Part shown: in pieces, positions 1-64,000 of the stretch
Layout of the letters: each line of letters begins with the position of its first letter
Position numbering within the stretch: position 1 is the stretch's first letter
Assembly: GCF_032854445.1 (NCBI RefSeq)
Contig: NC_088300.1
Location: 70,778,984 to 70,842,983 of the forward strand
DNA: 64,000 bases
Source of the DNA: Liolophura sinensis
Lineage: Eukaryota; Mollusca; Polyplacophora; Chitonida; Chitonidae
Direction of reading: 5' to 3'
Notes under the pieces: model-generated
Databases searched by the model: none
The model's input: the letters and a program-made list of their open reading frames with translations, nothing else
Told to the model about the DNA's origin: nothing
Translations under genes and position numbers: made by a program

Positions 1-510
1 CTTCCCTCCTGTCCATTTAAGCTTCGTCCAGAAACTTCAAGAAAACTAATGGCATCACGGTAACGTAACAGTGATAAGTACGTACTCGTTCACTGAACAT
101 AACCAGCATCCTGAGTCATTAATTATATATCTACAGAAAGCGGGTTGAAATCTTACACATAACATCTGACTGGGCGTAAAATGTGAAATCGAAGTATATA
201 CTGAACACAAACATTTCCTAACAAATTAACAAATTATGTACAATAAAATGTAATCAAAGTGGTTCAATATATATAAAGTTTATAGTAATGTTGTTAAAAT
301 AAAGTGAAATACAACACTATTTTATTGTAATATGAAACATGTACAGCGTTTAAAATAAGGTGAGTGAGTGGCGGAATGCTACAAGGCCTTATACATTTAT
401 ACAGAGAATTATTATTTTAGACGATAAATAGTATTTAATAAAGATTTATATAGCCATACCACTACTTAACCTTAAATAAGAAACTAAGGGAATCATTTTT
501 GGCATTTCTA
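1..510. other. Intergenic AT-rich DNA, nothing recognised
   Basis: No open frame with recognisable protein similarity and no clear repeat boundary was seen. The stretch is AT-rich and precedes a decayed retroelement fragment. Confidence 0.4.
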
Positions 511-850
511 GGCCGCATCATGGATGTTTTTGCAAAAGACATGAGTGAACTTGGTAAAACTGAAGCTCATTACCATAAGATCAACACAACTTCTGAAAAG
601 CCCATCTACTCTATGCCATACAGACAAAAATCCTTTTTTTGATCCCGCCCAAAAGATCTGGTTGTATTGTGCAAAGAAAACTGTAGGATTATCTCCAAAA
701 CTTTGTAAGAAATGGGTAGGCCCTTACTACACTGTGCTACCTGATGCGAATCACACAAACTACGTAAATGTGCAGACGACAAGGAAGTAAAGTCAATGGT
801 CCATGCAAACAGGCTCAAAGCGTTCCGAAGGACAGGCCAAACTATCAGAA
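511..850 (+). mobile_element. Decayed Ty3/Gypsy-type pol fragment (internally deleted)
   Basis: Two pieces of a Gypsy-like polyprotein sit side by side. From about 521 a frame reads DVFAKDMSELGKTEAHYHKI and then PIYSMPYRQK, which resembles the start of the reverse transcriptase region. From about 641, in another frame, it reads DPAQKIWLY, GLSPKLCKKWVGPYYTV and VHANRLKAF, which resembles the C-terminal tail of Gypsy integrase (GPY/F-type region). Everything normally between them (RT core, RNase H, most of the integrase) is missing, and the join is out of frame. It is a dead relic. No LTRs were identified. The family assignment rests on remembered motif similarity. Confidence 0.6.
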
Positions 851-1079
851 AGTAAAACATAGTGGAAGACACAGTACTGAATCCAGATGAAATTGGCGCG
901 GACAAAATGAATAATGATACAGAGGGAAACGTAGACAAACAAAATTTAAAGCAAAAGAAATCAACACCAAATTCAACAAAACAAACAAACCTCAAAGGAC
1001 AAACTTGGGTTAAACTCGAAGGATGTAGATGCATGCAGACAGACAGATACTTAGTTCTAATTAGAAGTTTGGTTTAGTA

Positions 1080-2460
1080 TAACTTGGTAAGGCATATAGA
1101 AACTTACTGTCACATTAGTAGGTTTGTGTACTTCTACACTGCAAATCCAGAGTGTATTCTGCTTGGCATCAGGGAGGGCTATCTCATGCCATTGATCAGT
1201 TGTAGTTGTAGTAGATGTTCGTTCCACTAATAAATTGTACATAGTTGTTGTGGCGTTACAACAGTGTCTTTGCCTGATCATTGAGCCACATCCCTGCTAG
1301 TTCCTCAAAGAGCGATTTGTGGATAGGGGTGATAGTTGGTGGAGAACCCGGAAGGTCTGTACAGGAAATTGTTGAAGTATGTGAGAACACATACATGGGT
1401 GAACGGGCTTTGGCCTGGAAAATGTTCAGTTTTCAGTTGTGATTTCGGAAAAGAAACGAAAACCACTGATAGTTAAGGTTTGAGGCGATTAGGAGCAGAT
1501 GGACAAATATCTGCCCCACAAAAGCGCGCTAAGAGAACATATTTCATTCCCTTGTCTGTATGGGGAATTTTGATCTCATGCATAATTCCAGAAAGTCCCT
1601 TGCTCTCTAACTGCAAAAGCTAAATTTAAATTTGATTGTTGCTTCCTGTTTGACAACACAGATGGTGAACTGGCCAAAGTCACCTTACAAAATCATCCAC
1701 CATGACGCTGGGGTTAAAAGGGCATTTTGTGCCTACGAAGGAAAGGGTCAGTATATACGTCAGAAAAGTCCAGAGGAAAGGGTCCGTCTGATGTTTTCTG
1801 TGAGACGCTGCATGGTAAGAAAAAGTCCGTGAAAACATCAGGCTTCAGTAGGTCAGATGTGACTTGCATCCTGAAGGTACAGTGCCCAAGGAAGTTCTAG
1901 CTGTACGTAGAGGAACCTTTATAGTGTCGGTCTGCTCATATGGACAAAAGACCCGTTATAAAGAGTCACCTATACCAATGTTCGAATACCGCATTCAGTG
2001 CTGCGCTATTCGCAGAAAACTCCAACAGAATTATGAATTTTATGATTTTATACATCCATAGTGTTCAAAAAGATAGCCACATCTAACGATAAATTATTCA
2101 CCCAGAACATTCCTTGCGTCTTTCTGGCATCATTCAGAGATATAGACTTCCTCTTTTACATGAATTGTCTTAGTTCTTACTTTATATGCTTTTGTGTTAA
2201 AGATTGAAATAGAGCTTGCGAATTATTCACCCGGAACGTCCATTATGGTTTACGATTCGTACATGAATGTCTTGAATATGTTTGACTCCTAGAATTATGA
2301 CACAAAATACCAAAATACCAAACCTATTTATGTAATTCGTGATTCGGACATATCCAGCCTATAATGGAGTTCTTGATTGTTAAACTGCAGTTTCAAATCA
2401 TGTGCTGTATCTGCTTTCCGGCCAAGGTACGTGTCTGTGTTTCCCACTGATTACCCTTTA
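1080..2460. other. Intergenic DNA, no supported gene
   Basis: Short open frames of about 65 codons occur at 1632-1832 and 1864-2061 (+), but they have no splice context or recognisable domain. No element boundaries could be defined. Confidence 0.35.
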
Positions 2461-2464
2461 ATAA

Positions 2465-2820
2465 GAACATTTTTCTGTGCACGGTGCTATGTATGTTATT
2501 TATTTTTTATTCATAAATTTATTTATGAATTTATTTGGTTATTTATTTGATACGAGTTTTACGCCCTTCTCAAGAATATTCCACTTATACGAGAGGTAAC
2601 CGGGAACATTTTTCTGTGTACGGTGCTATGTATGTTATTTATTTTTTATTAATAAATTTATTTATGAATTTATTTGGTTATTTATTTGATACGAGTTTTA
2701 CGCCCTTCTCAAGAATATTCCACTTATACGAGAGGTAATCGGGCTCCCGAGTTATTGTGCTGCGCCAGCACACGAACCTTTCGGCCCAGAGGCCCCTGTA
2801 TTTTGATTAAATAAATATAA
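2465..2820 (-). mobile_element. tRNA-derived SINE (family 1) with duplicated 3' half
   Basis: Read on the minus strand, a tRNA-like head ('ggggcctctgggccgaaag') lies near 2815-2750. It is followed by the family-1 3' block (cttataagtggaatattc, then gcgtaaaac and AAATAAATAA). The 3' part is present twice in direct tandem: 2465-2603 and 2604-2742, period 139 bp, almost identical. The duplication also copied about 65 bp of flanking AT-rich DNA. Confidence 0.7.
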
Positions 2821-2872
2821 GCCCTGGCGGTCAGTGTAACCGTAACATGGTTTTGACTGTCGAAAAATGCAA

Positions 2873-2891
2873 GGGGGGGGGGGGGGGGGGG
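2873..2891 (+). repeat. Homopolymer run of 19 G
   Basis: An uninterrupted G tract. It is likely length-polymorphic and prone to sequencing or assembly error. Confidence 0.95.
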
Positions 2892-3510
2892 ACCAAAGAG
2901 CCACGTGAAAACGGTAAGAAATAGTTCCTCACATCAATGAATTGATGTCCTGTGCAATGTCTGGCTTGAAGATTAAGAAAATATCGCGCTTTGGACATTG
3001 CTTTTGGTGAACATATCACTAGATGCCACTGATTTTCATCCGTTGAAACTTTACATCACTCCAGTGAAGGAAAGACCAAACTCATATATATGCATCTACA
3101 TTATGTATTTTCATACTGTCAATGTCGTCGTACAATGCGTCTTCATCAAAAAGCCATGCTGAAGACAACAGTCACGGTGCCTAACATTCAAATTAGAATT
3201 GGCATTCGGTCATTTTCACACAATCTATACGCCTACACGAGCGTAACACGTTGACTTTCTCGGCCAGGGGGTCAGTGGGTAATTTACTGACAAATTAAAC
3301 TTATTTTAAACATCTCTTTGTAAACACAGCTTTAACAACGCCGTGATGTGATCGCGATATTGTATGATTTTCTGTGATTAAAAACGTGATTATTAAAACT
3401 GGTCATAAATTTCAATTTATTTCGGAGATATAAAGCAACCATCTGTCATTTGAATTAAGTTTATGGAGACGCCAATGTTTGTCTTGTGGTGACAGACTGA
3501 GCTGTGCTGC

Positions 3511-3603
3511 TATAAAAGGGCATGGTTTGCGGCAGAAGTTACACAGGGAACTTTAGGGAAGAATATTGACATTCTGCATCTTCATCTTAAATGATTTGCT
3601 CGA
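3511..3603 (+). promoter_or_regulatory. Candidate TATA promoter and 5' leader exon for the dermatopontin-like gene
   Basis: A strong TATA motif (TATAAAAGG) lies at 3511-3519. About 30 bp downstream, near 3541, a transcript could begin. A consensus 5' splice site (GTAAGT) starts at 3604. This fits a short leader exon spliced to the coding exon that opens near 4370. The link to that gene is inferred from order and orientation only, and the matching 3' splice site upstream of 4370 is not certain. Confidence 0.35.
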
Positions 3604-4227
3604 GTAAGTACGCATGAAATCCGAAGAACTCTATTTTCTGCTTACATTTCCTATTTCAGACGCTAGTCTTCATAATAATATTTTTTTTTCTTTCTAGTAA
3701 CCGTTTCGTTACATATACAAGGCTCTTCTGTTTAAATTGCTTCAGCCGTGACATTACAGAAAAAGTTGTCCGTTTTGGAGTTTGTGTCTTTTTTCAGCTT
3801 GAGCTGTTGATTCGTTGTTTTTCTCTTTTATTTTCATTATTGTTGCTTTGCTGGTTCGTCTTTTTGTTCATCATGTTTGATTATTGGTCTTGATCTGGAA
3901 CGTCCATAGCTAATGATGGCTGCTGTTTTAGGTTTTCATTTAGCGCTTGCTATACTGTTGTCAACATATAAGGTGTTGTTTTGTGATGTTTTGTTTGGAA
4001 AGCATTTTCATCATTATGCCTTATCCAGATTTTTGTTCCATAGTTCTGTAAGAACAGTCCAACATGATTTTGCACATGCAGGTCAACATTTGGCTACAGG
4101 ATATGATCATTAAACACTAAACAATGTCTAAGTAAACAGGATATTAGATTTAAATGCAGTCTGTAGACATAGACATCAACTATACTGCTCTTGAACATTC
4201 TAGCTTCCTCTCCTTCTGTAAACGTGG

Positions 4228-4369
4228 GAAGGTCTTCCAGCAACGTGCGGATAGTCGTGGGCGGGGGCTCCCCCTAAACTCTGCGCGGTTTCCCCCCATC
4301 ATATCATGCTGGTCGCGAAATATTACTGAGCACGGCGTAAACCTCCAACCAAAATTATAAAATAAATAA
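4228..4369 (+). mobile_element. SINE family 1, 3' part, abutting the dermatopontin start
   Basis: It matches the family-1 pattern: ggaaggtcttccagcaac, then a gtttcc-rich middle, a degenerate 'catgctggtcgcgaaatatt', 'gcacggcgtaaacc', and an AAATAAATAA tail. The tail ends directly at the ATG of the downstream open frame (AATAAATAA|ATGG), so the element would form the 5' UTR or intron end next to the coding sequence. Confidence 0.7.
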
Positions 4370-5540
4370 ATGGTTTTCATGAAAGGAATGGTGCGTGGAA
4401 TTCTCCTGCAGTTGTGCCTGGTCTCCATGGCTACATCGGCGTACGTCAACAGCTGGGATGACACCTTCCGCTTCGAATGTCCCGACGGTGAACACATTGC
4501 TAGCGTCGGCAGCACGCATTCCAACCATCACGAGGATCGCCGGTGGGAGTATCACTGTGAGAAACTCTCCCGTTCCTATACTGGGTCCTACTTCAAAAAT
4601 TGCGCGTGGTCGGGCTTCGTGAACGACTTCCACGAGATGGTGGCCTTCCGATGTCCAGAGAAAGGCGCAGTCACAGGCGTCTATAGCATTCACGACAACC
4701 GCAAAGAGGACCGACGGTTTAGCTTCAAGTGCTGTCAAGTGGTGAACTACCCGATAAAGGAATGCAAGTTTACGAACTACCTGAACGAATGGGATGGTCC
4801 AATGAACTACAGAGTCCCGGATAGGTTCCTCCTGGTCGGGTTTGCCAGCTATTACGGCAAACAGTAAGTTTTATATTCAGTTCGGGTGAAGAGGCTGCAT
4901 GGTCATCATGAATTACGCAATAAATAAAATATTGCTAAACTTGGTAGAATATAGGCGTACAGTCATCGCTCTTCTTAGCATGTATGCCATTCTAGAAACT
5001 AAACTCTACACTTAGTGCCAATCAAGTAACTTGTTGTTGTTCTTGAATGTTGAACGCAACTTAACAAAACGAAAGACATCAAATTTTGATAAGGTTTTTG
5101 ACTTAACAACACCAGGCCATGTTAACGGTCTCGATAGGCCTAATTAAAATTCTGTTTGGTGTGAAGGTCAAAACTAAGTATATAGCGAATTAACGAATTT
5201 TGTATAATCCACATTTAACAACAAAGTGTAGTAATAGCAGATTTATTGCTTAATTCAGCTTCTGTTTCATGCATTATAAAGGGAACCTATATGTGATGTG
5301 TATTTTGATTGGCCAAATCGCCCGACAGTCGCACAAGTTGTGCGAACATGCTTATAAAACCGGATTCGTGTAGCGGTAAGAACTAAGTTTATAATATTAT
5401 TATGGTGTTATTATTATTATCATCATCATTTTCTTCTTATTACCAGGAACAAGCTGTGGAAACTGCCTTTACTGAGAGGTGATAACCATGATCGAAGATG
5501 GAAAGCCGAAATCTGCAGATACAAGAAGTGCACTGTTTAA
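4370..5540 (+). CDS. Dermatopontin-like secreted matrix protein (two coding exons)
   Basis: Proposed coding segments are join(4370..4863, 5447..5540), giving 195 residues. The donor at 4864 (GTAAGT) and the acceptor ending at 5446 (taccAG) join in frame within a Gln codon. The N-terminus is a signal peptide: basic residues, then GILLQLCLVSMATSA, with cleavage likely before YVNSWDD. The mature part is the dermatopontin fold: W-D-x(4)-F-x-C-P at the start and three copies of the [E/H]DRR[W/F]-x(3)-C motif (HEDRRWEYHC, KEDRRFSFKC, HDRRWKAEIC), with nine cysteines. Dermatopontins are extracellular matrix proteins, and in molluscs some occur in the shell matrix; that role here is an inference. The first Met lies at the end of a SINE tail, so translation could instead start at Met4 or Met7, both of which keep the signal peptide. 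I did not resolve the upstream leader. Confidence 0.85.
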
Positions 5541-5654
5541 AATGATCTGACAAACCAACGGCTGCTGTGTTACAAAGAATCACCGGCATTGCGTACTCTT
5601 ATGTAGTTACGAAAACGGAATACTTTCCGACCGAAAATACAAATGCGAAAGACA

Positions 5655-5660
5655 AATAAA
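5655..5660 (+). promoter_or_regulatory. Polyadenylation signal AATAAA, dermatopontin-like gene
   Basis: A canonical AATAAA 115 bp after the stop codon at 5538-5540, on the same strand. Confidence 0.55.
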
Positions 5661-6049
5661 TAATGCAAACTAAAAACACTCCATGATTATCACTTTCTTT
5701 TCTGTCACCCTTTTTATCTATTGCTTTACGATGCCCCAATCTGGTAAATGAATTCAGACGAAAAATATGTTTCCGAGCATCTTCGGGCTTGTAATCGTAT
5801 AATAATCCAAGAATACGTAAAGGCCCGTCCCAAAACCGTGGTGAGTAATCACTGGCGAATGTCTCTAAACTCTGATTTGTTGATGAAGTTGCACATTTTA
5901 CTCCAGGTTCAATCCCCTATACCAAAATCCATTACCTACAAGTATACAACTTACACTTTTCTTCATTCTCTAACATTATGTGACGTATCTGCTCAGCCAT
6001 GTATTTTTTAAAATATATATCTCTATTGTGCAGCTAACGTTTGGCTTAG

Positions 6050-6285
6050 TGAGCGAGTGCTTGAGGTTTAACGTCGTGCTCAAGTTTTCAGTAATATGAC
6101 GACGAAGGAATCTTTAGGGTATATGTAATGCACCTCCTTATTGCAGGACGGATTTCCACCGCTCTTTTATCTAGTGCGGCTTCACTGAGACGACTTACCC
6201 AAGGCAAGTTAGCCGCCCCGCCCAAGCCATTATACTGATACGGTTTAACCAGTCGTTGCATGCTGAACGTCATGCGAGGGCTAAC
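6050..6285 (-). mobile_element. SINE family 2 fragment
   Basis: It shares 'cctccttnttgca', 'gacggatttccacc', 'ctcttttatctagtgc', 'ccaaggcaagtta' and 'ttaaccagtcgttgca' with the fuller copies near 10.5 kb and 41.4 kb. The tRNA-like head is missing. Confidence 0.65.
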
Positions 6286-6369
6286 TTTTGAGAAATGGCT
6301 GATGCATGGTGGGATGCAAACGTGGTTGTGTTTGAATAGAATTTAAAAAATGACAACGGAGAGATTTGT

Positions 6370-6530
6370 AAAATTTTACTTATTTGATTGGTGTTTTACG
6401 CCGTACTCAGGAATATTTCACTTATACCACGGCGGCCAGCATTATGGTGAAAGGAAGACAGAGCCCAGAGGAAACCCACGACCATCCACAGGGTCGGGTA
6501 ACCTTTGGGAAGGTCGTATTGTGACAACAT
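6370..6530 (-). mobile_element. SINE family 1 fragment, minus strand
   Basis: Reads TTATTTGATTGGTGTTTTAC, then gccgtactcaggaatatttc, cggcggccagcattatgg and cccacgaccatcc. This is the reverse complement of the family-1 3' half. Confidence 0.75.
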
Positions 6531-6539
6531 TTGTATGAA

Positions 6540-6920
6540 GCCGCCGAGTCGCATCTTTGCGACCGTCCTGAACTGCCGGGGTCTTTTTGGATAATCTTCA
6601 GTGTCCCTGCACACTTGGCCAGCACGACTGGATCAAGATTCACTGAGAACTAGTAGGACATACTACAGCGATTCTACACGAGTTTGGTACGACTGACTTT
6701 GTTGAGACTTGGAACGACTTCAGTCGTACTACAATCTGAGAGAAACCTGCAAATTATTGGTAGAGTACTAACTTTAATACTGAACGTGCGAAACTTGCAT
6801 AAAACACCAATAAAGTAAATAAACACAATCAATCCTTCCACAAATGGGTGCGTTGTCTATTATGAACCAGACTGCATACTGGAAACAACAAAATAAAAAA
6901 GACTATAATTCTATAGAATT
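6540..6920. other. Spacer between the SINE and the RPS11 3' end
   Basis: No coding potential was recognised. It lies downstream of RPS11 and of the dermatopontin-like gene, which converge here. Confidence 0.35.
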
Positions 6921-6927
6921 TTTTTTC

Positions 6928-6933
6928 TTTATT
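6928..6933 (-). promoter_or_regulatory. Polyadenylation signal AATAAA for RPS11
   Basis: AATAAA on the minus strand, about 33 bp beyond the RPS11 stop codon (6966-6968). This gives the short 3' UTR typical of ribosomal protein mRNAs. Confidence 0.7.
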
Positions 6934-6965
6934 GGGGTTTCATTTTCGAGATTTCCAGAAAGTGC

Positions 6966-9900
6966 TCAGAATTTGGAGAATCCCTTCTTGGCAGCAGCAC
7001 TCTTGGTCACCTTGAGCACGTTGAAGCGCACAGTCTTGCTAAGAGGACGACATTCTCCCACGGTTACCACATCACCAATGTTGATGTCCCTGATGACAGG
7101 AAAGGACATACAATTAACTATTCTTATTATTCGGCCCTGCTCCTCCCCCCCCCTCCTTTGTACAAAAGAATTATTACCTTCTATGACTGTAGTCAGGTTT
7201 ATTGATGAGGAAACCATGATACACCAAGTAAACCAGGATGCACTGAGTAAACCAGGATATACGGAGTAAACCACTGCCCTTGGCAAGTACTGGACATGAC
7301 TAACAACTACTTCGCGTATGGGACTAAAATTTTAACAAGCAACTCTGGCTACATCAAGCCTAAATTTTTGTGTCTGCATCAGGTCTATGCTAATATTACT
7401 GGCTTCCTGGGAAGTTTATTGGTGTCCGAAAAGTAGGAACAGCTAAAGTAAGTGGGACAGTCAATAATATGTTGAAAAGTTATATCAAATTACATGATAA
7501 TAATGCTTGGTGATACCAACTTAGTTTATTACACATCATATTCTGTGATTTAGTTTGGTTTTTACGTAAGAACTCTATCTGCATGACTTTGTGAGAGATG
7601 AACTGATACTATATGCTGCATCAGGGAGATATATTAGTCATCACAATCACTCAGTAGACCATCGTGACTGATGTCATCACCTGCAGCATTAAGCACAGCA
7701 TCCAGTGCAAATGATGTGGCAATACAATACAACTAATTATAATGTCACAGGTGATAATGACACATTTACTTAAATGGCATTTTGCGACATACTTGACAAT
7801 GTTTCACTTTATACATTTTAAGGGTGGAGGAAACCTGGCAGATTGAAGGGGAAACCACAAAACCATGCCAAATAGCAAAGACCATTTATGCAAATCTTGG
7901 TTTGAAGGATATAGCCACTTATAAATCACAGTTAAAATTATGTATTTTATTTTTCTTATAGACGTATCTCCTTGAAAAGCCTTGACAGAGACATACCTAA
8001 AGCAGGGGCTACAGTGGACAGAGATGTTCCTGTGCCTCTTCTCAAATCTGTTGTACTTCTTCACGTAATGCAGGTAGTCTCTTCGGATCACAATTGTCCT
8101 CTGCATTTTCACCTTGGCCACAACCCCGGTCAGGATACGGCCCCGGATCTGCACATTGCCTGTGAACGGGCACTTCTTGTCAATGTAGGTTCCTTCAGAG
8201 GCCTGGGTAAACAGACAAGTAAATCTTGTAAAAATATCTCTATTTGCTTGATTGGTGTTGATGCATTTTAAAAAATATTTCACTTATCCATTGTAATCAG
8301 TTCCATGTGGACAGCAAACTATGCAAAGAAAATTTCCAACCTTTGGCAAGTAACTGACAAACTTTTCCACATGTGAGTCACAAATGTTTACCCGCAGAGT
8401 GAGCTTAATGACTAAGCCACATTGATGGAAGGCAAGGGATCTCAAATGAGCTTCCTGCAAGACCAGCTAAGGGCCTTATAGGCATTGCTAATTGCTTATT
8501 GCTACCAGGGCACTTGGACAGCAGTGGGTATGAGGAAATTATGGCTGGGAATGAACCAAAACCTCAAGCATTCTAAAGATTCAAAAATAAGCACTTTAAC
8601 CAGACAGCCACCATATGCTGCTACATTGACGCGTAAATCTTGTTGGCCTTGCACTATAATTTGAACTATGTGAATGACTATGGGTTGGATTCACACACAT
8701 TTTCTTGACTGAAGTTACATAAAACTGTAATTGAAAGATTAAAGTTTTAAATGTTGGTTTTACATTTTACAGTGACCCCAGAGCTACATCAGATATACGA
8801 GAGTGGTCATCAAGATTAACTCAGTAGACCATTGTGAACTATTTCACCATCTGCAGTGAGCATGGGTTGTTAATACTTAAACACATCAGCATCATGGTGG
8901 CCATCCCACCAAGCCAATTTTGACTAACAAACATTAATTTTGAATATGCAGTTTGAGTTACAGTATTAGAGGTCATATCACGCCGCATAATTATATTGCC
9001 GCTTCACATCATGGAAGAGCTACTTGCCTATCTTTTAATGACAGTATTCATCTTTATTCATTAATTGCAGTATTTAACACCCAAACCCACCCAAGAAGCT
9101 AAGTCTAATATAACAAGGTTTCATTGATTTTCTATACATCACCCCATATGTGATTTTGCCCAATTGTACCTGGGAGACCCCTTGTGTCCTCATCTTACCT
9201 CAGAAGCACCTAAATCAACCAATCACTGAAGCTGATTAAAATAATCTTACCTACAGCAACTTTCTGTCAAAATACTGCAGCAACCAATTAGAAAATTTGT
9301 TGACGCAGCCATTCTGCTCGTCAAGTTAGCATGGTCAACTGGGCAAGTCAGAACGAGAACACGTTTGGTGGGTGCTGTGGTGTTGGTGGGTGCTGTGGTG
9401 TTGGTGGTGGTGTTGATGGGTGCTGTGGTGGTGGACGCTGTGCTGTTGGTGTGTCAATCTACCCATTTATACCACACTGCACACTTTTCCACAGTTTAAC
9501 TGAAGAAATCACTAGGAGCCGGTAACTTACCTCTCGTGGAGTTTTGAATCCTAGACCTACATTGCGAACATAACGCAAGTTTTTAGCTCCCTTGCCAGAC
9601 AGCAAGACGCTTTTCTTGTTCAGGAAAACTGTAGGCTGCCTCTGGAAACACTTCTCCGTCTGAAAGAATAAAATTTCATTTTAGCTGATGTCAGAAGTTC
9701 TAATAAAGCTTAACTTTAGAGTGGACTTCTGGACAATAGATGTCAATAGACTTTGGGGAAAAAAAATCAGTTATCGTATATATACATATATATATACATG
9801 CTGAAGTACACAACAAAAACAGCCTTCCCTGCCAGACTTTCAAAGTGCATCAGAAGTGTATGAATTCATCACAGGAGTTTCTACTATGAAGACCATCGTG

Positions 9901-12382
9901 AGAACAACTCATCACTGCACTGTCATACAAAGGAATAGGCTTACTACTGCACATGCAAAAAGTCACACTGGAAATTGGACATGTGATAGGCGATGCAGTT
10001 GTTCAAATCATAGCACATACTTTTCTTCTGTAATGCTGCAGTGCTTGTGTACAGCCCAAGTTAAATGTTTCAAAAATTCCCCATTGCCTAGTACATGTAT
10101 CAAACAGGTCTGATCAGTGAAGTCATTTTTCGTGACCTCTGAATTCAAAATACCCGACAGCGAAAATCAGCTCTACCATTGATTTACCAGTCAATATTTA
10201 AATCATGTAATGATATCAAGCCCATCTAAATGGACATAACTTAGAAAATGTAATTGGGCTCCAAAAGTGTAGACACAAATGGAGTTTGCAATGCTGTACC
10301 ATATTGACAAAGAGGCAATGATGGACTTAAGTGTCTCGATGAATACCTGAATTTTGGTCTAATTAGAGGACTAGATAGCCCAGGTGTAAAAGACGGACCT
10401 TTCGCAAGTTACTGATAAACTTTCCCACATGTGGCTTACAGGTACTCATGGGCAAACCATACTGATGGAAGAGTGAGTGTTTGGGATTTAACAGCATACT
10501 TAACAATTTTTCAGTCACATGACGACGAAGGAGTCCTTAGAGTGCATGTAACATACCTCCTTGTTGCAGGATGGATTTCCACCCCTCTTTTACCTAGTGC
10601 TGCTCAACTGAGGCAAGTTACCAAAGGCAAGTTATCTGCCCCACGCGAGTCATTATACTGATATGGGTCAACCAGTCTTTGCACTATCCCCTTAATGCTG
10701 AATACCAAGCCAGGAAGTCAATACTCCCTCTTTTAAGGTATAAGGTGTAACCTGATCCAGGACTGACCCTAGATCTACCACCCCTGAAGCCGATGCCCTA
10801 CCAGCTGAGCTATCAGGGCCGGTACTACTGGTGGAAGAGAAGTGGTCTTCAATGAATCGCTTAGTAACTGAAAAGCAAGCATCTGAACACTTTGTCCAGG
10901 TACCACTCCTCAGGCTGTTTGAAACCAGCCATTTTTGTCATCAATCACATCTGCACAATATCACAATTTATAATTTCATTGGAGTTTTATGTCGTACTCA
11001 AAAATTTTTCACTTATGTGAAGGCAGTCAGCATGATGGTGGGAGAGATTCAGGTAGAGCAAGACTGTACGTTGCTGGCAGACCTTTCCACATACAACAGG
11101 AGAGAAAGCCAGTATGAGATGGCTTACAGAGATTGCCATAATGTCACAAAGCCTTAGCTGCACACTGCAATTCCTGTACAAATTACTGTATCTCCTTCTC
11201 TTTGAAAATTGTATATGACATTACATCATTATGACATCCCTTTGTCCTTCGTTTCTTGACATCCTTCGTTTCTTGACGTCCTTGCTTTACAGCATGGTGT
11301 TGACAATCACTGAATTATACCAGGTGTGGGTATATACAATAATGAAAAAATTATCCATGAAAATTATCTTTTATTACCTGACATACTTTGCAAAGCTTTA
11401 AAATAAATATTTCAGGAAATAAACATCATCTTTTGAGGATAATTATTGTTATTATATACATCGGGCTATGTCAAAATGACTTTTCCCAGCGTGTGGCAGC
11501 GTATATAGACATCATCAGGATGTTGAGACGTCAAAGCTTGAAATTCATATGACGTTGCTCTAGTAGTATTGACACGAAATTGTGGTCACATCACCTCCCA
11601 ACTTCTGACTCATCTTACAGAATGATTAAGACTGATGAAATCATCTGTTATTTCAGGATCCCTGGATGTCTCGGTCGAGGTATAATAACTCCATCGAGGT
11701 ATTAAACCTCGGAAGTCGTTTGGACCCAACCTGGTTATATTAGGTGTAGTGTCTGAAAATGTTTTTATTTTGTGAATTTGTGGGGTTGTCATGGATCGTT
11801 TTTGGTTCAGCTAAACTCAGAACAGGGTTAGTTGATTATGAGGATCACTTGGTTGACATGGATTTATGCTGGGGAAGTTTCAATGCGCGTGTGAAGATGC
11901 GGTAAGTCTTCCTTGCCATCAATTCAACACATTAGAAGCAGTTTCTCTCGGCAACCCTTGCCACACTTCGTGTTGCTCCATTTAACAGTTCACCACTCCA
12001 GAACTGTATACACTTTGATCTTGCACAAATTTGAAACTCTCATATCTTTGGCTTTGTTCAAAGCATTGCTCAATGGCTCAAATAATGTCAATGTTGAGTT
12101 AAGTCTTGTCATTCCGTCATAGTGTCCATTTTAGCTCCTGTGTCAAAACTACACATATATGCCTGCCCACTGCCAACGTTTTGTTGTTGTTGTTATAGAA
12201 TTAACATCATCATTTCACATTCACGGCAGCTCATATTTTATGCTCATATATACAGTATTTTGAATATCAAAACGAAACTCAGTGTATTAAAAGCCAGACA
12301 GAGCAATCATTTATCAATACAGTTCACTAAAATGTGTCTTTTATTGCTATTTATGGCGAGGTTTCCTAACCTGTTCCGCCAT
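6966..12382 (-). CDS. RPS11: 40S ribosomal protein S11 (uS17), complete, four coding exons
   Basis: Coding segments on the minus strand are 12371..12382, 9531..9659, 7997..8202 and 6966..7089. They total 471 nt for 156 residues plus stop, against 158 in human. All junctions use GT/AG and keep frame. Exon 1 encodes only MAEQ, exon 2 starts [16 protein letters not shown], exon 3 holds [20 protein letters not shown] and [18 protein letters not shown], and exon 4 ends [19 protein letters not shown] then KKGFSKF. This is the 40S protein that binds 18S rRNA near the body of the small subunit. A pyrimidine tract (TOP motif, CTTTTCTC) starts at 12404, 22 nt upstream of the ATG. Each of the three introns carries a C/D box snoRNA. 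The gene is head to head with NDUFV3. Confidence 0.96.
7614..7688 (-). ncRNA. C/D box snoRNA, SNORD35-like, copy in RPS11 intron 3
   Basis: Minus strand, 75 nt. The terminal stem TGCTGCA/TGCAGCA pairs perfectly. Box C is GTGATGA (7680-7674), box D is CTGA (7624-7621), and there is an internal D' (CTGA) and C' (GTGATGA). The guide just before D' reads TCACGATGGTCTA, complementary (with one G-U) to the conserved 28S rRNA stretch AGACCGTCGTGA. Human U35/SNORD35 carries almost the same guide, and one human copy also lies in an RPS11 intron. The predicted role is guiding 2'-O-methylation of 28S rRNA. Confidence 0.88.
8781..8861 (-). ncRNA. C/D box snoRNA, SNORD35-like, copy in RPS11 intron 2
   Basis: Minus strand. 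Box C is ATGGTGA (8850-8844), one base off consensus. D' CTGA follows the guide TCACAATGGTCTA, C' is TTGATGA, and box D is CTGA (8792-8789). The terminal stem is weaker: CTGCA with TGTAG, one G-U pair. The guide differs from the intron 3 copy by one base, which replaces a Watson-Crick pair with a mismatch to the rRNA. This may be a decaying paralogue. Confidence 0.7.
9360..9455 (+). repeat. GGTGCTGTGGTGTTG-type short tandem repeat in RPS11 intron 2
   Basis: Imperfect repeats of 'ggtgggtgctgtggtgttg' degrade into GGT/TGT triplets. The open frame through it is glycine- and cysteine-rich only because of the repeat. Confidence 0.8.
9845..9920 (-). ncRNA. C/D box snoRNA, SNORD35-like, copy in RPS11 intron 1
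   Basis: Minus strand, about 76 nt. The terminal stem GTGCA/TGCAC is perfect. Box C is GTGATGA (9915-9909), box D is CTGA (9853-9850), and an internal C' (GTGATGA) is present. The guide TTCTCACGATGGTCTT extends complementarity to the 28S stretch AGACCGTCGTGAGA (one G-U). Box D' is poor (CATA). It is the best rRNA match of the three copies. Confidence 0.83.
10465..10824 (-). mobile_element. SINE family 2, near complete, in RPS11 intron 1
   Basis: On the minus strand a tRNA-like head (CCCTGATAGCTCAGCTGGTA, ending near 10822) is followed by the family-2 body (aaggcaagttatctg, gatggatttccacccctc, acatgacgacgaagga). It is one of two near-complete copies in the window. Confidence 0.75.
10975..11130 (-). 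mobile_element. SINE family 1 fragment in RPS11 intron 1
   Basis: 'attggagttttatgtcgtac', 'ctcaaaaatttttcacttat', 'gtcagcatgatggtgggag' and 'gctggcagacctttccacat' are diverged minus-strand family-1 sequence. Confidence 0.65.
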
Positions 12383-12472
12383 GCTGGCTCGTGGGTGAGA
12401 AAAGAACGAACACGGGGCCTCGTGCAGGAAGTAGTCGTCACGCCCTCTGCTGGACAACAAGTCGGTAACATT
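12383..12472. promoter_or_regulatory. Bidirectional promoter between RPS11 and NDUFV3
   Basis: Only 90 bp separate the two start codons. It contains the RPS11 TOP start (minus strand, about 12404) and a CRE-like 'tcgtcacg' near 12435-12442. No TATA box is seen. It is more GC-rich than the surrounding DNA. Both genes must be driven from here unless an untranslated exon lies elsewhere. Confidence 0.65.
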
Positions 12473-13999
12473 ATGGCGTCTGCTACATTGAGCCTGCTTT
12501 CTAGCCGTCTCTATCAAGGTTGCAGGGTAAGAAATTATTCATGATAAAGCTTGGTTGAACAGGCAATGCATAAATAGCATATATTGGACAAAATGCTGAA
12601 ATATTGCCCATAAACGAAGGAACATGGTGTCATTCGTCAGGTGAATGTTGCTTGTAAAGTTGTCCTTGATGGAACAAGGGGACGTAACTGTAGGATATAT
12701 CATATATTTGACAGTTTTCTGAATTTCAATTCATGGTTTGACAGCGTCAAAAGCTATATCGTTCATTGTTAAACAGGTACGACTTGGGCAGATAAGGTCA
12801 ACACAGGTTCAGTGTTGGTACTCATCACAAACCGGAAAGGACAAGGAAAATAAAAGTAAGCAAACTGCTGTCAAAAATCGGAGTAAGACGACCTCTCAGT
12901 CAACAGATAAGTCTGGATCTAAACCAGGTGACACTCTGCATGTCGGCCTCAAATCCTAGCATGCAATTCATTAGTTGGTTTTATGGTGTTTATTTCTTTC
13001 CTCATGTGGTTTCTATGGGAAAGCACGCATGCACCTTTATTTTAGCGTGCTGTCTTTGTTTGTCATCGACCCACTTATTAAGCCTTTTGATCATGAATAG
13101 GAAAAAACAAGTTTTTGGTGAAATCGATGTCAGCTTTTTGGACCTCATGACCAAAACAGCATGATAAACTTTACACCTCTCAGGTCGAATGTTTGCATTG
13201 TTCATTGCTAGACCTGAAATACAGGTGTTTTTTTCGTAGTGGCGATTGTGACACATATGGTTCATAATTCACGTAGGGATGAGCAATGTGATGTTGCAAT
13301 CTTTACATATTCATAAAAAATATTACTACTTTACATTTTTGCGTCAAAGTTTCACTTTTGACAATTAAAGTTCACTATATGTTGCTCCATAGATGAATTG
13401 TGTAATGTTTGATATATAATTAGTTCTATGCAAGATTGTTCATACTTCAGTGCTATATAATATGCTGCATCCATGGTCTGGTGACTTTCAGCTAGCTTAC
13501 AAATTGACGCTACACAACAGCCAACTGCAAATAAATCATAAAAGTAAGCCAAGGAAACACTGGCTTTTAAATTACTTTTGTATTTAAATGCATTTTTCTA
13601 ATATATTCAGTAAAGTTTATAAAATAAGTGAAGATATTTTTACACACAATGTTTCAGTGGTGATGATGAATTTATTTTGCCTGGTGTTTTCCAGTAAAGA
13701 GAGATTGGTTGCTTCTTTGTTTTTTGAAGACCAATATCAGATTCAGAGTTCCACATCAAATGTAATATTGTGTCAAGATTGTATCAAGATCTAGAGTAAT
13801 GTATTGTGTTGTGATTGTGTTTCTATTTGCAGCTACTGCCAAGACTTCTCCAGAAGCCCCGGCAGCAGAAAAATTTGACAATTCATCGTACAAAGTTCCG
13901 GAATATTACAGTCATAATGCATTGTCATTTTATGACATAGAAAATGCTATGAGCAAGTTCCGAGTACCACAACCTTCTTCTGTCAAGTCTGGAAAATGA
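12473..13999 (+). CDS. NDUFV3: NADH dehydrogenase flavoprotein 3 (complex I 10-kDa subunit), complete, three exons
   Basis: Coding segments are 12473..12526, 12777..12927 and 13833..13999, giving 372 nt and 123 residues; all sites are GT/AG and in frame. The N-terminus (MASATLSLLSSRLYQGCRVR) is a typical mitochondrial presequence, rich in Ser, Leu and Arg with no acidic residue. The middle is low complexity (Lys, Ser, Thr, Gln). The C-terminus holds the family signature: FDNSSYKVPEYYSHNALSFY, then DIENAMSKFRVPQPSS, matching the vertebrate ending with SKFRMPQPSS. This accessory subunit sits in the matrix arm (N module) of respiratory complex I beside NDUFV1 and NDUFV2. It is short, like the isoform without the long extra exon. 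It diverges from RPS11. Confidence 0.92.
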
Positions 14000-14109
14000 T
14001 GAAAAATCAGTATTTAGTTGACAGCTGTATCTGTTTGGAGCTTGTATGTGCCCATCCATGATATAGACTTTCTGAGATCATGCTTGAACTGTTGCTGTCA
14101 TATCTGACC

Positions 14110-14115
14110 ATTAAA
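14110..14115 (+). promoter_or_regulatory. Polyadenylation signal ATTAAA for NDUFV3
   Basis: The common variant signal ATTAAA, 111 bp past the stop codon, with no AATAAA closer. Confidence 0.5.
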
Positions 14116-14119
14116 CCTT

Positions 14120-14765
14120 GAGTGCTATATTTTGATTTTTATTTGGAACGCCATTTGTTCATACATGAAAATTAGATAATTAAAAACAAATTAAAAATGT
14201 GCACAGGTGTGAAGTATTGTATTCTCAGTTTTTAGGGCATCACACATGAAGATAAGTATGTGTATTTTTAATAGAGAACTCAACCAACTCAGCATCAAGT
14301 GACAATTAGTCACACTGTAGTTCTTCAGCTTTTTTGCATATTTGCAAGGTTTTTATTCAAGCATATTGTGAAGGCATTATTCTGTGTTGACGGGTAAAAT
14401 CATATTTTTTGTGTAGCCTTCCTCTGGTAAATCTAAAATGATAAAATGTGCATAAATTGCACTTAATGTTGCTCTTTCATGTGCAACAGGGAATATGTTG
14501 AACACAAGGCTGTGCAAATGCTTCACAGGCTCTGATAATGGCTTATTATCGCCAGAATCCTAGCAACAAGAGCAGGAATGTCACGTTCCCTACCCAAGGC
14601 TGTCAATCACTGATGACCACTGTGCGATGATGTTGCCACCTGGAGTCAATCTGGAGTTGGGCCGTGCCAAGCTCTTAAAATTTTTTTGTACTGTACACTC
14701 TTGCATGATGTTCACAAAAAAAGTAAAGGGCCACAAAGGCCTCCATATATCTAGACAGGTTTATA
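14120..14765. other. Intergenic DNA downstream of NDUFV3
   Basis: No gene was recognised. 14590-14765 may be the diverged 5' half of the SINE whose tail follows. Confidence 0.35.
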
Positions 14766-14769
14766 TGAT

Positions 14770-14826
14770 AAACAAATTCCTGGTAATTCTTGAGTACAGT
14801 GTAAACCACCAATCAAATAAATAAAT
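14770..14826 (+). mobile_element. SINE family 1 tail
   Basis: 'ttgagtacagtgtaaaccac', 'caatcaaataaataaa': the last part of family 1 only. Confidence 0.65.
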
Positions 14827-15067
14827 TCCTGGTAAAAAAACTGATATTTTTATGAAACTGTCCAGTGGTAAATTGCCATAATGTGACTCGGATACTGCTG
14901 AAGTAGCGTAAGCTATAATCACTCATTTGATGAGTGATAAACTTTAAAGGTCTCGGACACAGAGTGCGAATTTGTAGCCTTGTTACAGCACAGACAAATC
15001 CATACATTTCATATAGTCAGATGTAGAGTGCAGGCTATAGGTGAAGTAACTAAATTTATGCCCCTTT

Positions 15068-15297
15068 TTTTCCCCCCGAGGGGGTTAGCATGTGAGCATG
15101 GCCTAATGTCCAGTGAGCCTCTCACCACCTGTTCATGCTGGTTTCCTCTCCGGCTGTACGTGGGTCTGTCAGCAAATTGTTGATTGTCATGGGTTTCCCA
15201 AGTTTCCTCCCACCATAATGCTTGCCGTCGTCGTACAAGTGAAATATTCTCAAGTATGGTGTAAAACCTCAATCAGATAAATAAATAAAAAAATAAA
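15068..15297 (+). mobile_element. SINE family 1, near full length
   Basis: It has a degenerate tRNA-like head (about 15080-15125), 'cctctcaccacctgttcatg', 'tttcctcccaccataatgct', 'gtcgtacaagtgaaatattc', 'gtatggtgtaaaacc' and a tail of AATA repeats. Confidence 0.78.
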
Positions 15298-15419
15298 TTA
15301 ACCAAACCCCTTACTCCAAATCCCATCTTAATAGAGCCCCCAAGTCACATTTTGGATACATTATATTGCCAGCTGTTATTTTGGAGACAAAGGGATAAGG
15401 AACATTGGTCGTCTGTGCA

Positions 15420-15640
15420 GACTAGAATCTGATCAGGTTTGCCATACCCAGTAGTCAGGAGTTTTATTCCTGCCACATTTAGAGAGTGGATTTTAAGTAA
15501 AAGTATTATGATTATTAGGAATAAACCTTTTGAATACAGCACAGAATTCCAATGCTGAAAACTGGATGAGACCACCATCAGTTTCGAACCAGTGACCTCA
15601 AAGTTCGGCACAATACTGTTCCTCTGAGGGAGATGTGTCA
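15420..15640 (-). mobile_element. SINE family 3, left copy of a divergent pair
   Basis: Minus strand. The box-B-like 'ggttcgaaac' lies near 15586, followed by 'attcataatactttt'-type body and 'ttaaaatccactctctaaat'. It mirrors the copy at 15711-15900, forming an imperfect inverted repeat. Confidence 0.6.
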
Positions 15641-15710
15641 TTTCTGATCATCAGAGGGGTAGTGTATTTTCGCTGTAAATTCTACCGGTCTTCTATTTCC
15701 TACTTTTGTG

Positions 15711-15900
15711 CGAGGCCTGTTGGTCGAGTGGTCTGGATGCTTGATATGTATTGCTGGCTCTGAGGTCGCCGAGTTCGAAACCTCAGCACTGCGAGCCAAT
15801 TTTCAGCACTATAATTCCGTGCAATATTAAGAAAGTGTAATTCCAAATTATGATAATACTGTTACTTAAAATTCACTTTCTAAATGACATCCATACCACT
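15711..15900 (+). mobile_element. SINE family 3, right copy of a divergent pair
   Basis: The tRNA-like head has a box A ('tggtcgagtgg', about 15721) and box B ('gagttcgaaacc', about 15772). The body is shared with the left copy ('ttatgataatactgttact', 'ttaaaattcactttctaaat'). The head does not fold as a functional tRNA. Confidence 0.6.
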
Positions 15901-17330
15901 TTGATAAGTAGGAAATAATGGGTCAAAATACAGTCATATTTGATTTCATCTGTTTTAATGAGTGTCTGCCACTATCACAGTATGGGTTTAATTTCAAGAT
16001 GGTCACAACCCATTCCTTACTATCAAGGTATTTTCTAAGTTTTGCATGAAAAATAAATTTCCAGTTCTCTGCCCTGTTAAACAAAGCTGAAGAACAGGGC
16101 CCAGCCAAACTTATCTATCTGTACAAGAGACAAGCGAGGCTTCACCTGACAAATGAAAAAGGGTCGCTAAAACATGGCAAAACTCCATCATGAGATACCG
16201 TGTAAGAAACATCTATTTCAACTGATGCACTTAGCTCTTTTTAAAGAAAGAACAGCGGTCACCCATAACATGCCACAACCTTACCAAGATATAAATTGTA
16301 GAAAAAAAAAACCAAAAAAACCATTGATATCAACTGAAGCAGTTAACTACTGTGAGATATTTCTGCTATTATAAAAATGGCTGATATTCTAAAAAATATT
16401 TTACAGTTAAAGGATTCACTGCACTAAAATTTCACAAGGTGAGCTGATCTAAAGGGTTAGTGAAGAATGTTTTTAAATTTTACAATAAAAGTCGAGTATC
16501 ATAGAAAAATATTCATTTACAATACTAGTATTTATTCTGCAGTTCGGAGTTTACATTAATTCCAGGATTTTTTATTTTTAAATAGAAGCATTTTACAGCT
16601 TTTTTGTATACAGATGTATAAACTATATATAAAATACATATATAAATATATATTTATATACGAGGAATGCACTCTTGAAGACAAAGATGGACAGTTGTAT
16701 TTGATTATATTGTATATGGAACATTTGCACATCTGTATTAAAGCCAGTATCTATAACTTTAGAAATCTTACACAAAACCCATACATTGATAAAAGTGTTC
16801 TACTGCTCAATACATGTATGTACATATACTGTAATAACAGGTCAGACATTATCCAGAGACTATAAAACAATCATTAAAACTTGCGGTTAACTTGACGTAC
16901 AGGGATCCTTGAAGGGATGATAACCAGCGAATCGTATCACTTTGGTACATAATGACGAGGAAAATATGATCTGGCATACAAGCCTTAGCATGTACACGTA
17001 CGTTCTTCATGGAAGGTTACACATATGTAGCAAAAGCTGTATAACCCTGTTACTACTTAATGTTAACATATTGCTGCAGGTGTTGTACTGTACACACATA
17101 CAGGTAAACCTGAATGTTTCTCAGAGGAATAACCATTCCATTCCTCACTTGAATATTTATGTATATGATCACAAATAGGTGGAACATGTTAGTGGGAAAT
17201 CTTCTATCTATTGCTCTTACTGGGGGGATTAAGCACTGCTAAAAGTGTACAGGTGCATGCTCTTGTGGCAAAACTCTTTGGACGATTTCACATCACACCT
17301 GGCAACGGGGTTCAGTTAGTTTTGTACAGA
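15901..17330. other. Spacer, including the probable 3' UTR of the kinesin gene
   Basis: No protein was recognised on either strand. The minus-strand signals AATAAA at 16576-16571 and 16536-16531 are candidate ends for the kinesin mRNA, which stops at 17331-17333. 16610-16660 is TATA-rich simple sequence. Confidence 0.4.
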
Positions 17331-17342
17331 CTACTGCTGCTG
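17331..17342 (-). other. C-terminal CaaX-like box (CQQQ) of the kinesin
   Basis: The last four codons before the TAG stop are TGT CAG CAG CAG. A C-terminal Cys-x-x-Gln fits a farnesyltransferase CaaX box, and vertebrate CENP-E ends in a comparable farnesylated Cys-x-x-Gln. Conservation here supports the CENP-E assignment. Confidence 0.6.
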
Positions 17343-20300
17343 ACACTGTTCCTCTCTGGATTTCTGGGATCTAGTCCGAATGGAAGCCCTGGGCACTAAA
17401 TAGTCCTTCAATGAGGAGTCCTTGGCTGATGCTGGTACTGAAGAAAACAAAAAAAGGAAATGAGTTAGGATGAAATTTACAGTCAGACAAACAAATCTAA
17501 TATGAAGGGTTGTAACACAGTGATGGTGTGCCACGGTTCACAGTTAACAGAACTCTCTAAGGCTCCACGATAAAACTAAATCCCTGCAGCTCCTGTGCCA
17601 ACTAAACAAACGATTTGAAATGTTGTACAGAATAATCACAAAGCTCTTTTGTTGCATGAGGTCCTGATTTTTTTTTTCCTTTTTATAACTTTATAGCAGC
17701 GGTTTGCTAGCTATGGTTACATTTATTGATTTATTTATTTGATTGCTGTTTTAATGTTGTACCCAAGAAATTACTGCAAGAACAAAACAGAATGAACTAA
17801 ATTTTCCAACCTGATGGACCTTCTGCTAACTGCTTCTGAGTACTGGATTTCTCCTCTGTGAGGGAGACAGCCGACTCCATGTCTGTCACTCTGCTCGACA
17901 AGAAAGTAATGTACATAAATGGCTATCCAATGTACGTCCCATGACTCGAGTAAGAAACATTTATCTACCACTGACTTTTTCCCATTTTTGTATGTTCACT
18001 TATTTGAGTGTTTCATTGTAAACTCAAGAAAATTTTCTGTGATAGCTTATATCAAGGTGGTCAGGTAGATGGACTCCACATATACCCATGTGTCTTGGCG
18101 TGTATGTGACAAACCTCAGATGTGAAGCTTACAATTGCTCAACCATTCACACATTGTGTCCAACACAGCTTCATCCACCAAGGTGTATAGTGATCTTTAT
18201 GTATCTAATATCTGCACTAACAGCGGCTAAGGATCGACAAAACTGATCCAAGCATGGGGTTAATGACCTCTACTGGATTCCTGTTCAAACATTATGTATA
18301 TGTGTCCACAGTTAAAACATTAACATTCTAATTTTGCAAGGAGAAGTTGCTACACACCTCTTGCCTTGCTGACCACAGGTTGCAAGCTTGGGAGGAGTGT
18401 CAGCTGCAGGAAATGAGTTGTTTGGTGTAGTAATGACCTCTGGTTTGTCTGAAAAACCGACAAAAATTAGTAAACACTTGTAAATTTGCCCCCCCCCCCC
18501 AAAAAAAAAAATTTACATGGAAAGGAAAAAAGAACTCTATTTGAAAACCCCAAATTTCTGAAATTAAAAGTGCAATGTACCCACTAATTCGTTTTGAAGG
18601 CAGAAAATACATTATGAGGCAGAAGTGAGGAAGGAGTCACAATACTTTGCCATCGAGAACATGTCAGATGTGTAATGTAAGGCAAAGGTGATTCAATGTC
18701 ATTAAACAAGTGGTCAATCAAACACTATTCACACGTATCATCTTGATACAATGTATAAATACATAAATGGCAAATGGCAACAGATTCAACATACTAGTAT
18801 TATACAAAAGGAGAAAAGCCAACCTTCACAAACAGGTTCCGGCTTTTCCTGAGTTACAGGTATGGTGTTTTCTTTCATTCCAAGCTTACTTTGTGACCTG
18901 GAAGAAGAAATTTACACATGAAACAGAATGGGACAGGAGAATCCAATCTACACAAAAGGGTTCAGATCGAAGTACAACACATGATTTTCTTCTGTGACAT
19001 TGCAGTGCTTGTGTGTGTCCCATATCTGCTTTATTCACACATACACTGCAAAATGTGACATAATAGATAACCTGTAATAAAGGAGTTAAAAGTTTCAGAC
19101 CACTTTTGTTACAGGCTGGAAAAAGTCTTACAAGTTCAGGATTAAATAAATTATATTACTGCATTTATACATCATACTTTACTTATCCTCTTGGTTTTTA
19201 ATGCCAAATTAAAAAAAAAATTGTACTGCTGTCATGTTTATGGGTGTAAGGCACCTAATTGTCTAAAGTAAACACTGTTTTCCCAGATCCCTAACAAATC
19301 TCCTGACACAATGCCTGAGCCAAAAACAGCAAGAGATGGATTCAAACACACAACTTTCGGAGCTAAGGGCCTGAAAGTTGGAGCCAGCCAGCCAGCACAG
19401 GTTTCTTGGCACACATGTAATATACCACATATGCGTGTTAGATTGCCAAGGTGTAAAACAATCTAATCAAACAATATCACATTGCTGATCAGAGTGCAGT
19501 CCTACCTAAGTCCTTTCCTCTTGGTATGTTTCTCGTAAGCCTCTAGCTTTGCCAGCAGCCTCTTATTCTCCTTCTGCAGACGGTTATTCTGTGATTGTAG
19601 GATATATATGGAGTCACTGTCGACAATGCCACTGCGACCAGCATACAGCACCTCAGGCACAGACGTGTCAGAAGCTGCACTGTCCTCCACAGAGTGTGAG
19701 ACAGAGGAGGTGGCTGACGGCTTCCTTTCGTTCTCCTTCAGGAAACAAATTGCTGGTGGGAAAAATGATACAGTCATAACAGAAGCAAGCCAAATGTCAA
19801 CACTGAAGCCAGAATTTCATAAGCATAGGTATTTCTCGTAGTAGGAAAGGCCTTTACCCATGACAGAAAAGGCACACTTTCCATGACAGGAAAGGCAGTG
19901 TACCCATGATAGGAAATAGTTCTTATTTACATGTATCTGACAGAATTTATATCCCATTCACGGTCATTGCGCTTTCATGTGTATCGCACAGGTCAGTTTT
20001 ACAGGTGAAGAAAAGCAGGTAGACAGAGGAAGCTATCCCACCTTAGGCTAGCAGAGGCACCACAAAGAATTTAACCTATAGCAAAAAGCAGAGCTACGAA
20101 TTTGTGTCAATTCGACTGGATTCACTGTCCTCTAGGAGCACTATGATAATTAAGATTCATCCCCTGTACACATACACCCTTGTTGAACTCACTGTCATTG
20201 GCGGATACTTGTTCATTCAGACGTCTCATCTCTTGTTTTAGGAAGGTGATATGATTATTTTTCTGATCCACCGTCTCCGTCAGAGAGGCAATCCTACAAT

Positions 20301-23300
20301 TATAAATTACAGCCTGTTTTTAGTAACAATTAAACAGGATAATTCAGGGCTTTCAACTGCAGACAGAGGAGGGAGCGAACACTAAATTACATCTTCATGC
20401 AACACTGTGAGGGAAAACACACCAAAATGCATCCAATGTTAAGCACCTGGCCAAAACATACCTTTTCTCATACTGTTTAGGCAGCATCTTCAAATCACTC
20501 TCTAAACCAAACACTTTCATTTTCATCTGAGCCAACTCCTCCAGCTGAGCTTGACTAGTGGATGGTATGGATGATTTCTCACGCAGTGCAGTTATTTCCT
20601 CTGCAAAAAGACACCATATCATAACAGTAGAACCGTCCATGTCCTATTCTGTATCCTGAGAACTACTATGCTAGAGGGTTCATGCAAAATTTATCAAATT
20701 TGGAATATCAGAATGTGTGAGTCTTTATCACATTTTGTCACAACACATACAAGGCCAAATTGCACATCACTGATGTTTTTCATATATACCTTGTGTACTA
20801 CATAACATCACAGACGGATTCATTAAAATTTATTACAAATGGCTTTAAAGAGACAAACTTGCCATTTCAAGGAATTCCAAATGATAAAAAACACAGGAAC
20901 AAATAAAATCATTGCTCTTAATGTTAGGTAAATAGAGTGAAACACAACATCAGAGTAGGGCCAATGCGCCAATTTTATCATGGGATGGCATACATAACAT
21001 AAAAACAAACAGGATTAGATCTGGATTTTGTTTTTGGGTGGGTTTGGGTGTCAATCTATCAGTAGTTTTATCCAAATATGAATCCTGCCATGTTCAAAGA
21101 TAACCAAGTAGCCTTACAGTACTATAAAACAGCGACATTATTTTGCATTGGAATGTCACTCTGTAATTGTAACGACGTAAGTACAAAATTTAGTGTTAGC
21201 TACAGATTGAATGTCTACATGTACAATTTAAGTGAAGTTTGATACTTGTGGCCCACCTTTCAGCTTTCCTATTTCCTCTTCATGGGACATGATTCTAGTA
21301 TCTGCTTCCTACAAGAGACATGTCAAAAACTGTGAAGTTTTGAGAAATATTCAACCATGTAAGCCAACTTTACCTCCACTTTTCCCAAGCGTACATGTAA
21401 CCGATCACATGATGTGTTGGCCAAAACTATTCACTCTTTGTAAACATAAACAAACAGATGCACTGAATGCCTCAAAAAGTCTAGGGTAAGTTAGGAATAA
21501 AAAGTCACAGTAGATTTTAGCAGCCATTAAATTGAAGGTACAACAGACATGGACATCAGTCCACCTTACACAGTCAAAAATGCCTTACCGCTTGCAACTC
21601 CATCCTCATTTGAATCACTTTTTTCAACTTTTCGTTTTCTTTTTGCAAGTCTCGTAGCTACAAGAAAAAACGGCAAGATCAGTTACTCAAGTATGTCCAA
21701 AATGTAATATGCAGGGCACAGTTGTTCAAAAGTGTAATAGAACTTTATTTCAGTATTAACTTTAGTACAGACTAAAGTACTTTGTATTGGGAAGAGACTG
21801 GTATTAAGATTTAAGTCTGGATTAACTTAAATTACCACTTAAAAATAGTAGCCCTATTAAAAAGTTGTTAAAAACGACTGGCCCCTGAGATTTAAATATC
21901 TGAAAAAAAAAACTGCACTTATTTTCAAGATGAGCAGAAAACTTGACTCATGGACCAACCGAAAAAGTCATAACTATATACAAGTTCCCGTCATCAACAA
22001 GAGGTCATAATGAAGAACTTATCTGTTCTGGTGAGTCCTTTGTCCTCAATGTTAAATACTAATCTTTTTGATTATTAAATATGCCAGTGTTGACTTCCAC
22101 CATAACTCTTACAGAACTTTGGACACATAACCTATTTAAATAGTCAAATCACAGTGTCAGGCAAGCCAGCATGAGAGCACATTTCCAGGTTACATGTCAT
22201 CAGACATGAAGGACATGGACAGACAATAGCTTATCTATATACATATCCCTCAAATCATAACACCCAAACACACAGGAGGGCCATGAAATAACAGTTACCT
22301 CCATTTTCAATTTCATTTCCTCCACTGGTTTCTGAAAGAAATATAAGTACGCCATACGTTACTTCAACTAGATCAGCACTGCTGGCCATTTGCAGGAATA
22401 TAAGCTTACTTAAGTCTTACGCAAATAGTTTAAGGTTGTGCACAGTTATCAGAGTTCAGTACAAACATGTTATAAAAAAATCATTCAAAATTTCAGCTTA
22501 ACTTTAGGGCAGACTGAAAATGAGAATTATGACTTAAATAGGCATTCAAAAACTGGTGAGCAAGGATGTAAAGCTATAAATGTCCTTCCTCCTGATGAGT
22601 CAATTCATGGTGCACCCAATCAGAAAAGCTAAGGTAGTAAACTTCCTTGGTATTTTAACCATTACTTTGATTGGTAAGACAATTTTTTTCAATGCTTTAT
22701 GAATTCAAAATTGGAAACCAAAAATTTGTTTCCTAAACAAAGTATGAAAACCATAACTTGGACAAGGGACTGCTGCACATGGTTTCTGCATGGCAAGGAT
22801 ACCGATATATGGTAGTCTCCACAACTGCCTTTAGAAACAACACATCAAGAACATAATACCTGTCTATTGAGGTAGGACATCATCTTCTGTATGTTTGAAT
22901 CTTTTACTTCACAATCTGCCTTTGCTTTGTCCAGTGCTTTTGTTTTTTCCTCTAACTTATCTGTAAGTAATAATTTCATAAAGCATAATACTATGGTAGA
23001 TTACTTAATCATTTTGATTGTTGTCAGTTAACATGAAAAATAATAGCTAAACTGAGAAGAATGAAAACAGATCTGATATACTTCAACCTTTGCCTGCATG
23101 CACTCTGTAGAAACTCACTGTCATTGGCCAACACTTGTTCATTCAGACGTTGCATCTCTTCTTTTTAATGAGGTAATTTCATTATTTTTCTGATCCACTG
23201 TCTCCATCAATGAAGTTATTCTACAATTAGAAAAAAATACCATGGTGTTTTTGTCAGCCATTCAAAATTATATTACAAAGTTTTCAAATTGAGACGGACA

Positions 23301-26300
23301 AGGGGGTGGACACTAAACAGATTGTACATCTAATATGGAAGTTATGTGATGACATTTTCAATATTATATATACCTGCCCATGCCAAAATGCACTGATTTG
23401 CCCTCAGGTGCCGCAAAGCAATGTTATAGCCCAAAGGGACTTCACCATAATGTCACTAATAACATGCTTTACAGTAGAGGAACAATGTTCATTGTATCCA
23501 AACTAGGCCCACCAACCAGTACTGACAACTGACATGTTTTGACAGCCTCCAGCTTGTGAAAGTTGAAAACTCTGATGCCCAGAACTGGAAATGATCATGA
23601 CCATTTTCAAATTATTTATGTATCCATAGTTTTATTGTATGTCAAGCATGCAGATGCAGTCAGCTCTCATATAAAATGATCTGATAATGCTACATCTGTA
23701 ACAGGCTTCTGCAAAACTTATACTGCTACTCATACAGTTTAAGTAGCATCCACAATTCATTCTGTAATTTAAGCACTTGCCTTCTCATCTGTGACAGCTC
23801 CCCCATCTGAGTCTGATCAGTGGACTGTGTAGATGATTGCTCACGCAAATTAGTTATTTCATCTGCAAATACAAAGGCCAAATATCAGCCATGTCAGGAA
23901 AGTAGAGCTGCCCATGTCCTAGTTTCTATCCTGGGAAAATACATGTACTACAGGTTTCAAAGTTACAGGCTAAGCTTCCTTTGTCACTACATGTAGGTGT
24001 TTATCCCTTGTAGTTATGTGGCTCACCCTTGTAGTTATGTGGCTTATCAAGATACAGGATACATACCAACATAGACTGAGTAATGCTTCAAAATGTCCTC
24101 ATGTCCAAACTTTGCCACCCACACACACACACACACAAAAAAAATACATAAATATAATTGCCTCTCAAGTTCTGGATGAGAGTTTATTGGCTACAGACTA
24201 ATGTGTATATCAACTTTAGAAAAATTATGTCAGTGACATTAAATACTTGTGACTCACCTTTCAGCTTTTCTATTTCCTCCTCACGGGACATGATTGTAGT
24301 ATCTGCATCCTACAAGAGACATGTCACACTTAAAATTATTAAATTCTGACAAAAATTCAACCAAGTATAAAGCCAATATGATCTTCATGTATTTTTGTTT
24401 TTGCTCAATGACACTTGCAGCCTATCATCCACCGAAATGGTTCAAACAATGCACTTAACCTACATGCAAGAATAAAGTTCTTCCTGCAACCTACGGATGG
24501 TCGTGGGTTCCCCCCCCCCCCCCCCCACCAGCTGTGCCCGGTTTCCTCCTGCCATAATGCTGGCTGCTGTAGTATACGTGAAATATTCTTGAGGTACGGC
24601 ATAAAATACCAATCAAATAAATAAATAAACTTCAGACTTACTGCATGTCCAACATGCTAAGTAGTGTTGATATCCATGTTTCTCTTCATGTACCAGGTTG
24701 CAAGTAGTAAGTCACGGCAGATTTTATCTGCCATAATAATGAAGCCAACCAGATACAGGCATTAATGGACTTGAATGTGGATATATACCAATCAGCTTAG
24801 TACAGTCAAAACTCTCTTACTGCTTGCAATTCCATCCCCATTTGGATCCTTTTTTTCAGCTTCTCATTTTCTTTTTGCAAGTCTCGCAGCTAAAAGGAAA
24901 ATCAGTAAACCAATTATAACTTATTTATTTAGCGCATTACGAGGATTTCCATTTTAGAGGAAGGAGGCATTTGTCCACCATGCTACCAGAGATTCCATGT
25001 TATTTCATTGTGTCTTATATTTTACCTTTGCTATCAAGATTAATTTAATTAGGGTGTTTCATCTCAACATTAAGAATGCTTCACTTGTATGCCCATGGAC
25101 AGATTAAGTGCACCAGAACTCTAGCAGACTACAGCGCACACAACCTCTTTGAATATTCTAATCAGTGTTAAATATAAAGCTAGCTCCATGCCTTCCCAGG
25201 TTAACGAGCCCTGAGATGAAGTACCCTGACAGGCAATGCCTTATTTACATGTAGGGGCCTCCGTGGCTCAGTTGGTTAGCGCACCAGCACAGCGTATTGA
25301 CCAAGGAGTCTCTCACCAATGCGGTCGCTGTGAGTTCAAGTCCAGCTCATGCCTGGCTTCCTCTCTGGCCGTAAGTGGAAGGTCTGCCGGCAACCTGCGG
25401 ATGGTGGTGGGTTTCCCCCCGGGCTCTGCCCGGTTTCCTCCCACCATAATGCTGGCCGCCGTCGTATAAGTGAAATTTTCTTGAGTACGGCGTAAAATAC
25501 CAATCAAATAAATAAATATTTACATATATATATTATAACACTAATCCCATCACAGACACAAGTGTCCTAAAACAGAATGTAAACATTACCTCCATTTTCA
25601 ACTTCATTTCCTCCATAGGTTTCTGAAAGAAAATACTGAAGTGTTACCGGGAATATATACTTAGTTTATGAATTTCATTTATAAAGTTTCCAGGTGATCA
25701 GAGTTCAGTATGAACACAATGACATAATGACTAAAATCAGCAAGATTCATAAAACTAGAGGGCCTTTTCCCTGATGAAATATATTCTATTCACAATGCAC
25801 TAACTCAAAAAATGTCAAATGATGGGAAAATCCATGACCCGTTCTTGACACCTTTATCACCATTTTGATAATGACATTATAAACAAATAATATTTTCAAT
25901 GCTTCACAACTTCAACCTTGCAAGAAAAAAAATCTCTCTTTATGGAAAGATAGGCCTTTTCAACAAAGCCAGTTCTGAAAATTTGATTTAAAACACAACA
26001 CAGATATGAATAAATGGTGATCATAAATATGAATAATTCTACATAGAAACAATCTGTAATTAACCCTACCTGTCCATTGAGGTAGGACATCATCTTCTGT
26101 AAGTTTGACTCCTTTGCTTCACAATCTGCCTTGGCTTTGTCCAGTGCCTGTGTCTTTTCCTCTAGCTGATCTTTCAGTGTGTTGCATGTATGCTGTAGGC
26201 TGGTCACCTCTTCTCTCAGCTCGTCCAAGGCTGCTTCCTTTTCTGATAATTTTGCTTGCAGATCTCCATCCTGTGCTTTCTGATTGGCTTGCTGCTTGGC

Positions 26301-29300
26301 TTTGTACAGCTCATCCCTGAGGCGGCCAACTTCAGTCTCTAGCTCAGCTTTCTCATAACCCTGTGGGGCAGACTTCAACTTCTCATTTTCAGCCTGCGCT
26401 TTGGTGAGCTTGGCTTGTAGATGATTTTTATTCTGTCTCAAGTCCTCAAGAAGAGACATGATGTGTGAAAGCTGGTTCTGAAGATAATTCTTTTCTGATT
26501 GTGTCTTGCTCAGATTATCCAGCTGACTTTTTAGTTGATCTTTTTCACGAACAGCAGCTTTTAATTCTTCTTGCAGCTTAGAGCACTCTGTACGACTCTC
26601 TCGAAGTAAGCCTTCGAGATGAGACTCTTCCTTTGATCTCCCCAAAATTCCTTGCTGAAGTTTTTCGAGTTCCTGTCGCAACATTGAGCTAGACTCAACA
26701 TGCATGGCCTCAACTTTACCTTGATTTGATTTGAGTTCTTCCTCTACTTTTCTTTTCTCAGCTTCTAAATCTTTGCCTTTCTCCTTCTCGATGGTTATCT
26801 GACTTTCAAGTTGTGCACACTTTTCAGAGAGTGTCTGCACTTTCTGCTGAGCAAGCTCAAAGTTTGCAACAATTCTGTTATACTGTTTGTCCTGTGCTCT
26901 TTCCTTTGCTACATGCTCTTCTAATTTTCCTTGGGTCTGTTCCAAAGATTTTCTTAATGTTTCTAATTCCATCACAGCTTTATCATATTTTCTCCTAAGC
27001 TCACTTTCAAGAGCTTCAAAACCTTTTTCCATGGATTTAATTTCCATTTTTTTATCCTCCAGCTCTTTGCTTTTAATTTCAATCTCTGAACTCATTTTTG
27101 TGATCATCATATCTTTTGAAGACAAATCTTCTGTGAGCTCTGAATATTTTTCGTACAGCATGTTGTATTCTATCCGCTTAGCATCCAGCTTGGCTTGTAT
27201 TTCTTTCAGCTGATTCTCAGCTAGTAACAATAGCGATGCCTTTTTCTCAATTTCTTCCTGAAGACCCGTTACAAAGGTGCCCTGTTCTTGAAGTGCAGAG
27301 GACTTTTCCTGCTCATACTTTTGCTGCAAGTTTTCCAGCTGGTCCTTTGTTGAAGCAAGGTTTTCGCTAATTTCTGTCTTCAACAACTCAGCAGATTGTA
27401 GCAATTGCTGAAGATCAGCCTCTTTTTGCAGAAGATCATTGTATTTTTCTAAAAGTACTTCATGTTTGCTGTTCAAATCATTTTGTTTCCTTACACTTTC
27501 TACAACCTCTTCTTCAGCCTTTGCCAGAGCAGAATTCCTCTCACATAGCTCCAGCTTGAGCTTCTCAACCTGATCAATAAGAGAATTTCTCTCTTCTTTA
27601 ACTGACTGTTCTGTTTCATATGTTGATCTTAAATCAACCAATTTCTTTGAGTTCTCTAGCAATTCTAACTCCGCCTTCTCCATTTGTTCTGCATGTCTTT
27701 TAAGAGATTCCTCATGCTCATGTTGAAGGCCTGTGAAATTTTGTGTGACATCTTGTAGTTCCTTCTCCAGTTTTTGTACAGTGTCTGCTTTTGCTGTCAG
27801 CTCAGTTTGTTGACCATTTATGGTTTCCTTCAGAGATACCAGCTGTTGTTCTTTTTCTGACACCATCTCCTTACACTCACAGAGTTCAGTTTTTGTACTG
27901 TTCAAAGCACAATCTTTCTCAATCATTTCACATTTGAGTTTATCAATTATCTCTTGATAAGTCACTTTCTCAGCCATGTAGCCTTCTCTTGAGGGGACAT
28001 CTTGAAACGTCACAAGCTCATCATAACGACTTTGCAAATCTTTTAACTTCTCATTACAATCTTCAAAATCAACTTTAGCAGTTTCTAGTGCTGCAGCCAT
28101 TTCAGAAGACTCGGATGTTAGCTTGCACTTAAGTGATGATAGGGCCTCATCATGTTGAGCTTTTAGTACTGACAACTGTTCATGGCTGACTTGTAGATCT
28201 GACTTCGCTATATCCAAAGCTTTTCTGAGCTCAGATATATTGGTAGTACCTTCCAAAGCAGACATTTCATGAATACTCTGAAGTTCATCAAACTGGGCTT
28301 GTAATGTGGACAATTTTTCATCCCTGGCTTGCAGGTCTCTTGTGGCTTTATTCAATGCTTCCCTTAGTTCAGAAGTTTCAACATCTGTTGAAGTTTCTTT
28401 GGATTCATAAAGCCTTTGAAGTTCATCATACTGTAACTGTAAGGTGGACAGTTTTTCACTGGCGACTTGTAAATTGGCCATGGCCTCTGTCTTGTCAAGT
28501 ACATTAGACGATGCATCCATTGTGGCTACCAGTGTTTGATGAAGAGTCTGAAGTTCATCATACTGAGATTGTAAAGTTGACAGTTTTTCATTGCTGGCTT
28601 GTAAATCAGCCATCGCTTTATCCAAAGCCTCTGTCATTCCAAACTCAGAAGAAGACACCTCCATTGATGTTACTACTGCTTGATGAAGGGTTTGAAGTTC
28701 ATCATACTGGGACTGCAAGGCTGTCAACTTTTCATTGCTGGCTTGAAAATCGGCTGTGGTTTTATTCAATGCCATCTTCAGCTCAGATATATCCGCGGAA
28801 TCTTCTGCTTGAGGCTCCTGACGGTTGTGATGGGGTAGCAGTTCATCATACTGGGACTGCAAGGCTGTCAACTTTTCATAGCTGGCTTGTAAATCAGCTG
28901 TGGCTTTATTCAATGCCATCTTCAGCTCGGATATATCCGAGGAATCTTCTGCTTGAGGCTCCTGACTGTTGCGATGGGATAGCAGTTCATCATACTGGGA
29001 CTGCAAGGCTGTCAACTTTTCATCGCTGGCTTGTACATCGGCTGTGGCTTTATTCAATGCCATTTTCAGCTCGGATATATCCGAGGAATCTTCTACTTGA
29101 GGCTCCTGACTGTTGCGATGGGATAGCAGTTCATCATACTGGGACTGCAAGGCTGTCAACTTTTCATTGCTGGCTTGTAAATCGGCTGTGGCTTTATTCA
29201 ATGCCATCTTTAGCTCAGATATATCCGAAGAATCTTCTACTTGAGGCTCCTGACTGTTGCGATGGGATAGCAGTTCATCATACTGGGACTGCAAGGCTGT

Positions 29301-32300
29301 CAACTTTTCATTGCTGGCTTGTAAATCGGCTGTGGCTTTATTCAATGCCATCTTTAGCTCAGATATATCCGCGGAATCTTCTGCTTGAGGCTCCCGACTG
29401 TTGTGATGGGATAGCAGTTCATCATACTGGGCCTGCAAGGCTGTCAACTTTTCATTGCTGGCTTGTAAATCGGCTGTGGTTTTATTCAATGCCATCTTCA
29501 GCTCGGATATATCCAAGGAATCTTCTGCTTGAGGCTCCTGACTGTTGCGATGGGATAGCAGTTCATCATACTGGGACTGCAAGGCTGTCAACTTTTCATT
29601 GCTGGCTTGTAAATCGGCTGTGGCTTTATTCAATGCCATCTTTAGCTCAGATATATCTGAGGAATCTTCTACTTGAGGCTCCTGACTGTTGTGATGGGAT
29701 AGCAGTTCATCATACTGGGCCTGCAAGGCTGTCAACTTTTCATTGCTGGCTTGTAAATCGGCTGTGGCTTTATTCAATGCCATCTTTAGCTCAGATATAT
29801 CCACGGAATCTTCTGCTTGAAGCTCCTGACTGTTGTGATGGGATAGCAGTTCATCATACTGGGCCTGCAAGGCTGTCAACTTTTCATTGCTGGCTTGTAA
29901 ATCGGCTGTGGCTTTATTCAATGCCATCTTTAGCTCAGATATATCCGCGGAATCTTCTACTTGAGGCTCCTGACTGTTGTGATGGGATAGCAGTTCATCA
30001 TACTGGGACTGCAAGGCTGTCAACTTTTCATTGCTGGCTTGTAAATCGGCTGTGGCTTTATTCAATGCCATCTTTAGCTCAGATATATCTGAGGAATCTT
30101 CTACTTGAGGCTCCTGACTGTTGTGATGGGATAGCAGTTCATCATACTGGGACTGCAAGGCTGTCAACTTTTCATTGCTGGCTTGTAAATCGGCTGTGGT
30201 TTTATTCAATGCCATCTTTACCTCAGATATATCCGAGGAATCTTCTACTTGAGACTCCTGACTGTTGTGATGGGATAGCAGTTCATCATACTGGGCCTGC
30301 AAGGCTGTCAACTTTTCATTGCTGGCTTGTAAATCGGCTGTGGTTTTATTCAATGCCATCTTCAGCTTGGACATATCCGAGGAATCTTCTGCTTGAGGCT
30401 CCTGACTGTTGTGATGGGATAGCAGTTCATCATACTGGGACTGCAAGGCTGTCAACTTTTCATTGCTGGCTTGTAAATCGGCTGTGGTTTTATTCAATGC
30501 CATCTTCAGCTCGGATATATCCGAGGAATCTTCTGCTTGAGGCTCCCGACTGTTGTGATGGGATAGCAGTTCATCATACTGGGACTGCAAGGCTGTCAAC
30601 TTTTCATTGCTGGCTTGTAAATCGGCTGTGGTTTTATTCAATGCCATCTTTAGCTCAGATATATCCGAGGAATCTTCTGCTTGAGGCTCCTGACTGTTGT
30701 GATGGGATAGCAGTTCATCATACTGGGACTGCAAGGCTGTCGACTTTTCATTGCTGGCTTGTAAATCGGCTGTGGTTTTATTCAATGCCATCTTCAGCTC
30801 GGATATATCCAAGGAATCTTCTGCTTGAGGCTCCTGACTGTTGTGATGGGATAGCAGTTCATCATACTGGGCCTGCAAGGCTGTCAACTTTTCATTGCTG
30901 GCTTGTAAATCGGCTGTGGTTTTATTCAATGCCATCTTCAGCTCAGATATATCCGAGGAATCTTCTGCTTGAGGCTCCTGACTGTTGTGATGGGATAGCA
31001 GTTCATCATACTGGGACTGCAAGGCTGTCAACTTTTCACTGCTGGCTTGTAAATCGGCTGTGGCTTTATTCAATGCCATCTTCAGCTCGGATATATCCGA
31101 GGAATCTTCTGCTTGGGGCTTCTGACTGTTGTGATGGGATAGCAGTTCATCATACTGGGACTGCAAGGCTGTCAACTTTTCATTGCTGGCTTGTAAATCG
31201 GCTGTGGTTTTATTCAATGCCATCTTTAGCTCGGATATATCCGAGGAATCTTCCACCTGAGGCTCCTGACTGTTGTGATGGGATAGCAGTTCATCATACT
31301 GGGCCTGCAAGGCTGTCAACTTCTCATTGCTGGCTTGTAAATCGGCTGTGGTTTTATTCAATGCCATCTTTAGCTCAGATATATCCGAAGAATCTTCTAC
31401 TTGAGGCTCCTGACTGTTGTGATGGGATAGCAGTTCATCATACTGGGACTGCAAGGCTGTCAACTTTTCATTGCTGGCTTGTAAATCAGCTGTGACATTG
31501 TTCAAAGCCACTGTCAAGTCAGGTGCACTACCTACCACTGTCTGACAACTCGTATGATTGGCTTGCAGATCTGCTGTAGCTTTATCAAGTGCTTTAGTGG
31601 TCTTAGCCTCATGCTGTTCTTCGGTGACCTGAATATCTGACAGATTTGGCTCTTTTGAGTGCAAAGCATCTGTTAAGGACACATGCTGTTTTGTTTGTGA
31701 TGTCTCACAGAGATGCACAGTACCACACTTCGCCTGAAGATGCTCATTTTCAGTCTTCAAAGCTGCCACTGTGCTTTGGCTTTCTTGCAACAGGCAATTT
31801 GCTTTCTCCAGTGCATCAACAGCTTCAGCCAGTTCTATTTGCTTCATATGGATGACTTTTCTAAGAGTAGTTATCTCCACATCAAGGGATGTGTCAGAGT
31901 TTTCACAAGTTTCTCCTTTGCAAACATATTCTGTTACAAATTCTCTCTCTGTTTGTTCAATTCCAGACTTTGCAGTCAGTTCTAAAGAGGATTGGTTATC
32001 ATCCATATGTTCATTTCCCTCATCCAAGACAAAATTTTGGTAATGCACCTTTATTTTTTTTTCACTGGTCAAAAGATGACCATGCTGGGCCATAAGATCA
32101 TCATATTTTGCTTGGAGAGTGGCTAACTTTGCATACACCTCTGCAAGCTCTGACTGAGATTGGCTCAACTCTTCCTCTGCATAAGCCACTACCTCTTGTC
32201 CACTATCTGTGACAGAAATATCTTCATGAGATTTCTGCAAACTTCCCTGTGGTTCAGGTGAACCTTGTTGATTACCTTCACTAACAAGCACTGTCTCTGT

Positions 32301-35300
32301 TTGTACAGACAACTCCTTGGTTAGGATGGGCTTTTCTGCCTTCATCGATGTTGAACTCGACAAATCCTCTTCCACATTTTCATCACTTCCATCTTGAGTA
32401 TGAACACTTTCCAAAGTTGCAATTCTTTCATTAGCAATCTGGAGCTCAGCTTTTGCTTTTTCTAACTCAGTGTAAACTTTCTCCAAGTCGTGTTCATGCG
32501 GAAGCTGTTTGGATGCGTATGTGTCATCAGATACATGACTTTTCTCGGACAACTTCTCCAAAAGATCAGAATATTTTTGTTTCAAGTCATTCAGAGCAGC
32601 CCTACTCTTGATCAGTTCAGTTTCAGCTTTTTCAACAGCAACATACAAGTCCAAAAGTTCTGACTGCTGCTTTTCAACAGTGTCCTTCAGGCCTGCAACT
32701 TCACTGTCATCTAACTGTGTGGTGTTCAATTCTGACTTTGCATCTATCTGCTCAGGTGCTAAGGGTTTCTTGTTGCTGTCCATATCCTCTGTAAAATCAT
32801 CAAGCTGATTCCAGTCAAGCTTCAGCGATTTATCCTCAAAAGGCATGTCTGCATTAGTTCCAGGGAATTGCTTGTGCCTTGACAGAAGATCTTCATAGAC
32901 TTTGGTCAGAGAACTAATTTCCTTCTCTTTTTCCAGAATGGTGTCTTTTGATTCTTCAAGAGAAGCAGTCATTTCTGTAGTAAGTGCTTCCTGTTCTTGC
33001 AATGTTTTTCTGAGGTATGCCAGTTCTGAATCACTACTGGATTCTTCAGCCAGGAAGGGCTGTGCTACAAACACAGTGCAGTGAGTCTTGACATCATGAG
33101 ATTCATCTGAATCACTTGATGTCTTTTCTGATTCACATGATTCTACATGGACTAGATTTTTAAGTTCTTGAAATTCTTCTTTCTTGTCATTTACAGATTT
33201 CTCTGGGTCAGCCACACACTGAGATTCTTCACTTTCATTCTTGTCCATCGGCTGTGTTTTCAATAATGCTTCATATTCCTCCACAAGAGAATCAAACTTC
33301 TTGTTAGATTCTATTAGCTCTACTTCTTTTCTCTTGACGTCATTATTTAGTTCCTCCAAAGACTTCCCCTTTTCAGCAATAAGTTGTTTTAGTCTGTCAG
33401 CTTCTGTAATTGATTCGTTCTCTTGCTGCTCAGTACAATCCATCTCAAATTTATCTATCCCACTGAAAGAAGAGTTAGCATGTTCTTCAGTGTCCTTTGA
33501 TTTTAAAGGACAGTTCAGCACATCAATTTTCCCTGTCAATTTGTTTCTTTCTTCGTCTCTCTTCAAAATTAACAGATACTTAGTCTCAAGGTCTGTATAG
33601 TCTTGTCTCTGTTTGTCCAATTCCTCTGAACCAGCTGTCAGCTTATCCTGAACTTTGTTTAACATTTCAGACAAGGTCTGAATTTTATCCTCCTGCTGCA
33701 AAATTGTTTCTTTCAAAGTAGATGCTTTCTCACCTGGCTTCTCGGTATCATTCAAATGCTTCTCAGGATCTAAAGATTCTGTCAGTTTCTTGATCTTCTC
33801 GTTCAGTCTGTCCTCCTCTTCCGTAGCAGCTATCAACCTTTCTTCCAGATCTGTGTACTTCTCCAAAAGAATTTCATTTTCCTCAGTCAAGTTTTCAACC
33901 TTTTCTAAAGTCTGCTTCAACTCTTCTTTTCCTGAAATGATGGATGCTGTTTTCTCCTGTAATTCTCTCTGCAGTTTTATAACATTGGCAGAAGGAGAGC
34001 TATTGTGTGGAGAAGACGCCTCAATTTCGCTGTTCTTGACAAGTTCATTATTTTCAGTTGAAGATGTATGACAACTTTGTAGTTTTTCAAGCATTTGTGA
34101 CTTCTCCGCAATTTCCTTCTTCGCACTGTTCAGCTCCTCAGCCAGTTTAAAGCACTCGTCCTGAGAATCTAACAGATCACTAGATAACTCCTTCACGCTT
34201 TCCTTCAGGTCGGCCAACTCTGCCATCAATGTAGAGCATTCATTGGTCTTCTCTTGACATTCTTCTTCTGCTGTCTGTACCTACAACAAAAATTTACTTT
34301 TTGCAGTCAAATGTTCTGAACAATAAACTTTGGTTTTACTGAGATCAAAGTCTTAGTCACCTCCTCTCTCCCAAGTTAAAAGACAGGGCTAGGAAATAAG
34401 CCTTTTCATTTTGCTGATGTGACATGGGTTTCAATGTAATATCCTCAGATTTTTAAAATTTTCTCTGCTTACACTGGTGACTAGAAGGGTTAATAGGTGG
34501 TCTTAATCTTAACAGACACAGCAGAGACAATGAGATCTTGATCTGGCCATGGTCAAGAGCATATGGCAGCTACGTGTAGCTAGAGGAGCTTTAGACAGGT
34601 GAGCCTATGTTACCAAGGAGTGTCAATAGTGGGCTTACACAGGTCTGTTTATGAATATATGTAAGTGTAGAAAGAGCTTCTGCAATCACTAAAAATAACT
34701 TATTTCTTCAACCTTTTCACATGTGTAGAGGCAACTTTGAAGGCAACTTATTACCCTTATTCTTTCAATTGAGTTTATAATTTAGCCTTGGTAGGTTTGC
34801 CAACATCATGGCTTCAGTCTAGACAGTCAAAAAGGTCCCGAAACAACACCAGGTGAACACGTGAAAATGTTGAATAAACAGGGCAGAATAAGTTAAATAA
34901 TCCAGTAATATCATACAGCTGCTCTGGCATCACTCAGTTGTTCCTTCAGCTCATCTCGTTCAGACACAACCCTGCAAAAACAAAACATAATTATAACAGA
35001 AAAGTTGTTGGCATAAAAATGTTGCACATTTTGGGTTTCTTATGTTTATTTTACTGAAAACTTGTTATTCTAGTAGGGCTAATGCTTGGTGAAATCTGGG
35101 TGTCAAATCATGCCCTACATGCACCTTCATCTTTAGTGTATTAGGTCAGACTTTCTCACTGGGTAACAGCAGACTGAGAGGTGAACATGTTGTCACACAG
35201 CTTCATATGGCTGGGTTATCTCTTTGGGCAGTGCTTCAGCACAAGCTTTAGCCTCCCAGGGATCATAAGCCTATCTCACACTTGTCATGGAAGGCTTCTC

Positions 35301-38300
35301 AGTTTCATCAGCAAACCTTTTGTTGAAGTATCCTCTTCGATTCCCGGAATTCAGTTTATGGGAGTAATTATGGGAAGTCAAATGAAAACTTTCCAATACA
35401 AGTACACTGACAGAAATACACAATAAAATACATTTTTGATGACACGAGGAGTGAGGAGTGTAGATGGACATAGAAACCTTAATATAATCTTTATAAACAA
35501 GGGTTACAAAGAATGCTCTCTATAGTGGACTTCGTTACAAATTTTATCATCACCAGTTTCAAAACCTACAAACACTGTTATCAGCAACTGACTACATATT
35601 GCTATATGTATTTTCTAGTGGGAAGTTTCCTTCCCACTGATCTCACCTATAGGGATGTTAGTTACTTCAAACCAAAACCTTCATAAACTGTGTCTCTGAG
35701 CTAAGCAAAATTGCTTGACCTGATGTTAGTAAAAACATTTAAATTACTAAAACCTTAACTCAAGACATCACCCATGGTTATCACTTAGTCAGGGGCTTCA
35801 TTAAGTGGTAACGAGCTACTTGTAGCTTGCTACAGTACTTCTGTAGAAAATACAGCAGCTGGCTTCCTCATTTAATTCTCAGTCAAGTAGCTGGCTACTT
35901 TTCTGAATGTAAAACAATTACAATTGAGTTGCCCTACTGTAACAGAAATTTTCTCTGTATACAAATAATAAATTGTCATGTCCCACTTCTACTTACACGG
36001 ACACCTCCAAATTGCTGTCATGTCCCACTGCTACATACATAGACACATCCACATTGCCCTAATGTCCCACTGTTACTTACATGGGCACACCCAGAATGCC
36101 GTCATGTCCCACTGCTGCATACAGACACATCCACATTCCCCTCATGTCCCACTGTTACTTACACGGGCACGCCCAAATTGCCGTCACGTCCCACTGCTAC
36201 TTACATAAACACATCCGCATTGCCCTCATGTCCCAGTGGTACTTACACGGACACACTCAGATTGTCTTCATATCCCACTGTTACTTACACAGATACACCC
36301 AGACTGCCGTCATGTCCCACTGTTACTTACACAGTCACACCCAGATTGCCGTCATGTTCCACTGCTACTTACACGGACACACTCAGATTGCCGTCATATC
36401 CCACTGTTACTTACACAGATACACCCAGACTGCCGTCATGTCCCACGGTTAGTTACACGGACACACCCAGATTGATGTCATGTCCCACTGCTACTTACAC
36501 GGACACACCCATATTGCCGTCATGTCCGACTGCTACTTACACAGACACACCCAGATTGCTGTCATGTCCCACTGTCACTTACACAGACACACCCAGATTG
36601 CCGTCATGTCCGACTGCTATTAACACAGACACACCCAGATTGCCGTCATGTCCCACTGCTATTAACACGGACACATCCAGATTGCCGTCAAGTCCCAATG
36701 ATACTTACACAGACACATCCAGGTTGCCGACCTTCTCCTGAAGCTCAGCCAGCTGGTGTAGCAGAGGGTCATTCTTCTTGATGAGCCCACCACCAGAGCT
36801 TTTCATCTGCTCAAGCTGTCGGATTTCTTCATATGCTGTCTGGAGTTCTACACGCAGGTTTTTCTGTAATTTCTCACTTTTTTCTTTCTCATGTTCCATC
36901 AAATAATCAAAATCAGCTTTTTCTTTACTTAATTGATCAAGCTGTTTCTTGGTTTCAGCCTGTGACAAAATAGAAAAATTTATAAAGCTAATATCATTAT
37001 ATTTATTTACACACTACACAGGTCTTTTAAGTCGCCAGGAACATTGTTATTGATGTTTTCTTTAATTTATTTATTTATTTGATTGGTGTTTTACGCCGTA
37101 CTCAAGAATATTTCACTTATACGACGGCGGCCGGCATTATGGTGGGAGGGAACCGGGCAGAGCCTGAGGGAAACCCACGACCATACGCAGATTGCTGGCA
37201 GACCTTCCCACTTATGGCCAGAAGCCAGTATGAGAGTAGTGAGAGTCGTTGTTCATTGACATTTAGATATAGAAATTTATGTGCATCTTCAGTACAAGCC
37301 TAGTTAATTCTGATGTGCATGATGAATATTTTACACATATCTAAGACGGTGTTATCATGTATTTACAGCCTGAACAGCCATCATGTGAATTAGTCTGTGA
37401 AGCAAACGGCAAAATAAAGAAAAGAGAATATTATGTCCAAGAATGACGGCAGAGTTTTTATCGGACATTCACTAACTTACAGGCTTCAAGATTTAATTTG
37501 TTTGTTTCATAACTGACTGATCAATGACCACACAAATCAGCCAATGCTTCGTTTGTGTTGTTCTCAGGTAATATAAGTGATAATTTTGCCCAGGTATGGA
37601 GTATCGTGATACTATTATATAGCGGCGGTGTACCACGGTACAGACCATATAGTCATATTTAAGGCAATACTCAAGTCTGACCTTCTCAAAATAGAGTATT
37701 GAAAGAATTCAGATGAAAAAGACAAAAGATGCATTGTGATTTGACATTTCGTTCATTTTAAACAATTTTCAAGGAATCTAAGCTCCCTACATTTTCCAGG
37801 TTGAACCCCTAAAATTGGCTTGGAGGGCTCAATCATTAAGTGTGACTCAAAGGATTGTTCAGATAATATGGGATCCATATGATAAGCAAATTTCACTTGG
37901 CCCTTACCAGCTGTTTCTCTAAATCCTTCACATGATCTCTTGATATGGCTAGTTCTTTTCTAGTTTCCATGACAACAGTTTCAGCATCTGTAGCATTTTT
38001 CTGCTGGATCAAAATTTCCTCTTCCAGTTTTTGGCAATTTTTGGAATCAGGAGATAATTTCTGTTTATATAAAAAAGCATGAGATAACAAATCAGTTTGA
38101 AAACTCATTCAACCACTATTGTTGATTGAGTGATTTACCATACAGAAAAATAAGAGCCCCCAGGCTTTGGTACATGTATGTAGAGTAAATATATTAGAAT
38201 TGTTCACTGAAACAATAGCACTGAACCACCAAATTACATATGTATCTCTTTGGTTACTTTGTTTCATGTGGTAATGAAAAAAATCAACAAACTATCCAAT

Positions 38301-41300
38301 ACAAAGTAGGCTACAACAATAAATGAAATCTGGGGGCAGTCAACTTTTCTGCACAAAGTAACTATGCATAACAGTGTATTGTGGGAGAATTCTTACTGAT
38401 ACCTCTAAATATATGAATTAAGTATCAATGAATGCTAAAGTAGTTATTTTTATCGAGTGAACAATAAACAAACAAACAAACAAAAAATATCGAAATTGTT
38501 CTTTCTAAAACCATGTTAACCATAGATCCACGAGAAAAACTATAACAACTTGATGAGATCTTACTATTCGCTTTGCTTTTGGAGTTCGGAATTCTTTCTC
38601 ATAGCGAGTGAATTCCTCCAGCTCTTTGAATTCTTGGTCTTTCTTGTCGAGATGGCAGGTAACTCTTATTAACTGGTCCTCCCTGAAAAAATAAACAGAA
38701 CACATGTCTAAAAAATACTAAACATCCTCAAAATAAAATACATCATGAACTCACATTAGCCAACTAAGAAAAACATATTTGCTAAAAAGATGGGCAGATA
38801 ACTTTCAAGATGTTGAAAGATGATCATTGTATTTGACAGGTGTTGCACACCAAAATATCATCAAAAATATTTCACTCATGGTTTATGGGTTAGGATGCCA
38901 GATTCTGAACATACTCCGCATGGGGATTCTGGCAGGGTTGAAATTGGAATGAAAACCATTACTCACAGACAACTTTAAAGTCTTAGATCATTTTCATCCC
39001 TTGGTCAGTGGCTCTTTCAACTTGAGATGATTTACATGACCTTGATGAATTGCACTGATATATATGAGTGGCATTCATCACATCAGATGAGCAACTTTCA
39101 TCACTTACAGGTGAACAACTTCCATCACTTACAGGTGAACAACTTTCACCAATTGCAGGCAAATAACTTTCATCAGTTACAAATCAGTGACTTTAACAAA
39201 TTACAGACAAATGCTTTTCTCAAGTTGGAAGTTAATTACTTTCATTTACAACTGAATATCTTCACAACTTACAGGTCACTGACTTTCACAACTTACAGGT
39301 CGGAGACTTTCTCTGATAGCTGTAGCACTTCCTGCTGGGCCTCCTGTAGATTTTTCTCCTTAATCTCTCTCTCAAACAACAGCTTCTCACAAATGTTCAT
39401 TGACTGCTCTAGCTGAGATCTCAGGTCCTACATGCAGAAGATTAAAGAAACCATCTAACATACCATGCAGGGCTTAGTATCTACAGTTCCTGATTTCACT
39501 CACGGGGTTTTACATTCATTATTCAATGATATATAAATTCAGAGTTTCATTTCTAAGACAGTTCGAAAAGTCGTGAAAAATTGTCTAGAAAATTTTTCTT
39601 GGCCCCGAACCTGAAAACTAGCGACGATAGTCTGTCTTCACTAATAATGTCTCAGTAGATAGTACTTTCCTTTCACAAATGCGGCTGTTGCTTCAGTTGC
39701 TCAATTGTAATCCTAATTAAGGGTATTCACAAATGGTTCAAAAATATTTGCTACTTTCAAAGTGCAGGAAAAGCAAGTATTTACCTGATTGATGTTCAAC
39801 ATCAAACTGAAAACTCTTTCACCTGTACAACTCTGGACAGCTTTATGTGTGTGCTTAGGATTTAACGTCAGACTTAACAAATTTTCAGTGATATGACGGC
39901 AAAGGAATCCCTACAGGGCTCATACAGCCATATGAAAATGAAATTCAAGGAGTTTTCAAGCAGTTTTTTTGTCATTTTCAAGGCGAGTTTAAACGTACCA
40001 TGGTCTATGCTTATAGTCTATTAGCAAATTATAGACTATAGTCTGAATTATAGATGCTTTAATTTGCATGCATGTATATTGAATAGTATGCTTACTTTTG
40101 CAAGAAATATCTGCCCTTCACCTCTGTAATGTGACACATTCTTTGACCCGGCCTTGGTTCAGTACAAAAAAATGAATGCCATATATCATGTTGCAGGGCT
40201 TCCTCTGGGTCAGTATTTTTTTTAGCCGGTCACTTTAACCACTCATCAGATTTTGTAGTAAATACTATTTTTCTTTAGTCATACTTTCTCAGTGGCCATG
40301 ACTCTTGTAGGTCTTCTGTAATTCATTTTTATCTGCCTTGGTGTAGCCACTAGAATCAGTTTGGTCTCTTCCAGTTATATCTGGAGTTTATCAAACGTTA
40401 CATTTTGAACAATTGCCCTCAAAATAATGGAACAATGCTTGGCAGCATGTTTTGGCTTTTTGAAAAAAAGAAATCAATCCTTTTTTCAACCTACCTGTAG
40501 GATTCTAGTAAAATGTAATTTCCTCTATCAGAAAAATTTATTACGAAATTAATTTGTAAATTCAGTTTATCTAAATCCAACATTATGATCAGTACATTGA
40601 AGTAACAGTCTGACAGAAGAAAACAAGATGGTGTACACATTTATGTAACGGCACATATTCTGAAACATTAAATAACCTTGGAATCAAAATTTCAGTGGAA
40701 GATTAACTAATGAGAATCATGGCATTTACAGGTATCCTTATCATTGCCTATTTGAAAAAAAAATTTCTCTTGATACTTTTTTTTTTTCAACTGGCAATGA
40801 AAGGCATCCCCTAAAATGCCATGATTCTCATTTGTTATTTAACAAAAATGATTTCAAGCGTTATTTAATGTAAGTCAACTTGCAACAATGCTGATTGCAG
40901 ATTTCTGTCAAGCAATCGCAATACAACTTGTTGTTGTTTTGCCGAGATGAGGTTTGAAATGAAAGTAAGTGGATTATTTCCATAAGAAAAATTGAGAAAA
41001 TCTGCTAAAAACCCCAGAAAACTCTCATGGTGCATTTTGTCAAACGCTTGTATTTTTTCTTAAGTAAATAACTTTGTCGCCAAAAACATTCGCATTTTTT
41101 AAAAATTTTATCGCCATTTCAAAAAATTGTTCTAAACTTGCAACAAAGGTGAGTGCCAGCGGAAGCCCTGATTATGGGAAAATATCAGCGAACTCCTGAT
41201 TAACAGGCTCGGCGGTCAGCAGACAATATTTAATCTTGGGACAAACTAAGACTTTTTCAAGGAGTTTCCAAGAGTATTTGTCTTTTTTAAGGACTTTCAA

Positions 41301-44300
41301 GTACTTGAAAATGAAGCTGTATTTTTCAAGCACTTTCAAGGACTGTGCGCACCCTGCCCTAGAGTGCATGTAGGTGTAATGTACCTCCTTGTTGCAAGAC
41401 GGATTTCCATCACTCTTTTATCTAGCGCTGCTTCACTGAGGCGACTTACCAAAGGCAAGTAAGTCATCCCACCCTATTACAAGCTATTACACTGTGATAC
41501 AGATCAACCAGTCGTTGCACAATCCCCTTAATGCTGCATGCCAAGCAAGGAAGCCACAACTTCCTTTTTTAAGGTCTTAGGTGTGATCGCACCCAGGATT
41601 GACTCTGGACCTACCAACCCCGAAGTGGGCGCTCTACCAGCTGAGCCATCGGGGCCGGTTTTACGTGTTGAGGAAACTGTGCCTTTGCTAAACCACTAAC
41701 CCCTGGCAAGCTCAGCAAATCAACAGACAAACAAAGTGATTTCTACAAAGACTGGATTATCACACACCAAATCATTTCTACCACCATCTACAAGACAATC
41801 ACCTCAAATTCTTGCTCCGAATGGTCACTTGGTCTGTAAAATACACAAACAAAAATAATCATACATGTGCATAAAATGAGATTTCAAACATTCATATATG
41901 CACAATATCATTATGCTTTCATTAATATTTCACTGAGATGGGTAAATGTATCTTAATACTATTAATCACTGAAAACTGTAGTATGTGAGGCTTGTTGTGT
42001 GATATAGGCAATCACCCAGGAAGCTCAATTATGCAGGAAGCTTTGTGTGATGGGACAATCATGCAAGAAGCTTGTGTTTATGGGAGAAATCATGCGGGAA
42101 GCCTGAAGTATGGTGGGGGTAATCATTTAGGGAACTGGTTGTGTGATGGCAAATCATCCAGGAAGCTTGTTGTGTTTATGGGAGCGATCATTCAGGAAGC
42201 TGGTTGTGAGATGGGAGCAATCATCCAGGGAGCTGGTTGTGTGATGGGAGCAATCATCCAGAGAGCTGGTTGTGTGATGGGAGCAATCATCCAGGGGGCT
42301 GGTTGTGTGATTGGAGTAATCATCCAGGAAGCTTGTTTTGTTTATGGGAGAAATCATGCAAGAAGCCTGTTGTGTGATGTGAGCAATCATCCAGGGAGCT
42401 GGTTGTGTGATTGGAGTAATCATCCAGGAAGCTTGTTTTGTTTATGGGGACAATTATGCAAGAAGCATGTTGTGTTTATGGGAGCAATCATCCAGAGAGC
42501 TGGTTGTGTGATGAAAATCATCTAGGAAGCTTTCTGTGTTTATGGGAGCAATCATGCAGGAAACTGGCTGTGTGATGGAAGCAATCACCCAGGAAGCTAG
42601 TCAGAGTTGGCTTTTCGAGTAATTAGTGCCTAGAATCCTATTAAAACTTACAGGTTTAAGAGAAAGGGATCTGTCTGACAGCACACTTCAGCTGTCACCG
42701 TCACTGGTACAGGAAAAGAACTGGTAATAAACTCCTCTTTCTCACTCTCTTCAGGAATAGAAAGCAAGTTGTGAGTCTTTTCGCTGTTTTCTGCCCACTC
42801 TGCCAGGAAATCAACACTACTGGTATTGCCAAAATTTGGTCGGCTCCAGTTCAGTTTATCTAAATGGTAAAGAAAGCAAAGTCATTATACTTTGAAAATG
42901 TATGTGCCATTACACACAAGCATTAAAGATGAAGTGTTTAAACTACTCTCTAAATACCAGTTACACCCTGGATATATAATTCTGGTATAAATGATATATT
43001 TATCTTATTCTAGATTTACACTTTACTCCACATTTTCCCACTCAAGGATGAGTTAACCCCTAAACAAGAGAAAATCCTTCATCTTGATTCAACATTTATT
43101 TTCGCCATCCACGTATGCTGATCTGATCAGTGAAACTAGAGGTTTCTTATCTCACTCCAGTCTAAACCCCAGCAAACAGCTCATAAGTGCTTGTAGATCA
43201 GAATTTTTAGAATTTATTAAAATGCTTTATTTTGTTGATCTTTTTGTAATGACAGATGTTCAGCCATAATTCAGTTCAAGTTCCTAAGTTTTAACTATTT
43301 TGTACCAGAAAGAATTTTGATTTCAGTTGAAAGGCCATGGATACATACCAAAGCTGTTGTCAGTTCCTCGCTGTGACACCAAAGGGGGTAGTCTGAACCC
43401 TACTGAGGGACCTGGACACCAAGTCTCACGGCGCATTTTTTTCTGCCAATAAAAAACATTTGCATATATACATGGTGATTGGTGAATTTCTAAAGCTGTT
43501 CCACAAGTTGTTATATTATTTAGCCGTCTAGATTCCAAGGTCTTTTGGCACTGGTTTTGGTGGAAAAACAGCTTAATCTTAGATTTACACACCAACTATA
43601 CATTCTACAAAGCAGTCACAAATTGCACCTGGCGTAATTTCTGTGACAACATACAGTGAAGAGATACGTCAGCATGGTAAATGTGCTTGAGGCAGCATTG
43701 TGACAGCTTAGTAGAATAGGCCCCAGACGATGGATGTAACTTATCAACTTATCAAGACTAATCAAGCAGTTTACTTACAGTAGGCACTGGGCAGTCTTCT
43801 GGGCTGGGTAAAGTGGACACACAGAACAGCTTCTTGAGCTTATCAAGCTGTTCACGATGCTGTTTTTCCTTCTCTTCAAGTTGCAGGCGGAGCTCACTGT
43901 CCACAGAAGACTGGGTTGGTGCTTCTTGCTGGAGGAAAGTCAGGGAATCAATGAGCATGGTTTTAAGAGGTCATACAGTATTGTACATAGTTTGCACCAT
44001 ATTCAAGAATATTTCACTTATGTGATGGTGGCCAGCATTATAGTGGGAAAAAACCATGCAGAACTTTGGGAAACCCACGACCATCGCAGACGAAGCCAGC
44101 ATGACTTGACTTGAACTCATAGCGACCATATTGGTAAGAGGCTTTTCGGTGACAGCGCTGTGCAAGCGTACTAACCACAAGACCACTGAAGCCCAGCATA
44201 AAAATGTAACAACATGTACAAATTTTTACTGGAAACATTAAAAAATTACAAAATATGTATCATGCACATCAAAATATCTCAGAAAAATGAAAACTTCTCT

Positions 44301-47300
44301 TCAGTGGAAAACACATGCAGGTAAATGTATTAAATTTGTAGCACATAATGAAACAGAACCTCATACAGTAAGGAAACGCCGCAGATTTTTGACCATCAGA
44401 GTATTTTATCTTCAGGGCACAGCTGTCACTCACCACAGCCAGCTGTTTCTTCAGTCTGTCAATCTCTTTCTTGTAACGTTTGATTAGGGCAGCATCTGAC
44501 AACACCTCATTAACCAATGGCTTGTTCTTGATCACCTTTGCCCTGGAAGCAAACTGTTCCCCAAAACATACAAAATTATATATATATACATACACATATA
44601 TGGGGCCACTTAACTTAACGCAATCATTACGAAGATGGAGATCTGTGATCATCAGAACATACAATCAAAAGTTACAATCAACTGCACCCTACAGTTAATA
44701 GTTACAATCACCTCAAAATTAATGTAAAGTACAAATACTTTATAGTTTATAGTAATTTGTGTCACAGTTTGCTAGAATGTGCAATTTAAATGTTATGAGA
44801 TAATATGTTGTTGTTGTTCTTAGCTTCTGAATCATTATGACGTAAAACTGTTTTGGAAACAAGGCAAGAATAATTCACAATGGGTACACTGTCCATTTAT
44901 ACAGCAGTGTCATTGGAGCAAATTACAAGAAAACATCTCTCCACTTCTGCCGCTTTCCTAACAAGTCAAAGATAAGCCAGTAGGAGCTTCAGCAAACATA
45001 CATACACCACGTGCATACATTCTCATTTGTTGGCAACACAAATGTGAATGTTGTTCCATTGAGAACAATTACTTGCAAGCCTTTCCTGCCTGCTTCACCT
45101 ACCCTAAGGGTGGAGTGTGTCTCCTCCAGGGACGCAGGGGTGGCTGTGCATATGATGGCGGTCTTTGAGTTACCCCCCAATGCATTCTGTAAGATCCTAG
45201 TCAGCTTAGAATCTCGATAGTTGATAAAATCCTGCCCTCTGTAACAAACAGTGCATACAAGAATGAGTGGGAGAGAGTATGGAAAACGTCATGCTGGGTT
45301 ACAGAATTATCTGTGCACAGGCTTTGACTTTCCACTGAAATTCATCAAAATAACAACATTAAGTCTGTTATGCATGTATGTATGTATGTATATATGTATG
45401 TGTGCTTGGGCTTTTACCTTGTGTATAACAGTTTGTCTGTCACAAGGAGTAACTAGGTGTATGTACATGTACATATACTGTTCCCACTTGTGGCAGAGCG
45501 AGTCCATGCTGCCAAAGTGCTGCCCCCACTGAAGTATCATGTCGAAGACACCAGGCATCACATGACAAACCCAACCAGTCACACTATACCTATACCAAGC
45601 CAACCTGCCATGTTTCCTTGCTCTAGCCTCTCAGTGCTGAACGTCAAGTGAGGCAGCAAGAGGTACTGTTTTTGAAGAATTTGGTATGACCCAACGCTCT
45701 AACCAGTTGGCCACCATATTGGTTATGTCGGTTTGTGCTTCAACTAAGACTGCAGCAAATGCATGGTTAGACTTTGTCCAAACCTGTTCAAACTTTTGCT
45801 GCCATCAGGCTGCTATGAAGCCAGCATGGATCTGCCTCCATATGGAAGACAAGGAGTTGATACAAACAGATATACAAACAGCGTATATCGCGGGGGGTTT
45901 CAAGCCACTTTATCGTTGTGGTAACCATGACGAGAAGTCTCTTATGGTCACTTACGGAGTTTTTAGATTTATATGCATGCATTGGATTACAAAATTTCCT
46001 TTCCTAATGGAAAATAGTATTTAATGTAGATTAGAAATAGCCTATCACCCTGCATCATTATCACAAGTTTTTATCACAATTAGCTGTAAATATCAACGGT
46101 TGCATAATTTGTTACCTAACAACCAAAAGCCCTTCCACTTTAAATATCTATAAATACAGGTCTATGATGTCAAACAGGGTATAAATTAACTGTATCAAGT
46201 ATATCTTAGATAATTTGTAATAATGATCAATAATCAGTAAATGCTTTCTTTGTCTGTTTGTTTGTTTGTGCAGTCACTACTTAAATCCAGTTACATTATT
46301 TCCCACACATCTGTAGCAGAATGTGGTGGGAGTGCCATGAATCTCTTCCAGACAGCCACTACAACCGATTCACAACTGACTTGGTTAATGGCTCTCTTCA
46401 GGAAAGACATTGAACTTGATCAAATCATTCAAAATGGTCAACAAGTGGCAAAAAACGCTGGATAGACGTTTTGAATGAATAAGGAAACTCCAGCAGTAGC
46501 AGTTCGGAAGATTCATGTACAGTTACCTAAATATCAGTGATATTTCTTTGGATGAAGAAACTGATTTAAGACTGAGTTACAGACATGTACAGTAAATGCC
46601 TTATGAGTTGTACCTCATAAATGTTGAAGTGTTATGTTCATTTACCCTATGAGGTGTTTAATACAAAAAAAAAAGAGATTTAAATGGATTTAATATTGAG
46701 TTTTACGTATTTGAAATACTATACAGGAAGAACAATTGAGTTTTTGATACACTGAAGACAAAAAAATATTGAGTTTTCTGATTCAATTTATATACATATA
46801 TATACATATATATATATACATACATATATATATACATGTAAAACTTGAAATTCACCAGGCTTTATTAGGGGGTATATTTTGGTATTTTGCAAACTCACTC
46901 ACCCTGGCCCTTCACTCAGTTTGCTGATCACATTGGACAAACAGAAGAGACTCCTGTTTATGGCACATCCCTCCTTAAGTCTTTCCCCAGAATTTTCGCC
47001 AGCCTTCTCAGAGCCCGCCAGGTCTACAAAGTTCTGTGAAGGAAAACATTGGTTTAACTGTTTCTTATTGTTTTCAACACCATTTCAACCCAAGGTCACC
47101 ACAAATGTTCATTTTATGACCATTATCTTCTTGAATCTCTAAATCTACTTAGTTTGTATGAAACAAACATTTCTGTTTTTTTTCTTCTTTTTTTAAACAA
47201 ATTCTTGAACAAAAATGCCTACTGTTTTCAAAATGAAAATGTTGCTCTTAAAGCAACCACACTAAATTTAATTGGCTTCAAGGCAACATAATCACAGGTT

Positions 47301-50300
47301 TCCTTTCAACAAAGTACACATCAGCTGTAATACCAATCTTATTCAACCATACATTATGAAGAAATGAATCCTCAGTCTTCACTTCCATGCCAAGCCTGAA
47401 TCTTAACATGAATTCCCAAAGTATCGATGTGCAATACATGGTCCACTATTAGTTCCATTTCAAATGATGGAATACCAGTTACCTTGTTTTGAGCATCTTG
47501 AAACTGTACATGGAGACTTTCAAAAATGAAAGAATGCAGCTTACAGTAGTTTTACTGTCATATTGCATATGATGACAAAACTTTATTTAATGGCTGAAAT
47601 CTACCCAGGGCAGACACATAACACCACAGAGAATGTTCTTTGGGGTAATTTCAACAGGCTACTTTGAAACAATTGTTGGCTTTAATAAGACTGCATGTTC
47701 CTTGCTTTAAACCAGGACATTTTTATCTCTCCACCTACCAGATGGGAGACCATAACAGCCTCTTCTCCGGAGCGCTGAAAGTCATCAATTCTTTCACGAC
47801 TCTCTATAACCTTAAAGAAAACACAGGAATGTCAGGCAAAAGGCATAAAAAGGGAAAGACATAGCTTTTCACTTGTTACAGCTTACTGATCTGTTTTCTT
47901 CTCATTGTAACAGTTCTAGCAGCGCAAAGTGTAGTTTGTAATGGAATTAAAGCAGAGAAAGTTTCAAAACTGCAGAACACAAACGACCGACACACTGAAC
48001 ATATTTATTATGGAAGTGGGGAAGGCCCCTTCTGTCTTGAAAATACATCTTGTACATTAATTTATCTATACAGAATCAGATACTTCCATATTTTCACATA
48101 CAGATAACATGATATACCGGTGTGATTATAACAGAGGATATAAATAGTATGCTTTACAAACTAATTACCATTTTATAGATACAGTGTGATCTTGAACTCT
48201 TCTCATTTTGCGTGGTCTCTCCAACACGTTTTCTGGCTGTGAAATAAGATGAAAATGCAAATACAGCTGAGGAGTACGCTTAGAAACATAATTATTTATT
48301 TGTTTTGTGTTTAATGTCATGCTCAAGAATGTTCCATAGATATGGAGGAAACCAAAGCAGTCAGGGTTATAAGTGAAAGAAACCACAGCCTGTGTCTCTA
48401 TTACTGAGAAAAGTAACAGCCATACTAACTTAGTAAATTTCAGGTTTTTTACAAAGCAACACACATTCCCTAAGAAGCAGAACATATCGCAAATTTTAAC
48501 CTGTGGATTTATTATTTATCTCAGAAAAATATTTTGCCATAAAGATATTTTAGCATTGTGCAAATATCAGAATCTTTATTCCTTTAGGTAGGTCACAATG
48601 AAAACAAGAGAAAAGAACTTACCATTCCCTTCTTTTAGAATGTCTAAAGCATTTTCAGAGCAGGTCAAAATTCTCTCGGTAAGGTTGGGAACTGTGGGCT
48701 GGGAATTCTGAAGAGACAGAAAGAGAAATCATCAGAAGAATAATAAGGCCTGCAAGGGTTCACACAGATTAACCTAATGTAGTAACTTCACATATATTTT
48801 TCAGCAGTTTCATGTTGTTTCTTCAGAATTTTGTCATTTTGCAGCAGTTTTCATACGTCGCTATGTAATGTTACATAGTTGAGCTAGGAAAACATCACCA
48901 TGTCCTCACCGCAATAAGCCAATCAAACCTAGGCAACTTCACAACAATTACTGTCAAATTCTCGCTATGCTGGAGAATCAATCTTTTCTCACAGTTTACT
49001 ATGCCATAAAGTTTAAGCCAAAAATTTACCTGGTCAAGCTGAATTTTAAGATTTTTTTCTTCAGGTGAAAGCAGATCTGATATTTTCTCATTGTAGATCT
49101 CCAGATAGGAGGCTCTCAACAGGAACTCTCGCTCAGGGGTCTAGAAAACAACAACCACCATAGCCACAAAAATGCACATTACTGGCAAAGAAAATAATAA
49201 CTTACCACAAGTTATATGCAATTCTTTAGAACAGAAATTATTTTTCCAATAATGTTCAAATTTCACATACTTAACAGTTTAACCTTATAAATTCAAGGTG
49301 TGCATACAATACACCATTGGGTCTCTGCATAAGAAAGTCAATTATACAAGATTATGTATATGTTATTTGAAGCATATATTCATGACAATTGTTTGTACTT
49401 TATTAATAAGAACTCAGGTTAGCTTGTTGATATAGGTAATATGGAAACAAATACTAAACATATATGCATGTTTATTTAGATAAATTTTTTGTAGTCACAG
49501 GAAACACTGATAACTTCTCACACTGCAATTTTTTTTTATATTCTACGTATCACTTACATTTTGAATTGCATCAAAGACAGCATCAATGGCAAAGGGGATT
49601 ATCCCTGGCTGCAGTTTAGACCCCACCATGGTGAAAGTCTTCCCAGATGAGGTCTGACCATAAGCAAATACTGTGCCTGGAATAGCAAAGATACAGCTTG
49701 GCATCAAAAATTAAAATTTCACACATTTGTTTAAGCAAAGAGGAATCAAGCTGGGCTTAAGATTAATATGTGTGTATTGTAATTTTTAGACCTAATTTGG
49801 GCCTATCTAAACTGAAAAAAAACCCTTAAAAACTGTCAGGCACCAGGATCATGGAGCAATCTTAGACCAATTAAGCCAAAATTTTAATAATTAAATTTGG
49901 TATGTTCCTTGCCACTATTTCAGCCGAAATTTGCTGTGCAATAACATAGCCAAAATTTACATTGTCAAGCAATATTTCGACCTTGTTACATTACAAAAAA
50001 CAATTTTAAAGTGATTTAAAATTTTGTCTTCAGTCTAAGATCGCTGGTTGGTTTGGGCGCTTGGCATTTTGGGCACAGACTCATTGAAAGAGTGTAATCT
50101 TCAGATCTGCAGAAAAATTATGAAGTTCTAGAACATACATGTGCTTAACAAAGATTTCTAAACACATGATACATTTGACAACCCCAACCCCAAAGAAACG
50201 TTATTTCCAAAGCATGTTACCATGGAAACCAGCCATGGCGCTGGACACAATAGGTGCCACAATCTCTCCATAGAGGTCATTGGTCGTGTCACACTCATCA

Positions 50301-53300
50301 AAGACACGATCTGAAACACAACGTAAAATACTTCATTTACTTGGCCATTTTTAAAAAGATTTTAAAACAGATTACATTAAACTATCAGTCATATTTTAAG
50401 ATAAATTTGTGTTATTCTGTATTACATGTATTTCACATTTCTTTGTATGCATATTTACCAATAAGACTACCATTAAAATGGCACTTTATATATTAACTAT
50501 TTTAAATTATTTTTAATTACAATTAGTCAATAGAATTTCCTTATATATTATATATGACCAACACAACACTTGTTTAAATTGACAACTACCTTATCCTAAG
50601 TTCACATTCCCCTGCCAGCCACACACTGAATTGGTTTACCGTAATTTGCTGGCCTTTTCGACCAGTAGGCGTCAAGCCACAGCTGTGTGACCATGAAATT
50701 AGCCTCTTTTCCATCGAATGATTGAATCTTGAAACGGTGCACGATTGTCTTCTCGACTCAACTGATGGCTAGACAAACATCACCACGGAGGTGCGGTGCA
50801 CATGCTTGGCGAGATGAAAGTAGTTCAGTGGGTACAGGCTTAACGCCTTTATTTTTATCCATGAATTAAATAGAAGAAAGTATCAAGCCACACTTGTTTA
50901 CATATGTGTAAATTCTGAAACTGTCTCAAAGCATGTTCCTGTCAAACTGTCAAGCTAACATACCACCACGTGGGTAGTGAAGAGCCTGTGCATTTTAATT
51001 AAGACTTTTTTTACTAAACCATTTCAACCAGGTGTATTACAATGATATTCACAACACTTACATGTAATCTATTCACGATGGGCAAAACAATTACCTAAAC
51101 AACAGGTGGTCGGATTGAGTCTCTGCTGTGACATGGGTAATTAAGAGAAGAAACATGTAATGTGGAGTCTAATTTCTGTAAGTGGGAGCAGCGCAGTGGC
51201 TTGTTTTCAATAATGTTGTGTTCAACCTAATGAAAGGACAAAAAAAAAAAGAAAAAACGAAAAGAAGCCCTCTTAAGCTGACCGTAAATTGACCTTGCGA
51301 CTGGGAGTAACTGGATTTTTGGCGACAGGAAGCAACTGGGATAATATGATCGGATGCTGCTTTTAGTTGATCTACGCGCACTATGAAAATGGCAATCAGA
51401 GAGTGGACTGATGAGGTGGAAAATAAGGTCATCGATCTTTGGAGGCTTAGCCCGTGCTTGTACGACACCTCTTGCAAGGCACAGACAAAGCATATAAGTA
51501 CATGGGGAGTGTAGAAAAGGTAGAATAAAGGGACAAGAGAATTTTCCAAGAAACCTTAAATTTGGAAAGCAAAGACAATGTAAAGGTATATTATGTTCTA
51601 TCAATAACATACACATACCATTTAAAGGGCTCCTGCCATCATAAACAGTCATGCGGCTAAAAGTATTTGGTCATAGTTGCCTCCAGTCTTCGTCGACCTA
51701 CGAGCAACAAAACTGAATCTGATCAGACGCCGTCAGTTGCTCATGATCGTGAGGTTTTGCCAAGCTTTTTGACTTAGGCGCTATGTGTAGGTCGACTGCA
51801 TCAAGTTGCGCCCAGTTGCTTACGGTTGCAAGTGTCGACTTTCTAAGTCGACCTACACCCTGCTTTAGAACCCATTAAAAATGGCGCGAGTGTATCCATG
51901 CACGTCACCCGCAACACACAACTAATTCTATCTCACCTCTGGTCGATCAGGTTACCCACAACAGACAACTAATTCTATCTCATACCTGGTCGATCAGGTA
52001 GGTCATCGTGTTTGTCATTGCCCGTAGTGAACAAATAATAGCACACGACAATGCGGCTCGGGAAAGGGGCCTACATTTTTGCCTTGCATGTTGACTGAGA
52101 CTGACTACTCAAAGCCTACGCCACCCTTTCATGGCGTGAGTGTATCCATGCACGTCACCGGCCAGTTGACAAGTGTCGACTTTCTAAGTCGACCTACACC
52201 CTGCTTTAGGATCCTTAAAAATAAAAGTCTGAGTCGGACCGATTACAGAGGGTCCATCAGGTTACCCGCAACAGACAACTAATTCTACCTCACCCCTGGG
52301 CGATCAGGTTACCCACAACAGACAACTAATTCCACCTAACACCTGGTCGATCAGGTTACCTGCAACAGACAACTAGTTCCACCTCACCCCTGGTCGATCA
52401 GGTTACCCACAACAGACAACTAGTTCTACCTCACACCTGGTCGATCAGGTTACCCGCAACAGACAATTAATTCTACCTAACACCTGGTCGATCAGGTTAC
52501 CTGCAACAGACAACAAGTTCTACCTCACACCTGGTCGATCAGGTTACCCGCAACAGACAACTAATTCTACCTAACCCCTGGTCGATCAGGTTACCTGCAA
52601 CAGACAACTAGTTCTACCTCACACCTGGTCGATCAGGTTACCCGCAACAGACAACTAATTCTACCTCACGTTCCATCGGCACACGTCACCAAGAATGTCC
52701 GAGGTCTGAGTAGAAATTTAGTCACACTAACATGTTTGTTGTACGTGCACGTGTGTTGTTGGTTTATTGCTCAAGGTGCTTCAGGTTAGCTTATATAATA
52801 AATTAAGTTGTGTAATAGGCTAATACAGTGTTTCGTGGTCGATTGCCTGTAGAGAACAAATAATAGCACACCACAATGTGGTTCGGGAAAGGGGCCTACA
52901 TTTTGCCTTGCATGTTGACAGACTGACCATTCAAAGCCTACGCCGCTCTTTCATGGTGAGAATGTGTCCATGTACATCGCCGGTCAGTTGACAAGTGTCG
53001 ACTTTCTATATTATCTAGTTATATGGGTGAAAACCATCAACCACCCGCGGTGCGCTATTCAACTTCTCTGATCAGATTCCCCTACAGCCCTTGACTCTGT
53101 TTTATCAACTCTCTCTCAAGCATTCCGACCATGAGTGTTGTTCAGCTGGTCTAAAGGTCAACAAATTTTTATCGGTACACAGAAATCGTGATATCATCTA
53201 CATGTATTTTCAACCAGATTCAGTCAGATGCAATTTCAAATATACTTATTTCATATCTTAACCATGCCAAATGTTTTAAACAGGCTATTGGAAAGAAAAC

Positions 53301-54136
53301 CCTTAAAGAAGGGACACAAGTAACATGAACATATATATTTAATCCACAAGGATTATCCATACCAAATGTATAGGAGGCAGCACTATGTCCTTTCTCGTCC
53401 AACTGAGATACAGTGTTATCCTGGACCTGCCATCTGCTCTGACCTTGTTCACTCTGGCGCTCCCTACAACACAATCAATGGCGTTCGCACATGTACAGGA
53501 TTCTCATAACTGCTTGTGTCATCATGCTGTACATTAAACAGATCATTTTCTAGTAACTAAGTGGCAAACTTTCCCCTCAGGCTATTCATCTCTCTGCAGC
53601 GGACCAACATGTCTTATACTTAACTACAACACTGTAGAAGCGTGTTGATCCACCAATAAGCTTAGGATAAAGCAAAAGCAAAAATACTCCAAAAAAACCC
53701 CCAGAAGTCACATATTTGACTTCAGTATATCAACAGAATTATATTTGTCAACTTCAGGATTTCGTATCCCGAAGATGACAAATAAAATTTTGTTGAAATA
53801 TTGAAACACCAAATATGACACTTCTCACTTTTTACAGAGTATCTAAGCTTTTGCATTATACTACATTTTAGAATTATAGAATAGTGCTGTGTAACTTTCC
53901 TGTTCATTGATAAAGCATAACATTTTTGAATATACATGTACACTGACTTATTTTTTGCCTTTAAAAATGTGAAAACAATTACAAACCTACCCTATGTCCT
54001 CCAACAAACCTCAGCTGAACACATGAAGCATTTTACAAACTAGGGGATACCTGTGTATTTTTGTAACTGTAGATTTTTTTCCTTACCTTTGAATTAAGGG
54101 GCGCATACGAATGGCAACCTTAATGCCATCCGACAT
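17331..54136 (-). CDS. CENPE: CENP-E-like kinesin-7 motor, 35 coding exons, about 3,910 residues
   Basis: Minus-strand exons: 54136-54087, 53463-53363, 50310-50221, 49676-49558, 49140-49030, 48707-48623, 48236-48169, 47810-47739, 47033-46903, 45238-45103, 44553-44434, 43928-43779, 43442-43349, 42859-42652, 41833-41803, 39427-39297, 38682-38565, 38060-37908, 36959-36709, 34971-34917, 34280-26070, 25622-25590, 24889-24821, 24309-24258, 22960-22860, 22331-22299, 21657-21589, 21308-21257, 20600-20462, 20293-20193, 19752-19506, 18897-18824, 18448-18358, 17890-17811, 17437-17331. The sum is 11,733 nt, in frame throughout. The motor (residues 1-330) has the P-loop GQTSSGKT (87-94), switch I NEKSSRSH (196-203), switch II DLAGSE (236-241) and [16 protein letters not shown]. 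After the neck comes RRETWCPG, close to the CENP-E RRVTWC motif. A coiled-coil stalk of about 3,000 residues follows, then a basic Ser/Thr-rich tail ending in CQQQ. CENP-E carries chromosomes to microtubule plus ends at kinetochores. The order of the duplicated 3' exons is the least certain part. Confidence 0.88.
19506..22960 (-). other. Kinesin 3' exon block A (intact copy of a tandem duplication)
   Basis: The first six exons here correspond one to one with block B (23.1-26.2 kb): [18 protein letters not shown]...MMSYLNRQ (22960-22860), [11 protein letters not shown] (22331-22299), [13 protein letters not shown] (21657-21589), [17 protein letters not shown] (21308-21257), [14 protein letters not shown] (20600-20462) and [13 protein letters not shown] (20293-20193). 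All are open with good splice sites. The exon at 19752-19506 is unique. Confidence 0.75.
23120..23220 (-). pseudogene. Disabled duplicate exon (copy of 20293-20193)
   Basis: It reads [19 protein letters not shown] in register with the intact copy. A one-base insertion in the run near 23165 then shifts the frame to a stop a few codons later. Flanking splice motifs persist. Skipping it together with the neighbouring dead exon keeps the kinesin frame (lengths 101 and about 139 in the intact copies add to 240, a multiple of three). Confidence 0.7.
23735..23862 (-). pseudogene. Disabled duplicate exon (copy of 20600-20462)
   Basis: It reads [36 protein letters not shown] and ends LKLYE. The intact copy has TATGAGAAAAG then a GT donor; this copy has TATGAG followed by an in-frame TAG, and the donor is lost. 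A GC-type donor-like AAG|GCAAGT lies inside it, but the partner exon is also broken. It is probably skipped. Confidence 0.65.
24475..24630 (+). mobile_element. SINE family 1, 3' half, in a kinesin intron
   Basis: 'ggatggtcgtgggttccccc' with a 17-C run, 'cataatgctggctgctgtag', 'gtgaaatattcttgaggtac' and an AATAAATAAATAAA tail. It is antisense to the host gene. Confidence 0.8.
25254..25516 (+). mobile_element. SINE family 1, full-length reference copy with target-site duplication
   Basis: It has a tRNA-like head with box A (TGGCTCAGTTGG, about 25263) and box B (GAGTTCAAGTCC, about 25332). The middle reads ggtctgccggcaacctgcgg, and the 3' block gtcgtataagtgaaattttc, ttgagtacggcgtaaaatac, with (AATA)n. 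TATTTACAT flanks it on both sides (25242-25250 and 25517-25525). It is the best-preserved copy in the window. Confidence 0.88.
26070..34280 (-). other. Giant 8.2-kb kinesin exon (coiled-coil stalk)
   Basis: One uninterrupted frame of 2,737 codons runs between an acceptor (gttgtAG, ending 34281) and a donor (GTAGGG, starting 26069). It encodes residues of about 759-3,495. The composition is Glu, Lys, Leu, Gln, Ser-rich with heptad character. The central third is a repeat array. The frame after the donor runs on about 60 codons into the intron before a stop, so the tail of the raw open frame is not protein. The methionine at 34229-34227 is not a start; the frame continues upstream to the acceptor. 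Confidence 0.92.
28720..31500 (-). repeat. 144-bp coding tandem repeat, about 19 units (48 residues each)
   Basis: Each unit reads approximately [20 protein letters not shown], then [20 protein letters not shown] and PQAEDSSD. Units differ at only a few positions (Thr/Ala after the first NK, Ser/Ala before QYDEL, Gln/Arg before EP, Val/Ala before EDS), and these variants are shuffled along the array, as expected from unequal crossing over or gene conversion. Diverged units continue on the C-terminal side to about 28,100. It covers residues of about 1,685-2,612. Confidence 0.93.
35985..36735 (-). repeat. 42-bp minisatellite that multiplies a splice donor, about 17 copies
   Basis: On the minus strand each unit reads GGCAATCTGGGTGTGTCTGT, then GTAAGTAGCAGTGGGACATG and AC. 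The first unit contains the last 20 coding bases and the real donor (36708) of the exon 36959-36709. Most later units keep GTAAGT and a few have GTTAAT. The array fills the first 0.7 kb of the intron. Confidence 0.9.
37056..37240 (-). mobile_element. SINE family 1 in a kinesin intron
   Basis: 'gattggtgttttacgccgta', 'ctcaagaatatttcacttat', 'cggcggccggcattatggtg' and 'gattgctggcagaccttccc': a well-preserved 3' two thirds in the same orientation as the host gene. Confidence 0.85.
39085..39300 (-). repeat. 24-bp tandem repeat carrying extra splice donors
   Basis: The sequence ACCTGTAAGT (minus strand) occurs at the true donor of exon 39427-39297 and again at 39276-39267, 39136-39127 and 39112-39103. 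The spacing is 24 bp within each pair, and degenerate copies lie between. The unit resembles GAAAGTCNGTGACCTGTAAG plus TTGT. Confidence 0.82.
39914..41356. mobile_element. Non-autonomous DNA transposon, 1,443 bp, with a nested second element
   Basis: The terminal inverted repeats are imperfect: CAGGGCTCATACAGCC at the left against CAGGGTGCGCACAGTCC at the right (reverse complement). The target-site duplication is CCCTA. Subterminal copies of 'ttcaaggagttttcaag' and 'ttgaaaatga' add inverted symmetry. No transposase was recognised. Inside is another element with its own termini (40194-41170). Confidence 0.72.
40194..41170. mobile_element. Nested inner element, 977 bp, CAGGGCTTCC termini
   Basis: The left end CAGGGCTTCCTCTGG and the right end (reverse complement) CAGGGCTTCCGCTGG match at 14 of 15. 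The flanking target duplication is unclear. Its centre (40704-40838) is a long imperfect hairpin. No transposase frame was seen, so it is probably a MITE-like element. Confidence 0.6.
41985..42600. repeat. 33-bp minisatellite in a kinesin intron, about 18 copies
   Basis: The plus-strand unit is approximately gggagcaatcatccaggaag plus ctggttgtgtgat, with a variant holding 'tgtttatggg'. It begins about 50 bp inside the intron after exon 42859-42652 and contains no splice signals. The open frames through it exist because the period is a multiple of three. Confidence 0.88.
43985..44195 (-). mobile_element. SINE family 1, near full length, in a kinesin intron
   Basis: Minus strand. The 3' block ('caagaatatttcacttatgt', 'gtggccagcattatagtggg'), the middle ('ccagcatgacttgacttgaa') and a tRNA-like head with box A near 44180 ('tggtcttgtggttagtacgc') are present. 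Confidence 0.75.
45374..45403 (+). repeat. (TATG)n microsatellite
   Basis: About seven imperfect tetranucleotide units in a kinesin intron. Confidence 0.8.
45600..45715 (-). mobile_element. Possible fragment of a further tRNA-derived SINE
   Basis: 'cagtgctgaacgtcaagtga', 'agaatttggtatgacccaac' and 'gctctaaccagttggccacc' look like the minus strand of a tRNA-headed element. The head resembles family 2 only in outline. Confidence 0.35.
46790..46842. repeat. (ATATAC)n microsatellite
   Basis: Alternating TATATACA units, close to the donor of exon 47033-46903. Confidence 0.85.
51384..51500 (+). pseudogene. Possible MADF-domain fragment of a Harbinger-like transposon
   Basis: A frame from 51384 reads [15 protein letters not shown] and [14 protein letters not shown], then stops. 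The pattern (W-x(3)-[VE]-x-[KLI]-[IL]-[ED]-LW...PCLYD) is like the first helix and the PxLWD motif of MADF/Myb-like domains that accompany PIF/Harbinger transposases. The frame is broken after about 45 codons. It lies in intron 2 of the kinesin, opposite strand. Confidence 0.35.
51830..53015. repeat. Complex duplicated region with a 47-bp minisatellite
   Basis: At 52253-52672 about nine tandem 47-bp units (ctggtcgatcaggttacccg plus caacagacaactaattctac plus ctcacac) are present, with one stray pair at 51938-51997. Around the array a module of about 170 bp ('gaacaaataatagcacac', 'gggaaaggggcctacatttt', 'agttgacaagtgtcgacttt') occurs at 52027-52205 and again at 52854-53013, and part of it ('agtgtcgactttctaagtcg') at 51832. 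All of it is in kinesin intron 2. Confidence 0.8.
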
Positions 54137-54540
54137 TTTTTACCTTTTTCCAGTCACATTAACCTAAAAGGATACAAAAAAAATTAAATAAATTAAAACA
54201 TAGCTTTAGTATGAACTTTCGTGCGTGATTTAGTTCTTGGAAAATCTAAACATCTGACTTTTTCCAGGAAGGTTGTGATTGTAAAAGTTTGTTATAATAT
54301 AAAATAAAGTAATAGGGGAAAGGCAAATGCCTGACAGCAGAACACCATTTTATTGATACCAATTGGTCCTTTTTCAACTCATCATAACATCATCTCATTG
54401 CACATAGCACAACTTCACAGAAGAAAATGTTACATTATAGACATTGTGCTAAAATCATTTTTGACATAAATACTTGAGGTGGTACTTCACACCAGCACCA
54501 CTTCAAAATATACCTCAAGCACATTATTTAATTGATTTTC
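54137..54540 (-). promoter_or_regulatory. Upstream region of the kinesin gene
   Basis: The minus-strand ATG at 54136-54134 is followed by [13 protein letters not shown], the usual opening strand of a kinesin motor. No TATA box or clear initiator is visible in the first 200 bp. The sequence is AT-rich, and the 5' UTR start cannot be placed. Confidence 0.3.
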
Positions 54541-57500
54541 TCTACATCACATTTTACTATTACTGATCATAATGCTGAAGATATTTCCCCAATGACATGC
54601 TTTGGTAGTGATCCACATCATATCAGGCATCCCCCTCGACACACTATCAAGAGTAGATGATTTCAGGATTGAATGTAAAATATTGCTTCTGGAGAACACC
54701 CATGCTGCCAATTTCCCAAACTTGCCTAGAGCATGGATAAGTAGAGTAAAGATCATTTTTGAGGCCGGCAATCTCCTAAGGGGTGAAGGTGACTCTGCCA
54801 AAGTAGTAGTGCGCATGTATCTGTGCAGGAGACATGAGAATAGTGCCTGAAGTGCGAGTTAGCAGAACTCTGACACTACTCCAAGAAAACCAAATAGAAC
54901 ATTGTGTAGCTCTACCCCTTAGTGTTAGCCAAGATGTAGGGCTGACAAAATTTATCTTGTTGACAGTTGACTATCTGCTGTTGAATGGTCTCTTTGACAA
55001 TGAACAGATAACCGCACCCACTGTGGCAGCTTGAAATGGATCATTTGCATACCCGCTTTCTCCTTTTCCCTGAAATCTTGTGAATGTATTGCAGAGCCTG
55101 ACTTGCTGCTGTTCTCAAAATGGATCGATACGCTGAAGCAACAGAATGATGCTCAGACGACATCAATTCGTACATCCAAATGAGTGTGTAAAGACCTATT
55201 ATTTTGTTAAATACTTGGAACAAATTTATAGTCATTCATAAACGATAGATTTCTGACATAGACAGAGCAGCTGTCAGGCAAACAGCAGAGTTATTACGCT
55301 GTTTCCAGACTACACTTGTATGGACTCCCTAGTATTCAAGCAGATGAATGGGACCATTTGTTTAAGAGATCTGGTCCCAGGATCATGAAGCAACTTCAGT
55401 ATTAAGCAACTTCACAACTTAAGTCAACATTTCAAATTACCTTAAAATTGTTATTTCTCATGTAACAAGGTCAAAATATTGCTTGACAACGTAAATTCTG
55501 GATAACTTATTCACATGCACATTCACATGCACATTCAACCCTTACCATGTTCATCTGTCTAAAAACCACAAAGACGTCTAAAAACCACATTTTAGTGTAA
55601 GACCTGTTTGTCTGCCGTATAATCACCTGCAAGGCTATCTTACATTGTCGGGTGGACACGTGACTACCTTTTGGGGAAACAAGTATTAAATGTATGCTGG
55701 ACAAAAAAATGCAAATGCTCTGGTGGGTTTTCACAAATGCCACAACCTGAGATTCTAAATTACCTGGGTGAAACGTATGGACAAAGACTGGCTATGATCT
55801 TGGTAAAACACTGCTTGGCTGTCTTGGAAGGAATGGGGCTAAAACCAAGTTGAGGTTTGGAGGTCATATGACCTCTTACCCCTTCTCCTCAGCCCACGGG
55901 CACTCCCCACAAGCATTAGGCCTGGTTACTGATGTGTCCAGGTTACTGATGTGTCCAGCTTACTGGTGAACATCCAGAGCAGATATGGCCTAGAGATTCG
56001 GGCAAATCTGACCTGGGGGTTTACACTAGCAGAACACCTTGAGTGGTGTAGTGGTATAACCAACCGGCTACAGACCCGACAGGCTGTCTGATGGAAGTTC
56101 GAATTCAAAGCATTTCACAACAAAATATGGAAATCCTTTCAAAAATGTAAGAGCCGTGAATAATAAAAAGGCAGAAATCTCATATGTAACGGTGACATAT
56201 GACAGAATCTAGAATGATACACATCTTATTTACGCTGTTTTTCTTCGTATACAAATTAAACATCTCGCCATTCAATTTTAACCAATTAAAAAACAGTTAA
56301 AGCACATGATCGTGGAAAAAAAATGACGTCAGAATGCACATGGAATTCAATATGTAAATATTACCCTCGTCTTTACAACTCTCATCAAATTTAATGATTG
56401 AAGTTTTGACTTACATGTAAGTCTGAGATTGCTCCCGTGATTTCTGAGTCAGGGACTAATATAACATCTTCTATGTTATGTAATGTAGCAGGTCGTATGG
56501 CATTATCACTGATAAACGTGAATTCAGGGCGCTCTGCGTACATGCTGTTATACCAGGCAGGCGATTTTGAAATTCAGTTGAAGTTGACCAGTAACTGATG
56601 TTGTTGTTGTTTCAAACTGACGTTCAAATGGTCCGAAGTTAAACAAATACAGTACTTACGATTTTCACATGAATTTATCAATGTATATATTATATGATCA
56701 CTGGTAACAACAAATGGACATGGACATGTAAAGAATTTCCATCTTTGACAAAACTCCTCACATTTTATCCCCTTCTATACAGCAACTAACTCCGCGAGAA
56801 CTTGAATGGTCTTCAAAATGCGCGCGTCCAGCTCAAATGGTGTAGTGCTCGGGAGAGCTCGGCGGAACTTCGGTCACTTCCGTCAGTGAAATTGGCTTAA
56901 CTGGCTTACCTCCCTTACATAACGAGTCTGGACAACCAGCCAGTGGAACAGCAAAATCATTCAAAAGAAGGGTGGGGTGGGATTTAGCGTGGAGCATACA
57001 GATTACTCGCATGTACCACTCCACACTGTATTCAGATGAGGGCCACTCTTTTTCCTGAAGAACGTTCTTACCTAAAAGCTATGTTTTTCCTTATTCATGC
57101 TAAAATCCTATTCAACGCCTGGTTAGGGTTAAATTTGGTTTGTTTTCACCTCCAGGACTACTCAAGTGACAAAGGAGCGTGCAGATGAGTGCGGTGTAGC
57201 TATGCTATCTCTTTGAAACTATGACTATTATCGCACTGGGTGAACGACGACCTGTGTTAAGATTTTCTAATAATATATATATTACAGTTAATTTTAGAAT
57301 TGTTGCGGTATTTTGGCAATTTTAGGTAACTCTCTTCAGTTTTAGGCACTGGCACTCAACCACAATCAGGAGTTGCCAATGGAGGCGTGTTTGGCACAGG
57401 AACAATGCTTTAGTCAATAACCCCACTCTGACTCCCCCCCCACCCCACGCCCCCCACCCCCAAATCTTCAAATGCCTAGGGGCTGGAGAACAATGGGCAG

Positions 57501-57630
57501 AGCGTTGAAAAGTCATCACATGTAAGCAAAAGCCAACAGTCTGTCTCTGGCTGATAATCAATTGTTGAGACATGTAAACACTGTGTGTACATTTCAGTTA
57601 TGAATCGCATTTGATTTAATTTGTTTGCTG
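54541..57630. other. Intergenic DNA between the kinesin and CWF19L1, unrecognised
   Basis: The open frames are short (the longest about 89 codons, 54547-54816 minus) with no recognisable domain. A tRNA-like stretch at 56037-56110 has box-A- and box-B-like motifs ('tggtgtagtgg', 'agttcgaattc') but does not fold as a tRNA. A C-rich tract lies at 57436-57462. Confidence 0.35.
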
Positions 57631-57639
57631 TTCAACAAG

Positions 57640-57860
57640 GCCGAGGTGGTTAGCATCCCAGCCTGGCGCAATGACCCAGGAGCTACCTCTCACCAATGCA
57701 GTCACTGTGAGTTAAGTCCAGCTCATACTGGCTTCCTCTCAGGCCATTTGTGGAAAAGTCTGTTCAACCCTCTTTCCTCCCACCATATCAGTGGCTACTG
57801 TTGTATGAGTGAAATATTCTTGAGTACGGTGTAAAAGAGCTATCAGATAAATAAATCAAA
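57640..57860 (+). mobile_element. SINE family 1, near full length
   Basis: The head 'aaggccgaggtggttagcat', box-B-like 'gtgagttaagtcc', 'tgagtgaaatattcttgagt', 'acggtgtaaaagagc' and the tail AGATAAATAAATC. Confidence 0.78.
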
Positions 57861-57984
57861 GTGCTGTTTAACACAGTTCACAGCTCAAGAATTTCCGACT
57901 TCTGTCACAGTGGTCAAGAAATCCGGAGTGTCCGAGTAAACCACTGCCATTCGATCTGAAAACTTCCAGACTTCCAACATGCGA

Positions 57985-58090
57985 GGGAGCGAGCGCTTAG
58001 AGTTTAATGTCATACTTATAAATTTTTCAGTCATATGACGATGAAGGAATGCAAGTAACGTGCCTTCTTGTTGCAAGACGGATTCGCTCT
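57985..58090 (-). mobile_element. SINE family 2 fragment
   Basis: 'gagcgagcgcttagagttta', 'tcagtcatatgacgatgaag' and 'cttgttgcaagacggatt' match the 3' part of family 2. Confidence 0.6.
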
Positions 58091-58099
58091 GCTGTAAGT

Positions 58100-58954
58100 G
58101 AACTGTCCACTTGGGATGAAAAGAGCACTGTTTATATGCCTAACACAAATATAACTGCTTGAAAATTGTCAGTGTTGTTATGGCAACACCCATTTTATTT
58201 TTTGTTTTATGGGCAGCTGAAACTAGAAATCAAAACATGAAATAAAAGTAAAACTGAAAATCCAACTTTTTATTTTGCTCGATGTTGATGTTTTAAAGAT
58301 ATTCTGTGTTTATCACAGCTTTCGATCATGTAAATATGATTATAACAGGAAAAAAAGGACAGATAGTCCACATTTCCCAAATTATACGAATTTCAAGTTT
58401 TATTTTCTTACCCTATTCCAACGCTGAAAAAAAGATTTATTCTGCCCGTAAAAACAATTTAAATTGGTGTGGCCTAAAGTAAAAAGGACAACAACAACAA
58501 AAAAATTTGATTTAGTTTTGTCATATTTTTTATTACAAATTTCGTGTGTATAAGATATGTACAATGTAAGATATGCACATGAATGAGGAGACTGAAAATG
58601 ATGTGATAAAAATATATTTACACAAATCTTACAATTTCAGTGACAGTGTTTAAAATAAGTCCCAGAAACAACTTAAAAAGTATTCAAGTGAAAATGAATT
58701 ATTAAGACTTGACAATATATTTGCTTATGATAGATACAGCATGTTCTTTGAAATATCTTCTTAAAAATACCTTTTTTCATAAAAAAAAAATATTATGTTA
58801 AAAGCATATTAAGAAGATGGTACATAAAAAGATGGAATAATATCATTAAGAGTCATACATGAGATAAATAAAAAAAAAGTGTGCTAAAACATCAATGAAA
58901 CATAAATCATCAAATGCACATCTTAACAAGTATTTACAATTACAACAACTATCC
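58100..58954 (-). other. Probable 3' UTR and downstream region of CWF19L1
   Basis: AT-rich, no protein. A minus-strand AATAAA at 58534-58529 would give a 3' UTR of about 420 nt after the stop at 58957-58955. Confidence 0.45.
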
Positions 58955-61900
58955 TCATACTAATGTGAAGTCATAAGGCTTGAAGTTCCGTTTGAAATCT
59001 GCAGCTTGCTCGATCTCCTCTTCTTTACTAATTTTACAATTCTTCCAGTCAATTCGCTCAGGCATGTTCAGTACTTCTGGATGTACCAAGGCCTCCCTGG
59101 GAAATAACAAAGCAAGTTTAACAGGAAAATTTTTATATTGAGATCAGGAAAAAATCTCACAATGATAAACAATATATGTATTTATTGGTATCTATTCCAT
59201 AAGTAACATCAACGACACACTCAAGAATTTTCCACTGAAGGCCTTCGATGTTATGTTGTGGAAGAAACATTTCTATCTGGGGCCAATCACCCAAAGCCAA
59301 TTCTGACTTATGAAAGTCCAAATTTGAAACACAATCTTAAAACTTATTTTTGGGCTTCAAAAATTAAAATTTTGTCCACCTCATCAGTTACCTTAAGACA
59401 AACGTGTCCAAAACTTTATAATATAATAGTGAACCTCACTGTAAAGAGCTGAAGATCTGTGGTGAATAACCAATCAAACTCCTCAGCCACCTGCCATGTG
59501 GATAGGCAAGGACATCATGGGAGCTCACACAACTATATACAACATTACAAACTGAAAAACCAATGCAGTTGCTGTGAGTTCAAGTCCGGCTTATGCTAGC
59601 TTCCTCTTCGACCGTATGTGGGAAGGTCTGGCAGCAACCTGGGGATGGTTGTGGGTTTCCTCCCACCATAATGCTGGCTGCCGTCGTATAAGTGAGATAT
59701 TCTTGAGTACGGCGTAAAACAACATTCAAATAAATAAATAAGACAAAACAAACTGTAAATTTTATATTATCAACCCATTTCTTACATGTACATAAAAGTG
59801 TATTTGAAAATAAATATCGCTTCTAATGACTTTTGGCATTTGCCAAAATGGTCCATTCATGGTTTCATAAAAGTATATTTTTAATAGTTTTCCCAGAACT
59901 CCGCTCACAGTTCTTAACACACACTTTATAATCAGTACCATGGCCGAATGGTTAGAGTATATGTAGTAGCACAGCCCTCGAATTCAACACAGTATTAACG
60001 TACAACAAATGCTTCAGGTATGGTTAAAGATTCAGGCATACTATCACATGGCCATTTTAAAACTAGTTGACCTCTGGTTTATACTGACCTGCCAAACTGC
60101 AAAGGGAAGCCTTTAGAGATTCTGTGCAGAAGTTTTTCACCTGATGGCAATTCTGTGTAAAAGTAAGGTACACCTTCCGGTACAATCTGTAGACAAGGAA
60201 AACAGTCAGAATTATTTATTTATTTGTAAATGTACTCCTGTATATTTAACTTATATGACGACAGCCAGCATTACGGCAGGAGGAAACCAGGCAGTGTTCT
60301 CACAAATACCTGGATCACTTTTAGACATTTTAAGGTGAACAAAAGGACACTTCTGTCTAACATTTATTTATTTATTTATTTGACTTACACAGTACTCAAG
60401 AATATTTCGCTTCTATGATAGAAGCTAGCGTTATGGTGAGAAGAACCCAAGGAAAACAATTTCCACTTTTAAGGTTTTAGCTGTGACCCTACCCAGGATT
60501 GAGCCTGGATCTGACACCCCTGAAGCAGATGCTCTAACAAATTGAGCCATTGGAGCAGGTTGGACAGTTTTTAAGATACAGGTACACGTGTGTACATGTA
60601 CATCTGAGTACTAAAATAGGCTAAAATAAGGCAATCTTAAAGGTTTTAGATTTGCTAATAAAGTTTAACTTTAACAAGTAAACACTTGGTGTAAATTATA
60701 TAGATTATTTTATTATTTTGCACAGATTACAACCCAGATGAAATTCACTTAGTATGGATTATATAAAATTCACTATGTATGGGCAATACAACCTTCATTT
60801 AGTCTGGGTCACATGAAATTCATTTTGTCTGGGTTATAAAAAAAAAACACTCCTTTTGATTTTGGAATGTCATGACAATGTTGTGGTCTTGGCTCATTAA
60901 TCTGGCAGTTCACAGTGTTACACAAACTTGCAAATTTTCATGAAACAAGGCTGAAGGGTACAACTACAAGGTCATGACACTGCCAATAGAAAGAGAGATA
61001 AACTACGCTTGTTACATATACATAACTGGTATACAGCACAAAAAACAAAAACACAATGCCATAACACAAGAGGCCTTAATACAACAGGTTTACAAAAGTT
61101 AAATGCTTTAAAGTCCATTTTAAATATCCATGTACAAAATCAGCACCTGTTTGAGATCAGAATGTTTGGGGATTTCATGGAGCTCAAAGGACTGTTCCTG
61201 GGCTGTTTCTATGAAAATGTCCTTAACATCTTGAACTGCTGACTCTGGGATTGGGACAGCCTGAAGAATTTAAGAAATACATGTATGTAAAGTTTTTACC
61301 ATGAAAATAAACATTTAATCTGTTATCTTGAAGTTATTCACAGAAAGAGGCTATGGTGCGTACTCTTACTGTGTTATAGAAACGGACAATAGAATGTTCA
61401 CTGCAGCAAAATATTAACATAACAAAAGTTTGGGATGTCACAGTTATGATTTCCAAACAAAAAACTGGCAAACCTGAAAAAAGAATAAATTAAAACCAAA
61501 AAGACAGTTTGTTGTGCTGACACAAAATGAGGTTTGGGTCACAGATCAATATATGTCTAGTACCAGCCCCGTATTCAACTGTGCAAGAGTTTTTTTTATT
61601 GGTAAACAGAAATCTTGATAATTCACATTTGGATCAATAACTTTTCTTTTCTCTCATCCATAGTTCATGGTAAAACTGACGCACCCAAGTCATAAAAGCT
61701 GACGAGTCAAATTTAGACCAACTGTTTGCTGTAGAGAACAAACCTACCTGAATTTGAAGATGTTGAGTTCGAAAATTCCTCTCAAAAAAGACAACTGCCT
61801 TTCCCTGTGCCTTGAAGCACTTCTTCAGAGACTTTTTGTACTTTCCATAAGTTAAGGTCAGTGAAAATTCATGTGGATAAATCATTTATACATACAGCTA

Positions 61901-63434
61901 GGTCAAATCAACAGAGACTTTGTATCTTTATGCAAGTTTACTAGTATCTATTAACATTATCACAATAACATTACCAATTATGATGTTATGAATCCTCCAA
62001 AGCAGCACAAAATTGCAGGTAGTACTTTTTCTGAGCTGGTGAAGGCAAGAGGACCAAATATAATTTTGTGAAGGTCGGTTTTGCGGATGGAGAAAGTGAT
62101 CAGCAAACTCCACAAAAGGCAACTTACCTTAATTTAGCCTTTACAACCGCATCTGCAGCCAATATTTTGAAACATTTTGAAAGAACTGTGGGGTGTAGAC
62201 AAATAATTTGCACAGTTTTATGAAGCTTGCATCTTTAGTGAAACAAAATCATTTTAAGCATCACTTTCATCATAAGTGTATGTATAAACTCCACTGAAAA
62301 TGTGCTTCGGTGGCTGAAGATTTACATGCAGTTGTAAAGAGCCCTATGAGTGATGTAGACCAATTACTGCCCCTTGCCCCAAAGTCAATGGAAAACTGTA
62401 CCATACATTTACAGACAGATACCTACATCTAGCTAACAACATTCTTGTTATCAAAGATGCACAGGTATGTCATATTTTCATGAAAGGGTTATTCATATTT
62501 TTACTTCATTGGTGTTCAATACCATACTCAATTTTTAAAAAATTTATACAGATTTTCTAACTATTATCTATCAAGAGTTTGCTATTATATCATGCTGCTG
62601 TGCAAAAAAGGGCTACTTTTTGACCAAAAGTTGAATGATGCAAGTTCAAAGCATGAATAGTATCTTTTACTGAATGAATGAATGAATGATTGATTATGGC
62701 TTAACACCATACTGGCAATATTTGAACAATGTTGTGGTGACATCTCTGAGTAGAATTACACAGTGCATACAGATGAATTAATAGAGCTCCACTGAACATG
62801 TATCACACGTTTGTTATGGATTTATCAAACTCAAAAGGATATTGTTCTATCTCCTGTCGTACATCTGCTGTACTGGACACGGTTGACTGGTGATGACCAA
62901 TGGGCAGTATGAGAACGTGGTCACTCACTAACCCACCCTTTGCAAGGGCCAGGTAACACTGCAAACAGAAACACACACAAAACATATAAATTCAGCTTCA
63001 TTTAGTTTCTTTAAACCTTAATACTTGGTTTACGCTACAATAAAAAAAAATCTTGTATTTCACTAAAATGTATGCTCGCAATGAGCACTGTTGAGCACAA
63101 AAAATGGAACACCCCTTCATGTCATTGTACAAGTATGCAAAACCTCAGCTCGATACAATACAGTACTTTTGGAGATACCACCTCTAATATTTACCTCATC
63201 ACTGATTCTGATGCACAATACACCAAGCCATGCATTTTGTGGTTCATCAGAGTTAACTGATCCATCTACAACATGCAAAACATGGTCCAGGTTGAAGAAA
63301 CCAAAGGTGAAAGCTGTAGCATGTTATTTAGGTTTACAGATGTAATAGCCATACCTGCAGACCGACACTGACCACCAAGTGCTTTTCCACCTCAGCACTT
63401 CCCAGGCAAAACCAGCATGGCCCAGTGGGCTGAG
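58955..63434 (-). CDS. CWF19L1: CWF19-like protein 1, C-terminal six exons (5' end outside the window)
   Basis: Minus-strand exons are 63434-63355, 62958-62842, 61840-61748, 61260-61147, 60186-60089 and 59096-58955, in frame to a TGA, about 214 residues. They cover the two CwfJ C-terminal domains: [20 protein letters not shown], then [20 protein letters not shown] with the HIT-like [49 protein letters not shown], and the ending [12 protein letters not shown]19L1 and its yeast relative Drn1 associate with the debranching enzyme and late spliceosomes. The N-terminal metallophosphoesterase-like part must lie to the right. The 62841-61841 intron has minor-spliceosome features, and its exact ends are uncertain. 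Confidence 0.9.
59555..59747 (+). mobile_element. SINE family 1 in a CWF19L1 intron
   Basis: 'gctgtgagttcaagtccggc', 'gtctggcagcaacctgggga', 'tcctcccaccataatgctgg', 'gagtacggcgtaaaac' and the tail AAATAAATAAATAA. The tRNA head is only partial. Confidence 0.82.
60210..60300 (-). mobile_element. SINE family 1 fragment
   Basis: 'ttatttatttatttg', then 'tatgacgacagccagcatta' and 'cggcaggaggaaacc', minus strand. The middle of the 3' block is deleted. Confidence 0.6.
60362..60565 (-). mobile_element. Chimeric SINE: family 1 tail joined to a family 2 head
   Basis: On the minus strand 60562-60465 is the tRNA-like head of family 2 (TGCTCCAATGGCTCAATTTG, 'aggctcaatcctgggtaggg'). 60440-60362 is a family-1 3' block ('ataacgctagcttctatcat', 'cgaaatattcttgagtac') with an (AAAT)n tail. 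Confidence 0.6.
61841..62842 (-). other. Probable U12-type intron of CWF19L1
   Basis: The 5' end carries ATATCCTTTT, the minor-class donor consensus. The 3' end has a CCTTAAC branch-site core with the branch A about 11 nt before an AG at 61842-61841. There is no polypyrimidine tract. The reading frame requires ...GluGln|TyrLysLys, which leaves the exact terminal dinucleotides ambiguous. Confidence 0.6.
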
Positions 63435-64000
63435 CTAAAAACAAATAAGATGACAGAAATCAGTACGCTATTAGTAACTCTGATTTTCGGGAGGGATGAA
63501 CTTTTTTTTCCATCCCAGCCTGCCATTTTAGGTGTATGTGTGTATGATTGGTATCCAAATTTTGGAAATTGTCTGAACATTGGGCAGGTGTGAGTCTTAA
63601 TGACAAAAGTTTGCAATTCAAGGCAAGAGGACACAAGGAGACATGTTGTGAAGAGGCTGCGAGTGATGCCCCCCCCACCCACCCCTTGGCATTGTTAAAT
63701 GCACCCATCAGCTGCTGGGACAGAAAGGTCCAGATTTTGACAGTCAACCTATGTCAAGATTTTTATGGCTGCTTTCTCACAGGCTGGGCTAGGTATACAA
63801 CAAAGCTGACTGGCCGCTGAATGTTTGGGACTGATTTACAGCACTAAACCTTAATATTGTCACTCATGGAAAATTAACAGGGTTTGAGGCCAACAAAGAT
63901 GTACAGCTTATGCAAAGAGAAGCAACTCTTGTACCTCATGGGACTTAATTCTAGAAGTATTTGCTTTTCCAATACATATTCCCCACAAGTTACTTTGGGC

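Follow-up and report, generated by a model that had tools for sequence, protein, structure and literature searches.

The vertebrate U35 RNAs (SNORD35A and SNORD35B, RF00211) are encoded within introns, with RPS11 as a host, and carry the guide UCACGAUGGUCU for a site in 28S rRNA, Cm4506 in human (PMC6466398). Human RPS11 hosts SNORD35B and human RPL13A hosts SNORD35A (PMC6466398; the host is abbreviated in its table), in agreement with a preliminary description of the locus studied here, which had named one SNORD35 copy for each of these hosts, and the chicken has a single U35, located in intron 4 of RPS11 (PMC2653536). U35, plant U35 (AtU35; snoZ161_228, RF00328), and yeast snR73 (RF01207), which belong to clan CL00056, have the guide in common and are given as guides of the same LSU site (PMC3511168). 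The hosts of snoRNAs are not stable over eukaryotes as a whole (PMC3511168). SNORD100 in RPS12, a different snoRNA in a different host, is a precedent for host retention over animal evolution, from sponges to vertebrates (PMC3412847). No report of an invertebrate U35 host was found in the literature searched, the main Drosophila survey being outside its scope.

Duplication within the same host (cis-duplication) is the main route by which C/D families have grown in chicken (PMC2653536) and human (PMC8178906), and it has also been seen in ribosomal-protein genes of sponges (PMC3412847). We analyzed a stretch of 64,000 nucleotides from the chiton Liolophura sinensis, hereafter the window, which contains RPS11 with the same guide as vertebrate U35 in its introns. 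The chiton locus does not differ in kind from the cis-duplicated families, in which several copies of one C/D RNA likewise occupy neighbouring ribosomal-protein introns (PMC2653536, PMC8178906, PMC3412847); in the chiton, no intron of the host is without a copy, and one further relative is found in a different gene. Whereas vertebrates have one SNORD35 in RPS11 (human has one more in RPL13A), the chiton has three in RPS11 and one in RPN1, and its copies have a shorter central region, with CTGA as D' box in introns 2 and 3. The host arrangement differs from that of plant U35 and yeast snR73, and the intron 1 copy, which scores best with RF00328, is under the cut-off of that family.

Box C/D RNAs in the RPS11 introns

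The genome of this species was published under the name Liolophura japonica (PMC11068029), and the species was renamed L. sinensis by the authors of that genome (PMC12441733). Our genome-wide scans covered the 609-Mb assembly of 632 contigs. The RPS11 exons matched Pfam Ribosomal_S17 and Ribosomal_S17_N, and splicing of the four exons yielded a complete translation of 157 residues including the stop, ending KKGFSKF (Table 1).

Table 1. Positions in the window of the RPS11 gene, its intronic RNAs, and their elements.
Feature	Position	Strand	Details
RPS11 (uS17) host gene	6966..12382	minus	Pfam matches; complete spliced ATG-to-stop translation
RPS11 coding exons	12382-12371, 9659-9531, 8202-7997, 7089-6966	minus	
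RPS11 introns 1, 2, 3	12370-9660, 9530-8203, 7996-7090	minus	GT..AG in 3/3
SNORD35-like C/D RNA, intron 1	9844..9921	minus	terminal stem AGTGCA/TGCACT
Elements of intron 1 RNA	C box 9915-9909; guide 9903-9890; D' 9888-9885; D box 9853-9850		C box GTGATGA; guide TCTCACGATGGTCT; D' CATA; D box CTGA
SNORD35-like C/D RNA, intron 2, probably degenerate	8784..8856	minus	terminal stem CTGCA/TGTAG
Elements of intron 2 RNA	C box 8850-8844; guide 8837-8825; D' 8824-8821; D box 8792-8789		C box ATGGTGA; guide TCACAATGGTCTA; D' CTGA; D box CTGA
SNORD35-like C/D RNA, intron 3	7613..7689	minus	8-bp terminal stem ATGCTGCA/TGCAGCAT
Elements of intron 3 RNA	C box 7680-7674; guide 7667-7655; D' 7654-7651; D box 7624-7621		C box GTGATGA; guide TCACGATGGTCTA; D' CTGA; D box CTGA

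Repeat-like stretches recur in the introns of RPS11 (window ~10820-10440 and 8420-8340) and of RPL13A (3780-3920 and 5580-5740 of locus L022). These stretches, one of which has a tRNA-like start (ggccctgatagctcagctggtagggcatcgg), resemble tRNA-derived SINEs; apart from the match between introns 1 and 2, this was judged by eye only. Tandem arrays were observed elsewhere in the window at 28552-31510 (144-bp unit, 20.5 copies, 93% matches; the unit is divisible by three and possibly coding), 35975-36729 (42-bp unit, 18 copies), and 42026-42598 (33/100-bp units).

Each of the three introns was found to contain one U35/SNORD35-type box C/D RNA whose guide reads TCAC[G/A]ATGGTCT. The preliminary description had placed a C/D RNA with a common guide and a terminal stem in every intron of this minus-strand gene, and this was borne out in 3/3 introns, with 3-4 exact pattern matches genome-wide against 0 in the control. 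A RUGAUGA C box and a CUGA D box joined by a terminal stem, which define box C/D RNAs, are present in introns 1 and 3 and in the RPN1 copy. In the intron 2 RNA, the C', D', and D boxes are retained, as is the terminal stem, but the C box, AUGGUGA, departs from RUGAUGA. The D' box of the RPN1 copy is CATA, as in intron 1. Five pairs of the terminal stem form in all four copies, and two of the five show compensatory changes, which with four sequences have little statistical power and serve as supporting evidence only; the pairing vanished when the partner was slid by one base. The distance to the 3' splice site is ~570 nt for the intron 2 copy and ~525 nt for the intron 3 copy, unlike mammalian intronic snoRNAs, in which this spacing is typically short.

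We aligned the guides to the partial 28S copy of the assembly, which carries the target stretch GGGTTTAGACCGTCGTGAGACAGG. This copy (3505-4477 of locus L014, G000:C3:9144400-9149600) lies beside a TTGGGGTTAAGATTGGGATTGGGG-type repeat and is apparently a dispersed rDNA fragment. With G.U pairs allowed, the contiguous duplex comprised 14 pairs for intron 1, 13 for intron 3, and 12 for RPN1, and the intron 2 duplex covered 13 positions with one internal A.C mismatch. These alignments agree with the earlier statements that intron 1 has the longest 28S match and that intron 2 combines a mutated C box with a guide mismatch. Antisense elements are defined by at least 10 nt of complementarity directly upstream of D or D'; here it extends over 12-14 nt upstream of D'. 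The D' register is identical in 4/4 copies, with the first C of the 28S sequence AGACCG as the fifth paired position. The duplex energies of the intron 1, intron 3, and RPN1 guides were better than those of 1000/1000 shuffled guides, and for intron 2, 1/1000 shuffles was equally good. A search against the partial 28S for a second guide common to the copies, upstream of the D box, found none: this region is not shared among them and formed at most nine pairs, including G.U, at no shared place.

Family assignment and a fourth copy in RPN1

With the Rfam SNORD35 model (RF00211, gathering score 36), the intron 3 copy, the best of the three in the window, scored 32.7 bits (E 1e-4 in 4.2 kb), the intron 1 copy 21.3 bits, and the intron 2 copy 18 bits. 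The best match of the intron 1 copy was snoZ161_228 at 28.2 bits, below the cut-off and in the clan shared with SNORD35. The intron 3 and intron 2 matches agree with the earlier identification of these RNAs; the gathering score was reached by 0/3 window copies, and because of this we call them SNORD35-like.

The genome-wide Rfam search revealed a fourth copy, beyond the single-window view of the preliminary description, at C7:54771121-54771206, which scored 37.4 bits for SNORD35 and is the sole copy above the gathering score. The flanking exons match Pfam Ribophorin_I, indicating that this copy lies in sense orientation in an intron of RPN1 (ribophorin I), on a contig other than that of RPS11. 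On the basis of the common guide and boxes and of the informative columns, we regard the window copies as homologous with the RPN1 copy. The other genome-wide Rfam matches (L003-L007, L009) were rejected as family members, being without the guide.

The pattern RTGATGA-N(1-14)-CACRATGGTCT-N(25-50)-CTGA had 3 exact matches in the assembly (reversed control 0); combining the guide with the C' and D boxes gave four matches assembly-wide (control 0), and a third pattern added none. The number of exactly four copies is thus a genome-wide count of exact patterns, which degenerate copies without an intact guide could escape. A covariance model of our own making, applied to the loci examined, gave four strong matches followed by noise. 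Scanning of the three RPS11 introns for a C box, a D box, and a stem of at least 5 pairs detected the copies in introns 1 and 3 and nothing else, with 0.013 matches per set on average in shuffled introns. C/D-like motif sets at window 63202-63144 and 28024-27969 match no known family or guide and were rejected; the former, on the minus strand (GTGATGA ... CTGA, 5-bp stem GCATCAGAATCA/..TGCATAC), is probably due to chance.

In the four-copy alignment, 8/8 columns that divide the copies two against two placed RPN1 beside intron 1, the copies of introns 2 and 3 forming the other pair. Identity outside the invariant columns was 51% and 49% within the pairs and 22-39% between them, a grouping drawn from four short sequences and not a dated tree. 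Because the intron 1 copy is closer to the RPN1 copy than to its two neighbours in RPS11, the family is better taken as two pairs than as a single three-copy series in one host.

Function and origin of the copies

Very likely, these RNAs are ancient intron-encoded guides of the U35/SNORD35 kind, present as four copies in two sister pairs. To judge by their sequences, three of them (those of intron 1, intron 3, and RPN1) are probably functional and redundant with one another. From the observed sequence, boxes, stems, pairing, copy number, and grouping, we infer their processing, methylation, and history as follows. The RNAs would be released by splicing, within the RPS11 introns, and cut back as far as the terminal stem, and would bind the box C/D proteins fibrillarin, NOP56, NOP58, and 15.5K; the guide upstream of D' would then pair with the conserved 28S stretch UUUAGACCGUCGUGAGA, and fibrillarin would 2'-O-methylate the first C of AGACCG, the human Cm4506, in the chiton as well.

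The altered C-box base of intron 2 belongs to the kink-turn core, and decay of this copy is expected because the change removes that base; we consider such decay likely. We consider it unlikely that the intron 2 copy functions along with the other three, with all four retained for reasons of dosage or because the region before the D box directs them to second targets. The retained C', D', D, and terminal stem of intron 2 and a 28S duplex near the top of the shuffles would suit a working RNA, but its C box deviates from RUGAUGA at a kink-turn base and its guide carries the A.C mismatch, and second targets are opposed by the differences among the copies before the D box and by the short, scattered pairing of this region with the partial 28S. 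That only the RPN1 copy is a working SNORD35, the window copies being chance resemblances or dead relics, would suit its lone passage of the gathering score; this is highly improbable, as the numbers of pattern matches in the genome and in the controls rule out chance, and the intact boxes, guide, and compensated stems of introns 1 and 3 argue against relics.

Similarity between the copies ends at the snoRNA borders, and no flanking homology between introns was found around the snoRNAs. Introns 1 and 2 also match each other over 37 nt; this match was rejected as flanking homology, since it is far from the snoRNAs and forms a separate repeat-like stretch. The preliminary description had proposed retroposition or intron-to-intron duplication within one host. 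Had the mature snoRNA been retroposed, both the border-limited similarity and the presence of one copy on a different contig, in a host unrelated to RPS11, would be explained, but flanks of great age would have diverged under any mechanism, so that the former does not discriminate. The hallmarks of retroposed snoRNAs (snoRTs), a target-site duplication and an A-rich tail, were found at none of the copies, the longest shared flank words being 4-5 nt, as in shuffles. Moreover, C/D families in human and chicken grew mostly by same-host recombination (PMC8178906; PMC2653536), and we consider retroposition doubtful. Duplication within the host suits the intron 2/intron 3 pair, whereas a single series in one host does not agree with the position of intron 1 next to RPN1. 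As far as the sequences indicate, the two pairs fit one intron-to-intron duplication inside RPS11, which would have given rise to introns 2 and 3, and one move between the hosts RPS11 and RPN1, in either direction, which would account for the intron 1/RPN1 pair.

U35 hosts in chiton and vertebrates

The view that RPS11 has long been kept as host is supported by U35/SNORD35 in this gene in chicken (PMC2653536) and human (PMC6466398). The chiton RPL13A gene (L022, G000:C1:52374500-52384499) has C/D RNAs at 400-479, 3507-3582, and 8948-9027 of that locus. Two RNAs of this gene exceed the gathering score for the SNORD32/33 family (60.4 and 59.8 bits), and one is SNORD34-like, at 31.8 bits and below gathering; the RPL13A snoRNA set is partly common to chiton and human. 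No SNORD35 guide was found in 14 kb around the gene. RPS11 is probably the older, ancestral host of U35, since chiton RPL13A is without SNORD35 and chicken U35 occurs in RPS11 only. The last human RPS11 intron, we take it, lies before the codons for DVQIGD, and chiton intron 3 lies before those for DINIGD. If this human position holds, the copy of intron 3 could correspond by position to the U35 of vertebrate RPS11, which in chicken occupies intron 4, the last intron or nearly so. This orthologue would then have been kept in one intron since the mollusc-vertebrate ancestor and would be the source of the sister RPS11 copies and the RPN1 copy, a possibility that we rate slightly below an even chance.

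The chiton family represents a known kind of snoRNA expansion, with no new mechanism, and is of note mainly since RPS11 is a host of this guide in birds and humans as well. It provides a well-defined case for asking how faithful intronic snoRNAs are to their host genes: the pairings of RPS11 with U35 and of RPL13A with SNORD33/34-like RNAs are kept in the chiton as in human. Having one sister pair within a host and one across hosts, this small family allows a comparison of the two ways in which snoRNAs duplicate. If the positional orthology of the intron 3 copy is true, it would be a bilaterian-wide case against freely drifting host choice.
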